A stretch of 64,000 nucleotides of DNA from positions 38,397,454 through 38,461,453 of the forward strand of contig NC_054712.1 in the NCBI RefSeq assembly GCF_016097555.1, read 5' to 3'. The notes below the pieces were generated by a model. That model saw only the letters and a program-made list of their open reading frames with translations, did not search any database and was not told the origin of the DNA. This DNA is from Gigantopelta aegis (Eukaryota > Mollusca > Gastropoda > Neomphalida > Peltospiridae). This document shows positions 1 to 64,000 of this stretch, piece after piece (position 1 is the stretch's first letter; each line of letters opens with the position of its first letter). The position numbers and the translations under genes are program-made.

Positions 1-112
1 TTATCTGTGTGTGGTCCTTAAACCATATGTCCGACGCCATATCACCGTAAATAAAATGTGTTTGGAGTGCAGTCAAACGTTAAATAAAACATTTCCTTCC
101 TTCCTTCCTTCC
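1..112 (+). repeat. SINE B 3' tail, cut by window start
   Basis: This is the 3' end of the tRNA-headed SINE B seen complete at 28332-28715 and 43260-43644. It shares the stretch running from TGTGGTCCTTAA through ATGTCCGACGCCATAT to the TTAAATAAAACATTTC end, followed by a short (CCTT)n tail. The 5' part lies outside the window. Confidence 0.75.
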
Positions 113-507
113 AACAACGTTAGTTACCACACCCTACTACACAAACCAGGAGCAGTTGGAGCAGGTCGCTCTGCAACCACTTCTAACTGAAATCAGAAAG
201 GGTATCTGAAGCAGTGGTTTGCCTGATATTTCCCATGTTACAGCCCAGATGTCACGAAACTGACATAGATCAACAGCAAATGTCCCCCATATTGACAACA
301 ACCAGGTAACACACCAAACAGATGTTCTAGTCTATCCTGTAACCAATATCATGTTTGCGGAAGGTATTGCAGTGTAAAGGGACAGTTGCGTTGCTCTAAC
401 TGGAGGATTGGGTATAATGAGGAAATAAACGGCTCCTTATGAAAAAAAAAACAAAGGGAAGAAATAAACCCAAGTCCTAAATCTGGGTTCACGTCCTTCA
501 TCTCGCC
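113..507. other. No gene recognised
   Basis: No coding frame, tRNA-like head or repeat shared with the rest of the window was seen here. The stretch ends in a poly-G run at 508-534. Confidence 0.4.
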
Positions 508-534
508 GGGGGGGGGGGGGGGGGGGGGGGGGGG
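508..534. repeat. Poly-G tract, 27 bp
   Basis: An uninterrupted G homopolymer. Comparable runs lie at about 5353-5371, 9003-9026 and 42617-42633, with a C run at 31741-31760. Long G runs are hard to size by sequencing, so the length is approximate. Confidence 0.9.
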
Positions 535-800
535 ATTTAGCTCTGACGGTTGAGTGCCTCGCTGAGTTGCTTTTTGCGTTGCCGGATCGAACCACCTCGG
601 TGGATTCCATTCAACTGATTTGAATTTTTTCTCGTTCCATCAAGTGCACCACAAAACTGGTCAAAGGCTCGTGGTATGTGCTTTCCTATCTGTGGGAAAG
701 GTGCATATAAAAGAGCCCTTGCTGTATTAGAAACACATATAGCGGTTTTCCTCTTGTGACTACGAGTCTACGATCAAGATAGGTGACATGATACAATTTG
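535..800 (+). repeat. tRNA-derived SINE A-like copy with variant head
   Basis: The head reads like a tRNA gene (TAGCTC, GTTGAGTGCC, then a B-box-like GGATCGAACC). The body shares CTCGTTCC, GTGCACCAC, TGGTATGTGC, GTGCATATAAAAGA and the TTTCCTCT end with the other SINE A copies. The head sequence differs from the common SINE A head, which suggests a different source tRNA or subfamily. The 3' end is poorly defined. Confidence 0.65.
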
Positions 801-894
801 GTTATGTGAAACATAATGATAATCTGTATATACATTGTAATGGTTTTTTCATGATTTAGTCTGGACAGTTCAGGCCGACCTCGGTGATATGTGT

Positions 895-1293
895 AGCGGA
901 CATTCCTGAGTTGTGCTTCACTGTAAGATGTTTTTGACTAACAAATATTTCTACGATTAAACTTACTATATAAATTATATTCGGGGGGGGGGGGGCTTGT
1001 TTAGAATATCAGTGTCTGTATATTCAACTGGGTTTCTGGTCGTCTTAATATTTTGTAAGAAGCCCAAACTGGATTTTGTTTACAAATAATTTCGTAAGTA
1101 ACGTACATTATGAAATAAAATAAAATGTAACCTAGTACAAAATATCGAGAACGATCAGAAAACACGTTTAAGATACAGCCACTACTATTTATACAAAAAA
1201 AAGTTATATTTGATGTGTAATTACAATCGTTAAAAAGTCTCTGTAGTCGAGTAACATCTTAAAAATATTGAAACACACCTCAGGAATGTCCCT
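895..1293 (+). mobile_element. MITE family 1, copy a
   Basis: Inverted ends match the family ends AGGGACATTCCTGAGTTTGC and its complement, and the element is followed by TTAA at 1294-1297. The interior carries the family's conserved subterminal blocks. Five other copies lie at 23356, 24039, 29586, 31177 and 35721. TTAA targets are used by piggyBac and Kolobok transposases, so it was probably mobilised by one of those. No coding capacity. Confidence 0.75.
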
Positions 1294-1485
1294 TTAAGGC
1301 AGCAGGAAACTGGATTCGACTCCCAATACTCGGATCCCACTCAGAGAAAGTTTTTAAACGACTCAATGATTGGGGTGCTAAGGGGTATTTCCACCCGACT
1401 TCTGTCTCAATAACCATAGCCCACTGTCTGGCACAAACAGTGTGAGTCCCAGAACAGCGTGCTGCACCTTAATTGGATATAAGTA

Positions 1486-2757
1486 TGTGACGGTACATGC
1501 TCTTATCTTTTTCGCCTGTGGCGATGTTAATTGTTTCAGAGGGCGAGTGCGGCTTGATTACGTAATACCCCCGCGCGATGGTGGTCGAGCTGTTCCCAAT
1601 ATGCACTTAGACCAGATGGGCACTTTGTTACGTAATACCTCCGCGCGACCGTACCCCCTTAATACACACCCAGACCAGACAAGGTGCGGAGGCCCATGTG
1701 GCAGTAGTTACGTAATACCTCCGCGAGTTCTGTTTTACGACCTTGTATTCCTAGCGGAATGGCGACAGCTAGTCTACCATCTAAGAAAAAATGCCGTCTT
1801 GGTCGCTGTGGAAATATCACATGATAGGGAGGTAGAGACCGCGATGTTGCCCAGGCGGGATATTCGGTTTTTTGTAATAAATAGCTAGGATTTTAGATAT
1901 TCGGGTGGAGAATCATTGGAAGGCTTCCCGGGGAACGTTAGTCCGACTGGACTGTGGTAAATAGTATATTTCGTGCTCGGTTGGTTTATAAGCCTTGAGT
2001 GATTTGATGTGACTGAAATGCCTTAAATACATTTAATAATGTACTTAGTCACCAATATTATTTAGAGCAGTTTGTTTCCGGTATAGAATCTGAAGAAGTG
2101 AAATTGTAGGGCAATTCAACTGTTCTCGAAATTATTAAAGCTGAACGCAGTAATCCTAGTAGGCCCTAGGTAAACTGTAGGTAGTGGTCCCTTATTGTGA
2201 TAGGGTAGCCAGGATAATTCTTGTAGTACAAGTATCTGAGAATGAAGGAGTTACGGGTTAATTAAGACATTAAACCAGGTTAGGAATAGTAGTGGGTAAT
2301 TCCTTTAGTGATTAAGGTCCGCGGCCCAGCGTTTCTCAATTATCACGACGTGTGTGTGTTGGATCACGGTGAAGTGACTAGAATATTGTGTCAAACTAGA
2401 CACCTAGTGAGGTAAGCAAAATTCTAGTGATTGTTTCCGGGTTGTTCATTATTAGATATGTTGTGTGTAAGTAATGTTAACTGCGGCAAAAAGTATTTGT
2501 CAGCCGCGGTAATGGGGAATACAGATTCCAAAGTTTATGGGTTTGTTGGTTTTTTTCTAGTGAAACCTAAACGTGCTATACATAATATAGATATTTAATT
2601 TAAGATCTTACTCGTGATACCTAGAGCCGAGCCCTCAGGGTATTGGGACTGCCCCGATACAGAGAGGATCTAATAGAGTATGCAGTTGGAGAGAATATTG
2701 GATAATTCGTTGGGTATATTCATGTTAAGGGTTTTATCTATAGGATTCCCGTGAGCA
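1486..2757 (+). mobile_element. Solo LTR, older copy (fossil)
   Basis: This 1.27-kb unit is homologous along its length to the LTR at 12500-13820, starts TGTGAC and ends in GTGAGCA. It is flanked by AAGTA and AAGCA, a 5-bp target duplication with one difference. No internal coding region or second LTR is present, so it looks like a solo LTR left by recombination. It differs more from the shared sequence than the second copy and has an eroded target duplication, so it is the older of the two. The family could not be placed as Gypsy or BEL without its internal region. Confidence 0.7.
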
Positions 2758-2820
2758 AAGCATGAAGACATAATTACAAATGAAAGGGAACGCAGAAAAA
2801 GAATGAATAATATGAATAAA

Positions 2821-3782
2821 AAAATAGGGTGCATCATCAAAACTGGTGACGCGGGTTATACTGTTTGACTTACTGTCTCTTTCTCGAGTCTCGTCGTTTA
2901 CTCTGTGATCTGTTTTTTCTCTATCTTCTCTATCTAGCTATCTCGGTCGTTCTTTAAACCCTACCCTTTCTCTGTCTTTTGTATATCATGTCTATAAAGC
3001 TCTATTTCTATCTCTCTCTCTCGCTCGGATCTCTCTCTCTATCTCCTCTCCTCTCTCTCTCTCTCACTCTCTCCTCTCTCTCTCCTCTCTCTCTCTCTGT
3101 CTGTCTGCCTCTATGCTCTATGTCTGTCTGCCCCCTTGTCAAAATGGCCATATGGTAAACACCAATTAAGGACATTAGCTTAAGTCCTGAGGTGTCGGTA
3201 AACCTAAAATATTCGATTTTATTTTCAGTATATTTTCCCGGAATAACATAACGACCCCCCCCCCCCCACCCCACCACACACAATCCACAAAAAAAAAGTG
3301 CGCTTGCTTCAGTGCAAGTTCTTTATTGTTTTAAGTTATACAACTTACAAGCTTCATAATAAAAACAGCAAAATATAATAAATACATATTTACAATATCT
3401 GGTAATGGTGGGGAGCGCTATAGCAATTATCTAAAATACATTAATGCATAAAACAAAATCAATACATGTCTAACATAAACGAAATAAACAATACATATAT
3501 GCATGATAAATAATTACGTCGGTAGTAATATGGAAGATATTTAGTATAAACACACCACGTTCGTAAGGAAACTAAAGAGACACGTACAACATAAATCTTA
3601 AAAAGAAAGAAAAAGAAAAACGTAAAATAAACTTTTAAAAACTAACAATAATAAAAGCATAATAAATAAATAAATAAATAAATAAATAATAAAATATAAT
3701 AAAACAAGAATAAAAATAAGTTAAAAACACTAGGATGTCTATAATAGTAAACTTTTATGATTTTTTTTTCTTAAAACATTTT
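2821..3782. other. No gene recognised; CT-rich tract inside
   Basis: AT-rich DNA with a (CT)n/(CTCTC)n block at about 3010-3120, a C-run near 3255 and an (AATA)n block near 3661-3690. The predicted peptides from the CT block are microsatellite translations. Confidence 0.5.
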
Positions 3783-3995
3783 ATACTGGACACGTGGCTA
3801 AGGACCACACAGATATATAGAGCGGAAACCTGCTGTCGCCACTTCATGGGCTACTCTTTTCGATTAGCAGCATGGGATCTTTTATATGCACCATCTTACA
3901 GACAGGATAGTACATACCGCGGCCTTTGTTACACCAATTGTGGAGCACTGGCTGGAACGAGAAATAATCCAATAGGCCAACCGACGGGGATATAC
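3783..3995 (-). repeat. SINE A/B body, minus strand
   Basis: Read on the plus strand, the block from GTGGCTAAGGACCACACAGA through CTGTCGCCACTTCATGGGCT and GGATCTTTTATATGCACCAT to CCGACGGGGAT is the reverse complement of the shared SINE body and part of the head. The tRNA-like head is truncated. Confidence 0.75.
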
Positions 3996-3999
3996 AAAT

Positions 4000-5030
4000 T
4001 GGAGACAAGTACGTGTACGTTGCAGTGGGAAACGGAGTTTTGGTTCACGATAATTCTCTGGTCACTTACGACCAATTCACGAATACGAACAGCGCTGGTG
4101 GTACAAAGCTCTGCGTGGCCATAGCACATCGGACACACTGCCGATAGCAATATATACCCTGCGGCGGGTTTACTCGTACTGCATTTGCGAATTCGGTCTT
4201 CAGATGCATCACAGTATTCTGTTTTCTGGCTTTGTTGGACTAATAAGCTTTCACAAATGCAAGTACATTTATTTTTGTTTCTTCACAAATTAACACTGTT
4301 AACACCACGCGCTGATATAAATTTAAATGATGTAACCCCCCCCCCCCCCCAAAAAAAAAAAAAAAAAAACCCACAAAAAAAAACACACACAAAAAACAAC
4401 AATAAACAAAAAATACAAAACAACAACATCACTAGAGCGCATTGATTTATTAATCATCGGCTATTGGATGTTAAACGAAATATATTACTTAAAGTATAAA
4501 AATTCGGTGGGTAATTTTTACTATTTATGCTTGTTCTTACAAATAAAAAAGTGTTTTCCACGCAATGTCATAATTTTTTTTTTCTTTTTCGTATTTTTCT
4601 CATTGTAATTGTAAAGCTTTTCGGGAATGGCTGAGACAACTAGCTAATCATTTGTCTAATGCTAGGCTCACACTATCAACTGCCAGAAAAAAGTTGGCCA
4701 ACTATCTGCTGTCGCGACTGTCTGAGCGCTCTTACAACTCGATTCTCGCCGTATATCACATTTTTACTTGTTAAACTGAGACTGGAGTTGGGGAAATTAC
4801 AACTCAACCGTCGAATTGACCAACGCGCGGGAAATCTGTACAACAATAAACATTTGTGCTGAATAGCTATTGATTCATTGTTATTAAAAAAAACTAATAA
4901 ATAAAAAATAAGTACATCAAAAACAGCGTACTATTGGACTGTTGTGTGTGTTGTTAGTAGATGTCTCGTTATTGTGAAACACTTCGATTTATTTCCGCAA
5001 TCAATGAGTACGGTATATGTCATACAGTAC
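4000..5030. other. No gene recognised; A/C homopolymer runs and SINE tail trace
   Basis: Contains a C-run followed by A-rich low-complexity DNA (4337-4425) and a short minus-strand SINE A tail trace at about 4435-4480 (TTATTAATCATCGGCTATTG). No supported coding region. Confidence 0.45.
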
Positions 5031-5036
5031 AAATGT

Positions 5037-5200
5037 ATTATATAGAGAATAATACATTAGTGGCCGTTAGATACCATTTATCTCACAACGTTGTTTTAAA
5101 ACGTATCTAACTGGCGAAAGCGAGTTTGATACGTTTTTAAACAACGAGTTGTGAGATAAATGGTATCTAACGCACACGGATGTATTATTCTATATTTTTT
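5037..5200. repeat. Palindromic hairpin element, about 160 bp
   Basis: The left arm (from ATAGAGAATAATACAT through GTTAGATACCATTTATCTCA) is mirrored on the opposite strand by the right arm ending at ATGTATTATTCTATAT, around a short centre near 5115. The two arms together form an almost complete inverted repeat, typical of a short fold-back or MITE. No second copy was seen in the window. Confidence 0.7.
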
Positions 5201-5204
5201 TTTA

Positions 5205-5943
5205 CATATCCTCAAAAGCAAATTTTAACATCTTTTTCGATTAAACGTTATTTGCTACAAGACTTCTAGAATGTTTACAAAATCCACTAGTCGTGCGACC
5301 AGTGATTTTGAAAATGTACTAGCCACGATTAAAAATTCACTAGCAGGTGGGGTGGGGGGGGGGGGGGGGGGCGCAAGATATTCATATTTACAAAATAGAC
5401 TTAAATGCATCACTAGCCGTCGGGCATGGCAATAATAGTTATTTACTAGCCCAACATTGAATATCACTAGCCATGGGAGTGGGGCTACCATAATCTAGCA
5501 GCTCTGATTACATCCGTTGCACTTGTAGCTGACTTACGCGTCACAGACACATGATTGCCAGGTTAACTATACGTCACAGTGTAATCGATTTCCACCGTGC
5601 TGGGTTTTTTTTTATTGGACGTATAGGCATTGGTGATCTGGTCATCACCTTGGAGCAGCCAGTCGTATGCCTTGGTGTGTGAACAACTTTGTGTTATCCA
5701 AAATAACGCATGGTGTTCTCACCAACGGGTGTATAGGAAAACGCACTACCAGGCAAGGCGATGGAGGTGCTGGGAATGTATAGCAAATTATCCTACAATC
5801 ACTATGATATATAATGGCAAGATATGATGCCTAAATACATTTCTGTATGTTCGGTCAATGACCAAAAATATAGCTTTTTGGGATGTAACTACTTTTACGC
5901 TAGCTATTATCAGTAAAAGGATGTATTGTTCAGTTACTTATTA
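5205..5943. other. No gene recognised downstream of lectin copy A
   Basis: Contains a poly-G run at about 5353-5371 and otherwise unremarkable AT-rich sequence. The short open frames here have no recognisable domain. Confidence 0.4.
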
Positions 5944-5944
5944 T

Positions 5945-5950
5945 TTTATT
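5945..5950 (-). promoter_or_regulatory. AATAAA polyadenylation signal, lectin copy A
   Basis: The minus strand reads AATAAA here, about 110 nt past the stop codon of the exon at 6061-6272. Position and orientation fit its mRNA end. Confidence 0.45.
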
Positions 5951-5969
5951 TCCTGTTGATGGTTTTGAT

Positions 5970-6065
5970 TTTTAAAAACTGTTTTGAGTCGTTTTTTTCA
6001 CAGATATAATTCCAAGTCGCTGTACAGGTGCTATCCATCCAAAAGCCATGTCCACCATGATCAGA
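5970..6065 (-). other. Second, shifted copy of the CTLD C-terminal module
   Basis: Just past the stop codon of the copy A lectin exon, in another frame, the minus strand encodes GFWMDSTCTATWNYICEKND. This is a second version of the WND...C...YICEK end of a CTLD. The sequence overlaps the end of the first module at the YICEK codons. It looks like a short tandem duplication of the exon end now lying in the 3' UTR, or an alternative C-terminus reached by a frame change. I cannot tell which from DNA alone. Confidence 0.5.
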
Positions 6066-6272
6066 GTAGTTTTTCACAAATATATCTACGTGATAAGGTA
6101 CAGTTGATATCATTCCATAAACCGACCGACGAGTCAAGCTCTACGCAATCTTCTTCGTGGGACCTTTTGCTGGGCTCGTAAGGCTTCCATTTCGTGAAAC
6201 CTGCTGTTTCGCCATCTTCCCAGACAAACACTCCCTTGGTTTGAATGTATGTCAAGCCAATGTAATACGGAG
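6061..6272 (-). CDS. C-type lectin copy A, last exon (CTLD C-terminal half)
   Basis: This exon encodes the second half of a C-type lectin domain, starting PYYIGLTYIQ and ending RRYICEKLL then stop. It contains the fold markers GVFVWEDG, the long-loop motif EPS in place of EPN/QPD, the conserved EDC cysteine, a complete WND (WNDINC) and the final YICE. The acceptor on the minus strand is ATTCAG before CTCCG, and the phase (1) is the same as in the copy B exon 26851-27068. In this family WND plus EPN or QPD binds Ca2+ and sugar; EPS is a variant, so sugar specificity is open. It continues the CTLD exon at 7640-7813 and probably the PAN-like exon at 10355-10605. Confidence 0.75.
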
Positions 6273-6326
6273 CTGAATCTGCTGAATGTTAAAAACTGTA
6301 GTAAGATGGACGTATTTGCTATTAAA

Positions 6327-6332
<6 letters not shown>

Positions 6333-6360
<28 letters not shown>

Positions 6361-6475
6361 TATAGATAGATATAGATAGATATAGATAGATATAGATAGA
6401 TATATATATATAGATAGATATAGATACATAGGTAGGTATGTAGTTGTAAGTAGATAGATAGATATATAGTAGTAG
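6333..6475. repeat. (TATAGA)n/(TA)n microsatellite
   Basis: A poly-A run is followed by TA and TAGATA repeats, lying just upstream of the last exon of lectin copy A in its intron. The apparent long peptides here are repeat translations. Confidence 0.85.
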
Positions 6476-6509
6476 ATACATAATCACGACGATGATGATG
6501 ATGAAAGTT

Positions 6510-6820
6510 AAAGTTTGTTTTGTTTAACGACACAACTAGAATACATTGATTTATTAATCATCGGTTATTGGATGTCAAACAATTTGTAATTTTGACATAT
6601 AGTCTTAGAGAGGAAACCCGCTACATTTTTCCATTGGTAGCAAGGGATCCGTTATATGAATCATCCCAGAGACAGGATAGCATATGCCACGGCCTTTGAT
6701 ATACCAGCCGTGTTGCACTGGCTAGAAAGAGAAATAGCTCAACCAGCTCACCGACGGGGATCAATCCCAAACCAACCGCGCATCAAGCGCGCGTTTACCA
6801 CTGGGCTACATTCCGTCCCC
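6510..6820 (-). repeat. SINE A, nearly full length, minus strand
   Basis: The plus strand runs from the tail (TTTGTTTTGTTTAACGACAC, then ATTAATCATCGGTTATTGGA) through CCACGGCCTTTGATATACCA to the reverse complement of the tRNA-like head (CCGCGCATCAAGCGCGCG, CCACTGGGCTAC). Both sides are ATG/GAT microsatellite, so the target duplication is masked. It lies inside the last intron of lectin copy A. Confidence 0.8.
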
Positions 6821-6853
<33 letters not shown>

Positions 6854-7414
6854 GCCTAATCGAAGTCTAAATCCAACCTCATTTTGTGGGACATGTCATT
6901 CACACACGGGAGAACCAATTTGTGAATTTGGTCTTTCAGACCAAGCAGACCAGAGGGTAGAGCCCAAAAGGGAATACTTATGTCAGTTAAAAAAACCTCT
7001 ACTTCCCGTAATGGTATAACCGAGTAGTCGTCATATATGTAAGGACAATAGATCCTTTATCTAATTTTGAATGTCAACAAATATTGGGTCGCACCTTTGT
7101 CCCCGAAGACGAGGTGAAATTTAATATAGTTATATAGAGAATTGTTTTATATTGTAATTGCTTTGACTTCTTCAAAACTACTCCACTATATTCAGTATTG
7201 TAAACCTTCATTCCAAGGTGCAATATATGCATACAATTAAAACTACAGCTTTTAATGCATGACACAAAATCAGTTACCTGGTTCATTGATAAAAAAAAAA
7301 AAAAAATGAAATTGTTTTTTAACACTTGATGAATCATTGACCTTTATTATAATTAATGATGTACTCGTGGACCCGTCTATACTATATTATGCTACTTATA
7401 AAAAAAATTGACAA

Positions 7415-7577
7415 AATGTTGCAGAGGCGAATCAAAATTTTGCGGTAGTTATAATTTTATTATATATTAATTTTCATTTTTTTTACGATCCCCCTCCAAA
7501 CCTCCCTCAAAGTTCCCTTGGTATTACACCTCATGTCACTGGGGCCCCCCTAAATGGATTTTCTGGATCCGCCACTG
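7415..7577 (-). mobile_element. MITE family 5 fragment abutting lectin exon
   Basis: Ends in TGGATCCGCCACTG, matching the terminus of the complete element at 35091-35489 (CTGGATCCGCCCATG), with the same C-rich subterminal block (GGGGCCCCCCTAAA). The other end is degraded. It sits immediately downstream, in transcript sense, of the copy A CTLD exon and so lies where that exon's donor site would be expected. Confidence 0.55.
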
Positions 7578-7639
7578 TGTTAGTTGCTAAAAGAAGGGTT
7601 CCGATTTCCGCACACTAAAAGCAGAGCAACAACATTTGT

Positions 7640-7813
7640 CGAAGTATGTTTTAACAGCTGAGTTTTTCTCCGCCGTGTCCAGTATAATCAGTCTATCGCC
7701 TGCTTGGGTGCAAGTCTGACGGGCTTCATAGTGTGATTTTGCGTCGGCGGACACCTTAATGCATACATTCACAATGTCAAGCAACACATATCCATTCTCG
7801 ACTGGACATCGAC
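7640..7813 (-). CDS. C-type lectin copy A, CTLD N-terminal exon
   Basis: The minus strand encodes GRCPVENGYVLLDIVNVCIK, then HYEARQTCTQAGDRL and KNSAVKTYFDKC, the first half of a long-form CTLD with the extra N-terminal cysteine pair. The acceptor is TTTACAG before GTCGATG; the entry phase (1) matches the homologous copy B exon 27661-27846. The reading frame stays open to 7587, but the last residues (after about 7640) look like intron. Copy B has a clean CCCAG/gtaatg donor, whereas no good donor is visible here, and a MITE fragment begins directly afterwards. The 3' boundary given is therefore an estimate. Confidence 0.65.
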
Positions 7814-7936
7814 CTGTAAATATAGTTCCAATTATTGTTAGATTTAGAAATCCTTAACTGGTCTTCAAAAATATATTTTAATATTAGCAACCTATGACAT
7901 AGAGGTCTAGAATCGTGGAATTACTAGCACCATTAA

Positions 7937-8307
7937 AGGAACATACCCTAGTCTTTAAACACTATGACATATTGTTCACTATTAATGCTGTTTATGATCA
8001 CTGAAATCAAACATTACTTATATTTTATTTTTCGGTAATCCATTTCCGTACAACCGAAGTAATTCTGGTCATCCTGGTTTTTCTAATACCACAAAATGCA
8101 ATTTTTCATATTTAAAAAAATGCACGAGCGTCTGCGAAATAACAGTTATAGAGTCGAGTTTTAGTCCATTTTTTAACGGTATTTCACCGTTTCAACGTCA
8201 CAGACCCTTGTTTTACTCTCTTGTAACGTTATCCAAATGTGTTACAGGTTTGTAAATTAACCAAATTTAATGTCAATTTTTACGGGTTGAAACTAGGGTC
8301 TGCACCT
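7937..8307 (+). mobile_element. MITE family 2, copy 1
   Basis: Starts AGGAACATACCCTAG and ends GAAACTAGGGTCTGCACCT, imperfect inverted ends, flanked by TTAA at 7933-7936 and 8308-8311. The other copy is at 23892-25046. No coding capacity. The right end is continuous with the 26-bp tandem repeat that follows. Confidence 0.7.
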
Positions 8308-8430
8308 TTAAGGACAGTTTAAGGGTCTGCACCTTTAAGAACAGTTTAAGGGTCTGCACCTTTAAAGACAGTTTAAGGGTCTGCACCTTTAAGGACAGTT
8401 TAAGGGTCTGCACCTTTAAGGGCAGTTTAA
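8296..8430 (+). repeat. 26-bp tandem repeat, about 5 units
   Basis: Units read GGGTCTGCACCTTTAAGGAC followed by AGTTTA, with small changes. The first half of each unit is the right end of the MITE at 7937-8307 plus its TTAA site, so the minisatellite was built by duplicating a transposon end with its flank. Confidence 0.8.
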
Positions 8431-8578
8431 TGCTATTCTTCAAGAAACAGCTACGAGGGTTTGAACTTTGCAGTACCCAGGATTTTAAATTGTGGGGACC
8501 ACCCATCTGTTATGTGGCGACAGGCAACTAAAAAGGTGGTGTAGAAAAACGCGGTGTGATTGGGAGTGTGTGTTTGTA

Positions 8579-8807
8579 CAGGGCCGTAGCTAGCGGGGGT
8601 GGGGTGGGGTGGAGTGGGGGAAATTATAGAAACTTAAAGAAAATTATCTTCTTATCTTCTTAACCGTTTAAGGAGTTTTAGACTATTAACTACTCAGTTG
8701 CCCCTCCCCCCAAATTCTCCCCCTCCCCCCCGAAAAAAATAAAAAAAATAAAAAATAAAACCAAACAAATAAAACAAAAACAAAAACAAATCCTAGCTAC
8801 GGTCCTG
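8579..8807. mobile_element. MITE family 6, copy 1
   Basis: Begins CAGGGCCGTAGCTAG and ends CTAGCTACGGTCCTG, near-perfect inverted termini. The interior block AGGAGTTTTAGACTATTAAC is shared with the copy at 61945-62119. Confidence 0.75.

Positions 8808-8810
<3 letters not shown>

Positions 8811-8870
<60 letters not shown>
8811..8870. repeat. (TG)n microsatellite
   Basis: About 30 uninterrupted TG units, lying next to the MITE end at 8807. Confidence 0.95.
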
Positions 8871-8871
<1 letters not shown>

Positions 8872-9153
8872 TCCCACAGACTACACCAATGGGTTGGACT
8901 ACACTAATGGGACAAACAAAATAAAGATAAGTCTAGATAGACAGAAATCGTACTTTTAAACTACAGTTTGTGCTCTTTGTACCTTTCGTCTTTTTGTTTT
9001 GCGGGGGGGGGGGGGGGGGGGGGGGGTTGGGTGGCGGTAGGCTCTACAAAAATAGTGATCCTTTGATTTACATACATGCTACACCTGGTCGTCACCAGGA
9101 ACTTTTGGAAAGGGAACTAGTACAATTTTAAGTCGAAGAACTGCATAAAGAAA

Positions 9154-9536
9154 GAAAGAAATGTTTTATTTAACGACGCACTCATCACATATTATTTACG
9201 GTTATATGGCGTCAGACATATGGTTAAGGACCACACAGATTTTGAGAGGAAACCCGCTGTCGCCACTACATGGGCTACTCTTCCGATTAGCAGTAAGGGA
9301 TCTTTTAGTTGCGCTTCCCACAGGCAGGATAGCACAAACCATGGCCTTTGTTGAACCAGTTACGGATCACTGGTCGGTGCAAGTGGTTTACGCCTACCCA
9401 ATGAGCCTTGCGGAACACTCACTCAGGGTTTGTAGTCGGTATCTGGATTAAAAATGCCATGCCTCGACTGGGATCCGAACCCAGTACCTACCAGCCTGTA
9501 GACCGATGGCCTAACCAATACGCCACCGAGGCCGGT
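9154..9536 (-). repeat. SINE B, full length, minus strand
   Basis: Runs from the tail (ATGTTTTATTTAACGACG) to the reverse complement of the tRNA-like head (GATCCGAACCCAGTACC, ATACGCCACCGAGGCCGGT). It is bounded by an 18-bp exact target duplication, AAGAACTGCATAAAGAAA, at 9136-9153 and 9537-9554, so the insertion is well defined. The long open frame inside it is not a gene. Confidence 0.9.
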
Positions 9537-9555
9537 AAGAACTGCATAAAGAAAC

Positions 9556-10147
9556 AAGTACAGTCAAACCTGTCTTAAGCGGCCACACAAGGGAGTAATT
9601 AAAACGGGTCCGCTTAAGACAGGTGACCGCTGATTACATTATATAGTATTTAAAACATTTGTTGTTGTTTCTTTTTTTACCGTCTGTACTGCTAATCAAC
9701 GGATGTGTGCTTCACAGTTGATTATAAACCAACTTATGACATGTCTCCAAAAAAAAAAAAAAAAAAAAAAATGCAAATGGAATGTATTAAATTAACCGTT
9801 GTCACCAATGGGTTTTTTCTATTTAATTATTTCCTACTTCATGCAGTGTATTGTCATGGTAAGTGAATCTACAAATGTCAAGCGTAGCCTGCTCAGAGGC
9901 AATTAGATGCATTGCAGAGTCATACTTTCTTAACTGATATACAGTAGAGATGTCGGGACTGAATGGGTACTAGTCTTCCTGAAGGTGTGGATATCGGTTA
10001 TTTGCTGCACCTTATCGCTGTTGTTAAAATATCCCTTTTATATAATAGTAAAACTTTACTGCGGCCGCTTAATAAAGGTATTTTAGCGATTTGGGATCCG
10101 ATTTAGGTGACCGCTGGCCGCGTTAGACAGGTGACCGCTTATTACAG
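9556..10147. mobile_element. Possible mariner/pogo-like non-autonomous element
   Basis: Starts CAGTCAAACCTGTCTTAAGC and ends with the mirrored GTTAGACAGGTGACCGC and GCTTATTACAGGTC. Internal GGTGACCGCT words recur. Terminal inverted similarity of this kind is typical of Tc1/mariner-pogo MITEs. No transposase frame is present and the 3' boundary is approximate. Confidence 0.5.
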
Positions 10148-10354
10148 GTCATGAATCACTGTTATAACATTGATGATATCAGGGTTGAGTTCAGCCATCG
10201 CGAACAGAAAAAAAAAACGTCCGCTAGACTGGTTTATACGCTTCACGGTAAACCAAAAGGGCCATGTCGGGAACCAGTCAAATAGTTCGCGAATGTTAGC
10301 TGGCTAAACTTTGGGAAGGTGTTCGCAAAAGTTCAGCAATTTTAATATGGTAAC

Positions 10355-10605
10355 CTGCGTTAGCATTGAAGTAGCGCCATCCAAGCGAAGGGAGATAACC
10401 GGTCCTGTTTGCGAGTACCAATGAATGCAGTCGGCACGTGCCATCATAATGGTAGGAAATCGACACACAGTTACGGTACTGTTGACATTCCCAGATACAA
10501 TCCAATATCGTTCCGACTTCACTCAGAGGGAGTATGATGTGGTCGGTGATTGCGACATCGTCAAACACTACATTCCTGGTCCATTGGGCTCATGACTCAT
10601 GACAG
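10355..10605 (-). pseudogene. PAN-like exon of lectin copy A, with in-frame TGA
   Basis: Homologous to the PAN-like exon of copy B (30074-30327): shared FDDV.ITD, ECQQ...CVS.SY, TC.LHS and YLPSLGWRY. The acceptor is CTCTTTCAG before CTGTCATG and the donor is AACGCAG/gttacc, with the same phases (2 in, 1 out) as copy B. Reading from the acceptor in the family frame, a TGA falls at 10590-10592, five codons in. Unless a different acceptor is used or the base is an assembly error, copy A cannot make the full protein. PAN/apple-like modules mediate protein or carbohydrate contacts outside the cell; that role is inferred. Confidence 0.65.
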
Positions 10606-10652
10606 CTGAAAGAGATAACAAATCGTGTAAAATAAAACTGTGTAAAGCGATC

Positions 10653-10925
10653 GCCACCACGTACGTACATTGTGATCCCCACCACGTACGCAAATTGTGA
10701 TCGCCACCATGTACGCACACTGTGATCGCCACCACGTAAGTACATTGTGATCGCCACCACGTACGCACACTGTGATCGCCACCACGTACGCACATTGTGA
10801 TCGCCACCACGTACGCACACTGTGATCGCCACCACGTACGCACACTGTGATCGCCACCACGTACGCACACTGTGATCGCCACTACATACGCACACTGTGA
10901 TCGCCACCACGTACGCACATTGTAT
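10653..10925. repeat. 25-bp tandem repeat, about 11 units
   Basis: Units read CGCCACCACGTACGCACACT followed by GTGAT, with few differences between units. It lies just upstream of the copy A PAN-like exon. All six frames can be open, which explains the long repetitive peptides seen here. Units are contiguous with no unique spacers, so it is not a CRISPR array. Confidence 0.9.
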
Positions 10926-11009
10926 CGTTTCTTTTTCCTCAAAAACACGTTAAAACACACAAAACCCCAATAAAAACTCTCACACTATAACAACCCCCTA
11001 CCCGAGAAC

Positions 11010-11012
<3 letters not shown>

Positions 11013-11080
<68 letters not shown>
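11013..11080. repeat. (CA)n microsatellite
   Basis: About 34 CA units. Confidence 0.95.
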
Positions 11081-11085
<5 letters not shown>

Positions 11086-11195
11086 TGGGGTCATTTTTGG
11101 CAATTACTTGTTTCTTTATGCAGTTCTTCGACTTAAAATTGTACTAGTCCCCTTTTCAAAAGTTCCTGGTGACGACCAGGCGTAGCATATTGAAT

Positions 11196-11409
11196 TATCC
11201 TGGAAGGTATTACCCAGTGATACCTAGTCTCAAACAACTAGGGGTGAATTATTCTGGAGGGTATTACCCAATGATACCTAGTCACACACAACTAGTGGTG
11301 AATTATTCTGGAGGGTATTACCCAACGATACCTAGTCACACACAACTAGTGGTGAATTATTCTGGAGGGTTTTACCCAGTGATACCTAGTCTCAAACAAC
11401 TAGGGGTCA
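11196..11409 (+). repeat. 54-55-bp tandem repeat, 4 units
   Basis: Each unit contains GAATTATTCTGGAGGGTATT and ATACCTAGTC, followed by a CAACTAG.GGT block. The open frame over it translates the repeat and is not a gene. Confidence 0.85.
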
Positions 11410-12499
11410 GGCGGTAAACATGGATAGACGCTCAGTAATATAGGAACGTATCCACCTAAACGGACAGTAATACTATTGCCCTCACAAAGTTCACATTTAA
11501 AACGTTTCGTGACATGTTTCTTACATGTTTTTACATTGTCAACTGAACATTAATTAAATGTTCTAAGGTTTACAGTTCCAGAGTAATGAACAGCTATCAA
11601 TTTGCATATAACTGAGATTGGCGAAGTAGTTGTCTTGAAAACACTTGCTTGGGCAATTATTTATGTAGAAACTATTTGAATATAACTGAGATTGGTGAAG
11701 TAGTTGTCTCGTTACATATTTCATTAGCAGCAAGTGGCTATTTTATTTACCCTGTTCCACAGACAGGACGGCACCGGCCTCGGTGGTATCCTGGTTAAGC
11801 CATCGGACATATGGCTGGTAGGTATAGGGTTCGCAGCCCGGTACGGGATCCCACTCAGAGCGAGTTTGAACGATTCAGTGGGTATGTAAGACCACAACAC
11901 CCTCTTCTCTCTCACTAATCACGAACAACTATCGTTATCAAATTATAGAACTCTAAAGGCTGGAATATCTCAAAGATCCGTTTTAGGTCCCTTATTATTT
12001 TTGGTTTATGTTAGCGATATTGCTAACGAATTAGACTGTGTAACAAGGCTATCTGCCGATGATACAAGTATTGGAATATCGTCAAATGACATTTCTATAA
12101 TATAACGCGATCTAAATATTAATTTGTTGAAACTTTATGAATGGTCAAACAAATGGTTTAATCCGAATAAAAAGAACATATTTTATTTTCTCTAACCAAG
12201 CCCCTGTGCGTGCTGTAACCTCACCATGGTGCATGGGTGTAACATTCTCCTTGAGAATGGCCAATACAACACAACTCCCCTTTTGGGGAACCTTGTTGGC
12301 CGTGAGGTGCATCCCGTAATGCTGGATGAAGGGATCCTGGTGGTTGAGTTGGGAACATGTCTACGGATATGTTTTCTGGCAACACATCACTTTGGCCTGG
12401 AATTCAGACAGACGGGTGGTCAGGGAGGCCCGACCTGATCAATCGGCTGGTCATGCCAAGCTCCAGAGCAAACAACTTTTGTTTTGTTAATTTTGTCAT

Positions 12500-13422
12500 T
12501 GTGACAGAACATGCTCTTATCTTTTCGCCTGTGGCGATGTTAATTGTTTTAGAGGGCTGTGTGCACTTGGTTACATAATACCTCCGCGCGACCGTACCCC
12601 CCTAATACACACTTAGACCAGGTGTGGAGGCCATGTGGCCAGTAGTTACGTAATACCTCCGATAGTGCGGTTTACGACCGTGATTTTTGGCGAACTAGGC
12701 GACAATAAGTCTGGCCATCTAAGGAAAATACCGTCTCTGGGAGTTGGGGCAAATTCACATGATAGGTGAGGTGCCGCGAGGTGCCCCCGGGCAATATCCA
12801 GGGGAAACGGACGTCGTCCACTGAACGATCTATATAAGTGCAGTCCGGACGTGGTAAATATATTTTTCTGCTCTGTTGTATAACCTTGATGTGATTGATG
12901 TGACTTTAAATCTTTTAATACTGTATTATACCAATATTCTTTAGACAGTGTCTTCGGTAATCTGACGAAGTAAATTGTAGGCTTCACTGTCTAATATTTT
13001 ATACGAGTATTTGGTAATATAAAGCTTAGCCAGTCATCCTAGAGGACCTAGGTAAACTGTAGGTTATTATCTTTATGGTGATATGTACCAGTATTATTTC
13101 TGTATTACAGGTTACTGAATGAGTAGTTAAGGGTTAATTAAAAATTAACCAGTTAGGAATAGAGTTGTAATTCCTTTATTAATTAAGTTCCCCTGGAAGC
13201 GTTTCTCAATTATAACACGTGTGGGTGTTGTGTCACGGTGAAGTGATTAGAATATTGTGTAAACTAGACACCTAGAGATTAACTAATTAAGTGATTAGTT
13301 CTGGGTTGTTATTATTTGTTGTTGTTAATTAACTACTGCGGCAAGTACATTTGTCAGCGTAGTATTAATACAGATTCCAAAGTGTATTGTGTTTTGTTGT
13401 GTTTTCTAGTGAACTAAACGTG

Positions 13423-13492
<70 letters not shown>

Positions 13493-13820
13493 CACTTTTG
13501 TCCTACGCTATTACTCAGATTTTTACGCCCTTCGACGATCTTCAGATAGCTGACACGGGTGAAAAGATTGCAGGGTTTTTATTTTTGAGTAGTGCGGTTG
13601 CGTGGTTTGAGCTTACTGGTGTGACGGCATTTTGAGATGAGCTCAGTCCTATATATATATATATATTTATACTAAGATCTTATCTCTGATATACCTAGAA
13701 CCGAGCCACTCGGGTATTGGACTGCCCGATACAGAGAGATCTAATATATATACAGTTAGAAGAGATATTTGGATAATCGTGTTTTTATTCAGTTACGGGT
13801 ATTATAGGATCCCCGTGACA
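12500..13820 (+). mobile_element. Solo LTR, younger copy (fossil)
   Basis: A 1.32-kb unit starting TGTGACAG and ending CCGTGACA, flanked on both sides by the exact 5-bp duplication GTCAT (12495-12499 and 13821-13825). It lies in the 5' UTR of the I-group LINE. It is homologous to the unit at 1486-2757. A (TA)n expansion and a foreign stretch of about 180 bp (near 13491-13650) lie inside it. The intact target duplication and single-copy structure show a solo LTR, younger than the LINE that holds it. Confidence 0.85.
13425..13490. repeat. (TA)n microsatellite
   Basis: About 33 TA units inside the solo LTR. Confidence 0.95.
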
Positions 13821-14034
13821 GTCATGAACAAACATTGTTTATATACCATGTGTATTTGTTGCTTTAGGGGGCGGTGTCTAGGGTCAATTGGGTGATTTAT
13901 TGTTTGTTTATTGCCCAAGTATATCAACCATGTATCCCTGACATGGGTGTCTGCTGGTTATCCGCAGCACCATGTTCCCTTGTTGGACTCCGTGGTGTGT
14001 GGGGGCATGGTTGATGAATTGATATGACCTTAAT

Positions 14035-15150
14035 ATGGGTAAAAACAAATCCAAAAATGTTGATGGCACCCTAAAAAGGGTGCACACCGAGGTTTCGGAC
14101 TCTTTGTCATCAGATGAAGAGCCCAAGTCTAATCATGTTAAAAAAACAAAAGTAAATGTGTTGCAAAAATGGCCAAGGTTCTTTGTCATTGGATCGTCTG
14201 ATGATGAGGCCTTGCGTAAATTGTCTCCATTTGCAATACAAAAGCGGCTGGAAGGCTTGGCTGGAGAGCCCAAAAATTTTAAGAAGATGCGGAATGGGTC
14301 TCTTTTAGTAGAATGTGCTACTCAAAGACATTCCAGAAACCTTCTAAAATCTACTGTATTGTGTAATATTCCAATACATGTCACACCACACACTTCACTT
14401 AACTCGTCTAAGGGAGTCATACGATCAAAGGACATGGAGGGAGTATCTGAGGATGAGATTTGTGAAAATCTCTCCTCACAAGGTGTCGTTTCCTTCAAGA
14501 GAATAACCATGACAGCAAGGCATGTCAAAATGACACGATATGTACCAATTGTAAGGGAAAACACGTTGCGTACTCGCGAGAGTGCCCAAGGTGGAAGTTT
14601 GAAAAACAAGTTCAGCAGATAAAAGTGGACAAGCATCTGTCTTTTACTGAGGCCAGACAAGTTGTAGAGAAATTAACTCCTATGGCAGTAGGTAAATCCT
14701 ATGCCTCTGCTGTAAAAGTGTCTACAAACAATGTTTCAGTCCAGACAGATCTGACATAGCCAAATTGTGAAGAAAAATTTAAGAAGGTTTCTGACATTGA
14801 AAAGGCTCAACGTCAAGCAACGAAAGCTTCTCACCAACAACAAATGACTCAAAACAACCCAGGTGTCTTTGAGTTCAAAGAACCCGCCAAGAGTTATCAA
14901 TGCTGGGAATCCAGGTCCTAGCAAAACTCAGCCAGTAAAAGACACCAAATCTCTTAATAAGGACCGCTCTTCTGGGTGCTTAAAAAAGATTGAGCAACGC
15001 TCAGTCCCAGTAAGCAATCCATTTGATCCTCTGGATGTGGATGCTATGGATATGGATGATTATACTCAAACCAGTATACCTTCACCCAAATCCAAACCAC
15101 ATCCAAAGGAAAAGTTAAAGAGAACTCCTGTACTTCCCCCTGATGACTAA
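14035..15150 (+). pseudogene. I-group LINE ORF1 (Gag-like), frameshifted
   Basis: ATG at 14035 opens MGKNKSKNVDGTLKRV and continues with the RRM-like Gag region (WPRFFVIGSSDDEALRKLSP, then NGSLLVECATQRHSRNLL). The zinc-knuckle segment TICTNCKGKHVAYSRECPRW follows in a different frame from about 14510. An internal stop and another frame change precede the C-terminus, which ends TPVLPPDD with stop at 15148-15150. In I-group LINEs this protein binds the element RNA. The ORF2 ATG at 15143 overlaps the ORF1 stop by 8 nt, which suggests coupled translation in the living ancestor. Confidence 0.75.
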
Positions 15151-15803
15151 TTCAGTCATACAGTGGAACTGCCGTGGGCTTAGGCCCAATTTTGATGAAT
15201 TAAGTCTTTTAATTCAAAAACATAATCCTCTTGCAGTGTGTCTTCAGAAAACGTTCTTGAAGGACACTGATCATATTACCATGAGAGGATTTAACCTTTT
15301 ATCATAAATGTCAAGAAACTGAAAATCGAGCATCTGTGGGTGTTTCCATTCTTGTTAATGTAAACATTCCTCAAAGTATAGTAACATTAACTACAAATTT
15401 ACAAGCTGTGGCTGTAAAAGTCACGGCTCATAAAACTATAACTCTATGTTCAGTTTATTTACCTCCTCGAAACCATTTTAATTTTAATTCTAGAGATCTT
15501 CAAGATCTCATTAACCAGCTCCCTATTCCCTTTATTATTATAGGAGATTTTAGTGGTCACCACACTTTGTGGGGATGTGAGGATGTAAATATTAGAGGTA
15601 AACAATTAGAAGAGTTCATTCTCAAAAATGACTTACTTTTATTCAATGATAAAAGTCATACATATTTTCATTCTGCAAGTAGTTCTTTTACTTCTATAGA
15701 TTTATCTCTTTGTTGTCCTTCAGTTTTTCTTGATTTCTCCTGGAAAGTTGGTTCAGACCCTTGTGGTAGTGACCACTTTCCCATTATTTTGGAGAATGAT
15801 TGA
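15143..15803 (+). pseudogene. I-group LINE ORF2: APE endonuclease part
   Basis: Opens VIQWNCRGLRPNFDELSLLI, the usual start of the AP-like endonuclease, and continues to IIIGDFSGHHTLWG and GSDPCGSDHFPIIL, which carry the GDFN-like and SDH motifs. A stop near 15307 and the stop at 15801 break it. The endonuclease nicks target DNA in the active element. Its motifs are otherwise well kept. Confidence 0.75.
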
Positions 15804-15920
15804 CCACCATCACTTGAAAGGGTTCAAAGGTGGAAGTTAGCGAAGGCAAATTGGGGTCAGTTTCAGCATCTGTGCAGCATTCGTCTGCAACAATTTGCCA
15901 TTACTGATGCTGATGATCCC

Positions 15921-17160
15921 ATGTCTTTATTCACTTCCATCTTGAAGGACATTGCAGTTGAAACTATTCCTAAGACTTCGGCAGTGCCAAAGCGTTTCAA
16001 TAAACCATGGTTTAATGATACGTGTGAAAATGCATTCAAAGAGCGAAACATGTTGCTTGAGCGGTTCAAACGTGAACCTACAGCAGACAACCTGGATGCA
16101 TTTCGTATTGCTAGGGCTAAGGCTCGCAGAGAGATTAGACAGAGTAAGAAATCATCTTGGAGAACGTTTGTCTCCAAGTTGAATTCACAACATCGGTGAA
16201 ATCTGTCTGGAATAGTATTCGTAAAATCAAAGGTAAAGACTCCAGTAATACAGTTCATCATTTGTCTGTCAATGATACGGATGTCACGTCTCATCGTGAC
16301 ATTGCCAGTGCATTGGCAGACAATTTTTTCTCATAATTCATCTTCTGCTTTCAGTACAGATGCTTTTACATCTGTCCGAACTAAAGCTGAAAAGCAGTCC
16401 ATTAATTTTTCATCCAAAAATGCTGTAGTATACAACAGGCATTTCTCTATGGAGGAATTGCAGGATGCTCTTCGTAGAGCCCATGATACTTCAGTAGGAC
16501 CGGGTGAAATTCATTATCAGTTATTAAAACATTTACCTGAATCATCTTTGATGATTCTTTTGAATATTTTTAATAACATCTGGATTTCTGGTGACTTTCC
16601 TTCTGATTGGAGGAAAGCAATTATTATTCCTATTCCCAAGCCTGGTAAGGATCCAACTAATCCTACTAGTTATCGCCCTATCGCTTTGACAAGTTGCATT
16701 TGTAAAACCATGGAACGAATGATCAAGCTTAGACTCGTCTGGTATCTTGAATCCAACAAATTCCTCACTAACGTACAATGTGGGTTCAGATCTAGACGTA
16801 GCGCGGTTGATCATCTTGATAGATTTGAAACGTTTTGTAGGGAAGCTTTCATCCATAATCAGCACTTGGTTTCAGTGTTTTTTGATTTGGAGAAAGCTTA
16901 CGATACCACGTGGAAGTATGGGATTTTAAACGACCTCCATGGCATGGGCCTTAGAGGTCGTCTTCCTGTTTTTATATCTCAATGTTTAAGACATAGATAT
17001 TTTAAAGTCCGGGTGGGGTCGACTTTGTCCGACATTCACCCACAGGAGATGTGGGTGTACCTCAAGGTAGTATCCTGTCTGTAACTCTATTTTCTGTGAA
17101 AATTAACAGCATCACCCAGTGTTTAACACCTGGTGTGGATTGCTAGTTATATGTTGATGA
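15921..17160 (+). pseudogene. I-group LINE ORF2: reverse transcriptase part
   Basis: Contains the RT blocks in order: SVGPGEIHYQLLKHLP, PIPKPGKDPTNPTSYRPIAL, FFDLEKAYDTTW, GVPQGSIL (in a shifted frame near 17060) and the YVDD box near 17150. The longest continuous piece is 16272-17084. Frame changes near 16200 and 17045 and a stop before YVDD interrupt it. In the active element this enzyme copies RNA at the nicked target. Confidence 0.8.
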
Positions 17161-17376
17161 TTTTCAGATTTGCCATAGATCGTCCAATATGAGTATCATT
17201 GAACGTAAGTTGCACTTATATCCACAGTTGTTTTTGGACAAAAATCCAATTCCAGTTGTGGAGGAGACCAAATTTCTGGGGGTTATATTTGACAGGAAAT
17301 TATCTTTTGTGCCCCGTCTTAAATATGTTAAAAAGAAGGGTTAAAAGCTCTTAATATTTTAAAAGTTATTGGTAAT

Positions 17377-17916
17377 GTGGAATGGGGAGCAGACCGCAAG
17401 GTTATGCTCCGTCTGTATAGATCTCTTGTGAGGTCTAAACTTGATTATGGATGCATTGTGTATGGGTCGGCACGCAAGTCGTACTTGCAGATGCTAGATC
17501 CTATACACAATCAGGGACGTAGGCTTTGTCTTGGTGCGTTTAGAACATCTCCTGTAGAGAGCTTGTACGTTGATGCACACGAACCTTGTTTGGGTGCTAG
17601 ACGTGCCAAGCTTTCTCTGCAGTATGCTGCCAAGATTAAATATTTACCAAAACATCCAACACATGATGCGGTGTTTGATAACAAATATATGAAGTTGTTT
17701 GATGCAAGGCTAAATGCTATTCGTACATTTGGTCTTCGCATTAAGCGCTTTTTGTCGCTTTCCAACATTGATTTAACTGACACTTTGGAAACTCCTTCAT
17801 ATTTTGTTTTACCACCCTGGTGTATTACACCACCTAAAATTGTGTTTGATATGGCGCATCTGAAGAAAGATCGCACAGATGTTGTTATTTATAAACAGTT
17901 TTTCATGGACATTTAA
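17377..17916 (+). pseudogene. I-group LINE ORF2: thumb/linker part
   Basis: A continuous frame encoding RLYRSLVRSKLDYGCIVYGS, the conserved segment after the RT palm, and a linker rich in basic residues ending before the RNase H domain. It belongs to the same broken ORF2. Confidence 0.7.
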
Positions 17917-18330
17917 GACAAGTACCGTGATTACATTCCTGTGTATACAGATGGATCACGGGATGGAAATTCTGTGGCTTGTGCTACAGTTTTTCTATCA
18001 GACACAATACTTTCCATGAGACTGCCTGACTCAGCATCGATTTTAGTGCTGAAGTTTGGGCAGTCATTAAAGCCTTGGAAGAACTAAAGGATTCTAGTGC
18101 ATCCAAATTTATTATTTTTTACAGACTCACTTTTGTATCTTCAAGCTTTACGAAATATGCAGTTGGACCATCCCTTAATTGGGATGGTGAGCCGGAAATG
18201 TGTCTTTTTATCTATTGCCAATAAAGATGTTGTATTTTGTTGGGTTCCCAGCCATGTTGGTATCAGTGGTAATGAAAAGGCAGATTCTGCTGCCAAGTCT
18301 GCTTTGGATTTGCCAGGGTTGGTGTACCGT
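17917..18330 (+). pseudogene. I-group LINE ORF2: RNase H domain
   Basis: Shows the RNase H signature pieces VYTDGSRDGNS, SAEVWAVIKALEEL (reached by a frame change), FTDSLLYLQAL and CWVPSHVGISGNEKADSAAK. The acidic catalytic positions (TDGS, E, TDS, EKAD) are visible. A C-terminal cysteine-histidine knuckle (QCEHYQCTLTVRHILVEC) follows at about 18555-18610, and ORF2 ends at 18728. The domain degrades the RNA strand during copying in active relatives. Confidence 0.8.
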
Positions 18331-18728
18331 ATACTGATTTTAAATATTGTATCAACCAATTTATCTTTTCGACTTGGCAACGTGATTGGGACGGTGAGGT
18401 TGCGAACAAGCTTCATGCTATCAAGCCAGTCTTGGGAGAGTGGCAGTCCTCCTATAGACAGTGCAGGAAGGATGAAATAGTCTTGTGTCGTGCCCGCATC
18501 GGTCATACGTACTTGACCCATTCATTTATCTTAAAGAAAGATCCTCCACCTCAGTGTGAGCACTATCAGTGTACTCTGACTGTGCGTCACATTTTGGTGG
18601 AGTGTCAGTTTCTGAAAGAAATTCGAAAAGATATATTTGGACCACGAACTGTGATGGAATCCTTTCGATTCCATCCAGAACTTTTATTGCAATTTTTACG
18701 TGATACTGAGTTTTATTCTAAATTTTAA

Positions 18729-18913
18729 TTATATCTATCTGTGATATTTGTATTTTTACAGTCCTTTACACTGTGTTTTTATTTAACTGTTGAATTTTTA
18801 TATTGATGTTGATCATCACTTTAGTTTTTCCCATTTACCATAGTTTGACACCCAATAACCGATGTATTTTTCGTGCTAGGTTTAAACATTCATTCATTCA
18901 TTCATTCATTCAT
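18729..18913 (+). repeat. I-group LINE 3' UTR and (CATT)n tail
   Basis: Contains the tail words TGTTGATCATCACTTTAG, TAGTTTGACACCCAATAACC and GATGTATTTTTCGTGCT before (CATT)n. Copies of this tail alone recur at 41595, 63380 and 63500 on the plus strand and at 47772 and 59804 on the minus strand, as expected of 5'-truncated insertions. Confidence 0.85.
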
Positions 18914-19835
18914 TCTAACCAAACTAATTAATGAACCATGCCCTGTATTTGGTGGCACAACTTTAAACAAATCAAGAACACATAAACATTTAGGTTTAAC
19001 TTTAGCAGATGATGCAAAATGGTCTAGTCATATTCTAAATGTATGCACATCAGCATCGGTAATGATCTCAGTATTACGGAAATACAGACTGTTATTAAAT
19101 CGTCAAACTCTAATGGGAATATATAATACTTCGATTCGTCCCGTCCTAGAATATGCTTCAGAGGTCTGGGATGGCTGTTCCCAATTAAACGCACACAATC
19201 TAGAAACGATACAACTAGAAGCTGCAGAGTAATAACTGGAATGCCTAAGTTTGCCTCACGTAATTCGCTATATATTGAAACCGGTCTTACAACACTTAGT
19301 GAAAGAAGAAAAACGAAAAAGCTGTGTATAATGTTGAAAATAATGAAAGGAATGACTCCTGATTTCTTAACTAATTGTATTCCACAAAGATTAGGAGAAA
19401 GGGTTCCTTATATGTTAAGAAATCGGGAGGACATATCTACACCTTTTGCTGGAACCTGCCTATTAAAAGCATCATTTATTTATTCAGCAATTGATTTATA
19501 GAATAATTTAAGCCCAACAATAAGAAAGTGTGAAACAATATCGTCTTATAAAATACGGTAAATAAAGTCCCATATTATTTTTCATGTGGAAAATGAATTG
19601 AAAATATATTACATACAAGATTACGACATGGGTGTATCCCTTTAAACGCCGATTTGTACAGATGCGGACTTACCATAGACACTTCGTGTAACTGTGGATA
19701 CAGATTAGAAAACAATATCCATTTTTTCTTTCAATGTAAAACAAAAAATGAACAACAGAGACAGATTCTATGTAATTCCTTACAGCATGTTCAACCAATA
19801 GATTTAATAATCATAAAGAAATATTTACTTATGTT

Positions 19836-19840
<5 letters not shown>

Positions 19841-19926
<86 letters not shown>
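19841..19926. repeat. (TA)n microsatellite
   Basis: About 43 TA units inside the old LINE. Confidence 0.95.
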
Positions 19927-19929
<3 letters not shown>

Positions 19930-20302
19930 AATTACCATAAGGATTATTTGTAAATGTGATAGTGAGTTTAACTGCACGTGGTGTACTATTTGTGTAATCT
20001 TTTGCATCATTTGTTTTTTGTTTCCTTCACATTCTTTTGTATATAATTAATTTCCTTCCACTAGTTATCCTTGAATGTATACATGTAGTTTATATTTACA
20101 GCTAAGTATATTGTATGAATACAGAAGAGGGTCTCGTAAGTTGTCAAACTCGTGCCCAATTATTTTGTTCTTTGTGCAATAAAATATATTTGCAATCAAC
20201 TAACCCACTTTTCCTGAACAAACAGCCCATATAGCTAAGGTATGTGCCCAGTACAGGGTGTTTGAACCTTAATTGGATATAAGAACGAAAATAAGTTAAA
20301 AT

Positions 20303-20402
20303 GAATGAATGAATGAATGAATGAATGAATGAATGAATGAATGAATGAATGAATGAACGAACGAACGAACGAATGAATGAATGAACGAATGAATGAATGA
20401 AA
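20303..20402. repeat. (AATG)n microsatellite at SINE C end
   Basis: About 24 four-base units with some AACG variants. SINE C copies end in this repeat, so it is the expanded 3' tail of the SINE. Confidence 0.9.
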
Positions 20403-20727
20403 GACAGAACCGCACATACATACGCGCACACACACGCACATACAAACATAATTACAGAATGGGTCCACTAAGGTGGTTCGATCCTACGACGCAAATATCT
20501 GAGGTGAGAGCTCTACCGACTCAGCAAGATTCTGTCTCCCCTTTCATAATAATAGTAATAATAATATGAAAAAAAATAGAACTAAATAATAAATAACAGT
20601 AACATTATTAACAATAACAATAACAATAATAATATTAATAAAATTCAATTCCAGTCCTACTCTGTCATCTTATTTGAAATAAAAGACCTAATCAAAATAT
20701 TCCATCCACTCTGCTTTGTGCAGAGAT

Positions 20728-21024
20728 GCAAAATGTTATACTCGCTTGATGCGCATTCGGTCTAGGGTCGATCGCCGTCGGTGGGCCCTTTAGGATATAT
20801 TTCGTTCCAGGCAGCTCACCATAACTGGATTATCAAAGGCCGTCGTATGTGTTATCCTGTCTGTGGGATGGTGCATATAAAAGATCCCTTGCTACTAATG
20901 ACAAAAATGTTGCGAGTTTCCTCTGTAAGACTACGTCATAAATCCCAAATGTTTGACATCTAATAGCCGATGATTAATAACTCAATGTGCACTAGTTGTG
21001 TCGTTAAACAAAACAAACTTTTCA
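20728..21024 (+). repeat. SINE A, full length
   Basis: The tRNA-like head (CTCGCTTGATGCGCATTCGG, GGTCGATCGCCGTCGG) is followed by TGGTGCATATAAAAGATCCC and the tail AATAGCCGATGATTAATAAC ending GTTAAACAAAACAAAC. Confidence 0.8.
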
Positions 21025-21047
21025 ACTTTCACATCTGTACATACCTC

Positions 21048-21218
21048 AGAGTGGCGCCAATACAACTCAGAACAGTCGCTAAGAAGCGCATACATCTGAC
21101 TGACGGGTACTGCATCTTTAGATAAGAAACCTGTTGTCACATCAACCAATATAACCACACACACAACGTGACGAGCGTGGAGCGTGATCGAAACCCGACT
21201 TCTACTTACGGCAGACAA
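21048..21218 (-). CDS. Candidate secretory-leader exon (uncertain)
   Basis: On the minus strand an ATG at 21218 opens a frame with a basic start and a hydrophobic stretch (SRSRVSITLHARH, then VVCVVILVDV), followed by a strong donor-like GAG/gtatgt near 21048. It lies upstream of lectin copy A, whose first exon is otherwise unseen. It is only loosely like the copy B leader exon, and its phase does not match the PAN-like exon. It may be the leader of another gene or a chance frame. Confidence 0.25.
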
Positions 21219-21345
21219 TTATTTTAAAACTAAAATAATATAGATTGATTACATTTACCATTGTGCGTATACGTTTCCACTCTCTCAAATGGAATCCATC
21301 TCCATTACATCTTCACCGAGCCGTATCACAAATATTAAATATTTC

Positions 21346-21893
21346 AAGTACTAATCAAAATTATACCCAGGTGATTTTCCAGTCTTATATATTAGTTATG
21401 AAAATCCCTGGAATAAAAACCATTAAAATGTGTCAGTATTATCATGACCTGTTACGGTATTCAAACAACCGGTATAAAAAATGAAAATAAATGGCCTGTT
21501 ATAGATAGAAATATGAGATGTATTTACAATTTTGCAAAACATATGTAATTTGGAACAGATTATAACACCCAGATTGATATTGATTAAAGCTGACAGGTGA
21601 AATCACAAGTACTAAGCTAAGCAGAGGGTTGGTCTGAGGTGTGTTCAATATCAAACTGGGTGTTATAGTCTGTTTCAAATTACATATGTTTTATAGTAAA
21701 ATTATAAATACATCTCGTATTTCTATCTATAATAGGTAATTTATTGTCATTTTTGGTACCGGTTGTTGGAATACCATAACAGGTCATGATAATACTGAAA
21801 AAAAATTATGGTTTTTATTCCAGGTAGTTTTATAACTAATATGTAAGACTGGAAAATCAACTGGGTATAATTTTGATTAGTACTTTAGGAATG
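21346..21893. repeat. Giant palindrome, arms about 235 bp
   Basis: The left arm starts AGTACTAATCAAAATTATAC and includes CCAGTCTTATATATTAGTT and CATGACCTGTTACGGTATTC. The right arm is its reverse complement, ending AATTTTGATTAGTACTTT. The loop is about 70 bp around 21617. Identity between arms is high, with a few small insertions and deletions. It looks like a fold-back element or an inverted duplication. Confidence 0.85.
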
Positions 21894-22332
21894 TCCAAAC
21901 ACAGCAAGTCGCCTGGAATATTATTGGTACCAACGCAAATGTTGTTTTAATATTATGCTAAAATAATGCAATACGAACACGATAACCAGTAGAGGTTTGT
22001 AAATAGTGTCTGGTGTTGGCATTTATTGTGATGTTTCTTTCTATTAATCTATTCTTTTAATCTCATATTCATCAGGGACAGTTCGAATTTCGTTTCTGGT
22101 ATTGTAAAATATCAAAGTTATACAGATGCATGACTTTCGCAACAGAATGGAACTGACGAATCGTCAAGTTGCTGACATGTACGTAATGAATAATTCTAAA
22201 CCTCGTATAAAACACATTTTGTTTTTAATTTACTTAGCGTTTATTATTATTATTATTATTATTATTGATTAATTTATTTAATTATTTTATGTTGTATACA
22301 AAAATCTTAGTGTAAATACAAAATATGTTTCT
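21894..22332. other. No gene recognised
   Basis: AT-rich sequence with an (ATT)n stretch at about 22240-22266; no domain, head or shared repeat seen. Confidence 0.4.
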
Positions 22333-22722
22333 TAAAGGTAGACTAAACTCCAACAAGAGCCTTGTGTGTTGGAAAGATGCATACCCGGACCACCAGCACA
22401 TACTGACACTTTAACAAATGAAAAACGCGTAATTTTAGAATTAATAAAAAAACCCATGATTATTCCTGCTAACTGGGGGCAGCCATTTTGTTTCGTTTTT
22501 GTGACGTCCGGTGGTATAGCTTGGGGCGAAGTTACGTCAGCTCTGTCCAATTTCTCTATTATGCACAGTGTAAACAAGCGCTCTAATTTACGACAAGGCG
22601 CTTCGCTTTCATCAACCTGACTTGTAAAACAACATAAATGACTTGATAGTATAATAAACTATTTAACTAAATATATTTCAATTTGCATCAATATAACGAA
22701 ATGGAGTTATAGTATTTTTTTG
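22333..22722 (+). repeat. Interspersed repeat 3, copy 1
   Basis: Shares with 58860-59251 (opposite strand) the words TGTGTTGGAAAG, ATTATTCCTGCTAACTGGGG, GCAGCCATTTTGTTTCG and TTTAACTAAATATATTT. It begins at a TTAAAGG like the TTAA-site MITEs. The far end is not well defined. Confidence 0.65.
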
Positions 22723-22914
22723 CTGAATTGTGCAGAAAAACCTCAACATATGAACTGCAAGCAGCCAACAACAAAGTGGATGCTTATTGTTCGATTCATT
22801 CAGCATGCATACACGACTCCATATTCAGAAGAACGTTTGTTGCATAAATTATTACACAACGCGTATAGCAATATAAAAATACAATAAATGATACACGTTA
22901 TACTCGGTGACACA

Positions 22915-23215
22915 GTAAGAAAATTAACATATAAATGTATACAGTTGTGACGAATAGATGGCATTATACCATTCACTGGCGTCTCTGCATTTCAAAATGT
23001 ATTAATGTTTATCGCCAGTCCAGCACAAGAACCGTGTATACCTAGTTCAGTGTACACTTTTTTAATCCATACCTGTGACGTCACACTATTCTTCAAGGTA
23101 TAGATTATTTTTCACGAACGCACAGCTAGCAATGCAATTTGAACTTTTTATGAGTTTAGGTCAGGGATTCGAACCCACTGCCGACAACGCATTAGCCCAC
23201 GAGGCTAAACATCTA
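22915..23215 (-). repeat. SINE D, minus strand
   Basis: Ends in the reverse complement of a tRNA-like head (GGGATTCGAACCCACTGCCG, GCATTAGCCCACGAGGCTAA). The body (GGTATGGATTAAAAAAGTGT in sense) is shared with 59460-59705 on the plus strand. Confidence 0.65.
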
Positions 23216-23355
23216 CATCTCCAAATGCATATGTAATTTAAGCCTTATATACCTGATACTAGTGACAGTAATGTATTCTGGCGGAACACAACGAAAATTG
23301 TCAGAAACTAAATCTGAAATCATAGGTTACAGTTTAGCATGTGCATCACGCTTAA

Positions 23356-23735
23356 TGGGACATTCCTAAGTTTTCTGCAATTTTTAAGATATTATCAACA
23401 AAGACATTTTAAAGACATTATAATTACATATCAAATATATTTTTCTGCATAAAATATTACTGGCTGTATATTAAACGTGTTTCTGATCGTTCTAATATTT
23501 GTACTAGGTTAAATTTCAGTTTATTTCCTAAAATATAATTTTTTCGTACATACGAGATTATTTGTAGGCAAAATCCAGTTTGAGCTTCTTACAAATATTA
23601 AGTCGACTAGAACACATTGAATATACAGACACTGATATTCTAAACCAGAAATTATATTTAATATGTAAGTTTAATCGTAGAAATATTTTATTAGTCGGAA
23701 ACGTCTTACAATGCAGCAAACTCGGGAATGTCCCT
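23356..23735 (+). mobile_element. MITE family 1, copy b
   Basis: Starts TGGGACATTCCTAAG, ends CTCGGGAATGTCCCT, flanked by TTAA at 23352-23355 and 23736-23739. Confidence 0.8.
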
Positions 23736-24038
23736 TTAATGCCAACTATCCACTGCTGAGGTTTTCTTGACCGAATCGTCCAGGTTAGGTCTGACAGGAT
23801 CCTACCGTTTTGGGGTTATTAGCTTGGTAAATATTATTTGCAATGTTAATCAATATTTTCATTAAAAAAGATCAGATATTATAGACGTTAAAGGAACATA
23901 GCCTAGTTTTTAAACTCTAAGATCTGTTTTTTGACTATTATAGCCGTTTAACTGAAATCATACTTTACTTAGATTTTATGGTTTAGATTATTAATTTCCG
24001 AGGCTTCGAAGTGTTTTTGGTCATCCTGGTGCTTTTAA

Positions 24039-24420
24039 AGGGATATTCCTGAGTTTGCTGCACTTTTTAAGATGTTATCGACTAACAGAGAGTTTTAACG
24101 ACTGTAATTAAATATCAAATATATTTTTCTGCCTGAAATATTAGTGGCTGTATATTAAACGTGTTTCTAATCGTTCTAATATTTGTATTAGGTTAAATTT
24201 CATCTTATTTCCTAAAATGTTGTTTTGTTGTACGTACGAAATTATTTGAAGACAAAACCCAGTTTGGGCTTCTTACAAATATTAAGACGACCAGAAACAC
24301 ATTGAATATACATACACTGATATTCTAAAGTAGAAAATATATTTAATATGTAAGTTTAATCGTAGAAATATTTTATTAGTCGGAAACATCTTACAATGCA
24401 GCAAACTCAGGAATGTCCCT
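24039..24420 (+). mobile_element. MITE family 1, copy c, nested
   Basis: Starts AGGGATATTCCTGAG, ends CTCAGGAATGTCCCT, with TTAA at 24035-24038 and 24421-24424. Inserted in the family 2 MITE. Confidence 0.85.
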
Positions 24421-24592
24421 TTAATATCTCAAAATGCATTTCTTATATTTTTAACAACGCACGTGCGTCTGAGAAGAAACAGTTATGGAGTCGAGTTTTA
24501 GTCCGTTTTTAGAGGGTATTTCACCATTCCAAAGTCACAGACTCATGTTTCACTCAATTGTAACTTTATCCAAATGTGTTTCAGGTTTGTAA

Positions 24593-24983
24593 GCCCCTGC
24601 GTGTGCTGTAACCTCACCGTGGTGCAGGGGTGTAACATTCTCTTTGAGAATGGCCAATACAGCACAAATTGAAGTTTAGAGTAAAATTCGGTGTCCGTAA
24701 ATTTCTGTGATATTTTTATTTGTATTTTTGCACAGTTCTTTACACTGTTTTTGTTTAAACCTTGAATTTTTATATTGATGTTGATCATCACTTTATTTAT
24801 TTGCATTGCCATAGTTTGACGCCCGGTGGCCGATGTATTTTTCGTGCTGGGGTGTCGTTAACCATTCATTCATTCATTCATTCATTCATTTATTTATTTG
24901 CATTACCATAGTTTGACACCCAATAGCCGATGTATTTTTCGTGCTGGGGTGTCGTTAAACATTCATTCATTCATTCATTCATT
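24593..24983 (+). mobile_element. Short head-tail derivative of the I-group LINE, copy 1
   Basis: About 80 bp match the 5' end of the I-group LINE at 12200 (GCCCCTGCGTGTGCTGTAAC, TTGAGAATGGCCAATACA). This is joined directly to the LINE 3' UTR (TTGATGTTGATCATCACTTT and (CATT)n). The tail is present twice. An 11-bp target duplication, CAGGTTTGTAA, at 24582-24592 and 24984-24994 shows that it moved as a unit. It has no coding capacity. Confidence 0.85.
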
Positions 24984-25050
24984 CAGGTTTGTAAATTAAT
25001 TAAATTTAGTGTTAATGTTCACGGGTTGAAACTAGGGTATATCCCTTTAA

Positions 25051-26059
25051 TGTTAGTAATCACGTACTTTTTTTTTTAAATGAATAATGGATTAAGTTGA
25101 AGAATACACGGTTAACTGTCGATTCTTGAAAAATAACCCACTTCGCCCCTACGTAACCTTGTATTCTCCATGACATAGTTATGTGAACGGGTGGTACATC
25201 GATCGTTTGCTTTGCTGGAGTGCACTGAAATTTAACAATAATTGTTTTACCGCAAAAACTGTAGTTATGGGAATATTTTCAGTTTGCAAGAACGTCTACC
25301 ATTACTGGACATGCAGCCAGAGGAGATGTACTCTTTAAATAATGAAACATGAACTTTTACATGGAGAGGATTGTCTGCGTTACTAGAGATTTCATCAACG
25401 TTTAGTTGTAACCGCAGAACTCGCATAATTGTACAAAACACTAGAGTCTGGATTAGGCTTATACGTTTTAGTTGTAGATTTACTGGAGTCAGAACTAAGA
25501 TACCGGGATTAACATGAAATGCGCATTTTGGTTTACCTAGCTTTCTTGGTCGTCTGACCAGCAGGATACACCGAGGCCTCTTCTAACCGTGTCAACCGTA
25601 AGCTTACAGTTATGCGACCACTAAATAAACAGTACTATAATTGTGTACAGAGGTCTGGACTAAAATACCACTGTAAACAGAAACACGATTCTAACTATAT
25701 GTTTACCGAAGTCTGGGTTAAACATCACAATGAAGAGAAAACAATATTTTAATTGCACTCGAGTCTGCAAGAAAGTGATTTAAACTTTCAAGTGCACAAA
25801 ACCGACTCGAGGTATTTAAGCAGTAAATATGCATGATAATTTAATAGATGATCTAGGGTGCAACTTTTTATCAAATTTAAAATCTTTAATTAAAAGAAAA
25901 TCCAACCAAAACAATACAACAAAGCCGCATGTTGCAATACTTACAATGTTACAAACTTTTAACTTTAAACGGGTACTTTCAGTCGACGAAAACACTAGAT
26001 TTGTCGGGAAAATCGTAATAAAGGGAGAACACTCATGACAGTCTATTTAATTCAAGTAG
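25051..26059. other. No gene recognised
   Basis: Mostly unique AT-rich sequence downstream of lectin copy B. Small open frames such as 25829-26038 have no recognisable domain. Confidence 0.4.
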
Positions 26060-26068
26060 GGACAACCG

Positions 26069-26635
26069 CAATCTAATTAAAAGTAGCTCCACTGGTTCAT
26101 CACTATTACCTGTGGATCTAACAGCACCCCGTTGGAGCTCATGTCCAGTTGACCTTTCATTCGACCAATCAAAACCTTACTTGCAAAAGCATGCCAGTGA
26201 TTTTAAAAGAATTTGAAAACATTCGGGATTATGCCGAGGGTATACGAAATGATTCGGGTGAATTACGAAGTATGCCGGAAACTAATGTCAATATAAAATT
26301 TTATATCAAATTAGTTTCAAGACGAAAAAAACCCGTGATGGTATAGCCATAAAATATGTTTATACTAGTATACATGTAACAATCCAGAGTTTAGTACTGC
26401 ACTTCCCCCCCTGTTTTTTAATGTTGAAATAGACCAACAAGTTCGTCTATTGCATAAATAGTCTCGCCCGATATTTTTAGAATTTGTATGCTCCCGAATA
26501 ACGCTATAAAAGGCGAAATGTAATTGGTCGATATTTAAATTGTTATTTATAGATGAAATGTCACCTGGACATGGGAGTCCACGCAATGCTGTTAGATCTA
26601 CTGGTAGACCAGTAGAGCTAATTTTAATCAGATTG
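26069..26635. mobile_element. MITE family 4 (Mutator-like), copy 1
   Basis: Inverted ends start CAATCTAATTAAAAGTAGCT and finish with its complement AGCTAATTTTAATCAGATTG. It is flanked by GGACAACCG and GGACAATCG, a 9-bp target duplication with one difference. Nine-base duplications are typical of Mutator elements. The second copy is at 32844-33415. Confidence 0.8.
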
Positions 26636-26850
26636 GGACAATCGTAACCCAGATTCATTTATGCATTATACCTTGTTGTTCCATCTATTTTAGTAACCCA
26701 AATCAAATGTGTGTTTGTTCATTGACAAACTCCTTTCGTTTTTTAGTAACTAAGGCTTTTTAAAAATGTTTTATGTATATATTTGTTTGGTTAAAAACTC
26801 AACTATCACCACAAATAGGGTATTAAGTCGGCAAATGTCAGTCGTGCCCT

Positions 26851-27068
26851 CTATGGCTGTTTTTCGCAGATATAGTGGTATTTGGCGTTGCAGGAGGTGT
26901 CGAACCACGCGCTCTTCCACGGTGTCACTGTCAGGATCACGCAGTTCTGACCGACACCAGCGTTGTTCGGTTCCCCGTCATCCCAAACCGTGAACACAGC
27001 GGTCTTCCCGTCCTCCCACACAAACACGCCCTCGGTGACCACGTAGCTCAGGCCAATGTAGTAGACGT
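26851..27068 (-). CDS. Copy B exon 4: CTLD C-terminal half
   Basis: Encodes DVYYIGLSYVVTEGVFVWED through EPNNAG and the WFDTSCNAKYHYICEKQP end, with stop at 26851-26853. The acceptor is TTATGTCAAG before ACGTCTAC, phase 1. No AATAAA was seen close downstream. Confidence 0.85.
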
Positions 27069-30000
27069 CTTGACATAAAACATAAAACGAAAATCTAGAT
27101 CACTAGACAATACAAAACAACCCAAAACATGCTGGTATTAAACCTCTACCGACACTAACATTTTAGAGGTACTAACATGCATCTAGTATTATATTCTAGC
27201 CAGTTCTGACCCGCTGCGAGCATTAATATTTTGCCAGTACTCGCTTCATGTTAGCACTAACATCTGGCTAGCTCTAAACTACTAACATCAATCTCTGTAA
27301 GCACTAACGTTCGTACTGATGCATTAATCATCGGTTATTGAATGTCAAACAATTGGTAATTTTGACATAGTCGTAGACAGGAAACCCGCTACATCCTTTT
27401 TTCATTAGTAGCACGGATATTTTATATGCACCATTCCATAAAAATGACAGCACATACCACGGCATTTGCTGTACCAGTTGTGGTGCAGTGACTGGAACGA
27501 GAAATAGCCAATGCGCCCATCGATGGGGATCGATCGCAGACCAACTGCGCATCAGTTGAGCAATTTACCATTTGGCTACACCCCGCACCTCTACTACAAA
27601 CGGTGCTCTAATGGTGCCGTTAAACAAAACACATTTTAAACTACCAGCGTGAATCATTACCTGGGCTTGCCGTGATATAGTTGCTGACAGCTGAATGTTT
27701 CTCCTCCGAGTCTGACACAATCAGTCTGGCATATGACTGTCTGCAAATTTCACGTGCTTCATCGAACGATTTCTTGTCCGTAGACACCTTAATACATAAG
27801 TTCAGGCTGTCAATCTGCACATAGCCATCTTCGACTGGACAGTCGCCTGCAAATAATGTTCTAATTAGTATCGGTAGTATTTATATTGATCAAGAAACCA
27901 CATATCCCTATTAAAACACACTGAATCTGAGCACTATGATCAAATACCGTATCTCTTCACACTTAAGGGTCGAATGGATATTTGGTAACATAGTGGTTAA
28001 TTCGATGAATCTCTATCTAGTGCCTCGTCTATAGTAGGACAGCCACTCTCGATGAGATCCTTTACTGGACAATGCTTTCATCCTTCCTGCACCGCACAAA
28101 GAAGACTGTCACTCCATTACTAGTTTAGTAAATGAAAACTAGCCCCAGACAGAGCCCATTGACCTAAATACAGCTGTAATGACGCACTCATGAATCACTG
28201 TCAAAACAGTGATGATATTAGATGAGCATATCCTGCCGCACAGCATTGAAGGACAAAGCTAATTAGTTTGAACCGGCGATAAACCTTCAAAAACATCTAG
28301 AATGTTTAGTCTACAGACGTCATTAAAAGCACCGGCCTCGGTGGCGTCGTGGCAGGCCATCGGTCTACAGGCTGGTAGGTACTGGGTTCGGATCCCAGTC
28401 GAGGCATGGGATTTTTAATCCAGATACCGACTCCAAACCCTGAGTGAATGCTCCGCAAGGCTCAATGGGTAGGTGTAAACCACTTGCACCGACCAGTGAT
28501 CCATAACTGGTTCAACAAAGGCCATGGTTTGTGCTATCCTGCCTGTAGGAAGTGCAAATAAAAGATCCCTTGCTGCTAATCGGAAGAGTAGCCCATGTAG
28601 TGGCGACAGCGGGTTTCCTCTCAAAATCTGTGTGGTCCTTAACCATATGTCTGACGCCATATAACCGTAAATAAAATGTGTTGAATGCGTCGTTAAATAA
28701 AACATTTCTTTCTTTCATTAAAAGCATGTACTCGGAGCAGTTTATTTTCGTTTTCATATTCAATTAAAGTTCAAGCACGCTGTCCTTGGAGCACGCATGC
28801 TTTAGATATCTTGTCTGTCTGTTAATGGTTAGTAATTGGTGGGAAAGAAGTCAGTGTACTGGTCATACAACTCCGAAATGAGCCATTAAAGTTGGGTTGG
28901 CCAGTACCGGAATGCGAACCCAGTACTTGTCACCTCAAGCCAGATGGTTAAACCACTACACGACAGGGTCCGACTCTAGGGTGTAATTAATCAACCATTT
29001 GACACGTGGTTACATTCATTAAATGTTTAAGCACGTTTGTCTTAGGCACACCATTTGGAGTCTCCCAAGTAGTGTCAAAGGTCAACGTCAATCTACCATG
29101 GTAAGTATTGCATCCATTTATTTATACGCAGAAAACGTCTGTACCAAACGGAAAATCAGTTTACGATGTTATGTCCTTGATCCATGTTTTTAAATCTTTG
29201 TGGAGGTACAAGAGGAATGCAATCACCAGTAAAGAATCTCCTTGGGAGTGGCTTATCTATAGATGAGACACTGGGTAGAGCTTCATGGAATCAACCACTC
29301 ATTTGCCAAATGCCCGTTCGACTCCGCATTGTGCCGATATACGTTCCTGATCATGTATTACGGTTTTGTCGTTCAGATTTATGGGCAGTAACTTTGTTTA
29401 CAAACATTATACCTCAATCTACTACGGCAAGTTCTTGCAAAACATAACAGAGGAATAATATAATCGGTTGGATCTGAAAAATTAATGATCAAATATAAAA
29501 TTTATATGATTTATTCAAATATGAACCCACAAAAGTTTTACAAAGTTCTGCTCACTGCAGTAATAACATTTTATTAAAAACTTAAAGGGACATTCCTGAG
29601 TTTGCTGCAATTTTAAAGATGTTATCGACTAACAGAGACTTTTTGACGACTGTAATTACATATGAAATAAAAAATTAATTTTTCTGTATAAAATATTAGT
29701 GGCTGTATATTAAACGTGTTTCTGATCGTTCTAATATTTGTACTAGGTTAAATTTCATTTTATTTCCTAAAAATTATATTTTCGTATGTACGAAATTATT
29801 TGAAGACAAAATCCAGTTTGGGCTTCTTACAAATATTAAGACGACCAGAAACACATTGAATATACAGACACTGATATTCTAAACAAGAAAATATATTTAA
29901 TATGTAAGTTTAATCGTAGAAATATTTTATTAGTCGGAAACATCTTACAATGCAGCAAACTCAGGAATGTCCCTTTGAAGCTACAAGCAGCAGCGTTCGT

Positions 30001-33000
30001 GCGTGCATGAATAAGTATTAGCATCTATAGTCGATGGTGCAATTCGATAAACACACATTTGTAATACGGTCACCTGGATCGGAATAGTAGTAACGCCATC
30101 CTAACGAAGGGAGATAACTGGCGTTCGCAAATTTCACAGAATGCAGACAGCACGTGTGATCGTTATTGTAGGAAAACGAAACACAGTAAAGGTGTTGTTG
30201 ACATTCCCGTGCACATGCCACTTTCGTTCTGACATCACTCAGAGAGACTATGACGTTATCTGTGATTGTGACGTCATCAAAAGAAATATTTCTGATCCAG
30301 TTGGACTGTTTGAAGTCGGCATCACAGCTGAAAGAGATATGCATCCTGTTTGCAAAATATAACCAAAACATTCTACAGTTTTAATTAATTCATGTGTTGT
30401 CACTGAAATATATATTTGATACAGAGCCATCATCAATGAAGAAACCTGCACGGAAAATGTTTTTATACTAATTTATCATATAGCTTATCCATGATATCCA
30501 TAATTTAGTGTAATAATGGTATGCAAATTTAAAGTTATATGCAGATTTGCAAGGACTCTAGGTAATAATGGGTTACTGTCAATGGGTCATTTGATTACAA
30601 GCCAACAAGACCTGTAACGTTTTCATAAGATTTAGTTAAAATGTGTGACGTCAAAATAATTTGCGCTAATCGTGATGGCGTCATATTACCGATTAAGGCG
30701 ATTTTAGTACTGTGATTTACTAAACATCGAATGGAAATCTTATTTTAGAAGTCCTATGTTATAGTTACATCAACGTTTTCCGAGAGGTTTTTTGCGGCCG
30801 TTGATTGACGGGTGTAATGATCGAGTGCCGCAATAACTATCTAGACAAATCTCTCGGAAAAGGATGATGTAACTAGCTTGTACCACGGCCCCATTACAGA
30901 TTTATATTGTAGCTTTATTAGTAATGTTAGTGAAAGTGTTACTTTTTAAAATAATGTTCTAATTTACTTACTGCTGAACTATATGTGACCTGTAGGCGTA
31001 ACTTTATTCAGCCATTCAGCAATCGCTAAAATTTAGGTCAGACACGCCTGTGGTCTAACTATGGGATACACCACGGGTAAAATCAAAGGGACCGACACCA
31101 AAGCGTGGTACAAAGAATAATTAGAATTCGATACTCGTGTTTCCTAATATGTAAAATATCAACCTCTTCTAGTTAAAGGGACATTCCTGAGTTTGCTGTA
31201 ACCTTTTAAGATGTTACCGACTAACAAAGACTTTTTAACGACTGTAATTACATATCAAATATATTTTTCTGCATAAAATATTAGTGGCTGTATATTAAAC
31301 GTGTTTCCGATCGTTCTAATATTTGTACTAGGTCAAATTTCATTTTATTTCCGAAAATATATTTTCGTTTTTCGTAGTACGAAATTATTTGAAGACAAAA
31401 TCCAGTTTGGGCTACTTACAAATATTAATACGACTAAAAACACATTGAATATACAGACACAATATTCTAAAAAAAAAAAAAAAAAAATTAACATGCAAGT
31501 TTAATCGTAGCAATATATTATTAGTCGGTAACATCTTAAAATGCAGCAAACTCAGGAATATCCCTTTAATCGGTATTTGTCAGGACAGAGCCTCGACTAA
31601 CTCCGATTAACACAGACTCTGTTGACATCTTTCTATATTAAAAAAAATCCACTCGTGACGAATAGTCTATGTATCATATAGTTTCTGAACCGGGGACACG
31701 TTAACTCGCTTTCTTTTGGATGCACCAGAGCACATTGTGACCCCCCCCCCCCCCCCCCCCAAGTTTAGTTGGGTTTAATTTGAGTTCTAACGTATCACTC
31801 GGTGACTGGAGGTGATACAAATTTTAACCTGAAATCAAAATGTTCTGTAAAAGAAGCTAAACAAAACATGATCCCTGCGCGTGCTGTAACCTCACCGTGT
31901 GCAGAGGTGTAACATTCTCTTTGAGAATGGCCAATACAGCACAAATTGAAATTTTGAGGACCCCTTCGTGTGCTGTAACCTCACCGTGGTGCAGGGGTGT
32001 AACAATCTATTTGAGAATGGCCAGTACAGCACAAATTGAAATTTTGAGTAAAAGTCAGCATCTATCTGTGATATTTGTATTTTTGCACAGTTCTTTACAC
32101 ATTTTTTATTTAAATCTTGAATTTTTATATTGATGTTGATCATCACCTTATTTGTTTGCATTACCATAGTTTGACACCCAATAGCCGATGTATTTTTCGT
32201 GCTGGGGTGTCGTTAAACATTCATTCATTCATTCATTTATTCTAAACAAAACATGAAATCACTAACGAATTAATTTCTTGAAATAACGCCATTTGGGGAT
32301 AAAAAGGGCGATTTTATGAGAAAAAATTAATAACAGGGAATATCAATACCAATACCAATACCAATACCAATACCAAAGGAGTTAACGTGCACATTCAGAG
32401 CAAGCTGTCCAGGACAGGAAAGGTCTGGGGGGTGAAGGAGGGACCGCCTGCAATGACAGGTGCAAGGGAGCACCAGCAGTCCAATCGAGGTTGGTAACAG
32501 GAGGGAGGTGATATGGTGCTATGTAATTTGGAATGTCCCGTAGAATTAAGCCAAAAAGAATTGGTGCGCATTTTAATGAAGGAAATGTGGCACAATTTTG
32601 ATGGTCGTTCAAATGTGAAAGGTAGAGAGCTACATATAGGTTTTGATTTTAGTAGGCCGAGAGTAGCTCGCTACAGGGAATGTTAAAAGAAATGTATATA
32701 TCAACTAGGCCGATTTAAATGAAATTTGTTTATGTTGCTGAATTTAACAATATGTAGAACTGTTATACTAGAACATATTATAAGGATTTGGTATTTGTAT
32801 AAATCTGCATAGCTTTAAATTTTAAAGAAACATGTTAATTTGTCAATCTAATTAAAATTAGCTCCACTATTACATGTGGATCTAACACCAGCCAGTTGGA
32901 GCTCATGTCCACCAATCAAAACCTTACTTGCAGAATCCTGCCAGTGATTTAAAACTAACAACACCGCGTAGTCCCCAATGTCCAGGTAACATTTCGTCTG

Positions 33001-34654
33001 TAAATAATAATTTAAATATTGACCAATCACACTTCGCCTTTTATAACGTTATTTGGGAGCATACAAATTCTAAAAATATCTTGCGAGTCTATTTTAGTGA
33101 CCGCAGTACAGCGAACCATACCAATACGTACGGGGTGGGTTATCAGTCTTCAATTTTACATTAAAAATTATTGATTTATTTAAAAAAAAGTAATCCCAAA
33201 TCAGTCTTCAGTTTTACATTACAAATTATTTATTTTATGGCATTCATAATTCACACGAAACATGTCGTATACCCGCAGGATAATTCGGAATGTTTTCAAA
33301 TTATTTTTAAATCACTGACAGGATTCTGCAAGTAAGGTTTTGATTGGTGGACATGAGCTCCAACTGGCTGGTGTTAGATCCACATGTAATAGTGGAGGTA
33401 ATTTTAATTAGATTGTTAATTTGTTTGAACATTTGGAAATGGCGTGTTTTAGCACCATACTCTAGAAGCTGAACAACCGTATGCTTGTACTGTTATGTGC
33501 CCTCGATTTGACTTTGGATATTGGTTCACGTTGCTAAGCTACTGAAAACATGTTCGGTAAAGCATTTGGTAATACATTGACATTCCCATTCAGAATGACA
33601 AAACGTCACCTATTCATACGTCATTTGAATATCCTGTAATGACTGACAGCAATTAACGTTGCGTATACAGTGTAGACAAATACGATGTATTAAGCTTGAA
33701 ATATATGATAAAACGATTATTACCCTCGTGGTTTGGGGGTATCGTCAATATCATATATTAGGGAAACAAGTAATTTGTATTCCTAATCATTCTATGATAT
33801 ACACGATACCGAAACACTCTGGCAATAATGATGATATATATGTCACAAGTCAAATATAGGGTATTATTTATAAGGTACATTTTTTGTAATGAGCTATACT
33901 GTCACTGTGTTTTGGTATTTATGTATACTATGACATTAGGACACTGAGTAATGAACAATATTTATTTGGGTAATGATTACAGGTGGTGAATGTGGAAGAT
34001 GGTCGTGAAGTGTGGTGTGGTGCATGCATTGTGCGCTTGGGATGTGTGTAGTTTTGATGAATAAAAGCCGTGTCAACTGATGGGTTAGTCACTCTGACAA
34101 TAATTTTTGGAAGTGTATTTTAGGCTGGTACAAGAGCATGAGCAGATAAATTTATTTTATTTCGATTGTTAAATAATTCAATATAATTGTGTTGTATGAA
34201 GTTATGTTATAATTAATTTGGATTTGTTTAATTTTATATAATATGTGTACACTGTGTAAATAGAGAAATTAACCGAAGTAGAAAGTGAATTGGAGAACGT
34301 TTTGCATATAGGTGAAAGGAATGTATTAGTATTATATATATATATAAAATACATTACTTGTATGTTTTCGGAAGGCTGGAGAGCTTTCAGTGTAAACTTG
34401 CAATAGACATAATCTTGTTTGATGACTGAATGAACACGTCAGTTATCGAATGTCACCGTAGTACGTGTAATAAAGACGATATATAGACAGACACGCAAAT
34501 TGTTGGATAGATAGATAGATAGATAGATACAGGTAGATTAACATTTCGATAAGTATAGAGTTGCAAAGATTTATACACACCTTAGTGCTGCGAAAACACA
34601 AAACACAACAACTGCTAGACGCACCGTGAGCGTAACTGCTGTACTGCCAATCAT
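26851..34654 (-). CDS. Secreted PAN-like/C-type lectin protein, copy B (spliced, 4 exons)
   Basis: Exons 34581-34654, 30074-30327, 27661-27846 and 26851-27068 join with matching phases (2, 1, 1) to give 243 codons. Residues 1-24 form a signal peptide with a long hydrophobic core (RLAVVVFCVFAAL). Residues 26-108 form a PAN/apple-like module with four closely spaced cysteines (ACAREC, LYCVS, TCCLHS). Residues 111-243 form a long-form C-type lectin domain with the N-terminal cysteine pair (C112, C127), C144, EPN at 204-206, C214, WFD at 226-228, C231 and C239. EPN is the mannose-type loop motif, but WFD replaces the second Ca2+ motif WND, so sugar binding is uncertain. It is probably a secreted recognition protein. 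The introns are full of MITEs and SINEs. It is the intact member of the A-B-C array. Confidence 0.8.
27316..27590 (-). repeat. SINE A, minus strand, in copy B intron 3
   Basis: Tail ATTAATCATCGGTTATTG, body ATACCACGGCATTTGCTGTA and degraded head complement (GGGGATCGATCGCAGACC, ACCATTTGGCTAC). It lies between the two CTLD exons of lectin copy B. Confidence 0.8.
27661..27846 (-). CDS. Copy B exon 3: CTLD N-terminal half
   Basis: Encodes DCPVEDGYVQIDSLNLCIK, FDEAREICRQSYARLIV and KHSAVSNYITASP. The acceptor is TATTTGCAG before GCGACTG and the donor CCCAG/gtaatg, both phase 1. It is homologous to 7640-7813 of copy A. Confidence 0.85.
27850..28320. other. Lectin copy B intron 2, no feature
   Basis: Intronic sequence without a recognised repeat, ending at the SINE B target duplication. 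Confidence 0.5.
28332..28715 (+). repeat. SINE B, full length
   Basis: The tRNA-like head (CCGGCCTCGGTGGCGTCGTG, GGTTCGGATCCCAGTCG), the body shared with SINE A, and the tail TCGTTAAATAAAACATTTC. Bounded by an 11-bp exact target duplication, CATTAAAAGCA, at 28321-28331 and 28716-28726. Confidence 0.9.
28890..28975 (-). repeat. Isolated tRNA-like SINE head
   Basis: The reverse complement of a SINE head: GTACCGGAATGCGAACCC, TTAAACCACTACACGACAGG. It has a B-box-like core but no body or tail, so it is a fragment and not a functional tRNA. Confidence 0.5.
28980..29580. other. Lectin copy B intron, no gene recognised
   Basis: The open frame at 29184-29447 on the plus strand has no recognisable domain or splice context and lies inside the copy B intron. 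Confidence 0.4.
29586..29974 (+). mobile_element. MITE family 1, copy d
   Basis: Starts AGGGACATTCCTGAGTTTGC, ends GCAAACTCAGGAATGTCCCT, with TTAA at 29582-29585 and a degraded TTGA at 29975-29978. It lies close to the copy B PAN-like exon. Confidence 0.85.
30074..30327 (-). CDS. Copy B exon 2: PAN-like domain
   Basis: Encodes CDADFKQSNWIRNISFDDV, ACARECQQHLYCVSFSYNN, TCCLHSVKF and YLPSLGWRYYYSDP. The acceptor is TCTCTTTCAG before CTGTGATG (phase 2) and the donor is GATCCAG/gtgacc (phase 1). The cysteine pattern and WRYY end suggest a PAN/apple-type fold, a family inference. Confidence 0.8.
30757..31115 (+). repeat. Interspersed hairpin repeat E, copy 1
   Basis: Shares about 360 bp with 40738-41142 on the other strand, including TTGTACCACG, AAAATTTAGGTCAGACACGC and GGGACCGACACCAAAGCG. 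One end folds into a hairpin: GTTACATCA.CGTTTTCCGAG pairs with CTCTCGGAAAAGGATGATGT. No coding. Confidence 0.7.
31177..31565 (+). mobile_element. MITE family 1, copy e
   Basis: Starts AGGGACATTCCTGAGTTTGC, ends CTCAGGAATATCCCT, exact TTAA at 31173-31176 and 31566-31569. Confidence 0.85.
31741..31760. repeat. Poly-C tract
   Basis: A run of 20 C. Confidence 0.9.
31872..32241 (+). mobile_element. Short head-tail derivative of the I-group LINE, copy 2, doubled head
   Basis: Two consecutive copies (about 95 bp each) of the LINE 5' head (GTGCTGTAACCTCACCGTG, TTGAGAATGGCCA, TACAGCACAAATTGAAATTT) precede the LINE 3' tail. A 15-bp exact target duplication, CTAAACAAAACATGA, lies at 31857-31871 and 32242-32256. 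The head dimer shows the 5' segment can occur as a tandem unit. Confidence 0.85.
32338..32380. repeat. (CCAATA)n microsatellite
   Basis: About six 6-bp units. Confidence 0.85.
32385..32830. other. No gene recognised
   Basis: A moderately GC-rich block (32390-32520) with two overlapping minus-strand open frames, but no recognisable domain or splice structure; intronic to lectin copy B. Confidence 0.35.
32844..33415. mobile_element. MITE family 4 (Mutator-like), copy 2
   Basis: Inverted repeats of about 110 bp, starting CAATCTAATTAAAATTAGCT and including GGAGCTCATGTCCACCAATC and AACCTTACTTGCAGAATCCT. The exact 9-bp target duplication TTAATTTGT lies at 32835-32843 and 33416-33424. Confidence 0.9.
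33425..34580. other. Lectin copy B intron 1, no feature
   Basis: AT-rich intronic DNA with a short TAGA repeat at about 34507-34530. Small open frames have no recognisable domain. Confidence 0.5.
34581..34654 (-). CDS. Copy B exon 1: signal peptide
   Basis: ATG at 34654 opens MIGSTAVTLTVRLAVVV and the hydrophobic core runs to FAAL. The donor is CACTAAG/gtgtgt in phase 2, which joins to the phase-2 acceptor of the PAN-like exon to give AALSCDAD, a natural cleavage region. The 5' UTR and promoter lie above 34654 and show no clear TATA box. Confidence 0.75.
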
Positions 34655-35090
34655 TGTAATACACTCTGCAGTAATGCAACTCTTAAAGCACTACTCTACC
34701 TTTATTTTAAAAGATTGTTAATCCACGCTCCTGGAATGAAACATCTAGAGCAGTCTTGCAATATTTTCGGTCATTATATATTATTTCAGACCCATTATTT
34801 AGTTTTCAGAGTAAAATGTACGAACCAGCTACTCGCTCCAATAGATCAACCATTGAAACACTGCACAGATGAATCTAAATCCAGCAACAAGAACACAGTT
34901 CTACGTTTACTTCAAACTCAATAATTCACCAATTAAGAATTAAGTGATCCAGTAGTTATGACGTCAGTGTTCTCACTTCATGTTGAACGCTTAATGCAGA
35001 CTTTAGTAATCTTATCAGTTAAATTATTGATCTACGTTTCAACGAAGTTTTGTTGATTCAGAGAGTTAAAAACGTGTTCGGTGTTTACTG

Positions 35091-35489
35091 CATGGGCGGA
35101 TCCAAGGGGGGGGGGACCAGGGGGACGCGTCCCCCCAAACAATTGTTCAACTGCCCTCAAAATGTCCAAGTGCCCTTTTTGTTTGTAGAATTTTTTTTTT
35201 TTTTAAGTAAACAATAATTATATTGTAGATAAATGAAATCAAGATTTTCGTGTACATGCGCAAGCTTGCAGATATGTGTCTGTGTTATTGAGTCTCAATG
35301 GGGCCCCATTGAGGTTCTAACGCGAGTGACGCCAATTTACTTCATTATTGCTAGTATATTATGACGTAGAACTGTAGGAATTCATATTAATTGTAAATAT
35401 CAAAACTTGTAGTAAGGTGCCCTTTTGACGAGTCAATGTGCCCTTCTTTTTTGGCCCCCCCCTAAAAATATTTCCTGGATCCGCCCATG
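35091..35489. mobile_element. MITE family 5, complete copy
   Basis: Starts CATGGGCGGATCCAAGG and ends CTGGATCCGCCCATG, inverted termini with G/C-rich subterminal runs. Flanked by the 5-bp duplication TACTG at 35086-35090 and 35490-35494. Confidence 0.8.
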
Positions 35490-35720
35490 TACTGTGAAGA
35501 TTTAATTCAGACAGCGGTCATTCAACTTAAATGACTTTAGTTCATTTGTTTGAAATTGTCTTGATTTAGATTAAGTAAGTCTGCAAATGAAACAATGTTG
35601 ACTCCAGCGCCGGTAGATATTCACAATTGAAACGGCCTTTCAAAACTAGTTATTCCGCAATTAAAGCACTTTATCTCCTTTACAGTAAAACCCGTTTCAT
35701 CTACAATTCGGTATACCGAA

Positions 35721-36049
35721 AAATAAAATATTTCTACGATTAAACTTACATATTAAATATATTTTCTTGTTTAAAATATATCCAATGTGTTTCTGGTCGT
35801 CTCAGTATTTGTAAGAATCCCAAACTGGATTTTGTCTTCAAATAATTTCGCACGTACGAAAAAAACTATTTTAGGAAATAAAATGAAATTTAACCTAGTA
35901 CAAATATTAGAACGATCAGAAACACGTTTAATATACAGCCACTAATACTTTTATGCATAAAAATATATTTAATATGTAATAACAATCGTTAAAAATCTCT
36001 GTTAGTCGATAATATTTTTTAAAATTGCAGCAAACTCAGGAATGTACCT
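35721..36049 (-). mobile_element. MITE family 1, copy f, truncated
   Basis: Starts inside the element (ATTTCTACGATTAAACTTAC) and ends GCAAACTCAGGAATGTACCT before TTAA at 36050-36053. One terminus is missing. Confidence 0.75.
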
Positions 36050-36053
36050 TTAA

Positions 36054-36665
36054 AATCGCTCTTCTATTAGACCATCTGTGTCAACGTTTTTTTTGTTTTG
36101 TTTGAATGTGGCAGTTTCTCTAAACACACTTAATATACACATAGGTTCATTAAGTTAATTAAATATAACGCTTTTGTCATTTCTAATGTATCCATCATTA
36201 GTGTTTTTGTGAAAAAAACTATCCCAGAAAATAATTTGAATCGTTGCAGAAAAACGTTTTGTTCTCCGTTATTTTTAATGAGTAATTTTATCGTAATGAA
36301 TGGATGGATGAATGAATGGATGGATGAAAGTTTATCTAGTCTAACGACACATCATGACAAAATCCATATCGGCTGTTGCCTGTCTGACATAGGTATACGA
36401 TGAAAATCACTTTATGATTCTAAACTTATTGATATAAATTAATGAAAGACACAATGAAACATATTAACAATACATTCCTAATCAAGAAATAAAAAAATAC
36501 AAGAATAAACGGTATAGTCATCACTATAAAAACTGTGTATGGAGACGTGGTAAACAAACCAGTATTTTACGAAGTATTCCTGAAAAGAAAAACAGATTTG
36601 AAAGTAGACAGATTGGAAAGACCATGGTAGCATTGTATGGATCTGCGGTAAACAAACCAATACTG
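36054..36665. other. No gene recognised
   Basis: AT-rich, with a (GGAT/GAAT)n stretch at about 36298-36326; no domain seen. Confidence 0.4.
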
Positions 36666-36672
36666 TACCGGA

Positions 36673-36992
36673 AGGAAATGTTTTATTTAACAACGCACTC
36701 AAAACATGTCATTTACGGTTATATGGCATCGGACATATGGTTAAGGACCACACAGATATTGAGGGAGGAAACCCGCTGTCACTTCAAGGGCTACTCTTTT
36801 CCATGAGCAGCAAGAGATCTTTTATATGCACCATCCCATAGACAGGACAACACATACCACGGCCTTTGATGTACCAGTCGTGGTGCACTGGCTGGGGTGA
36901 GAAATCGCCCAATGGGTTCACCGACGGGGATCGATCCCAAACCAACCGCGCATCAAGCGAGCGCTTTACCACTGGGCTACGTTTCTCCCCAT
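36673..36992 (-). repeat. Hybrid SINE with A head and B tail, minus strand
   Basis: The tail TTTTATTTAACAACGCACTC belongs to SINE B, while the head complement (CCGCGCATCAAGCGAGCGC, CCACTGGGCTACG) is that of SINE A. Flanking ATACTGTACCG and ATATTGTACCG look like the target duplication. It shows that heads and tails recombine between these SINE families. Confidence 0.75.
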
Positions 36993-36999
36993 ATTGTAC

Positions 37000-37904
37000 C
37001 GAGTCGTCGAAAAAACCCACAAAAAACAAACAGTAACAACGAAAAACAGATTTGAAAACCATTACCACAGATGCTTATATAATTTGTTCTGAAATTTCCA
37101 AAGAGATACTGAAAAGGTTACCTATTTGCCACTCTCAATGAAACCCATGTAGTCTAGTAGATGTGAAAAAGCGTGAAATTGTGTAGTGTCTAATACTCTT
37201 TTTATATAAAAGCAGGAAAGATGCGATCCATCCACAATTATGTTTGCCATCGTGGTTCTCAAAATGGCCGCCATCAAAACAACAAAAATGCCAATATGTT
37301 GGATTCCAGGACACATAAATACTTGATTTAAGTTGTTAATCCCATGTTTTCACACACAAGGAATTCCACTGAACTGCATAAGATAATCTAACTTCACGTT
37401 TTGTATGACAAAATTAAACATGACTTATCAGAAAAGAAAATATATGGAAAATCACATATTAGCTTCTTGGCCGTTCAAACGATCTGGCCTAGGATTGATA
37501 TCCATGTCTTTTTTTAATGCTAATTTGTCTTGGCAGAAAAAAAAAACAACCAAAAAACAAAAACAAAAACAAAACAAACACCTGAGTGGGTTGTTGAAGT
37601 ATTCTTTATGTTATCTTTTCTGTCCAGTTATTTATTATGAAAAAAACCAACAAAACACAAACAAACGTAAAACATTCGTAAAAAACGTCTGATGATCAAT
37701 GAAAGCATATATGGTTTAATAATTGTACTATCTCTCTCTGTTGATTTCTTGATTTTGTTTTGTTTTTTCAGAGAGAGGAAGAGAGAGAGGGAGGGGGGGG
37801 GGGGGGGGGGAGATGCGTGCCAGGATGTATGTTGTTATATATTAGTAACAGACAAGCGTCCTTCTAACTTGATTGGAACTCTGTTACCAAAGACTTCTAA
37901 TTAC
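37000..37904. other. No gene recognised
   Basis: Contains A-rich and G-rich low-complexity stretches (about 37537-37580 and 37772-37811). No supported coding region. Confidence 0.4.
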
Positions 37905-37917
37905 TCATGCCCATGCG

Positions 37918-38102
37918 CGTGCTGTAACAGTATCTATCTGTGATATTTGTATTTTTGCACAGTTCTACACTGTTTTTATTTAAATCTTGAATTTTTATAT
38001 TGATGTTGATCATCACTTTATTTGTCTGCATTACCATAGTTTGACACCCAATAGCCGATGTATTTTTTCGTGCTGGGGTGTCGTTAAACATTCATTCATT
38101 CA
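37918..38102 (+). mobile_element. Short head-tail derivative of the I-group LINE, copy 3, minimal
   Basis: Only about 20 bp of the LINE 5' end (GCCCATGCGCGTGCTGTAAC) are joined to the 3' UTR and (CATT)n tail. The 13-bp target duplication TTCTAATTACTCA lies at 37905-37917 and 38103-38115. It is the smallest of the family, 185 bp. Confidence 0.85.
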
Positions 38103-38399
38103 TTCTAATTACTCACTAGCAATATAACCAGCAGTTACACCTACTTTATAACACGTATGTGCCTGAACCGTGTTTGGGTAAAAGGTACGTTAATAAAGTT
38201 ATCAATAACAACTACTTGGTTACCACACATACAAGATCCTATTAAACAGGGAGTCGTATTTCGAAGCTTCGTTTATATAAAATTGATTGTGGTGCCGCAA
38301 GGCTAAGATTTATGAGTAATGAATGTCATCATGTTCAGGAGGTTTTATAAACAGGGACTATTGTATTAAGTGTTATAATGTATGAGTTCAATTTACCTG

Positions 38400-39480
38400 A
38401 TAGATGTTCAAAAACATTTACGTCTTGTCATGCAGTTTGTGCATTCTGCCCATGAAGCTTTCTGTTCACAGCTTTGGACAGACAGTGTTGTAGAAGATTG
38501 TAATAGAAGATACAAATTATGCACAATAAAGATATGATGCAGCTGCAATAAAAGGTTCCAATAATTCATGCGCAATTTGAAACGTGTTTTCATGATTACT
38601 TCAATTATAAAACCTGGCAGGTTCCTCCAAGTGGACGAATATAAGATTGAGCTGTATCAGTACCAGTCAAAATACATTTCAATGCTTTCCACCAAAGCGA
38701 AGATGTACAGCACCCAATATTCCAACGCTGTGTGCATATGAGTGTACCATGTAACCTGACCTGGCACTATGTGATCATGAAAAAGCTGACAAGACTACAG
38801 TTATATGCTCTCCATTGTGCACAGAGTAGTAGTGGTCAGATCAGCTGACACTCGTGTTGTGGTCCCTACAATTGCCAAGTTTCATACTTTAGCTCTTGAT
38901 GAACCACGAATTGTCTATGACACGAAGAGAAACTATAGTTTAATGCCAATGCAGCCAGCCTAGGAGAAACAAAGGCAAAGGAACTTCAAATATTCCTTTC
39001 ACATGTGTTAGTGGGTGTGACACATCATTGTCGTTCACTAGTCAGTTTAGACTCTTAGATTTCCTTTTGGCTTAAAGCAAATTATGCGCGTTTATCTGTC
39101 CCAAATGGCTGCTTGCATAACAAATGAGAGTTTGTATCACCTTCAATGGTTCGACATAATTAATTTTGGCAAGACAAACGAAAACACTCCAGATTGTCTA
39201 GGTAAAGAAGGTATTATTTGCCAAAGTGAGGCAGCTAGATAGTTTACCTTGCACAAGAGGTGCACTTACCAAACGTACTAAGAGGGCTGCATACCAAGCC
39301 GGACATATCTCGAACCAATCAGTGGCAGCTACACACCATTTCCAGTGGCAGTCAAATCATCTATGGATCTGATTAGATGTGTCTGCAAGAAGTATGCATA
39401 TCTTTCAAATGTTTTACAGCATTGCGGCCATACACTGGACTATGTACTTGTGCAGAAATGTCTTATCATACAGACTGACT
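38400..39480 (+). pseudogene. Degraded transposon-associated coding remnant
   Basis: Broken plus-strand frames include TKRAAYQAGHISNQSV and, further on in another frame, DLIRCVCKKYAYLSNV with spaced cysteines. They resemble the cysteine-rich C-terminal end of uncharacterised proteins common in invertebrate repeats, from memory only. No intact ORF remains. The call is weak and the limits are approximate. Confidence 0.3.
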
Positions 39481-39839
39481 ATATATGGTATAATGTGGGA
39501 TAAAGGTTGAATATAATTGTCATTAACGCATAGTGTCGCATTCAGGATTCAATCCCAAATCACTACATATCTAATTCCCTAACTAGTATCCGTAACAGAG
39601 ATAAATAAAATGTATTTGCAAACAGTTTCAGTTGTTTTTGATAAGTTCGAATGAATAGATAGATTTCTGTTCTGGAACATTATGGGGTGTACTGATTCAG
39701 AAAAATCAATAATTAATTTCCCTTTACTTTTTTCCCCACAATATGTTCATTTTGAAATTATACAACAAGACTAAATACTTTCACAACAAACCTGAATCCA
39801 GCACATGGAGACTAGTGGGCAAAACCACAGAACATGGTA

Positions 39840-40100
39840 GCCAACAAGGAAATGAGCTACAGTTCATTACACCCTTTTTATTGGCAAACATATTTTACGA
39901 CAGAGCCCTTAGATATGCTTATAGTAAGCTTAGATAAATATATTTGGAAAGTTATTTGTTTAATAGCATTTATAGCAAGGGATCGTTTATATACTACGGC
40001 CTTTCATATACCAATCGTGGTGAACTGGCTTTAACAAAAAAAGCCCAACATACCCACCGACAGATCGCGCATCAGGCGATCGCTTTCCCGAGACATACAA
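39840..40100 (-). repeat. SINE A/B fragment, minus strand
   Basis: Body and head complement are degraded: AAGGGATCGTTTATATAC, CGGCCTTTCATATACCA, CGCGCATCAGGCGATCGC. The left part is too diverged to bound. Confidence 0.6.
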
Positions 40101-40119
40101 CCGAACAGTTATTATCCTA

Positions 40120-40120
<1 letters not shown>

Positions 40121-40209
<89 letters not shown>
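40121..40209. repeat. (TA)n microsatellite
   Basis: About 44 TA units, next to a SINE head. Confidence 0.95.
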
Positions 40210-40212
<3 letters not shown>

Positions 40213-40737
40213 ACTTTCCTGTTTTAAACCCCAGTAATACCAGAACGTCTGTAGTTTATATACAATACTATCAACAAAGCGTACATTAATATTTGCTAAA
40301 TTGTGTTTTAAATAGTAAGATCAAAACGAACATTTTGAAAACCTCAAACCACGCTCTAAAACAATGCTTTTGTTATTCAAATAGCTTTACGGCAGAAATA
40401 GTTTGCATTCAAAACATACACAATTACACTTCATGACATTTAGATGATGAATAATATCTGAAGACTTGGAATACCGGTTTGTTTTCATGCGAATAAAAAG
40501 CCTAAGACAACGTTCACGGAGCATGCGGAAAACATTTTAGGCACGGTTCATTGGCGTTTTAAAAACGTACTGTTTTGTTTTACTACGTTCACCATTATAG
40601 GTCCAGATAAAATGTTCTGTATGTACTGTTTTCATTTACATATTTACAAAAATTCGGAATTTGTTTCTTTATTTAAAAGGTAAGACCTATTTTTCTAGGT
40701 TCCCGGAAACGCATAATTTGTTTTAAGCCAAATATTT

Positions 40738-41142
40738 GTACCACGCTTTGGTGTCGGTCCCTTTGATTTTACCCGTGGTGTATCCCATAGTTAGACCACG
40801 GGCGTGTCTGACCTAAATTTTAGCGATTGCTGAATGGCTGAAAAAAGTTATGCCTACAGGTCACATATAGTTCAGCAGAACATTGTTTTAAAAAGTAACA
40901 CTTTCACCAACATTACTAATAAAGCTACAGTATAAATCTGTAATAGGGGCGTGGTACAAGCTAGTTACATCATCCTTTTCTGAGAGATTTGTCTAGATAG
41001 ACCACGGTTATTGCGGCCGTTGATTGACGGGTGTAATAGATCTCTGGCTACGCCCTCGATCATTACACCCGTCACTCAACAGCCGCAAAAACCGTGGTCT
41101 AACTAGACAAATCTCTCGGAAAAGGATGATGTAACTATAACA
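40738..41142 (-). repeat. Interspersed hairpin repeat E, copy 2
   Basis: Reverse complement of 30757-31115 with extra sequence that forms an inner hairpin: TTGCGGCCGTTGATTGACGG with CCGTCACTCAACAGCCGCAA. The terminal arm GTTACATCATCCTTTTC pairs with GAAAAGGATGATGTAAC. Confidence 0.7.
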
Positions 41143-41520
41143 TATATATAACACAGGCATTAAATAATAGAACAGGGCACAATATACTAGTAATAGTAGT
41201 TTTATATAACTCAATGAATAATCCAGTTAAAATTCACGCGAACCTATACAGGACCATATAGTAGGACTAATCTAATATCTAATGTGTGTATGTGATGTGT
41301 GCATGTGTGCTCCGATAGGCAACACAGTCTTGTGGATCGAGAGTATATTCTAGCGATGAGTTTTGAGAAGATTACTATTTCTTACTAATTCCAAAACAAA
41401 TTATTTATACGCTCAGACCATAGACATAGCGCATGGGTTAAAACAGTATAATACAATATAATGTAAGGAAATAACGCTGGTCATGAATTAATGTTTCCAC
41501 TGGTATATCGTTACAAAAAC

Positions 41521-41523
<3 letters not shown>

Positions 41524-41597
<74 letters not shown>

Positions 41598-41693
41598 TGT
41601 TGAATTTTTATACTGATGGTTATCATCACATTATTGTTGCATTTACCATAGTTTGACACCCAGTAGCCGATGTATTTTCCTCCTGACGGTTGT
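41524..41693 (+). repeat. (TA)n tract and truncated I-group LINE tail
   Basis: (TA)n at 41524-41594 is followed by CTGTTGAATTTTTATACTGA, CATAGTTTGACACCCAGTAG and GATGTATTTTCCTCCTG, the LINE 3' UTR. It is a 5'-truncated insertion that has lost its (CATT)n tail. Confidence 0.75.
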
Positions 41694-41699
41694 TAAAGA

Positions 41700-43240
41700 T
41701 ATATTCTATTCTATTAAACATGAACTATATTTCGTCGTCAATACATCATATTAATGTTTCTTTTATTTTATTTTATATTTGGTATATGATCTATATCTAA
41801 TCAATATGATTATGTATTTTAAAGAAAGAATACTGAAATATGTTTCAGACACATATTGTACTTATAATAATCGATGCTTTTTGACGACATTGAAAACTGT
41901 TTCAATCTTGTACATGCATATCACAATAATACCGTTCAGTCTTTTATGATAGCCACATTTTGTTGTATGGCTGAAACATAATTTATTGCATACAATATGT
42001 TTGCATTTTTTTATATAAAACTACTGACACAAGTTATCCATCGTACGAGGCCCTCTCCTATTTAAAGTATATGATAAATATAGTAAATACATAAAAATAA
42101 ACTAAGCAAAGACCGGGAATGAAACAAATATAAGAAAGAGGACAAGCGAAATTAAAGTAATGTAGTTTCTCCTTAGATGGCCCAATATTTGTTTCTGAAA
42201 TCGTTGTATTTGTTTAAGGTATTTCTGAACATAATCAGGTATTTGTTTGTTAATGTCATCATTAACATAATTCTACCAATTAGTACTGAATGCTTATTAA
42301 CTAGAACAAAAACATTTTTAAAAATTTCAAATAAGTTATCCTTGCAGTTTATACAGTTTACACTGGAAACGAATAATGGTAGCTACATGTACTCTAATAC
42401 CAATATCCGCATTTACTAAAGGAATCCGAAATAAATCCAAAATATGCAGTTTAAGTAGAAGAAGCTTACCTAAATCTAGTGTTAACTAGTTTCCTTCCGA
42501 GTTGCACTTAAATGAAATGAAGCACTTGATAACCTGCAGGTGCTACTGGGTTGTTTGTGTTTATTTGTTGTTGTTTTTTGTTTTTTGTTGGGGGGTTTTT
42601 GGGTTTTTTTTTTTTTGGGGGGGGGGGGGGGGGAGTGTTAAAGATGATATATGCTTACAATTATAATTTCTAATGGCTAGGTCAATTGTTGAACGTACAA
42701 ATCAAGAGTTTTAATAAATGTGTTCTGCCAAGCGGAATGGATATATTGTGTTTTTTGTTTGTTTTTTAATCTATAGAGGACGCGCTGTTGAACCCTGAAC
42801 GGTGTAGTTTACAAACAGGTCGGGAGTCATAGAATAATTATTTTGAATCTTGCATATAATACCTTTGTCTTCCGGCGTTCAGACAGTTACTAAACCTGTT
42901 TTCAAAAATAGCGCGTTTATTGATGGGGACATTAATAGACCTGTTATATTCTTACTACTTCAAGTCAGTTTGTTTTACGATTTTCGGCATCATATAAAAC
43001 ATCCGTCCCAAATCTCTAATGCTGGAGATATAAACTGTGTAAACATTTCCATTGGTATTTGTCGATCTAGAGAATACTTATATTCCACCAGTACAGACCA
43101 TGCATGAAACTGATGTACACATAGTATGAAGGTGATTTGTCTATTGTGCATCGTTTGTGAACGTTAGAACTAATTACAGAAGGAAAACGAATGAGAACAA
43201 GTTACTTAAAGCATGCACCGAATGAATATAAACATATATG
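41700..43240. other. No gene recognised
   Basis: Includes a T/G-rich low-complexity stretch ending in a poly-G run at 42617-42633. The open frames at 42177-42419 and 42850-43107 have no recognisable domain. Confidence 0.4.
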
Positions 43241-43259
43241 TTAAGTTATTTGAGTAATA

Positions 43260-43644
43260 ATACCGGCCTCGGTGGCGTCGTGGTTAGCCATCGGTCTACA
43301 GGCTGGTAAGTACTGGGTTCGGATCCCAGTCGAGGCATGGGGTTTTTAATCCAAATACCGACTCCAAACCCTGAGTGAGTGCTCCGCAAGGCTCAGTGTG
43401 TAGGTGTAAACCACTTGCACCGACGAGTGATCCATAACTGGTTCAACAAAGGCCATGGTTTGTGCTATCCTGCCTGTGGGAAGCGCAAATAAAAGATCCC
43501 TTGCTGCCTGTCGTAAAAAGAGTAGCATATGTGGCGACAGCGGGTTTCCTCTCAAAATCTGTGTGGTCTTTAATCATATGTCTGACGCCATATAACCGTA
43601 AATAAAATGTGTTGAGTGCGTCGTTAAATAAAACATTTCTTTCT
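43260..43644 (+). repeat. SINE B, full length
   Basis: Complete tRNA-like head, shared body and TTAAATAAAACATTTCTTTC tail. Bounded by the exact 14-bp target duplication TTATTTGAGTAATA at 43246-43259 and 43645-43658. A minus-strand open frame inside is a shadow. Confidence 0.9.
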
Positions 43645-43659
43645 TTATTTGAGTAATAT

Positions 43660-44375
43660 TAACATTTTAAACAACAATCCTGATTCGTTAGGTCTGTACA
43701 TGTACTAATACAGTTTTGTACCTACAGGTGTACTAATCGTATATTGAAGTAATTGCCACTCATGCTTACTTGAATTGTTTACTATAACAAAATAAACAAA
43801 ACACTAATTAGCTTCATAACAAAAACAATGGATTGGAAGTTAGATATTTTGAAAAATTCAACGTTGTGTTCGGTAGCTAGCAGAATACTCGATAGACATA
43901 AAACAGGGAGTTTGCATATTAAACTATCACATTAATACGATTGTGACCACAAGTCCCATTTCTATAGATTTTTCATATATTATTTCTAAGATTCAAAAAT
44001 AAAAATCACCTAGAGGGTTAACATGGATTTCCGTCCATCATGGTTCAGTTAAATCGTACTGGGTGATACAATAGCGAAGTTTGGTATTCCAAATGAATGC
44101 ATTTATTATTTATAACTCATTTTAGAATAAATCTGTTTCTTAAATCCATGACAATATGTTATTAACAAGCTTATTCGCAATGTCATTTACGCAAACTACA
44201 ACCAGAAACCAACAAAGGTTGAGTTATTCCAGCCATCAGTATACCATAGATGTTTAAGGAACCTTTATAAATGAACCCATTGCGTTTTGTTTGATATATA
44301 CTTTATTTTTCCATTCAAGAAAACGTCCTATAATACCAGATATAACACTGAAGCTTATAAATTAAATATTTTCCA
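43660..44375. other. No gene recognised
   Basis: AT-rich sequence with no shared repeat or domain seen. Confidence 0.4.
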
Positions 44376-44507
44376 ACCGACCTCGGTCGTGTACTGGTTA
44401 TGTCATCGGACTTAAGGTTGATAGGTACTGGATTAGCAAATCGGTACTGATTCAACGGATAGGTGTAAGGCCATTATACTGAATTCTCTCTCACTGACAA
44501 CTAACCA
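44376..44507 (+). repeat. SINE C head and body, cut by assembly gap
   Basis: CCGACCTCGGTCGTGTACTG, GGTACTGATTCAACGGATAG and TTCTCTCTCACTGACAACTA match the SINE C 5' half. The rest lies in the gap. Confidence 0.65.
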
Positions 44508-44707
44508 NNNNNNNNNNNNNNNNNNNNNNNNNNNNNNNNNNNNNNNNNNNNNNNNNNNNNNNNNNNNNNNNNNNNNNNNNNNNNNNNNNNNNNNNNNNNN
44601 NNNNNNNNNNNNNNNNNNNNNNNNNNNNNNNNNNNNNNNNNNNNNNNNNNNNNNNNNNNNNNNNNNNNNNNNNNNNNNNNNNNNNNNNNNNNNNNNNNNN
44701 NNNNNNN
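44508..44707. other. Assembly gap, 200 N
   Basis: Exactly 200 N, so a placeholder length rather than a measured one. Confidence 1.
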
Positions 44708-47160
44708 TCCTTACTGTCTGCACGGATTCACCAAGGAGACCCTATTGACTGTCCATTTGTTCTATTGTCAAATCCATGGAACAAAAAAAGTGGAACTTCC
44801 CAAAGACGAGGACAAGCGGTTGTTTTACAAAGATATAAAGAAACAACTCAAAGTACCCTACATCCTTTACGCAGACTTTGAGTGTCTCCAAGTGCCCTTC
44901 TCGAAATGCTCAACAAATCCAGAATCTTCCTCGATGGAGAAGACCACAAAACACGTCCCTTGTGGATTTTCATATAAAGTTGTGGGTTTAACACCCGCAC
45001 ACCAAATAACAGGTGGTGTATAGAGGTACAGATGTAGCAGGAAGGTTTGTGAAATGCATGATTCAAGAGCCGGATGAGATAGAACAAAAATCCAAACATT
45101 GTGAGACGACGGCTATGACAGGAAGTGATTGGCAACCCTTAAAAAAGACAACTCACTGTCACATATGTAAAGAGACACTGGGCCCAAAGCCAGTCCGAGA
45201 CCACTGCCACGTCACTGGACAATTCCGAGGAGCTGCACACAATGAGTGCACCATCAATTACAAGTTTACTAGATGCATCCCAGTGGTGTTTCACAACTTG
45301 AGAGGCTACGACAGTCACGTGATCATGCAAGCCATTGGAAAAGCACAAACCACTGAAATGTATTCCAAACAACATGGGAAAGTACATCTCGTTTTCTCTT
45401 GGCTGCATGGATTTCATAGACTTGTTCCAGTTGTTGAACACGTCTTTGGCGAATCTCGTGGAACCCTCCAAATTCAAACATACAGTGATTACTTCAGAGA
45501 TGAGAAACGTCCTCTGTTGTTTCGAAAACAAGTCTACCCTTATGAATACTTTTATTTGGAAGAGTGATTTGTTGAGACTTGCCTCCCTCCAAAGGGACGG
45601 TTCTGCAGTTCGTTGACAGGAGAAGGTTTGGCAGATGAGGACTATATACATGCACAAACCGTTTTGAAGGAATTCAAGATCCAAAATCCAAAACGTCGAT
45701 GTCCTGGCATTAGCAGATGTGTTTGAAAATTCCCAAGACATATGTTTGAATTACTATGAGTTAGACCCGGATCACTTCTACACGTCACTTGGTCTGGCTT
45801 GGCAAGCAGCACTGACGATGACAGGAGTGCAACTTGAATTGATGACAGACATTGAGCAACATCTCTTTGTCTAAAAAGATTTCAGAGGTGGAATCCCCAT
45901 GATCACTCGCCGACCTGCCAGAGCCAACAATGCCGACATGCCAGATAATGACTCCAATCAAACCACTAGTCACGTGATGTACCTAGATGCGAACAATCTC
46001 TATGGTTGGGCCATGTTGCAATCTCTTCCAGTTCATGGACAGGCATAGAACAGTTGGATATCTCTCAAATACCAGATCATTCAGCCCAAGGGTTCATCTT
46101 GGAAGTAGATCTTGACTATCCCCAAGAGCTTCATGGTCTGCATAATGATTGTCCATTAGCTCCAGAGAAACTAACGATGACTGAAGAAATACCGTCATGC
46201 TATGCCAGACATCTATTAGAAGAACTGGACCTGAAAGGTACTGCCACCGAAACGTTGGTACCGAATTTGCCACCAAAACAAACGTATGGTCCACTATCGT
46301 AATTTGAAATTGTACCTCTCCTTGGGCATGAAGCTGACCAAGACCTACATCGAGTTCAACACAGATAACAGGAAGACGGCCAGAAATGATTTCGATTTTT
46401 GTTTTTTAAAACTCATGAACAATTCAGTGTTTGAGAAAACCAGGGAAAACCAGGGAAAACCTGAGGAAAAGAGTAGATGTGAAGCTCGTCAACAACAAAA
46501 AGAGTGCATGCATACTGGTGGCAAAACCCAACTTCCATAACTTCCGCATCTTCAACGACGACCTGGTGGCTGTCCACATGGAGATATTTCCTATCAGACC
46601 CATCTACGTTAGTATTAACATTCATGACATTTTGAAAATATTGATGTATGACTTTCATTACAAATACATCAAGGCAAAGTATGGATCTAAAGCCCAACTC
46701 CTGTTCACGGACACTGACTCACTGTCTACAGCATCCAAACAGGGGACATCTATGAAGACATGCTAGGTGACTATCATTTGTTTGACACTCCAGAGTACCC
46801 CACTGACCATGTCCTGTATAGTACCGAGAACAAGAAAGTACTGGGTAAAATGAAGGATGAGACATGGAATCCCCATCCAGGAGTTTGTGGGTTTAAAATC
46901 CAAAATGTATTCTCTCATTTACCAGGAGGTGGTAAGACGACCAAAGGGACCAAAAGAGCCAAACAAAGCAGGCATATTACAAACAGTGTCTCTTCGAAAG
47001 GAAAAACACATACACATGTCAAACATGCCTCAGATCAGAAGCTATGGCCACCAGTTGTACACCATACAACTCATCAAGCTGGGACTCTCCCCCTTCGATG
47101 ACAAGAGGTATCTCCTTGCAGGTGGGGTGATGAGCCTGGCCTATGGCCATTGACTACTTA
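44708..47160 (+). mobile_element. Polinton/Maverick DNA polymerase B fossil
   Basis: Protein-primed family B DNA polymerase parts are seen in order on the plus strand: the LYADFE exonuclease motif, the cysteine-histidine DHCHVTGQFRGAAHNEC insert typical of Polintons, VFHNLRGYDSH, the YLDANNLYGWAM palm motif, a NTDNRKTARNDF/MNNSVF region, and LLFTDTDS. The left side runs into the assembly gap. It is broken by roughly eight or more disruptions and no capsid genes or terminal repeats were seen. It is an old, partial copy; the family is clear, but the exact Polinton subgroup is not. Confidence 0.85.
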
Positions 47161-47239
47161 CCCAGAGTGCTTTGCAATAAAACCTATAAATAAGGGATGA
47201 ATGCATAAAAATGAACTTATTTGTGAATTGTATGTCAAG

Positions 47240-47600
47240 CCATAAACATCATGGGAAGGATCTCTTGTCCAGAATGTGGAAATAATTTTACAAGAGTAAA
47301 TCGATCTCAAGCCTTTGACACCCACTGCAGAACGATTACGGCCTAAAGTTGTGGACCAAATACGTGAAACCACTGACGTTGGAGAAGAGGTGACAAATTC
47401 TATAAAGGGAGAGAACAATCGAGATATGACACATTTTTATCCAGACCTTTGAAGTGAGCAGACGTGTGAAGCAGAGCTCTCCGAAATGATTTCCTTTGAC
47501 GATTGTGGAGTGATGTGTCAAGACGTACGCGATCTACAGAGACACGTCAGAAGATGGTGTCTTGAAAATGCTGGGGAACCTCCAGCAAAAAGCGATAGAT
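47240..47600 (+). mobile_element. Small zinc-finger-like remnants next to the Polinton fossil
   Basis: A short frame with a CPECGNNF motif and a second with MCQDVRDLQRHVRRWC follow the polymerase on the same strand. Both look like C2H2-type fingers. They may be small accessory genes of the same element. Broken; function not assigned. Confidence 0.45.
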
Positions 47601-47609
47601 ATGTTGGTG

Positions 47610-47680
47610 TGGCGGTAGCTCGATTCCAGTCAAGGGAGATAACTGGTGCTCCCAAATCTCACAGAAACTCTACTGTCTAA
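47610..47680 (-). pseudogene. Fragment resembling the PAN-like lectin exon
   Basis: The plus strand AAGGGAGATAACTGGTGCTC and the following CAAATCTCACAGAAA match the copy B PAN-like exon at about 30105-30140 over some 35 bp with four differences. On the minus strand this gives a TSYLP-like segment. It is too short to be sure, but suggests a decayed lectin exon beside the Polinton fossil. Confidence 0.4.
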
Positions 47681-47771
47681 TCGATGCTGATAGTTTGTGA
47701 TAGCTATACCGTTATTATGGTTATTTTATTATTTGTACTTTGTGGTTTTGAGCTGGAGATGTGTAATCGAA

Positions 47772-47850
47772 TGAATGAATGAATGAATGTTTAACGACAC
47801 CCCAGCACGAAAAATACATCGGCTGTTGGGTGTCAGACTATGATAAACGT
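47772..47850 (-). repeat. I-group LINE 3' tail, minus strand
   Basis: (AATG)n is followed by TTTAACGACACCCCAGCACG, AAAAATACATCGGCTGTTGG and GTGTCAGACTATG, the reverse complement of the LINE tail. Only about 80 bp remain. Confidence 0.8.
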
Positions 47851-47869
47851 GTAAATAACGTGCATTCCG

Positions 47870-49310
47870 AACACACAGAGATTTTTAAAAAGTGGAATTA
47901 AGTCAACTTCGTGCATTTTATATGATGATTTGTATATAAAACCTGTCGGGGTTTGGGTTTGTTTTCATGTAAATGCAAAGAAAACATATATCGAATAGGA
48001 AATAAATGTAACATTTGCAAAAAACTTTGGGTCTAAATAATTGAACAGGATAATAGTAAGTTTTTAATCGTCGATTAACCCGTCTAACAGGTTTTCGTTT
48101 TATCACATTACCGACGATGTAATCAATAATTCACATAAATCAAAGGAAAACTTGACTTGTAAACGGACAACCACCTCGTTTTAAACTTAAACAACAAAAC
48201 AATATTTTTAAAAAAATCGTTTTTAAATACGAATGGCTTCGAATATAATTTGTCAGACGAGTGGGGAATTCGGAACTGAATCGCAACTCCAAGGTATTCC
48301 AAATATTCACGAGCTAAGACTGTTGTGTTATCAAGACCATGTTTATTTAACACTCAAACCACGATATCTGTATAAAATTTTGCTATGAGACACCACTGAT
48401 TTCGTTGGGTTTTTATTAAGTACAACCATTGCTAAAAATTATGATGCTGTTGGTTTTTTTAAATAAAATTTTACTTGTCCGCCGAATAATCACTAAGGTA
48501 AATTATGCTTAGCCGAGTAAATTTTAACTTCTCGGGACAAACGGACAAGTGCTTGTTTCGAACACTGCCTTTGATTGGCTGGAGAAATTCATTTTGCTGT
48601 GACATAAGCGGGATTCCTGGTATTACCTTATTATAAACTGGCTACAACTTGTTTCGTAGTGTAGTCTATCTTATCTCTCTGAGTAAATGTATATTCTTTT
48701 CTGAATATGTATTTTATGATTAATAATGAAATCGCCAGTGCATCAAAAACACCACATCGTAATTTACATTTATATCACTGTAAACTGTGTTTAAAACTAC
48801 AATTTTAAAATCTCAACGTTTCGTCAACTAAATGTTGACATCGTCAGGAGAAAACTAAACATTAAAACAGAAGTTCAGCCTTTAAAACCAGTAGGATAAA
48901 AAAAACCCAGTTCAAGTGAAACACCAGAGTTAAAAGATTAATCACATCTCAAGATAAGCCGACTGGGAGGACTGACAAAATAAGGATATAAAAAGAGTTA
49001 AGATAAAACAATCATAATGTCACCAGGTAAGCTGCCTGGGAAGACTAACAAACAAAACGTTTTATAATGCTTGGGTCATACTCATTGAGCCCTGCAGGCC
49101 ACATTGTGTTTACGCGGTGTATCCATAGTGATCTGCATTGTTCATTTTCCATTTATCAAAATTAACAAAATTAAACTGAATGATAAAATATTAACATTAC
49201 TGCTAAACAGCTATATATAGTTCCAATCCAAGCATTACGCATTTGAGGATTTGAGTTAATGAAATAAACGTTAGTTTACCTAAACATTTCAAATATTGCC
49301 CCTTGTCATT
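47870..49310. other. No gene recognised downstream of lectin copy C
   Basis: AT-rich sequence with small open frames lacking recognisable domains. Confidence 0.4.
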
Positions 49311-49314
49311 TAGT

Positions 49315-49320
49315 TTTATT
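49315..49320 (-). promoter_or_regulatory. AATAAA polyadenylation signal, lectin copy C
   Basis: The minus strand reads CTAATAAAAC, with AATAAA here, 67-72 nt past the stop codon of the copy C exon. Confidence 0.5.
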
Positions 49321-49386
49321 AGGAGACAGTACGAGAACTATAAATGTGACAGTTTATGGAATAAACGTTAGTAGTCCTGTTAACAG

Positions 49387-49610
49387 TCATATGATTCTCT
49401 CGCAAATGTAGTTGTTTGTGTTGTAGTACGTAAACTCGTTCCAGAAGCCTCTAGTTACGTATAGGCCGACGAAATCCTCTCCACCCAACCTGTTGTCTGG
49501 CTGGTTGAATTTCCACGCAGTGAAGTCGAGCCGGTTCCCGTTCTCCCAGACAAACTCCCCTTCATTAGCTTCATCTGTCAAGCCAATCCAGTATGTTTTC
49601 CAACTGTCTC
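49387..49610 (-). CDS. C-type lectin copy C, last exon (QPD type, missing one disulfide)
   Basis: Encodes DSWKTYWIGLTDEANEGEF, VWENGNRLDFTAWKFNQPDN, GEDFVGLYVTRGFWNEFTYY and NYICERII then stop. The acceptor is TTTTATAG before GAGACAGT, phase 1, as in copies A and B. QPD is the galactose-type loop motif and WNE stands in place of WND. The two cysteines that form the inner CTLD disulfide are both changed (EDF for EDC; Y for C after WNEF), while the final YICE cysteine stays. Paired loss suggests relaxed or altered folding rather than a single error. No upstream CTLD or PAN-like exon was recognised between 49610 and the window end, so it may be an orphan exon or its partner exons may lie outside. 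Confidence 0.7.
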
Positions 49611-49624
49611 CTATAAAAGAGAAA

Positions 49625-50035
49625 AATGCTTTTATTTAACGACACACTCAAAACAATTTAGGGGCGGGACGTAGCCCAGTGGTAAAGCGCTTGCTTGATT
49701 CGCGGTCGGTCTACGATCGATCCTCGTCGGCGGGTCCATTAGGCTATTTTTCGTTCCCTCCAGTGCACCACGACTGGTATATTAAAGGCTGTGGTATGTG
49801 TTATTATGTATGTGAGATGGTGCATATAAAAGATCCTTTGCTGGTAATCGAAAAAGAGTAGCCCATGAAGTGGCGACAGCGGGTTTCCTCTCTCAATTTT
49901 CCTCAACCATATGTCCGACGCCATATAACAGAAAATACAATTGTTGAGTGCGTCGTCAAATAAAATAGTTCCTGTTTCAACACATTTCAGCTACGGTTAT
50001 ATGGCGTCAGAGATATTTCTAAGGGCAACGGAGAA
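49625..50035 (+). repeat. SINE A/B inserted in an inverted SINE tail
   Basis: A plus-strand SINE (49661-49970: GTAGCCCAGTGGTAAAGCGC head, GTGCATATAAAAGATCC, TGAGTGCGTCGTCAAATAA) lies within a minus-strand SINE B tail. That tail appears on both sides: TTTATTTAACGACACACTCA before, and CTACGGTTATATGGCGTCAG after. Confidence 0.7.
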
Positions 50036-50439
50036 AAATAAATATATATGTTACAGTCAATCTATGAAACCAGTCATTACACGTAATGCCTAAACAAATC
50101 AGTCATTTAGCAAAGTGCCTGTGACCACCAGGCAATACGCGAAATGACTGAAAATTCCAGGCATTTCACGAAATGACTAAAGTGATTCAAGTCTTATTGT
50201 TGACACTTGTATACAGGCTTTTGGTCTTAAACATTGATAAAATCACATTTTAACAACAAACAAGGATAAGTATACTGATTATACGATTTAAAATACTACT
50301 TAATATTACTTACTTAAAATACAACTTAATATTCAACTTTTGCTATAGTTTCAGATTAAATAATCTTATAGAAAATATGCTTAATAGCACTTGAATATTA
50401 CTAACAAAATGTTCTGGTAATTAATGTTTCATTCGTCGA

Positions 50440-50758
50440 GCCCTAACTTCAAAGCGTGCTGCTGTGGTCGCTCATCACCTGCTTGATATATTCCTTCTCA
50501 TTGGTGCCCCGTCTATTCTCCAGACCGACAACGGAAGTGAATTCACAGCAGTGGTTATCGGTGAACTGAAAATTGTGTGGCCCAGGCTGGTTATGGTCCA
50601 TGGTAAACCTCGACACCCTCAAAGTCAGGGGTCGGTGGAAAGGGCAAATAGTGATCACCATAATATGCTACCATGTTTGGATGTGAAGCCAAAGTTGGCT
50701 TGACATCATCGTCTTTGCCAACAGAGGTGGTTGTACGGATGCAAAGTGAGGATGATCT
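50440..50758 (+). pseudogene. Ginger integrase-like transposase, core fragment
   Basis: Encodes VAHHLLDIFLLIGAPSILQT, DNGSEFTAVVIGEL and HGKPRHPQSQGSVERAN, the second and third parts of the DDE integrase core (rve fold) as in KRBA2/SCAND3-like proteins. The first catalytic region is missing upstream. The fragment ends at the insertion point of the nested transposon. Confidence 0.75.
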
Positions 50759-50762
50759 TATA

Positions 50763-51218
50763 GGTATCTCACCACTATTGATTATACATTGGTGACAGTA
50801 CAAATATAAAGCCAAGCACTGACTAAATTATTAACAGTAGGTGCTATATACTACCTGACATGAAGAGAACAGCCTCTGTGACAGGATTTAAGCAAATAAA
50901 ATTGATACTTCGCCACCTGCAATTTTAATTATCCACTCTCCTAAGCACATGGGCTAATGGAGGGGAGGCTACTCTCGTTAAATATATGTACCACAGGCAT
51001 AGCAAACAATGGTCTTGCTTGTAGCTAAGCAGATATGCATCTGTCAGTTTGATATGCAAAAATCAAGAGGCAATGTTACCCTTCCAATATTCCATAATCA
51101 TACTGTCAAGTCTGTTCAGACACCAACGTAATAAAATAAAGAAAAGAGGTACTCTTTTTCATGGAACTAAATTCGTCGCCTACACGTCGCTCATTGGCTG
51201 AAATAGCGGTGTGATCCC
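50763..51218 (+). repeat. Left terminal direct repeat, 456 bp
   Basis: Starts GGTATCTCACCACTATTG and ends AATAGCGGTGTGATCCC, so the repeat itself has inverted termini like a MITE. It matches 54572-55017 almost base for base, with extra sequence near TCGCCTACACGTCGC. Confidence 0.9.
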
Positions 51219-51882
51219 TTAAGAGGGGGTTTGGAATGGGATAGCTAGTCAGTTTTGACACATGACATACTATGACGCATACCTAGTAGGAAAACACCAA
51301 ATTTGGTCATGTCTTCTAATATGCATTAATGCAAGAGGCCATGAAGATTGGCCCGGGGGTTAGCAACACTGGGCTGAAATAATAGAAAATTAAGCTTCTC
51401 CACACCTCAAGTTCACCTGACCAAAGTTATAACATGGAGGTGACATTCCAAATGTTTGCTGTTGTATAATGGGGGGTACAAGACCATACTGGGTACTGGC
51501 ATATTTTAATATGTCATATGCATGAACTTTTATTAAAAATTTAATTTAAATATTGGATTTGGCAAATTCAAGTGAGCCACAAAAAGGTTATTTTGGGACA
51601 GTATGAGAGGGAAGTATGCACACTGGCAGCTGTCAACGGGACACATGGGCAATTTCAAACTGGGAGTGAACTGAAGCCTAAAGTATCTGATGGCTGAGAG
51701 AACTGATCACAATCATAAACAAATTCAAAACAGAACACGCATCAGTTTACTGCATGAGAGTATTTATTAACATAACACACACCACAGGTTCCATTCCACT
51801 GAAGACTGCTACATGCTAAGAGATACAAAAGTTCACAGTTTTCCGTATACTAAGAGAATATACTACACCCAGTGTGCTAACA

Positions 51883-53895
51883 ATGAAGCCAAAGAAAAAT
51901 CCAACAGAAAACCTGCACAACAAGGGTGCCTTTCAAAAGGGACACCAATGTCTGTTCAAAAGAACTATAGGTGTTACTAAAACAAAGTGTCTTAAGCCTG
52001 AAGGTGACAACATACCAGTTACCATGAGACTTAGTCAAGAAGAATTCAACGCTGTGGTACACCACTGTGATAGACAGTCATACATCGTCAAGGATGCGGA
52101 TGGAATTCCCAGTGACATTAGACTTCTCCGACCAACACGGATCTCAACTGGAGGTGGTACACAGGCAGGCGAGTTCCTGAAAGCAAAAATGGACATGAAT
52201 GATTCCAAAAGTATACACTGTGGTATGCTTCTAAAGATGTTTAATGACAGTAATGAAGACCACAGACTAGCTTCTCCAGGGTGCACTGGCAAGTACACAT
52301 GGAATTTAGACTTGTGTCAGAAATGGGGCCTGTGCACCCGTGCAGGACTGAGATGTCAAAAGTGTTCATTCACAAGTAAAAAATACAAACTGTATGAAGA
52401 GACAACACAGAATACTAGGAGGGGGCCAAAATCAGCAAAGCCAAATGTCGGTGTACACGTAGGACTACAGAGCACATCTGTCGGTGTTACCGGTTTCCGG
52501 GGAATAATGCTGTGTGCTGGAGTCACACCCCCAGCTACCAGCGGAATGCAGAATACTGCCAACGAAGTGGGACGAGTGACAACCAGTCTCAATAAACTTG
52601 ACATGTCCACACGCAGAGCAGACTTAGTACAACTGAACATTAATAGGGGATTTTCAGCTGACCATCCCATTGCCATAGGAGACTGCCGGTACAACAATCC
52701 TCTTTCAAGTGGGTGCGGTTCAACACCATTTCAACCGGCTACACAAGCAACTTACACTATGGTGGAAAATGAGACTGGCAAGAAACAAATAATAGGACTT
52801 TACACAGGAAATAAACTCTGCAAGGCTCGTGAGCTTCAAGCAGCGAGAGAAAATAGACTAATACTCTGCCCCGATCATACAGGTACCTGTACAGCAAATC
52901 TCCGGCTTGACGACACAATAGGAGACGAAGAAGATTCTGCAGCTCAGTGTTCAAGTGACTTCTCATCAGACGTCTCTCCACTCACGATTGGATTCTTCAC
53001 GACTGATGGCGATTCCCATGCCGTGTCCGGATTACAGTCATCCCAGAGCAAAATATCTAAAGTGAAGATAAAAAATCTGAGAGACACCCGTCATTTATCC
53101 GAATCACAAAGGAAGTTTACAGAAAGGGTCAAGTTCAGTGACAACATGTTCCCTGGAAAAACAAAAGCTGAACGAGAAAAGGTTAAAAAAAGATTTGCTA
53201 TCGACTTGAGACGGCGCTGCCACAGTGAATATACATCGGCACACAACCAACTTGCCGGCAACATGAACAAGTTAGTAAGCAAACTGTCTTACACTGCTAC
53301 GAGTATACTATATTGTGTGACTGAGAAATGTGGAGCAACATGCAGAAAACATTCCTTTGTGTGCTCAGGGGTGAAAAAGGGACGATCAAACATGACATTC
53401 ATGCCTACCGGTACAAAGTTAAATGTCACGGTAGAGGACGAGGCACTGATTAAACAATGCATAGACATAAGACTGGGTGTAAAAGCCATTGAGAAGACTA
53501 AACTGAACACAAATACTCAAAAGTGTGAGAGCGTCAACAGAGCATACAGCAGAACAAATCCAAAAACTGTTACATACCATAGAAATTTCACCAGCCGCAT
53601 ACACAGTGCCGTGCATATGCTGAACAGTGGGTTTTCAAGTTCGGTCATTCAAAGATGTACAGCTGTGGGAGCTGGGGTACGTGACAAAACATCGGTCATA
53701 TGCCACTTGAAGAGCATCGAGCGGATAGCCAGGAGACATGCGAGTCGTCAACGAACACAACAATTCCAAGCCAGGAGGGCATCTCTAAGAAGAAAAAGAT
53801 ACAATATGTATGATAGACTTCATCGGACAATAACATATTCAAAAAACTTACTCGACCCCGAACTGAACTATAACTCTGTCGGCAAAAAACTGTGA
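51883..53895 (+). CDS. Mutator-like transposase, intact frame
   Basis: 670 codons from ATG 51883; the frame is open from a GTG at 51874, but the ATG is preferred. The N-terminal region carries cysteine pairs (GCTGKYTWNLDLC, RCQKCSFTSKKYKLY, about residues 134-171). Then come NVGVHVGLQSTSVG, GMQNTANEVG and HPIAIGDCRYNN (Asp 267), FFTTDGDSHAVSG (Asp 375/377), a CRKHSFVCSG block and TQKCESVNRAYSRTNPKTV (Glu 549), then RNFTSRIHSAVHMLNSG. This order matches, from memory, the Mutator-like transposase domain found in many marine invertebrate proteins; D-D-E assignments are inferred. The C-terminus is strongly basic (RRASLRRKR). No frameshift or stop is seen, so the enzyme may still be functional. 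It lies between two direct repeats inside a Ginger element. Confidence 0.75.
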   Translation: MKPKKNPTENLHNKGAFQKGHQCLFKRTIGVTKTKCLKPEGDNIPVTMRLSQEEFNAVVHHCDRQSYIVKDADGIPSDIRLLRPTRISTGGGTQAGEFLKAKMDMNDSKSIHCGMLLKMFNDSNEDHRLASPGCTGKYTWNLDLCQKWGLCTRAGLRCQKCSFTSKKYKLYEETTQNTRRGPKSAKPNVGVHVGLQSTSVGVTGFRGIMLCAGVTPPATSGMQNTANEVGRVTTSLNKLDMSTRRADLVQLNINRGFSADHPIAIGDCRYNNPLSSGCGSTPFQPATQATYTMVENETGKKQIIGLYTGNKLCKARELQAARENRLILCPDHTGTCTANLRLDDTIGDEEDSAAQCSSDFSSDVSPLTIGFFTTDGDSHAVSGLQSSQSKISKVKIKNLRDTRHLSESQRKFTERVKFSDNMFPGKTKAEREKVKKRFAIDLRRRCHSEYTSAHNQLAGNMNKLVSKLSYTATSILYCVTEKCGATCRKHSFVCSGVKKGRSNMTFMPTGTKLNVTVEDEALIKQCIDIRLGVKAIEKTKLNTNTQKCESVNRAYSRTNPKTVTYHRNFTSRIHSAVHMLNSGFSSSVIQRCTAVGAGVRDKTSVICHLKSIERIARRHASRQRTQQFQARRASLRRKRYNMYDRLHRTITYSKNLLDPELNYNSVGKKL

Positions 53896-53913
53896 ACACT
53901 CGGTAAATTCTTT

Positions 53914-53921
<8 letters not shown>

Positions 53922-53988
<67 letters not shown>
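53922..53988. repeat. (TA)n microsatellite, then (TATG)n
   Basis: About 33 TA units and a short TATG run just after the transposase stop. Confidence 0.95.
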
Positions 53989-53991
<3 letters not shown>

Positions 53992-54571
53992 ATAATTTTG
54001 TATGTATGTATGTATGTATGTATGTATTTATTTATTTACCTTAACTATTATAAAATGCAATCTGGATATATACCATGGCCTGAACATTTCTTTGGAACCA
54101 TATTTCTACAGTGCTGCCTTTGATTATTGATTACATGTGGCTCTAGACTTAAGTGGTGTATACTGACACACAAACTATGGAGACATAAGTGAGAAACATG
54201 AAAAGATTTTGGTAAAGTGACTGATTTGATATGAATCATGTATCGAAACCTGTGAACATTAATTGGCTTGTGTTTATCCTGACCTGGTATATCCATTCCA
54301 TAATACACAATTATTTACATTACTCTGTCTTGTGTTTCTATTAATTTTATGCAAAGTGGTGGCTACCCACAGTGCATTCATGCTATATTTCCTTAATTAT
54401 TATGCTAATTAGTGCTGATTAAAATATCCACCACACTTCAAAAAACAAAAATGTGTAGCCTAGTGTGTGCCGATGCTCTGAGAACACGAAAGCACATGGC
54501 TGGTGAAGTTTGCACCAATTACAACATGGTCACGGCCGGGCCGGTGCTATGCACTGGTAAAATAGTGTTTA

Positions 54572-55017
54572 GGTATCTCACCACTATTGATTATACATTG
54601 GTGACAGTACAAATATAAAGCCAAGCACTGACTAAATTATTAACAGTAGGTGCTATATACTACCTGACATGAAGAGAACAGCCTCTGTGACAGGATTTAA
54701 GCAAATAAAATTGATACTTCGCCACCTGCAATTTTAATTATCCACTCTCCTAAGCACATGGGCTAATGGAGGGGAGGCTACTCTCGTTAAATATATGTAC
54801 CACAGGCATAGCAAACAATGGTCTTGCTTGTAGCTAAGCAGATATGCATCTGTCAGTTTGATATGCCAAAATCAAGAGGCAATGTTACCCTTCCAATATT
54901 CCATAATCATACTGTCAAGTCTGTTCAGACACCATCGTAATAAAATAAAGAAAAGAGGTACTCTTTTTCATGGAACTAAATTCGTTTGCTCATTGGCTGA
55001 AATAGCGGTGTGATCCC
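54572..55017 (+). repeat. Right terminal direct repeat, 446 bp
   Basis: Same orientation as 50763-51218 and nearly identical; its outer end is the right end of the transposon. Confidence 0.9.
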
Positions 55018-55020
55018 TAT

Positions 55021-55660
55021 ATCTGCCGTATCCAATTTACCAACCGTCCTAGAACATACCACTGCACCTCATGCTGCTGATATACACGAATCAGTACCAA
55101 GCACCTGTCAGGAACCAATACCAAGCAGCAGTCATGAAGTCATGCCAAAACCTAGTCGGGAACCAGAGAGTGGGACAGGAACCTGATCCTGATATGCCAG
55201 TGCTCTCAGCTACGATTGGTTTAGTTTCAGATTCAACACCAGAATATGGCGGTCCACCTCTGATAAGTCCTGCTCCAGTTGCTGTCCCGGCTGATTTACT
55301 CCAGGCTCACATACACAATATCTTAAATGAGAGAAATGGTGCGAATTCCTCCCAGATGAGCGTATGGTCAAAAGGAGTAGACTGGAGCTAATAAGTGGAC
55401 AAGTGGGAGACAACGTAGCTCTTGTGGATAGGGGACGCAGTGACCGGCGAAATATTCTCGAAATAATCATAGACCGTGATGAGAACGTGATAAAAGGTAA
55501 GTTTACACGCAATCAGTTTGATTTGTGCCCCCAGCGTTTACTTACTGATGCCGATGAAAACCGTACAAAGTCAGTGACCTTACGCCAAGCTGTTAATCAC
55601 GAATCCAACTGTGGTGGACAGGGATATGTTAGGTGTAACTGTGCTGGTCTTAAGAGATGA
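55021..55660 (+). pseudogene. Ginger-associated C-terminal region
   Basis: Past the nested element, the plus strand encodes RSRLELISGQVGDNVALVD, NVIKGKFTRNQFDLCPQRLL and HESNCGGQGYVRCNCAG. This is the C-terminal module of KRBA2/SCAND3-like integrase proteins, with the start of their cysteine-rich tail. The region is incomplete and broken. Confidence 0.7.
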
Positions 55661-56040
55661 GAGTCCAATCGATGCAAACGTTTCAAAGCCGTTGTCATGG
55701 AAGCCTTGTGTGCAAAAACAAGTGACCTTTCTATACCAATATGTTACTTTCACGATTTGACACCGACTACTTGGTAACATTCAACTTAATCTTCATGTAC
55801 AACTTCTGAAATGATTTGATTTGAGTTTAAATAAAGCGTTACATTAGGACTTGAGTGGTGTGATATTACAGATAGCACTTTAGTCATTTTGCGTAACGGC
55901 TGGCCATGATTTTCAGTCATTTCGTGAAATGCCTGGAATTTTGAGTCATTTCGTGTATTGCCTGGTGGTCACAGGCACTTCGCGAAATGACCGATTTGTT
56001 TAGGCATTACACGTAATGACTGGTTTCACAGATTGCCTGT

Positions 56041-56043
<3 letters not shown>

Positions 56044-56092
<49 letters not shown>

Positions 56093-56097
56093 TATAG

Positions 56098-56135
<38 letters not shown>

Positions 56136-56240
56136 CTATATGTATATGTATATGTATATATATATATATGTATGTATATATGTATCACTATGTATATACG
56201 TGTATATGTATGTATGTATATATATGTATATATATGTATA
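56044..56240. repeat. (TA)n/(TACACA)n/(TATG)n compound microsatellite
   Basis: TA, then CACATA and TATGTA repeats adjoin the right end of the Ginger element. Confidence 0.9.
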
Positions 56241-56255
56241 TATGTATATGTATAT

Positions 56256-56480
56256 ACAGTAGAATATCAATGGCTCGAACGCCCAACAGTCGAACCTACC
56301 GGTATTCTCGAACCAAAAACAATGTCCCGATTTTTTTCTCTATTAAACCCGTTTATTTTGGTGCTGATTGGTCGAATACCCCTGAGGTCGAACAGAAGGT
56401 TTCTCTCGAACCAGTTTATTGGTCCGAACTGTAATATTAAACATATTTAGCTCGAACGATTAAGTCTATCCGAAGAAATA
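56256..56480 (+). mobile_element. Possible pogo/Tigger-like terminus
   Basis: After a TA, the sequence CAGTAGAATATCAATGGCTC and repeated TCGAAC words resemble the ends of pogo-type elements. The opposite end was not found and no transposase is visible. Confidence 0.35.
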
Positions 56481-57079
56481 CAAAACATTTATGTACGAAT
56501 TTTTCATCGACCATTTCACGTCAGTCGCAAAGTAAGTTATTATAAATTCGGAAGTGGAACGAATATATCCTAGATCATGTTATTTATTTAGCACCAATCA
56601 GTAATTATCTTTCTAGTACAGACAATTGTACTACGATAATAGTTAGCTGAATGAATCTTGCATGTAACACCAATCAATTGGTGAGCCTAGGCAGGCCTCG
56701 CCGTATTACTTTAATCATTTTAATCGCTACTCTTCGCATGAGCGTCTGCATATTTTGTTTTTAACTTGAAATACAGGAGAGATCAATGTAATGCAGTGAT
56801 TGCAACAATAGCAGGTAAAGGGCCCCCGCCTGTGCTTCGTGCACTTTTCTCAACGTTGTCGCAAAAGATTCTACAACAGCATAATAAAGAACGATTTTTT
56901 AAATTAATAAATATTTATAAATACAAACTACCAGTGTGTTTGTTGTTTGTTTATTTAATGGTGATAAATAATAGTTACAAATATGTATTTGACGTCGACT
57001 TCCTTACTCATGAATCAATCGGACCATCTCGCCCAAGCCAGTTTTACGGAAATATGCGAGGTGTTCCGACATCGTCAGT

Positions 57080-58015
57080 GCACAGTCTCGTCAGAAGGAG
57101 AATTATGACCGTCACCATGAAAGCAACAAAGAGATTATCACAGGGTCTATAGTCTACATACAAAACAGTCGACATATACACAGGATGGGATCCAAGCTGG
57201 AACCGCGCTGGCCTGGTGCATATACTGTTGTTGAGTGCCCCAGCAAAGGCCGTGTCAAGCTAAAAAATGTAAAATCCACCTTCCACGCCAGCAACCTCAA
57301 GATCTACACAGATGCCACATCAACATCAGGTGTTCCCCATGTCCGTGTGCACTCAACCATTCCTGACCGCCCCTGTGACACCACAGAGGACACGCCCCAG
57401 CAACACAAGAGACCAACGAGGGAGCTAGACGAGACCAGTGACACAACAGAATGCGTCAGCAAAAAACCCAAGTCGATCAGTATGTTCAGCCCACTCTCCA
57501 GCAATGCCCGGAAGAACCTCGTAGCAGCGCTGGGTCTGACAACAACAAAATCAATATACTTTGGAAAACCCGCTGAACTATCACAGCCAAAACGAACGTA
57601 CAAGACCAAACGCGATGGCAACTGCTACTTCGGATCCATCAGTTATATACTCACAGGATCAGTGGAGAGCCATGGCATCATCTGAGATCGAGTCGAGCAG
57701 CACATGAACACTGACATCACCACGAAGCTCCAACACTACCTGAACCAAAATGTTAATGACTATGTGACTGACTCTGGAATCTCATTGGATGGAATATGGA
57801 CGAGGTCAGCCAGTCTGATGGGATATGGCGTTGCAGTATATACCAAGTTTGGCCATTCAATGCAGTGGCTAACGTATCCTGCCAGCTTTAGTCTCCAGAG
57901 CTTGACAGATCATCTTGAGAATGTTTCGGAGCATTTCAATGTTGTAGTCAGTTTTTTACATACGTTTTGTTTACTCATGTTTCACTGTAGTCTGCACTTT
58001 ATTAGTTTCCAATGA
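57080..58015 (+). pseudogene. Integrase C-terminal module joined to an OTU-type protease, Ginger-like
   Basis: The plus strand encodes KLEPRWPGAYTVVECPSKG and HASNLKIYTD, the SH3-like C-terminal module of Ginger/Gypsy-type integrases. After a basic linker comes TKRDGNCYFGSISYILTG, the DGNC block with the active-site cysteine of OTU deubiquitinases. Further OTU sequence (LMGYGVAVYTKFGHSMQWLT, VSEHFNVVVSF) follows after a stop at 57683-57685 and in a slightly different register. Some Ginger elements are known to carry OTU proteases. No inverted ends were found, so this is a partial, inactive copy. Confidence 0.65.
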
Positions 58016-58016
58016 C

Positions 58017-58178
58017 ATTTAAGTGATTAAAATTGTCTATTTTAGTTTACAAGGTTGTGTCATTAGCGTTAGAAATAAAATAAAAATTTAATATCTGAGT
58101 GTTTTTTAATTTAAATTAAGATAGTTTAGCGAGACCACCGAGTTCAAAACAAAACTCTCATAGGGCTGGTTTCTGAGT

Positions 58179-58210
<32 letters not shown>

Positions 58211-58860
58211 GTCTAATCTGGTCTAGGGTGGTATGGAATAGCCTATCCTGTTTTATATCTCGGGGTTAAAGTGTGGGCTAGTCCAGTTTATACCCTGGGG
58301 TATAAAACAGGCTAGCTCACGTTAACCCCGGGCATAGTTTGGCGGGGATATATTTTTGGCTGTTACAACGGTACCGGGCTGCGAAACCCGTACCTACCAG
58401 CCTGTAGTCTGATGGCTTAACCACTGCGCCAGCTAGACGGGTGCCTACGTACTGAAATGATAAACGGGGTGTTTTCTTACTAAATTTGTCTGGTGACCTG
58501 CACCTGTGATTCTTGATTGGCAGGTGTATATTGAAATATATTTACCCATCAAGGTAATCAATTACCGCTGTCTAGACACACAACAACAAAAAAACCCAAA
58601 ACTGCCGGTTTTATTAACATCGCATGGTATTATGGGATAACCTGACAGCCCTGAAATAGTAATGAACATTATCAGCCGACCTGTTTTATTACTGTAAATG
58701 ATTATGTAAAATTCTTGATTAAGTAGACTTTCCCCAACTAGTCACAAAACTTACCCATTACGTAGTCCCAAAGAAAAGAAAATTATCACCTGGATATTGT
58801 GAGAGGTCGGTTTTGCTCCAACCTACCCTACCAACAGGCTTAATAATATGCATTTTTTTC
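58017..58860. other. No gene recognised
   Basis: Contains (GT)n then poly-G at about 58176-58210 and a possible SINE head complement (GGTACCGGGCTGCGAAACCC, TAACCACTGCGCCAGCTAGA) near 58367-58440. Confidence 0.4.
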
Positions 58861-59251
58861 TTTGATTTTTTTAAAAGAAAAAAATACTATAACACAATTT
58901 TGTTTTATTAATGTACATTTAAATATATTTAGTTAAATAGTTTATTATACCATCAAGTCATTTCTGTTGTTTTACAAGTCAGTTTGATAAAAGCGAAGCG
59001 CCTTGCTGTAAATGACTGCGTTTGTTTATACTGTGCATACATGAGTTGGTAGGAGCTGACGTCACATAACCCCAAGCTAGAATACCGGACGAGAACGAAA
59101 CAAAATGGCTGCCCCCAGTTAGCAGGAATAATCACGTTTTTTTATTAACTTTAAAATTACGCGTTTTTCATTTCTTAAAGTGTCAGTATGGGTTGGTGGT
59201 CCGGCTTTCCAACACATAAGGCTCATGTTTGCGTTTACTTCCCCTTTAAAC
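58860..59251 (-). repeat. Interspersed repeat 3, copy 2
   Basis: Reverse complement of 22333-22722: AAATATATTTAGTTAAATAG, CAAAATGGCTGCCCCCAGTT, CTTTCCAACACATAAGGCTC. The paired family end CCCCTTTAAA is at 59242-59251. Confidence 0.65.
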
Positions 59252-59282
59252 GTATGTCCAAGACGATTTATATAATATTCCT

Positions 59283-59465
59283 TGCGCCGAGAGGAGGGAC
59301 GTAGCCCAGTGGTAAAGCGCTCGCTTGATGCGCGGTCGGTTTGGGATCGATCCCCGTCAGTGGGCCCATTGAGCTATTTCTCGCTCTAGTATGCACCACG
59401 ACTGTAACATCAAAGGCCGTGGTATGTGCTATCCTGGCTATGGGATGGTGCATATCAAAGATGAT
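59283..59465 (+). repeat. SINE A, 3' truncated
   Basis: A complete head (ACGTAGCCCAGTGGTAAAGC, GATCGATCCCCGTCAGTGGG) and body to GATGGTGCATATCAAAGAT, then it breaks into SINE D. Confidence 0.8.
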
Positions 59466-59469
59466 CTAA

Positions 59470-59705
59470 TCGAAAAGGGTTCGAATCCCTGAACTCATAA
59501 AAAGTTCAGAGTGCATTGATAGCTGTACAACTTGAAAAATAGTGTGACATCACAGGTATGGATTTAAAAAAGCGTACACTGAACTAGGTATACACGTTTC
59601 TTGTGCTGGTTTGGCGATAAACATTAATACATTTTTAAATGCAGAGGTGCCAGTGAATGCTGTAATGTCATCTATTAGTCACAATTGTATACATTTATAT
59701 GCTAT
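59470..59705 (+). repeat. SINE D
   Basis: Starts at the B-box-like GGGTTCGAATCCCTGAAC and shares GTACACTGAACTAGGTATAC and GGCGATAAACATTAATACAT with the minus-strand copy at 22915-23215. Confidence 0.65.
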
Positions 59706-59803
59706 CTTCAGTTAACTTTCTTACTTTATCATCGAATATCGCTCCAGCCAGTGCACCACGACTGGTACATCAAAGGCCGTGGTATGTGCTATTCTGTCTA
59801 TGG

Positions 59804-60103
59804 GAATGAATGAATGAATGTTTAACGACACCTCTGCATGAAAAATACATCGGCTATTGGGTGTCAAACTATGGTTAATGCAAAACTAAAGTGATGATCA
59901 ACATCAATATAAAAATTCAAGAGGTCAATAACAACACAGTGTAAAAGACTGTAAAAATACAAATATCACGGATAGATATAATTAAAATTTAGAATAAAAG
60001 TCAGTATCGCGTAAAAACTGTAATAAAAGTTCTGGATGGAATCGAAATGATTCCATCACATTTCTTTGTCCACATATATCTTTTCGAGTTGCTGACAACT
60101 GCT
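59804..60103 (-). repeat. I-group LINE 3' end, minus strand, cut by gap
   Basis: (AATG)n, GTTTAACGACACCTCTGCAT and GTGATGATCAACATCAATAT, then the ORF2 C-terminal codons (complement of ATGGAATCATTTCGATTCCA), matching 18640-18913. It is longer than the other tail copies and runs into the assembly gap. Confidence 0.85.
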
Positions 60104-60303
60104 NNNNNNNNNNNNNNNNNNNNNNNNNNNNNNNNNNNNNNNNNNNNNNNNNNNNNNNNNNNNNNNNNNNNNNNNNNNNNNNNNNNNNNNNNNNNNNNNN
60201 NNNNNNNNNNNNNNNNNNNNNNNNNNNNNNNNNNNNNNNNNNNNNNNNNNNNNNNNNNNNNNNNNNNNNNNNNNNNNNNNNNNNNNNNNNNNNNNNNNNN
60301 NNN
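60104..60303. other. Assembly gap, 200 N
   Basis: Exactly 200 N, a placeholder length. Confidence 1.
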
Positions 60304-60820
60304 TCCTTGTCTCTCCAACTGCGACATGTGTTTGTCTCTTGTGGCTATCTGTGCCACACACCTGCCATTCCCCATCAGCTTTTAGCTGTGGGCTTAGTCT
60401 GACCACTTCGGGGAGTGTTCAGTAGTTACTTCTGGCATTGTTAAGAGGCACTTGTAACCACCTACTATGCACCCCTACTACCGGCGGTGGACATTATTGG
60501 TGTGTGTGTGTGTGTGGCAATTGAATGACGGCTGAAGGCGTAAGTTATTTGGGGGTCCGGGGGCATGATTCAAAGGTTATTTGCCCGTTACTGTAACTCT
60601 CACCATTAATCTCGATCCTTTAGTCTCGCTACAACTTTTATATTCAGTCGAGATGTAAAGGTTATCAATAAAAAAATAAAAAACCCAGCAAGCTTTGTCC
60701 TGGGTCGAAATTTCTATCACCTCTGGTGTACTTCATCTATCCCACATGATGTCATGTGATACAGTCTATTGATCTTTTAATTTAAAAATAGTGTCACATA
60801 CATATTCTTAGTCACTTTAC
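60304..60820. other. No gene recognised
   Basis: No domain or shared repeat seen; frames spanning the N run are artefacts. Confidence 0.4.
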
Positions 60821-61895
60821 TTAGCCCAGTGGTAAAACACTTGCTTGATTGATGTGCAATCAGTCTAGAATCGATCCCCATTGGTTAGCCCATTGGGCTA
60901 TTTCTCATTCCAGCTCATTCCTTGGCTCCACGTCATTTCTCCGGCTGACTATGTCGACTTGTTTTTTCGTGACTCGTATGACGGCCATTCTGCAGAATGC
61001 CACGGTTGTTCACGTTTAGTCTCTACATGTCCGAGCCTGTCCTAGCAGCACTGGAAGATTGACCGCCCCACTCTAAGAAGAAATAGGAAGCGGGGTCGGC
61101 CCCTACTACTCTTTTCTAGACTTTACTTTGCTTCACAGTGATACCATCTCGTATCCTCCAGAGTTGGGTCTGTCCGCACCACTATGCCAACCCATGACGA
61201 CTGGACTATACCCGTCTGATACTCTCTCGTTCAGACAGATCCGGCTTCTCAAGATTTGTATTTCAGCACAGCACTATACCTTCAACGTTTAATAACTGTC
61301 AATCTAAGGGTTTTCTTGACGGGATGCAACCCATCTCGTCCCTATGAGCTGTGCACCCGAATGGCCTTAACAAGGCCACTCACGTGGACATATAGATCGG
61401 ACTTTAAACTTTTAGACCTTCGTTAAAAATTTTATGTCGAAATTACTTTCTTTTTTAATATTATTAAAAGTCCGATCCTCTCTTCTTTCTCTTATTTATT
61501 TTTCAACTGTCCTTTTAAAATGCTCCAAATTATATAAATATTCGGCCGAGCAGTCAATTCTTTTTATTTTTGGATTGTAACTTTTTATTATATATATATA
61601 TATATATAGATTTAATTCAATTAATTTTTTAACTAATTGCTATTTTCAAAATTCTGCCCATTTTCAGAGGCAGGACTCGGGATCTTATGGGCATGTTCGA
61701 AACCCTAGTGGTATATGGGCAAGTTAAACTAGATATCTATCTGTCATTCAAGCTAGTGCTCCATGACTGATATATCAAAAACCATGGTATGTACTATTCT
61801 GTCTGGGATGTTGCATACAAAAGATCCCTTGGTACTAGTGGGAAAATGTAGCGGGTTTCATCTCTAAGACTGTAAATAGAGACCATCACCGATCA
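60820..61895 (+). repeat. SINE A split by an 830-bp insertion
   Basis: The head (TAGCCCAGTGGTAAAACACT, GAATCGATCCCCATTGG) ends at TTTCTCATTCCAGCT near 60915. The body resumes at CATTCAAGCTAGTGCTCCAT near 61746 and continues to TGTAGCGGGTTTCATCTC. The inserted stretch has its own features and is bounded by CATTCCAGCT and CATTCAAGCT. Confidence 0.7.
60916..61745 (+). mobile_element. Unclassified 830-bp insertion in SINE A
   Basis: GC-richer at its 5' half (GTCGACTTGTTTTTTCGTGA, GAAGCGGGGTCGGCCCC), then AT-rich with a short (TA)n, ending near GGGATCTTATGGGCATGTTC and TATGGGCAAGTTAAACT. A 10-bp target duplication with one difference flanks it. It may be the 3' part of a non-LTR element, but no RT motif is visible. 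Confidence 0.5.
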
Positions 61896-61944
61896 CTTTT
61901 CTGCCATCGGTAAAGCTCCTCAAAAATGGAAAAATATATACACC

Positions 61945-62119
61945 CAGAGCCGTAGCTAGTATAGGGGGAAGGGGGGGGGGGGGCAACTCCGCCAGAAAAA
62001 AAAATACAGAAAGCATAATAGAAACTAAAAGAAAATTCTCTTCTTAACTGTTTAAGGAGTTTTAGACTATTAACTACTCAGTTGCCACCCCCACACAAAA
62101 AATCCTATTTATGGTCCTG
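61945..62119. mobile_element. MITE family 6, copy 2
   Basis: Starts CAGAGCCGTAGCTAG, contains AGGAGTTTTAGACTATTAAC, and ends ATTTATGGTCCTG. Confidence 0.7.
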
Positions 62120-62311
62120 ACACCTGGTGTACACTGTCTGCCAATATTTAACATTTGCACGTTAGAAATATGTCTACATACAACAAAATAGACTTCAGTC
62201 ATGTTTATTTGTTATAACCGTCACCCATGGCAATGTCGTGGGAGACAAATTCTTAAGTTTGAGCCATGAGCCATGATACTTGAACATCATTGATTGTTAT
62301 TTCTTTGACAG

Positions 62312-62449
62312 GTCTCTCAGTTGTTGCCAGAGAAATTTGCCGAGCAGGTAATTCTGGTTTACTGTAAAGATGCCAACCCGGAGAAACTGGGAATTGCCTC
62401 CCGGTGTTTCACTAAATGGTGTGAGCTAAACCAGATGGAATCACCCAAG
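62312..62449 (+). CDS. Unknown host gene, penultimate coding exon
   Basis: 46 codons with no stop, flanked by TTCTTTGACAG and AAG/gcaagt. The alternating hydrophobic and charged composition looks helical. Codon use is less AT-rich than the surroundings, which supports real coding. Confidence 0.65.
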
Positions 62450-63726
62450 GCAAGTACTGTTTTCTGCTTAATATACTGAGAGGGGATTCCTACTGTCCAA
62501 TATTTCCACACCCCATTCCAGATAGTTAAAGGTCTCCACCACCCCATACGTTTATCTATCCAGTTTTTGCCCAGCCCCTTCAGGCTCCAAAGTTTTGAGA
62601 CCAGTTGTTTCTGGGACAACTTATTTTTTAAGATTCGTAGACCATTCCAGTATTAAGTGTTTGACACCTACGGGTTGATGGGTAGGTGCTAAACATTATA
62701 TGGCATTAAATGAGGTGGGGGGTGAGGGTATTGAGCAGTCACTCTAGGATTGATCCGCCTATTGGGCTTTTTCCTATTCCGGCCAGTGCACTGTGACTGG
62801 TAGTCCTTCTCTACTAATGGAAAAATGTAGCGGGTTTCATCTCTGACTGTTTATGTCAAAAAAATATCAAATGTTTGACATCCAATAGCTGATGATTAAT
62901 TAATCAATGTTTTAGTTATGCTCATACTGCAGAGTGGGAGAATACAAACTCGTCCTTCACCTTCCTCTCTTCTTCTTTCTTTTCTTCACTTCCTTTCTTT
63001 ATTCTTCCTCTTCTCTCTGATCCCCAGAATGACATTGTTTCTCTTTTTTCTTTCATTCTTTCTTTTCTTTTATTTTCTTTTATTTATTTTATTATTATGG
63101 GGGTTTTTTGTTTCTTTTTTTGGTGGGGGTGTTCAAATTTGATTTTTCTATATATTTTCAAAGAAGTCTTATTTTTATATTACATAAAAACAAGTTAATT
63201 ATATTTTATATACATGTAGTACTAACAATTGTAAATAATAATTAAAAAAAAAATTGTACTATGTATACAGCATACAATTGTACAGCAATGATTCGAGACC
63301 TCCAACCTTGACATTGCTCTTGTTTCTGGGGACAATAAATTAAAAAACCCCACAAAAAAACAAACAAACAACAACTTTATTTTGTTTGAGACCCAATAGC
63401 TGATGTGTATTTTTGTGCTGGGATGTTGTTAAACATTCATTCATTCATTTGTTCATTCAATAATTAATAAACGTGCATCATCTTGTTCTTGTTTTATGCA
63501 TTCACTTTAGTTTGTCACCCAATAGCCGATGGATTGTTCGTGCTTTTGGTGTCGTTAAACATTTATTCATTGGTTGTTGTAGAAATCTGGCTGGGAGCTG
63601 ACCCCGTGGAAGAAGAGGGGAAGTAGTTCGATGACACCGGCCACACCGTGCACTCCGAACAGTCGCATACAGACGGACATTCCCGAGTCGGCAGGCAAAT
63701 TCAGGTCCAGGCTGTTCCAGGAGTGA
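62312..63726 (+). CDS. Host gene of unknown identity, last two coding exons
   Basis: Exons 62312-62449 and 63583-63726 join in phase 0. The first encodes VSQLLPEKFAEQVILVYCKD, ANPEKLGIASRCFTKWCELN and QMESPK. The second encodes KSGWELTPWKKRGSSSM, TPATPCTPNSRIQTDIPE and SAGKFRSRLFQE, then TGA. The acceptors are CTTTGACAG and TTGTTGTAG. The donor is CCCAAG/gcaagt, a strong GC-AG site. The C-terminus has four TP sites in a basic, disordered stretch, like a kinase-regulated tail. I do not recognise the protein. Upstream exons lie outside or were not seen. The intron holds a SINE and I-group LINE tails. Confidence 0.65.
62700..62915 (+). repeat. SINE A fragment in host intron
   Basis: GGATTGATCCGCCTATTGGG, CGGCCAGTGCACTGTGACTG, AAAATGTAGCGGGTTTCATC and AATAGCTGATGATTAATTAA match SINE A, with internal deletions. 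Confidence 0.7.
62940..63300. other. Pyrimidine-rich intron stretch
   Basis: A long CT/T-rich tract (about 62950-63120) followed by AT-rich DNA. The plus-strand open frame here translates low-complexity sequence. Confidence 0.6.
63380..63572 (+). repeat. Two I-group LINE tails before the last exon
   Basis: First tail: GAGACCCAATAGCTGATGTG with ATGTTGTTAAACATTCATTC. Second tail: TTTGTCACCCAATAGCCGAT with GTGTCGTTAAACATTTATTC, ending about 10 bp before the splice acceptor at 63582. Confidence 0.8.
63583..63726 (+). CDS. Unknown host gene, terminal coding exon
   Basis: 47 codons and TGA. The start follows TTGTTGTAG. Its GC content is clearly higher than that of the flanking intron and 3' region. 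The minus-strand open frame over the same span is a shadow. Confidence 0.65.
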   Translation, partial: KSGWELTPWKKRGSSSMTPATPCTPNSRIQTDIPESAGKFRSRLFQE

Positions 63727-64000
63727 AACGAGAGAAAATCTGCACAAAATGGAACATGTACAATTTTATTCCATCAGTTTTATTTTTTTCCACTGAAATT
63801 GAAAACAAAATTAAGCTTTTTTAAAGTACAATGTAGCAGCTTAACAATATCATATCAGTGCACAGTAAATTTAACTTATTTTTTGTTGTTCAGCTGTCAT
63901 AAAACATCTGTGTCTTTGTGGGTTTGATGAAAACCCAGCCTAAGCAAAAAACTGCAGGTTTTAACCAGAAATAGTATACAATGTTTTAAGAATTGCATGT
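63727..64000 (+). other. Probable 3' UTR of the unknown host gene
   Basis: AT-rich; no AATAAA on the plus strand was seen before the window ends. Confidence 0.35.

Follow-up and report, generated by a model that had tools for sequence, protein, structure and literature searches.

The window, i.e. the whole 64,000-nucleotide stretch of Gigantopelta aegis DNA analysed here, contains an element of 4,255 bp (positions 50763-55017) with the order LTDR-INT-LTDR, in which an internal region (INT, 51219-54571, forward strand) is enclosed by two long terminal direct repeats (LTDRs). The 5' LTDR (50763-51218, forward strand) is 456 bp long, runs from GG to CCC and has imperfect inverted ends, with 14 of 17 bases pairing when measured on this left repeat. 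The 3' LTDR (54572-55017, forward strand) has 446 bp and differs from its partner by three aligned substitutions (0.67%) and a 10-bp deletion, which lies inside a block shared with a sister family (see below). INT begins with TTAAGA, ends with GTTTA and includes a (TA)n simple repeat with the approximate limits 53919-53988. The element is flanked by the target-site duplication TATA (50759-50762 and 55018-55021). An earlier sequence-only reading of this DNA had reported both the near-identical repeats with inverted termini and the TATA duplication, and both are indeed present.

INT encodes a putative DDD/E transposase in an intact frame on the forward strand (51874-53895), which has no internal stop and comprises 673 residues from a GTG, or 670 from an in-frame ATG, in agreement with the unbroken 670-codon frame noted before. 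Its sole Pfam match is PF20700 (E 3.7e-43), the model against which the sequence-only reading had advised checking it. The frame recurs in the genome (73 match rows, five of which cover residues 1-673 stop-free). The transposases of the window element's family (family A) and of a sister family B, which has the same PF20700 match and the same architecture, are 47% related; a third family stands at 36%. Alignment of the three families points to D270, D378, the DTRH motif (404-407) and E552 as the presumed catalytic positions. In the zinc-finger motifs C316, C332 and C339 are invariant, and the histidine of CCHC is missing in the third family; a second motif is formed by C490/H493/C497. A PDB sequence search with the transposase gave only one match, at E 1, and a single scan of viral contigs found no relative.

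A further gene, absent from the sequence-only reading, lies on the reverse strand (54051-54378) and is predicted to encode a His-Me finger homing endonuclease of the I-PpoI type (PF05551; E 2.3e-9 in a sister copy and 6.7e-8 in the window remnant). It is split over two frames in the window copy and open in others, a 125-residue query giving a single open frame in 10 of the 18 loci scanned. No match was obtained when PDB was searched with one nuclease sequence; a four-sequence profile reached the I-PpoI structures at E 0.001. The spacing of S84, H85, H97, E101 and N106 equals that of S97, H98, H110, E114 and N119 of I-PpoI, as printed in PMC9587614.

The 456-bp unit recurs at 98-100% across 40 genome matches (scored out of 308 initial candidates), therefore the repeat structure is not a product of chance. 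There are 16 paired copies with the order LTDR-INT-LTDR; the outer ends are intact in 13 of these, and 12 of the 13 have outer duplications. Eleven of the 40 scored matches are solo LTDRs, 10 of them with their own duplication of at least 3 bp; two loci, L073 and L074, adjoin INT sequence, and thus are not solo LTDRs. The family thus comprises complete elements as well as solo LTDRs, and a duplication of 3-4 bp accompanies most of them; the search for further copies and solo units of about 450 bp proposed in the sequence-only reading succeeded on both counts. Duplications of at least 3 bp occur at 23 of 29 sites (shuffled mean 3.8, maximum 11 in 10,000), or at 22 of 25 when three damaged ends and one misfiled locus are left out (shuffled mean 3.5, maximum 9). 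In family A they are 3-4 bp long and comprise many different target words.

The existence of solo units with their own duplications would fit the case, named by the sequence-only reading as its own refutation, of two separate 456-bp MITE insertions around an unrelated transposase. However, all nine paralogous sites examined (of 40 other matches) are empty, with a single TATA and neither repeat nor INT, and two independent insertions are excluded on this ground; the constant order and outer duplications of the paired copies also argue against them. We regard this explanation as having practically no chance of being correct. A single insertion brought the whole LTDR-INT-LTDR unit to its site in the window and duplicated 4 bp there.

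This architecture corresponds to that of KolobokP, described by Kojima and Bao (2022, Mobile DNA 13:24; PMC9587614). According to the parts of that paper used here, KolobokP elements have paired LTDRs of approximately 450 or 660 bp with their own 11-18-bp inverted ends (5'-RR...YY-3'), target duplications of 3-5 bp without strong target preference, a DDD/E transposase with DxxH and two zinc-finger motifs, a His-Me finger nuclease downstream on the opposite strand, solo LTDRs, and multimers of the form (LTDR-INT)n-LTDR. We are confident that the window element is a KolobokP-type DNA transposon, because it agrees in repeat length (about 450 bp), GG...CC ends (i.e. RR...YY) with short inverted repeats, 3-4-bp duplications, transposase motifs, the opposite-strand I-PpoI-type nuclease gene and solo repeats. 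The family encodes, as judged from its sequence, a Kolobok-type transposase and an I-PpoI-type nuclease. The window copy differs from the published description in its broken nuclease gene. As regards multimers, none was found among the family A copies examined; sister family B has a trimer with TTAT at both ends. Among the 228 KolobokP families published, Table 2 of PMC9587614 lists seven from G. aegis, KolobokP-1 to -7_GiAe. Four of these resemble family A in occurring as monomers and solos but not as multimers, and family A is probably among those already described.

The architecture is thus not new, contrary to one suggestion of the sequence-only reading, having been published in 2022; its other suggestion, a composite-transposon-like arrangement, agrees with the KolobokP description (PMC9587614). 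Copies with only one terminal unit, which it had listed as a refutation, do occur (the 11 solos), but are a normal feature of KolobokP and refute nothing. As in bacterial composite transposons (IS26 etc.), two mobile end units flank an internal region, but the KolobokP transposase sits in the internal region and not in the end units (PMC9587614).

The label 'Mutator-like' given to the element by the sequence-only reading holds as far as the name of PF20700, 'Mutator-like transposase', is concerned, and this being the only Pfam match one could think of a Mutator (MuDR/MULE) transposon that had acquired direct repeats. However, target duplications of MULEs are 8-11 bp long, unlike those of 3-4 bp found here, which together with the transposase motifs point to Kolobok and not to MuDR. 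Furthermore, the I-PpoI-type nuclease and LTDRs are present as in KolobokP, and family B has an identical Pfam match and architecture. A Mutator origin is therefore very improbable.

Private variants are shared between the two LTDRs of an element, as they are between LTRs. In 16 LTDR pairs, 19 non-consensus variants are shared (permuted mean 2.6, 0 of 100,000 permutations), and 13 sharings remain when three common variants are excluded (permuted mean 0.94, again 0 of 100,000). The test omits L017, L020, L030, L036, L037, L038, L046, L049, L073, L074, L075 and L076, for which at most one LTDR was available, and includes three partial repeats (e23_5, e31_3, e40_3) and two without the last bases (e22_3, e23_3). 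In every alignment column the majority base is the same for 5' and 3' LTDRs, and at LTDR site 131 the 15 informative pairs are either C/C (5) or T/T (10), never mixed. Within-locus sharing was also seen in family B (15 versus a permuted mean of 2.1, 0 of 20,000), with 12 of these 15 coming from one array. In terms of raw distance, the 3' LTDR of another element is often as close to a 5' LTDR as its own partner is, or closer, because private mutations dominate. In family A these are more numerous in the 3' LTDR, with 31 private substitutions versus 13 in the 5' LTDR (p 0.0096) and 39 versus 15 private events when each deletion is counted once (p 0.0015), or 43 versus 15 with three deletions split into pieces. 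An excess of changes in the 3' LTDR as a general rule was rejected, as it is not clearly seen in family B.

LTR retrotransposons are similar in having long direct terminal repeats with element-private variants, and solo repeats. The window element, on the other hand, carries inverted repeats at its GG...CC ends, and its genes are those of a DDD/E transposase and a homing-type nuclease. No reverse transcriptase was found in INT, where, besides the transposase, no ORF exceeds 113 residues and the nuclease belongs to PF05551.

Based on our observations, we suggest that the transposase moves the whole unit, or a single LTDR, via the inverted ends of the LTDRs, and that the sharing of variants arises as the LTDRs recombine or undergo gene conversion with each other, to some extent at least once the element has inserted. 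The transposase changes private to one copy look neutral (33 synonymous versus 91 not, against a neutral synonymous share of 0.25), while shared variants are mostly synonymous (11 versus 4), which suggests that LTDR sharing arises partly after insertion. The likeness might instead be inherited from source elements that already had both variants, either because the repeats are regenerated when the element transposes or because the subfamilies are old, and conversion would then play no part once the element is in place. Such inheritance would agree with the concordance of site 131 over independent insertions (15 of 15 pairs) and with the raised synonymous share of singletons in e21, e24, e25 and e29 (16 of 36). 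If half of the private changes preceded insertion, however, a synonymous share of about 0.49 would be expected (p 5e-7), in contrast to the neutral ratio observed overall. In e32 the private changes are 1 synonymous versus 17 nonsynonymous, and the three substitutions that set its 5' LTDR apart from those of all other elements recur in its 3' LTDR, although this copy could still derive from a source whose transposase was already dead. We consider purely inherited likeness a serious possibility, if one with less than an even chance. Since the two repeats look homogenised, judging by the variants they have in common, an age taken from their identity may be too low, and the recent movement that the sequence-only reading had deduced from near identity is an unsafe conclusion.

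A 26-bp block (51172-51197, forward strand) is common to the LTDRs of families A and B (22 of 26 positions), 47 bp from the LTDR 3' end in both; in the window's 3' LTDR it is shortened by the deletion (54981-54996, forward strand). The LTDRs of the two families are otherwise dissimilar, though the best alignment extends past the block. Deletions affect the block at 5 of 51 places versus 0 of 130 in control windows, a hot spot chosen post hoc, i.e. after three of its five deletions had been seen (for the two found afterwards, taken by themselves, p is 0.07). When insertions are counted too, the block (5/51) does not differ from the first control (4/87, p 0.29). In family B one 5' LTDR (C9n_5) is likewise rearranged at the block.

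The block may be a transposase-binding or regulatory site whose deletions result from replication slippage, and we give this about an even chance. The hexamer CGTCGC occurs twice in it as a short direct repeat, and one of the five deletions has precisely the form of a 6-bp slippage of this kind; the transposases of families A and B are also related, and the likeness is not confined to the block. Two of the deletions, however, are simple with 1-bp microhomology, two carry an added base change, four of the five keep the left edge TTCGT, and the control places have none. Alternatively, and more tentatively, the I-PpoI-type nuclease of the element itself could have this block as its target. Breaks made there, mainly in the 3' LTDR, would be repaired from the partner LTDR, aiding homogenisation; faulty end joining would account for the recurrent deletions, and arrays such as those of family B would result from unequal repair. 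We consider this scenario rather unlikely as a whole, and the lack of an array in family A, despite its encoding the nuclease, speaks against the nuclease steps. The LTDR/INT junction, which resembles the I-PpoI recognition site, had also been considered as a nuclease site and was rejected, since Kolobok insertion would be expected to give TTAA plus GG at this place, and in the third family TATA stands there instead.

PMC9587614 leaves open how KolobokP retains paired ends and what purpose the homing endonuclease serves, and in the parts of it used here we found neither an LTDR pairing test nor a named nuclease site. The within-element pairing and the 26-bp block with clustered deletions are what is added here to the published description. 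The former shows that the two KolobokP ends evolve in concert, with the caution that divergence between the two repeats is unsafe for dating such elements; the latter offers a concrete, testable candidate target for the nuclease. If the nuclease scenario were true, a DNA transposon would keep LTR-like matching ends by self-targeted homing and not by reverse transcription. Tandem nuclease-bearing units were also seen to form arrays with 2.3-kb spacing.

The element at 50763-55017 of the window (4,255 bp, with TATA on both sides) consists of two long terminal direct repeats (LTDRs), i.e. a 5' copy of 456 bp (50763-51218) and a 3' copy of 446 bp (54572-55017), and an internal region between them (INT, 51219-54571). 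A transposase frame without internal stop (51874-53895) matches PF20700 (E 3.7e-43). The direct repeats, TATA flanks and stop-free frame noticed in the sequence-only reading were confirmed; the label 'Mutator-like' used there is Pfam's name for the transposase domain. The architecture, considered as possibly new, is already known: the features of the element are those of KolobokP, a transposon group with paired LTDRs, as defined by Kojima and Bao 2022 (PMC9587614), the only KolobokP literature found by a search on the name. A second gene, unmentioned in that reading, lies on the minus strand at 54051-54378 and encodes an I-PpoI-type homing endonuclease (PF05551). In the window this gene is broken across two frames (E 6.7e-8 for the remnant; 2.3e-9 for an open sister copy), and it is open in a single frame at 10 of the 18 loci scanned with a 125-residue query.

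The element was inserted within another repeated element, which has 144-bp inverted ends (50038-50181 and 55912-56055, 92%) with sub-repeats of about 29 bp. An integrase-like peptide is readable by eye in part of the left side of this host repeat, with no match in Pfam. A search with the right flank found 40 other matches, nine of which were examined (L052-L060), and all nine proved to be empty sites, lacking any LTDR and carrying TATA just once. Therefore, LTDR-INT-LTDR entered whole, as one unit, and the possibility that the two repeats are separate insertions, for which an empty-site alignment had been proposed, is rejected.

The animal genome searched comprises 1,149,253,464 bases; for the G. 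aegis genome, 1.15 Gb and 15 pseudo-chromosomes have been published (PMC7895826). The 456-bp unit gave 40 scored matches among 308 candidates, which were sorted by position and searched for adjoining INT sequence: 26 are in transposase-bearing copies, 11 are solo and three (L020, L073 and L074) adjoin INT sequence. At L074 (G000 C8:52747961-52754578), a 3' LTDR is flanked by just 52 bp that can be recognised as INT end, and 5-6.5 kb away lie a fragment of the nuclease gene and a further match to the LTDR; this element is decayed or rearranged. The transposase search returned 73 match rows, among them those of two other families: B, a sister family at 49% identity, and a third at 36%. The family of the window element (family A) may be among the seven KolobokP families published for G. 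aegis. A 3-4-bp target duplication was present at 23 of 29 sites, i.e. 16 paired elements and 13 LTDRs filed as solos at the time (shuffled mean 3.8, maximum 11). In a trimmed set of 25 sites, from which L074 and three elements with damaged outer ends (e22, e23 and e40) were omitted, the count was 22 (shuffled mean 3.5, maximum 9): 12 among the 13 full elements and 10 among the 11 true solos, with L073 as the one other site of the set.

The two LTDRs of one element evolve together. Among 48 aligned LTDRs, with both ends available for 16 elements, rare variants are common to both ends of e29 (four), e32 (three) and e21, e24, e25 and e33 (one each), and e27 has two, each also present once elsewhere. 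These 13 sharings compare with 0.94 expected, and none of 100,000 permutations reached 13; the other nine pairs had no such rare variant available for sharing. Site 131 is concordant in all 15 informative pairs, one partial end not reaching it. Raw distance displays the pairing poorly, as another element's end is often equally near or nearer. Static cut-and-paste of a composite element would give distinct 5' and 3' lineages; none was seen, and no column of the alignment of 48 LTDRs has a differing 5' and 3' majority. Family B showed 15 sharings versus 2.1 expected (0 of 20,000 permutations), 12 of them from a single array on contig C11, whose five LTDRs have a common variant absent from the other 19, and three from two monomers. 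In the C11 array locus L078 (2883-3340, 5716-6175), the sequence flanking the last LTDR on its right is present again behind another LTDR, 2.8 kb along, owing either to a local duplication at a later time or to faulty assembly.

Such sharing could arise by conversion in place or by inheritance from the source element. Transposase changes private to one element (33 synonymous, 91 nonsynonymous; neutral share 0.25) look neutral and those common to several elements look conserved (11 synonymous, 4 nonsynonymous); the private changes thus mostly post-date insertion. In e32, with 1 synonymous and 17 nonsynonymous private changes, all three e32-only substitutions of the 5' LTDR recur in the 3' LTDR, which also differs by one further substitution, by the loss of 2 bp and, in a T run, by an insertion of 1 bp. 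This pattern points to conversion in place, unless the source element was already dead. On the other hand, 16 of the 36 private transposase changes of e21, e24, e25 and e29 are synonymous, which is compatible with inheritance from the source; both processes may operate. The window copy, with 10 transposase singletons in 2,022 bp, should be dated by its transposase and not by its repeats.

Private changes in family A are more frequent in the 3' LTDR: 31 versus 13 substitutions and 43 versus 15 events (39 versus 15 with three alignment-split deletions counted once), the excess being at the 3' end in 10 elements, at the 5' end in one and equal in five. A 3' excess was not clearly seen in family B, and we do not lean on that of family A.

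BLAST found no match between the LTDRs of families A and B, either of 60 bp or more at E 1e-5 or of over 100 bp at E 1e-10. The LTDRs of the two families share a 26-bp block (51172-51197 in the window; 22 of 26 bases identical) with CGT...ACG arms, which in each family starts at 47 bp from the 3' end; the best gapped local alignment (score 26 versus a maximum of 24 in 500 shuffles) ends in it and extends back about 140 columns. No obvious counterpart was seen by eye in the third family. A degenerate block pattern had 127 genome matches (100 listed), and its reverse none. Indels in the block (three deletions and one 7-bp duplication) affect 4 of 15 family A 3' LTDRs versus 0 of 16 5' LTDRs (p 0.043; e40 was left out, as its 3' LTDR stops short of the block). 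The unpaired L074 has a 1-bp insertion there; in family B, one 3' LTDR has a deletion in the block and one 5' LTDR is rearranged at it. Scanning the whole genome across the block yielded 51 places. Of these, 46 had kept their full length (three judged on length alone) and five had net deletions of 10-18 bp. Two identically designed control windows yielded 87 places with no deletion (three +3 and one +1 by coordinates) and 43 with no length change. The difference in deletions (5/51 versus 0/130) has p 0.0015, though three of the five prompted the test and the other two, taken by themselves, give p 0.07; with insertions included, the block does not differ from the first control (p 0.29).

Kojima and Bao, in the part of their article available, propose that the nuclease cuts within the LTDR or at its ends, naming no site (PMC9587614). 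The block is the natural candidate, since two families have it in common at the same position, it has CGT...ACG arms, and it is prone to deletions resembling those from end joining of a break. The left edge TTCGT is retained in four of the five deletions; two have 1-bp microhomology, two an added base change, and the remaining one is a 6-bp repeat slippage. It is at least as likely that the block is a transposase-binding or regulatory site and the deletions are slippage. It is the LTDR pairing and the block that deserve further attention.

The nuclease search (150 scored among 379 candidates) also revealed arrays of the gene at 2.3-kb spacing (C4414, C3302, C523 and C1:35.55 Mb). At this spacing, an intact transposase gene of 2 kb would not fit next to an LTDR of about 450 bp. 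Judging by spacing, these probably represent non-autonomous KolobokP arrays that carry the nuclease; if this is confirmed, a unit with nuclease and LTDR but lacking a transposase gene would be enough for an array to grow. A further nuclease family, about 40% identical, has genes every ~4.5 kb or multiples thereof on small contigs (C402, C466, C4093, C4773 and C4883), probably as arrays of full-length units.

Elsewhere in the window, two frames have weak matches below the curated cut-off, to recombination endonuclease VII (45010-45564; PF02945, E 0.00065) and to an integrase C-terminal domain (57014-57682; PF18697, E 0.0039), and remains of a non-LTR retrotransposon with Exo_endo_phos_2 and RVT_1 matches lie at 15285-17081.

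Follow-up and report, generated by a model that had tools for sequence, protein, structure and literature searches.

What kind of mobile element carries a single long transposase frame between long terminal direct repeats that themselves end in inverted termini, and how might such an element move? The window, the whole stretch of 64,000 nucleotides of Gigantopelta aegis DNA that was analysed, contains an element of this sort, 4255 bp in length, at 50763-55017, where a layout of long terminal direct repeat (LTDR), internal region (INT) and second LTDR was confirmed to the base. The element is very probably a KolobokP-type DNA transposon, in which the whole block or a single repeat likely moves. 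Its nuclease is broken here but intact in frame in sister copies, and its predicted cutting sites are the inner borders between LTDR and INT. Its features are as follows.

50759..50762, no strand: left target-site duplication TATA (flank reading)
50763..51218, plus: left LTDR, 456 bp (direct-repeat alignment)
50763..50779, plus: left inverted terminus of the left LTDR (14/17 inverted matches)
51202..51218, minus: right inverted terminus of the left LTDR
51213..51227, minus: left inner border, CCCTCTTAA-GGGATC, 12/15 match to the I-PpoI site (best 15-mer of the whole element)
51219..54571, plus: INT, 3353 bp
51883..53895, plus: DDE transposase, 670 aa, PF20700 (ATG at 51883, stop ends at 53895)
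53917..53988, no strand: TA microsatellite, 3' of the transposase
54048..54314, minus: I-PpoI-like His-Me finger nuclease, C-terminal part in frame, broken copy (PF05551, E 6.1e-8)
54274..54396, minus: probable N-terminal segment of this nuclease, in a different frame (visual comparison with sister copies)
54563..54577, plus: right inner border, TAGTGTTTA-GGTATC, 9/15 match to the I-PpoI site
54572..55017, plus: right LTDR, 446 bp, with a 10-bp gap relative to the left LTDR
55018..55021, no strand: right target-site duplication TATA (flank reading)

The two LTDRs are identical at 443 of 446 aligned positions, with one 10-bp gap, and each has 17-bp inverted termini (GGTATCTCACCACTATT / GGGATCACACCGCTATT) that match at 14 of 17 positions, where at least 14 matches are reached by 23 of 200,000 random 17-mer pairs from the window. 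The termini of both units read GG...CC, which corresponds to the 5'-RR...YY-3' ends of KolobokP. The outer flanks are TATA on either side, against a 0.5% chance of agreement between two random 4-mers of the window, and the inner flanks do not pair with them, unit 1 lying between TATA and TTAA and unit 2 between TTTA and TATA. The near-identical repeats of 446-456 bp with their own inverted termini, and the TATA target duplication, that were given in the preliminary description of this DNA are thereby confirmed.

The only frame of at least 200 codons between the repeats is that of the transposase, and the unbroken 670-codon frame reported earlier does match Mutator-like transposase PF20700 of Pfam when searched (E 3.6e-43, 148 bits, cut-off 26.5). 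D267, D375, D377, H404 and E549 are invariant among 14 aligned transposase proteins, as are C313, C336, C478, C487 and C494, and from motifs assigned by eye the DxxH motif and zinc-finger cysteines of KolobokP are present, with D375/D377 and with H404 in DTRH.

The identity of this one long frame as a DDE transposase is the reason that an LTR retrotransposon was rejected. Such elements resemble the one in the window in their long direct terminal repeats and in the occurrence of solo repeats, but differ from it in that here there is a DDE transposase frame and each repeat has inverted termini. The MuDR/Mutator superfamily proper, with its target duplication of about 9 bp, was rejected on account of duplications that measure 3-4 bp in all 17 copies with both outer ends, the window included (13 of 4 bp and 4 of 3 bp; 4 of 21 copies were left out for a lost end). 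The TTAA-specific 4-bp duplication of canonical Kolobok members is likewise absent from all but one of the 17 copies (TTAA in L021).

The architecture is already known, having been published as KolobokP (Kojima and Bao 2022, Mob DNA 13:24, PMC9587614). The two LTDRs of a KolobokP measure about 450 or 660 bp and carry inverted termini of 11-18 bp apiece; its target duplications span 3-4 or 4-5 bp, without strong target preference, and Table 2 of the paper includes families without multimers (PMC9587614). The window element shares with KolobokP the LTDR-INT-LTDR layout, an LTDR of about 450 bp, short inverted termini and GG..CC ends; a DDE transposase on one strand, followed downstream by an I-PpoI-like His-Me nuclease on the opposite one; target duplications of 3-4 bp at no fixed sequence; solo LTDRs, and multimers in related families; and a length that falls inside the 4022-4748 of the oyster families (PMC9587614). 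It differs in its broken nuclease. Of the two readings put forward in the preliminary description, a composite-transposon-like arrangement of two MITE-like units and a transposase is the same as the published account, whereas a new transposon architecture has to be given up because KolobokP was described in 2022, in a paper whose tables include the genome of Gigantopelta aegis (PMC9587614). What raw sequence shows as a DNA transposon with LTR-like ends belongs to a documented lineage.

The nuclease lies downstream of the transposase on the complementary strand, as in KolobokP. This minus-strand remnant is absent from the preliminary description. The window remnant matches the nuclease P0066 at 58% over 69 aa, and its likely N-terminal part (54274..54396) gives no Pfam match by itself. 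In 7 of the 13 sequences compared the nuclease is open in one frame (residues 9-121 of P0066), and the sister copy L013 has a 126-aa frame that starts with ATG; the window copy is broken. Searched against the PDB by itself, the 88-aa nuclease frame yielded no more than a chance match; P0066 and a profile built from four nucleases had to be used, and the profile matched I-PpoI with E 5.2e-5.

A search of the element's own genome with the left LTDR scored 40 matches of 308 candidates, at 98-100% identity, and the 20 loci of the window family that were fetched consist of 8 solo LTDRs and 12 loci with INT, so that both the other copies and the solo units of about 450 bp that the preliminary description proposed to look for do exist. 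Of the 12, 7 are composites whose two LTDRs each keep their two ends, and in the other 5 an LTDR or the INT is damaged or an LTDR or part of the INT is missing. For the solo LTDR L014 the empty site is spanned by 26 related repeats, 16 of them gap-free within 15 bases of the join. The joined flanks of the window insertion hold no clear uninterrupted reading frame.

The many solo LTDRs with duplications of their own would suit two MITEs that inserted independently around an unrelated transposase gene, with the direct repeats a local accident, an outcome that the preliminary description had itself set against its reading. However, the same inner-border bases (TTAAGA / TGTTTA) recur in all 10 copies that retain the two inner borders, the window included, despite differing outer flanks. 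Border conservation is imperfect: L026 has GTAAGA, L028 has lost the right border and the old copy L034 has TTGAAA on the left. Neither unit in the window has a matching flank pair of its own, and among 85 exact LTDR ends there are 10 pairs 3.75-3.97 kb apart. Independent insertion is refuted because the borders are shared at different loci, and its probability is vanishingly small.

In the KolobokP-type reading, any two LTDR ends could be brought together by the transposase through their inverted termini: pairing of the outer ends would move the composite, and pairing of the two ends of one LTDR would move a solo LTDR. The nuclease would recognise the LTDR/INT border and leave breaks beside homologous LTDRs, with repair between LTDRs giving solo LTDRs and repair with the sister chromatid giving multimers. 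Multimers of the form (LTDR-INT)n-LTDR occur at none of the 20 loci of the window family, and a search for an INT-INT joint of that family did not rise above its control (4 matches, as compared with 2 in the control, when no more than 2 mismatches were allowed); multimers are present in the related families F2 (L029) and F6 (L036). A frame of family 2 is 98% identical to a G. aegis protein over 469 residues.

One insertion is probably ancestral to both LTDRs of a composite, since the tips of INT, placed in circular or multimer order, resemble a single target sequence that was duplicated. They read TTA/TTA in the window family and TATA/TATA in three further families, whereas F2, with TTCA/TTAA, is a poorer fit. 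Bacterial composite transposons, with two IS copies and a cargo, likewise enclose a gene segment between two units that each possess inverted termini, but the transposase here is in the middle and not in the end units, and in four of the five families the inner borders resemble one duplicated target instead of two unrelated ones.

Solo LTDRs could alternatively derive from composites by LTDR recombination only, as solo LTRs do, the LTDRs themselves being immobile, and this would yield the outer duplications and empty sites observed. Against it speak the presence of both inverted termini on each LTDR and the reported excision of a single LTDR in Corbicula (PMC9587614), and we consider it less likely than not. 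The near identity of the repeats, read earlier as recent movement, agrees with recent activity, the 8 solo LTDRs having 0-3 differences each from the majority sequence, but LTDR recombination could also homogenise the repeats.

Where, then, would the nuclease cut? The borders resemble the homing site of I-PpoI, which points to them as possible places where the nuclease cuts the element that encodes it; this likeness does not feature in the accessible text of the KolobokP paper (PMC9587614). Our tentative proposal, to which we give somewhat less than even weight, is that a homing site is built into KolobokP itself: the captured I-PpoI-like nuclease would recognise both LTDR/INT borders (approximately TTCTC-TWWA-GGTAGC) and cut its own element, with repair leading to solo repeats or multimers, and the outer ends would be spared because the internal half of the site is missing there. 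The kinship with I-PpoI, a His-Cys box homing endonuclease, lies in the profile match in the PDB and in border DNA like its 15-bp site; the differences are that I-PpoI resides in a group I intron whereas the KolobokP nuclease is transposon-encoded, and that the core is TATA instead of TTAA in three of the five families.

Against this proposal stands a target inside the LTDR or at the abutted inverted termini of a circle, both put forward by the KolobokP authors (PMC9587614), with the border likeness a product of the TTAA-GG inherited from Kolobok and of termini that descend from a common ancestor. Kolobok elements in general have a TTAA target and 5'-RR termini, and the families share ancestry and their borders are therefore not independent. 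The likeness is weak at some borders, those of F3 scoring 8/15 and 7/15 and that of F1, the window family, 9/15 on the right; the best I-PpoI-like 15-mer of the whole element falls at a border in F1 and F2 and elsewhere in F3. At the INT side of the ten borders, CTCTC is bettered by 7 of 1024 pentamers and by one other ordering of its letters. Heritage of TTAA-GG sits less easily with the nine positions outside this core, which give 49 I-PpoI matches across the five families where about 21 are expected, a value reached in 0 of 200,000 draws from TT[ACT]AGG/TATAGG contexts in this genome. Taken by itself, the INT side shows enrichment (24/50 against 11.2 expected, 6/200,000) and exceeds the outer flanks, and no other 15-mer in the F1 or F2 element equals the best border. 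Taken together, a target away from the borders has close to an even chance.

These counts concern related families, and the border hypothesis was prompted by F1 and F2. F5 (L037) was left out, as the beginning of its LTDR could not be placed with certainty and its INT begins exactly as in F6, and further copies of F2 (L032) and F1 (L034/L035) were left uncounted. Repeat ends of F3, F4 and F6 were shifted by one base from the BLAST edges to give GG..CC with TATA outside, with which the duplications ATA (F3) and TGTT (F4) agree; none was read for F6. If the border hypothesis is true, it supplies the missing target of the KolobokP nuclease and reduces the model of 'induced unequal crossover' put forward by the authors (PMC9587614) to a simple cutting test, and it would describe a homing endonuclease with its site inside its own carrier mobile element.

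Further afield, a scan of prokaryotic genome contigs with the transposase gave no relative. Its structure model (mean pLDDT 75) has the ISCth4 transposase as best fold match (E 2.9e-4), a weak one because the TM score is only 0.28 by query length. The copy in the window may itself be inactive, since its nuclease is broken and its transposase is one residue shorter than that of L013, directly before the first catalytic aspartate.

The element in the window consists of two long terminal direct repeats around an internal region, and the features concerned, together with one neighbouring fragment, are as follows.

50763-55017: whole element, 4255 bp, two direct repeats around a 3353-bp internal region
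51883-53895: transposase open frame, 670 codons, inside the internal region, PF20700
54048-54314, minus strand: nuclease remnant, 88-codon frame, PF05551
16200-17084, plus strand: reverse transcriptase fragment, PF00078, E 6.7e-15

The repeats, of 456 and 446 bp, are identical at 443 of 446 aligned positions with one 10-bp gap. Each starts with GGTATCTCACCACTATT and ends with its imperfect inverse, matching at 14 of 17 positions, a level reached by 23 of 200,000 random 17-mer pairs from the window. TATA is present on either outer side, and neither inner flank (TTAA after the first unit, TTTA before the second) forms a pair with it. The two-repeat element with inverted termini, a TATA duplication and a 670-codon frame given in the preliminary description is thus confirmed, and the suggested profile check identifies the frame as a Mutator-like transposase (PF20700, E 3.6e-43). 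The proposal of a new transposon architecture does not stand, as the element is KolobokP, published in 2022 (PMC9587614). As described there, each KolobokP direct repeat is about 450 or 660 bp long and has short inverted termini of its own, and the internal region encodes a DDE transposase followed, on the opposite strand, by an I-PpoI-like nuclease. KolobokP also forms solo repeats and multimers, makes 3-5-bp duplications without strong target preference, and has seven families tabulated for Gigantopelta aegis (PMC9587614). The window element is alike in its repeats, termini, transposase and nuclease placement, but its nuclease is broken.

In an alignment of the window transposase with 13 homologues, out of 65 identified, D267, D375, D377, H404 and E549 are invariant and by eye fit the D, D, C/DxxH, E signature of Kolobok (PMC9587614). 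P0003, a G. aegis protein, shares 98% identity across 469 residues with a frame of a related family of the source genome, family 2 (F2). In one copy, L023 (C15:37115500-37125000), positions 1-2730 of the internal region are about 97% identical in DNA, but the transposase read from it is interrupted by 14 stops and matches at no more than 65-76%.

The nuclease remnant, downstream of the transposase, went unnoticed in the preliminary description. Its frame matches PF05551, the homing-endonuclease zinc-binding loop (E 6.1e-8; 33.4 bits, cut-off 27), and is 58% identical over 69 residues to P0066, a 123-aa homologue. The in-frame match is limited to residues 55-121 of P0066 and the apparent N-terminal part sits in a different frame, so that the window copy has an open transposase and a nuclease that is broken. 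Despite its open frame, the transposase too may be impaired: compared with that of copy L013, it lacks one residue immediately before the first catalytic aspartate. Residues 9-121 of P0066 are stop-free in one frame in 7 of 13 sequences (window and 12 copies), L013 has an ATG frame of 126 codons, and a PDB search with a profile built from four of these nucleases hits I-PpoI (E 5.2e-5). Among the nucleases of loci L013, L029, L030, L036 and L038, two families with TTAA-like borders between repeat and internal region have YGV..., and three with TATA borders have YGRQK... in its place; border core and this stretch, likely a part of the nuclease that reads DNA, vary jointly across five families.

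With the left repeat as query, 308 candidates arise in the genome, and the 40 that were scored, 98-100% identical, fall in 32 places including the window. An exact 30-base repeat-end pattern has 85 occurrences, including 10 pairs spaced 3.75-3.97 kb apart; its reversed control has none. The search for other copies and solo units that had been proposed covered the higher-ranked 20 of the 31 other places and yields 8 solo repeats and 12 loci with an internal region, namely 7 composites in which each repeat keeps its two ends and five (L013, L016, L023, L026, L028) in which a repeat or the internal region is damaged or missing. None of these 20 loci is a multimer of the window family. Multimers with one repeat between units are seen in F2 (L029, C11:26318300-26327400, spacings 3718 and 3715 bp) and in family F6 (L036, C4:77512000-77520500, spacing 4078 bp). 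Of 21 copies, 4 were set aside for lost ends; the other 17, in which both outer ends survive, all show a duplication, 4 bp long in 13 copies and 3 bp long (TTA) in 4. When the flanks of solo repeat L014 are joined, 26 related stretches span the join, 16 of them gap-free within 15 bases; this repeat is therefore a genuine 456-bp insertion with an ATAA duplication. The solo repeats carry 0-3 differences from the majority sequence, which suggests recent activity.

What, then, might the nuclease cut? Cutting within the repeat, or where termini abut, has been proposed (PMC9587614). The inner borders are another possible, predicted target, and no mention of their likeness to the I-PpoI site was found in the available portion of PMC9587614. 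The I-PpoI consensus is CTCTCTTAAGGTAGC (PMC6294500), and its cut leaves TTAA overhangs (PMC9587614). In the window family (F1) the outer flanks differ and the inner border bases (TTAAGA, TGTTTA) are identical in 10 of 10 copies with both borders; L026 has GTAAGA, L028 is without its right border, and the older copy L034 has GTGTTTA kept at the right and TTGAAA at the left. In F2 one border is GTGTCTTCA/GGTAGC and the other, reversed, TGTTCTTAA/GGTTGC. The idea was prompted by these two families; borders were scored in a register fixed by the first base of the repeat.

Matches of inner borders to the 15-base I-PpoI site (F5 left out as unreadable; repeat ends of F3, F4 and F6 set by one base by judgement; core TATA in three of the five families)
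F1 (window): left 12/15, right 9/15
F2: left 11/15, right 12/15
F3: left 8/15, right 7/15
F4: left 9/15, right 10/15
F6: left 8/15, right 9/15

In whole-element scans of F1, F2 and F3, the left F1 border is the best I-PpoI-like 15-mer and the F2 borders are the top two; neither F3 border is the best. As TTAA and GG belong to Kolobok in any case, scoring was then restricted to the remaining nine positions, with 279 TT[ACT]AGG and 68 TATAGG contexts from the same DNA for comparison. The ten borders give 49 matches against about 21 expected (0 of 200,000 draws); the three families retrieved once the idea existed (F3, F4, F6) by themselves give 27, where 12.7 are expected (0 of 200,000). The internal side gives 24/50 against 11.2 (6 of 200,000) for all ten borders and 14 against 6.7 (329 of 200,000) for those three families. 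Such draws overstate significance, as kinship and shared termini link the five families. On the repeat side TAGC is joint best among all 256 tetramers; on the internal side 7 of 1024 pentamers outscore CTCTC (best 28 against 24), as does one of its nine other letter orders. By the internal-side score, 34 outer flanks of window-family copies average 1.4/5 against 2.4 for inner borders, and when ten outer flanks are drawn at random, 24 is reached in 2 of 200,000 draws. Only the resemblance of the borders deserves further pursuit here: through it, the function of the KolobokP nuclease can be put to a direct test.

The transposase presumably joins the inverted termini of two repeat ends: with the outer ends the whole composite would move, and with both ends of one repeat a solo repeat would. 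Excision of a single repeat is reported for Corbicula KolobokP (PMC9587614); recombination between repeats would be expected to leave the same traces in the source genome. Did the two repeats of a composite arrive separately? In circular or multimer order, the internal-region tips of the window family read T[TTA]-repeat-[TTA]A, a form matching four real insertions (L010, L012, L015, L027), and those of F3, F4 and F6 read TATA-repeat-TATA, as is likewise stated for KolobokP-1_MeMe (PMC9587614). The F2 tips, TTCA and TTAA, are a poorer fit. Both tips thus look like one duplicated target, which suggests that the two repeats stem from one insertion, later duplicated via a circle or tandem array, rather than from two.

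Decayed integrase-like readings lie on either side of the window insertion, at 50500-50740 (by eye) and at 57014-57685 (weak MLVIN_C and SH3 matches, under cut-off); the insertion target was apparently an older element. The reverse transcriptase fragment at 16200-17084 is probably a non-LTR retrotransposon.
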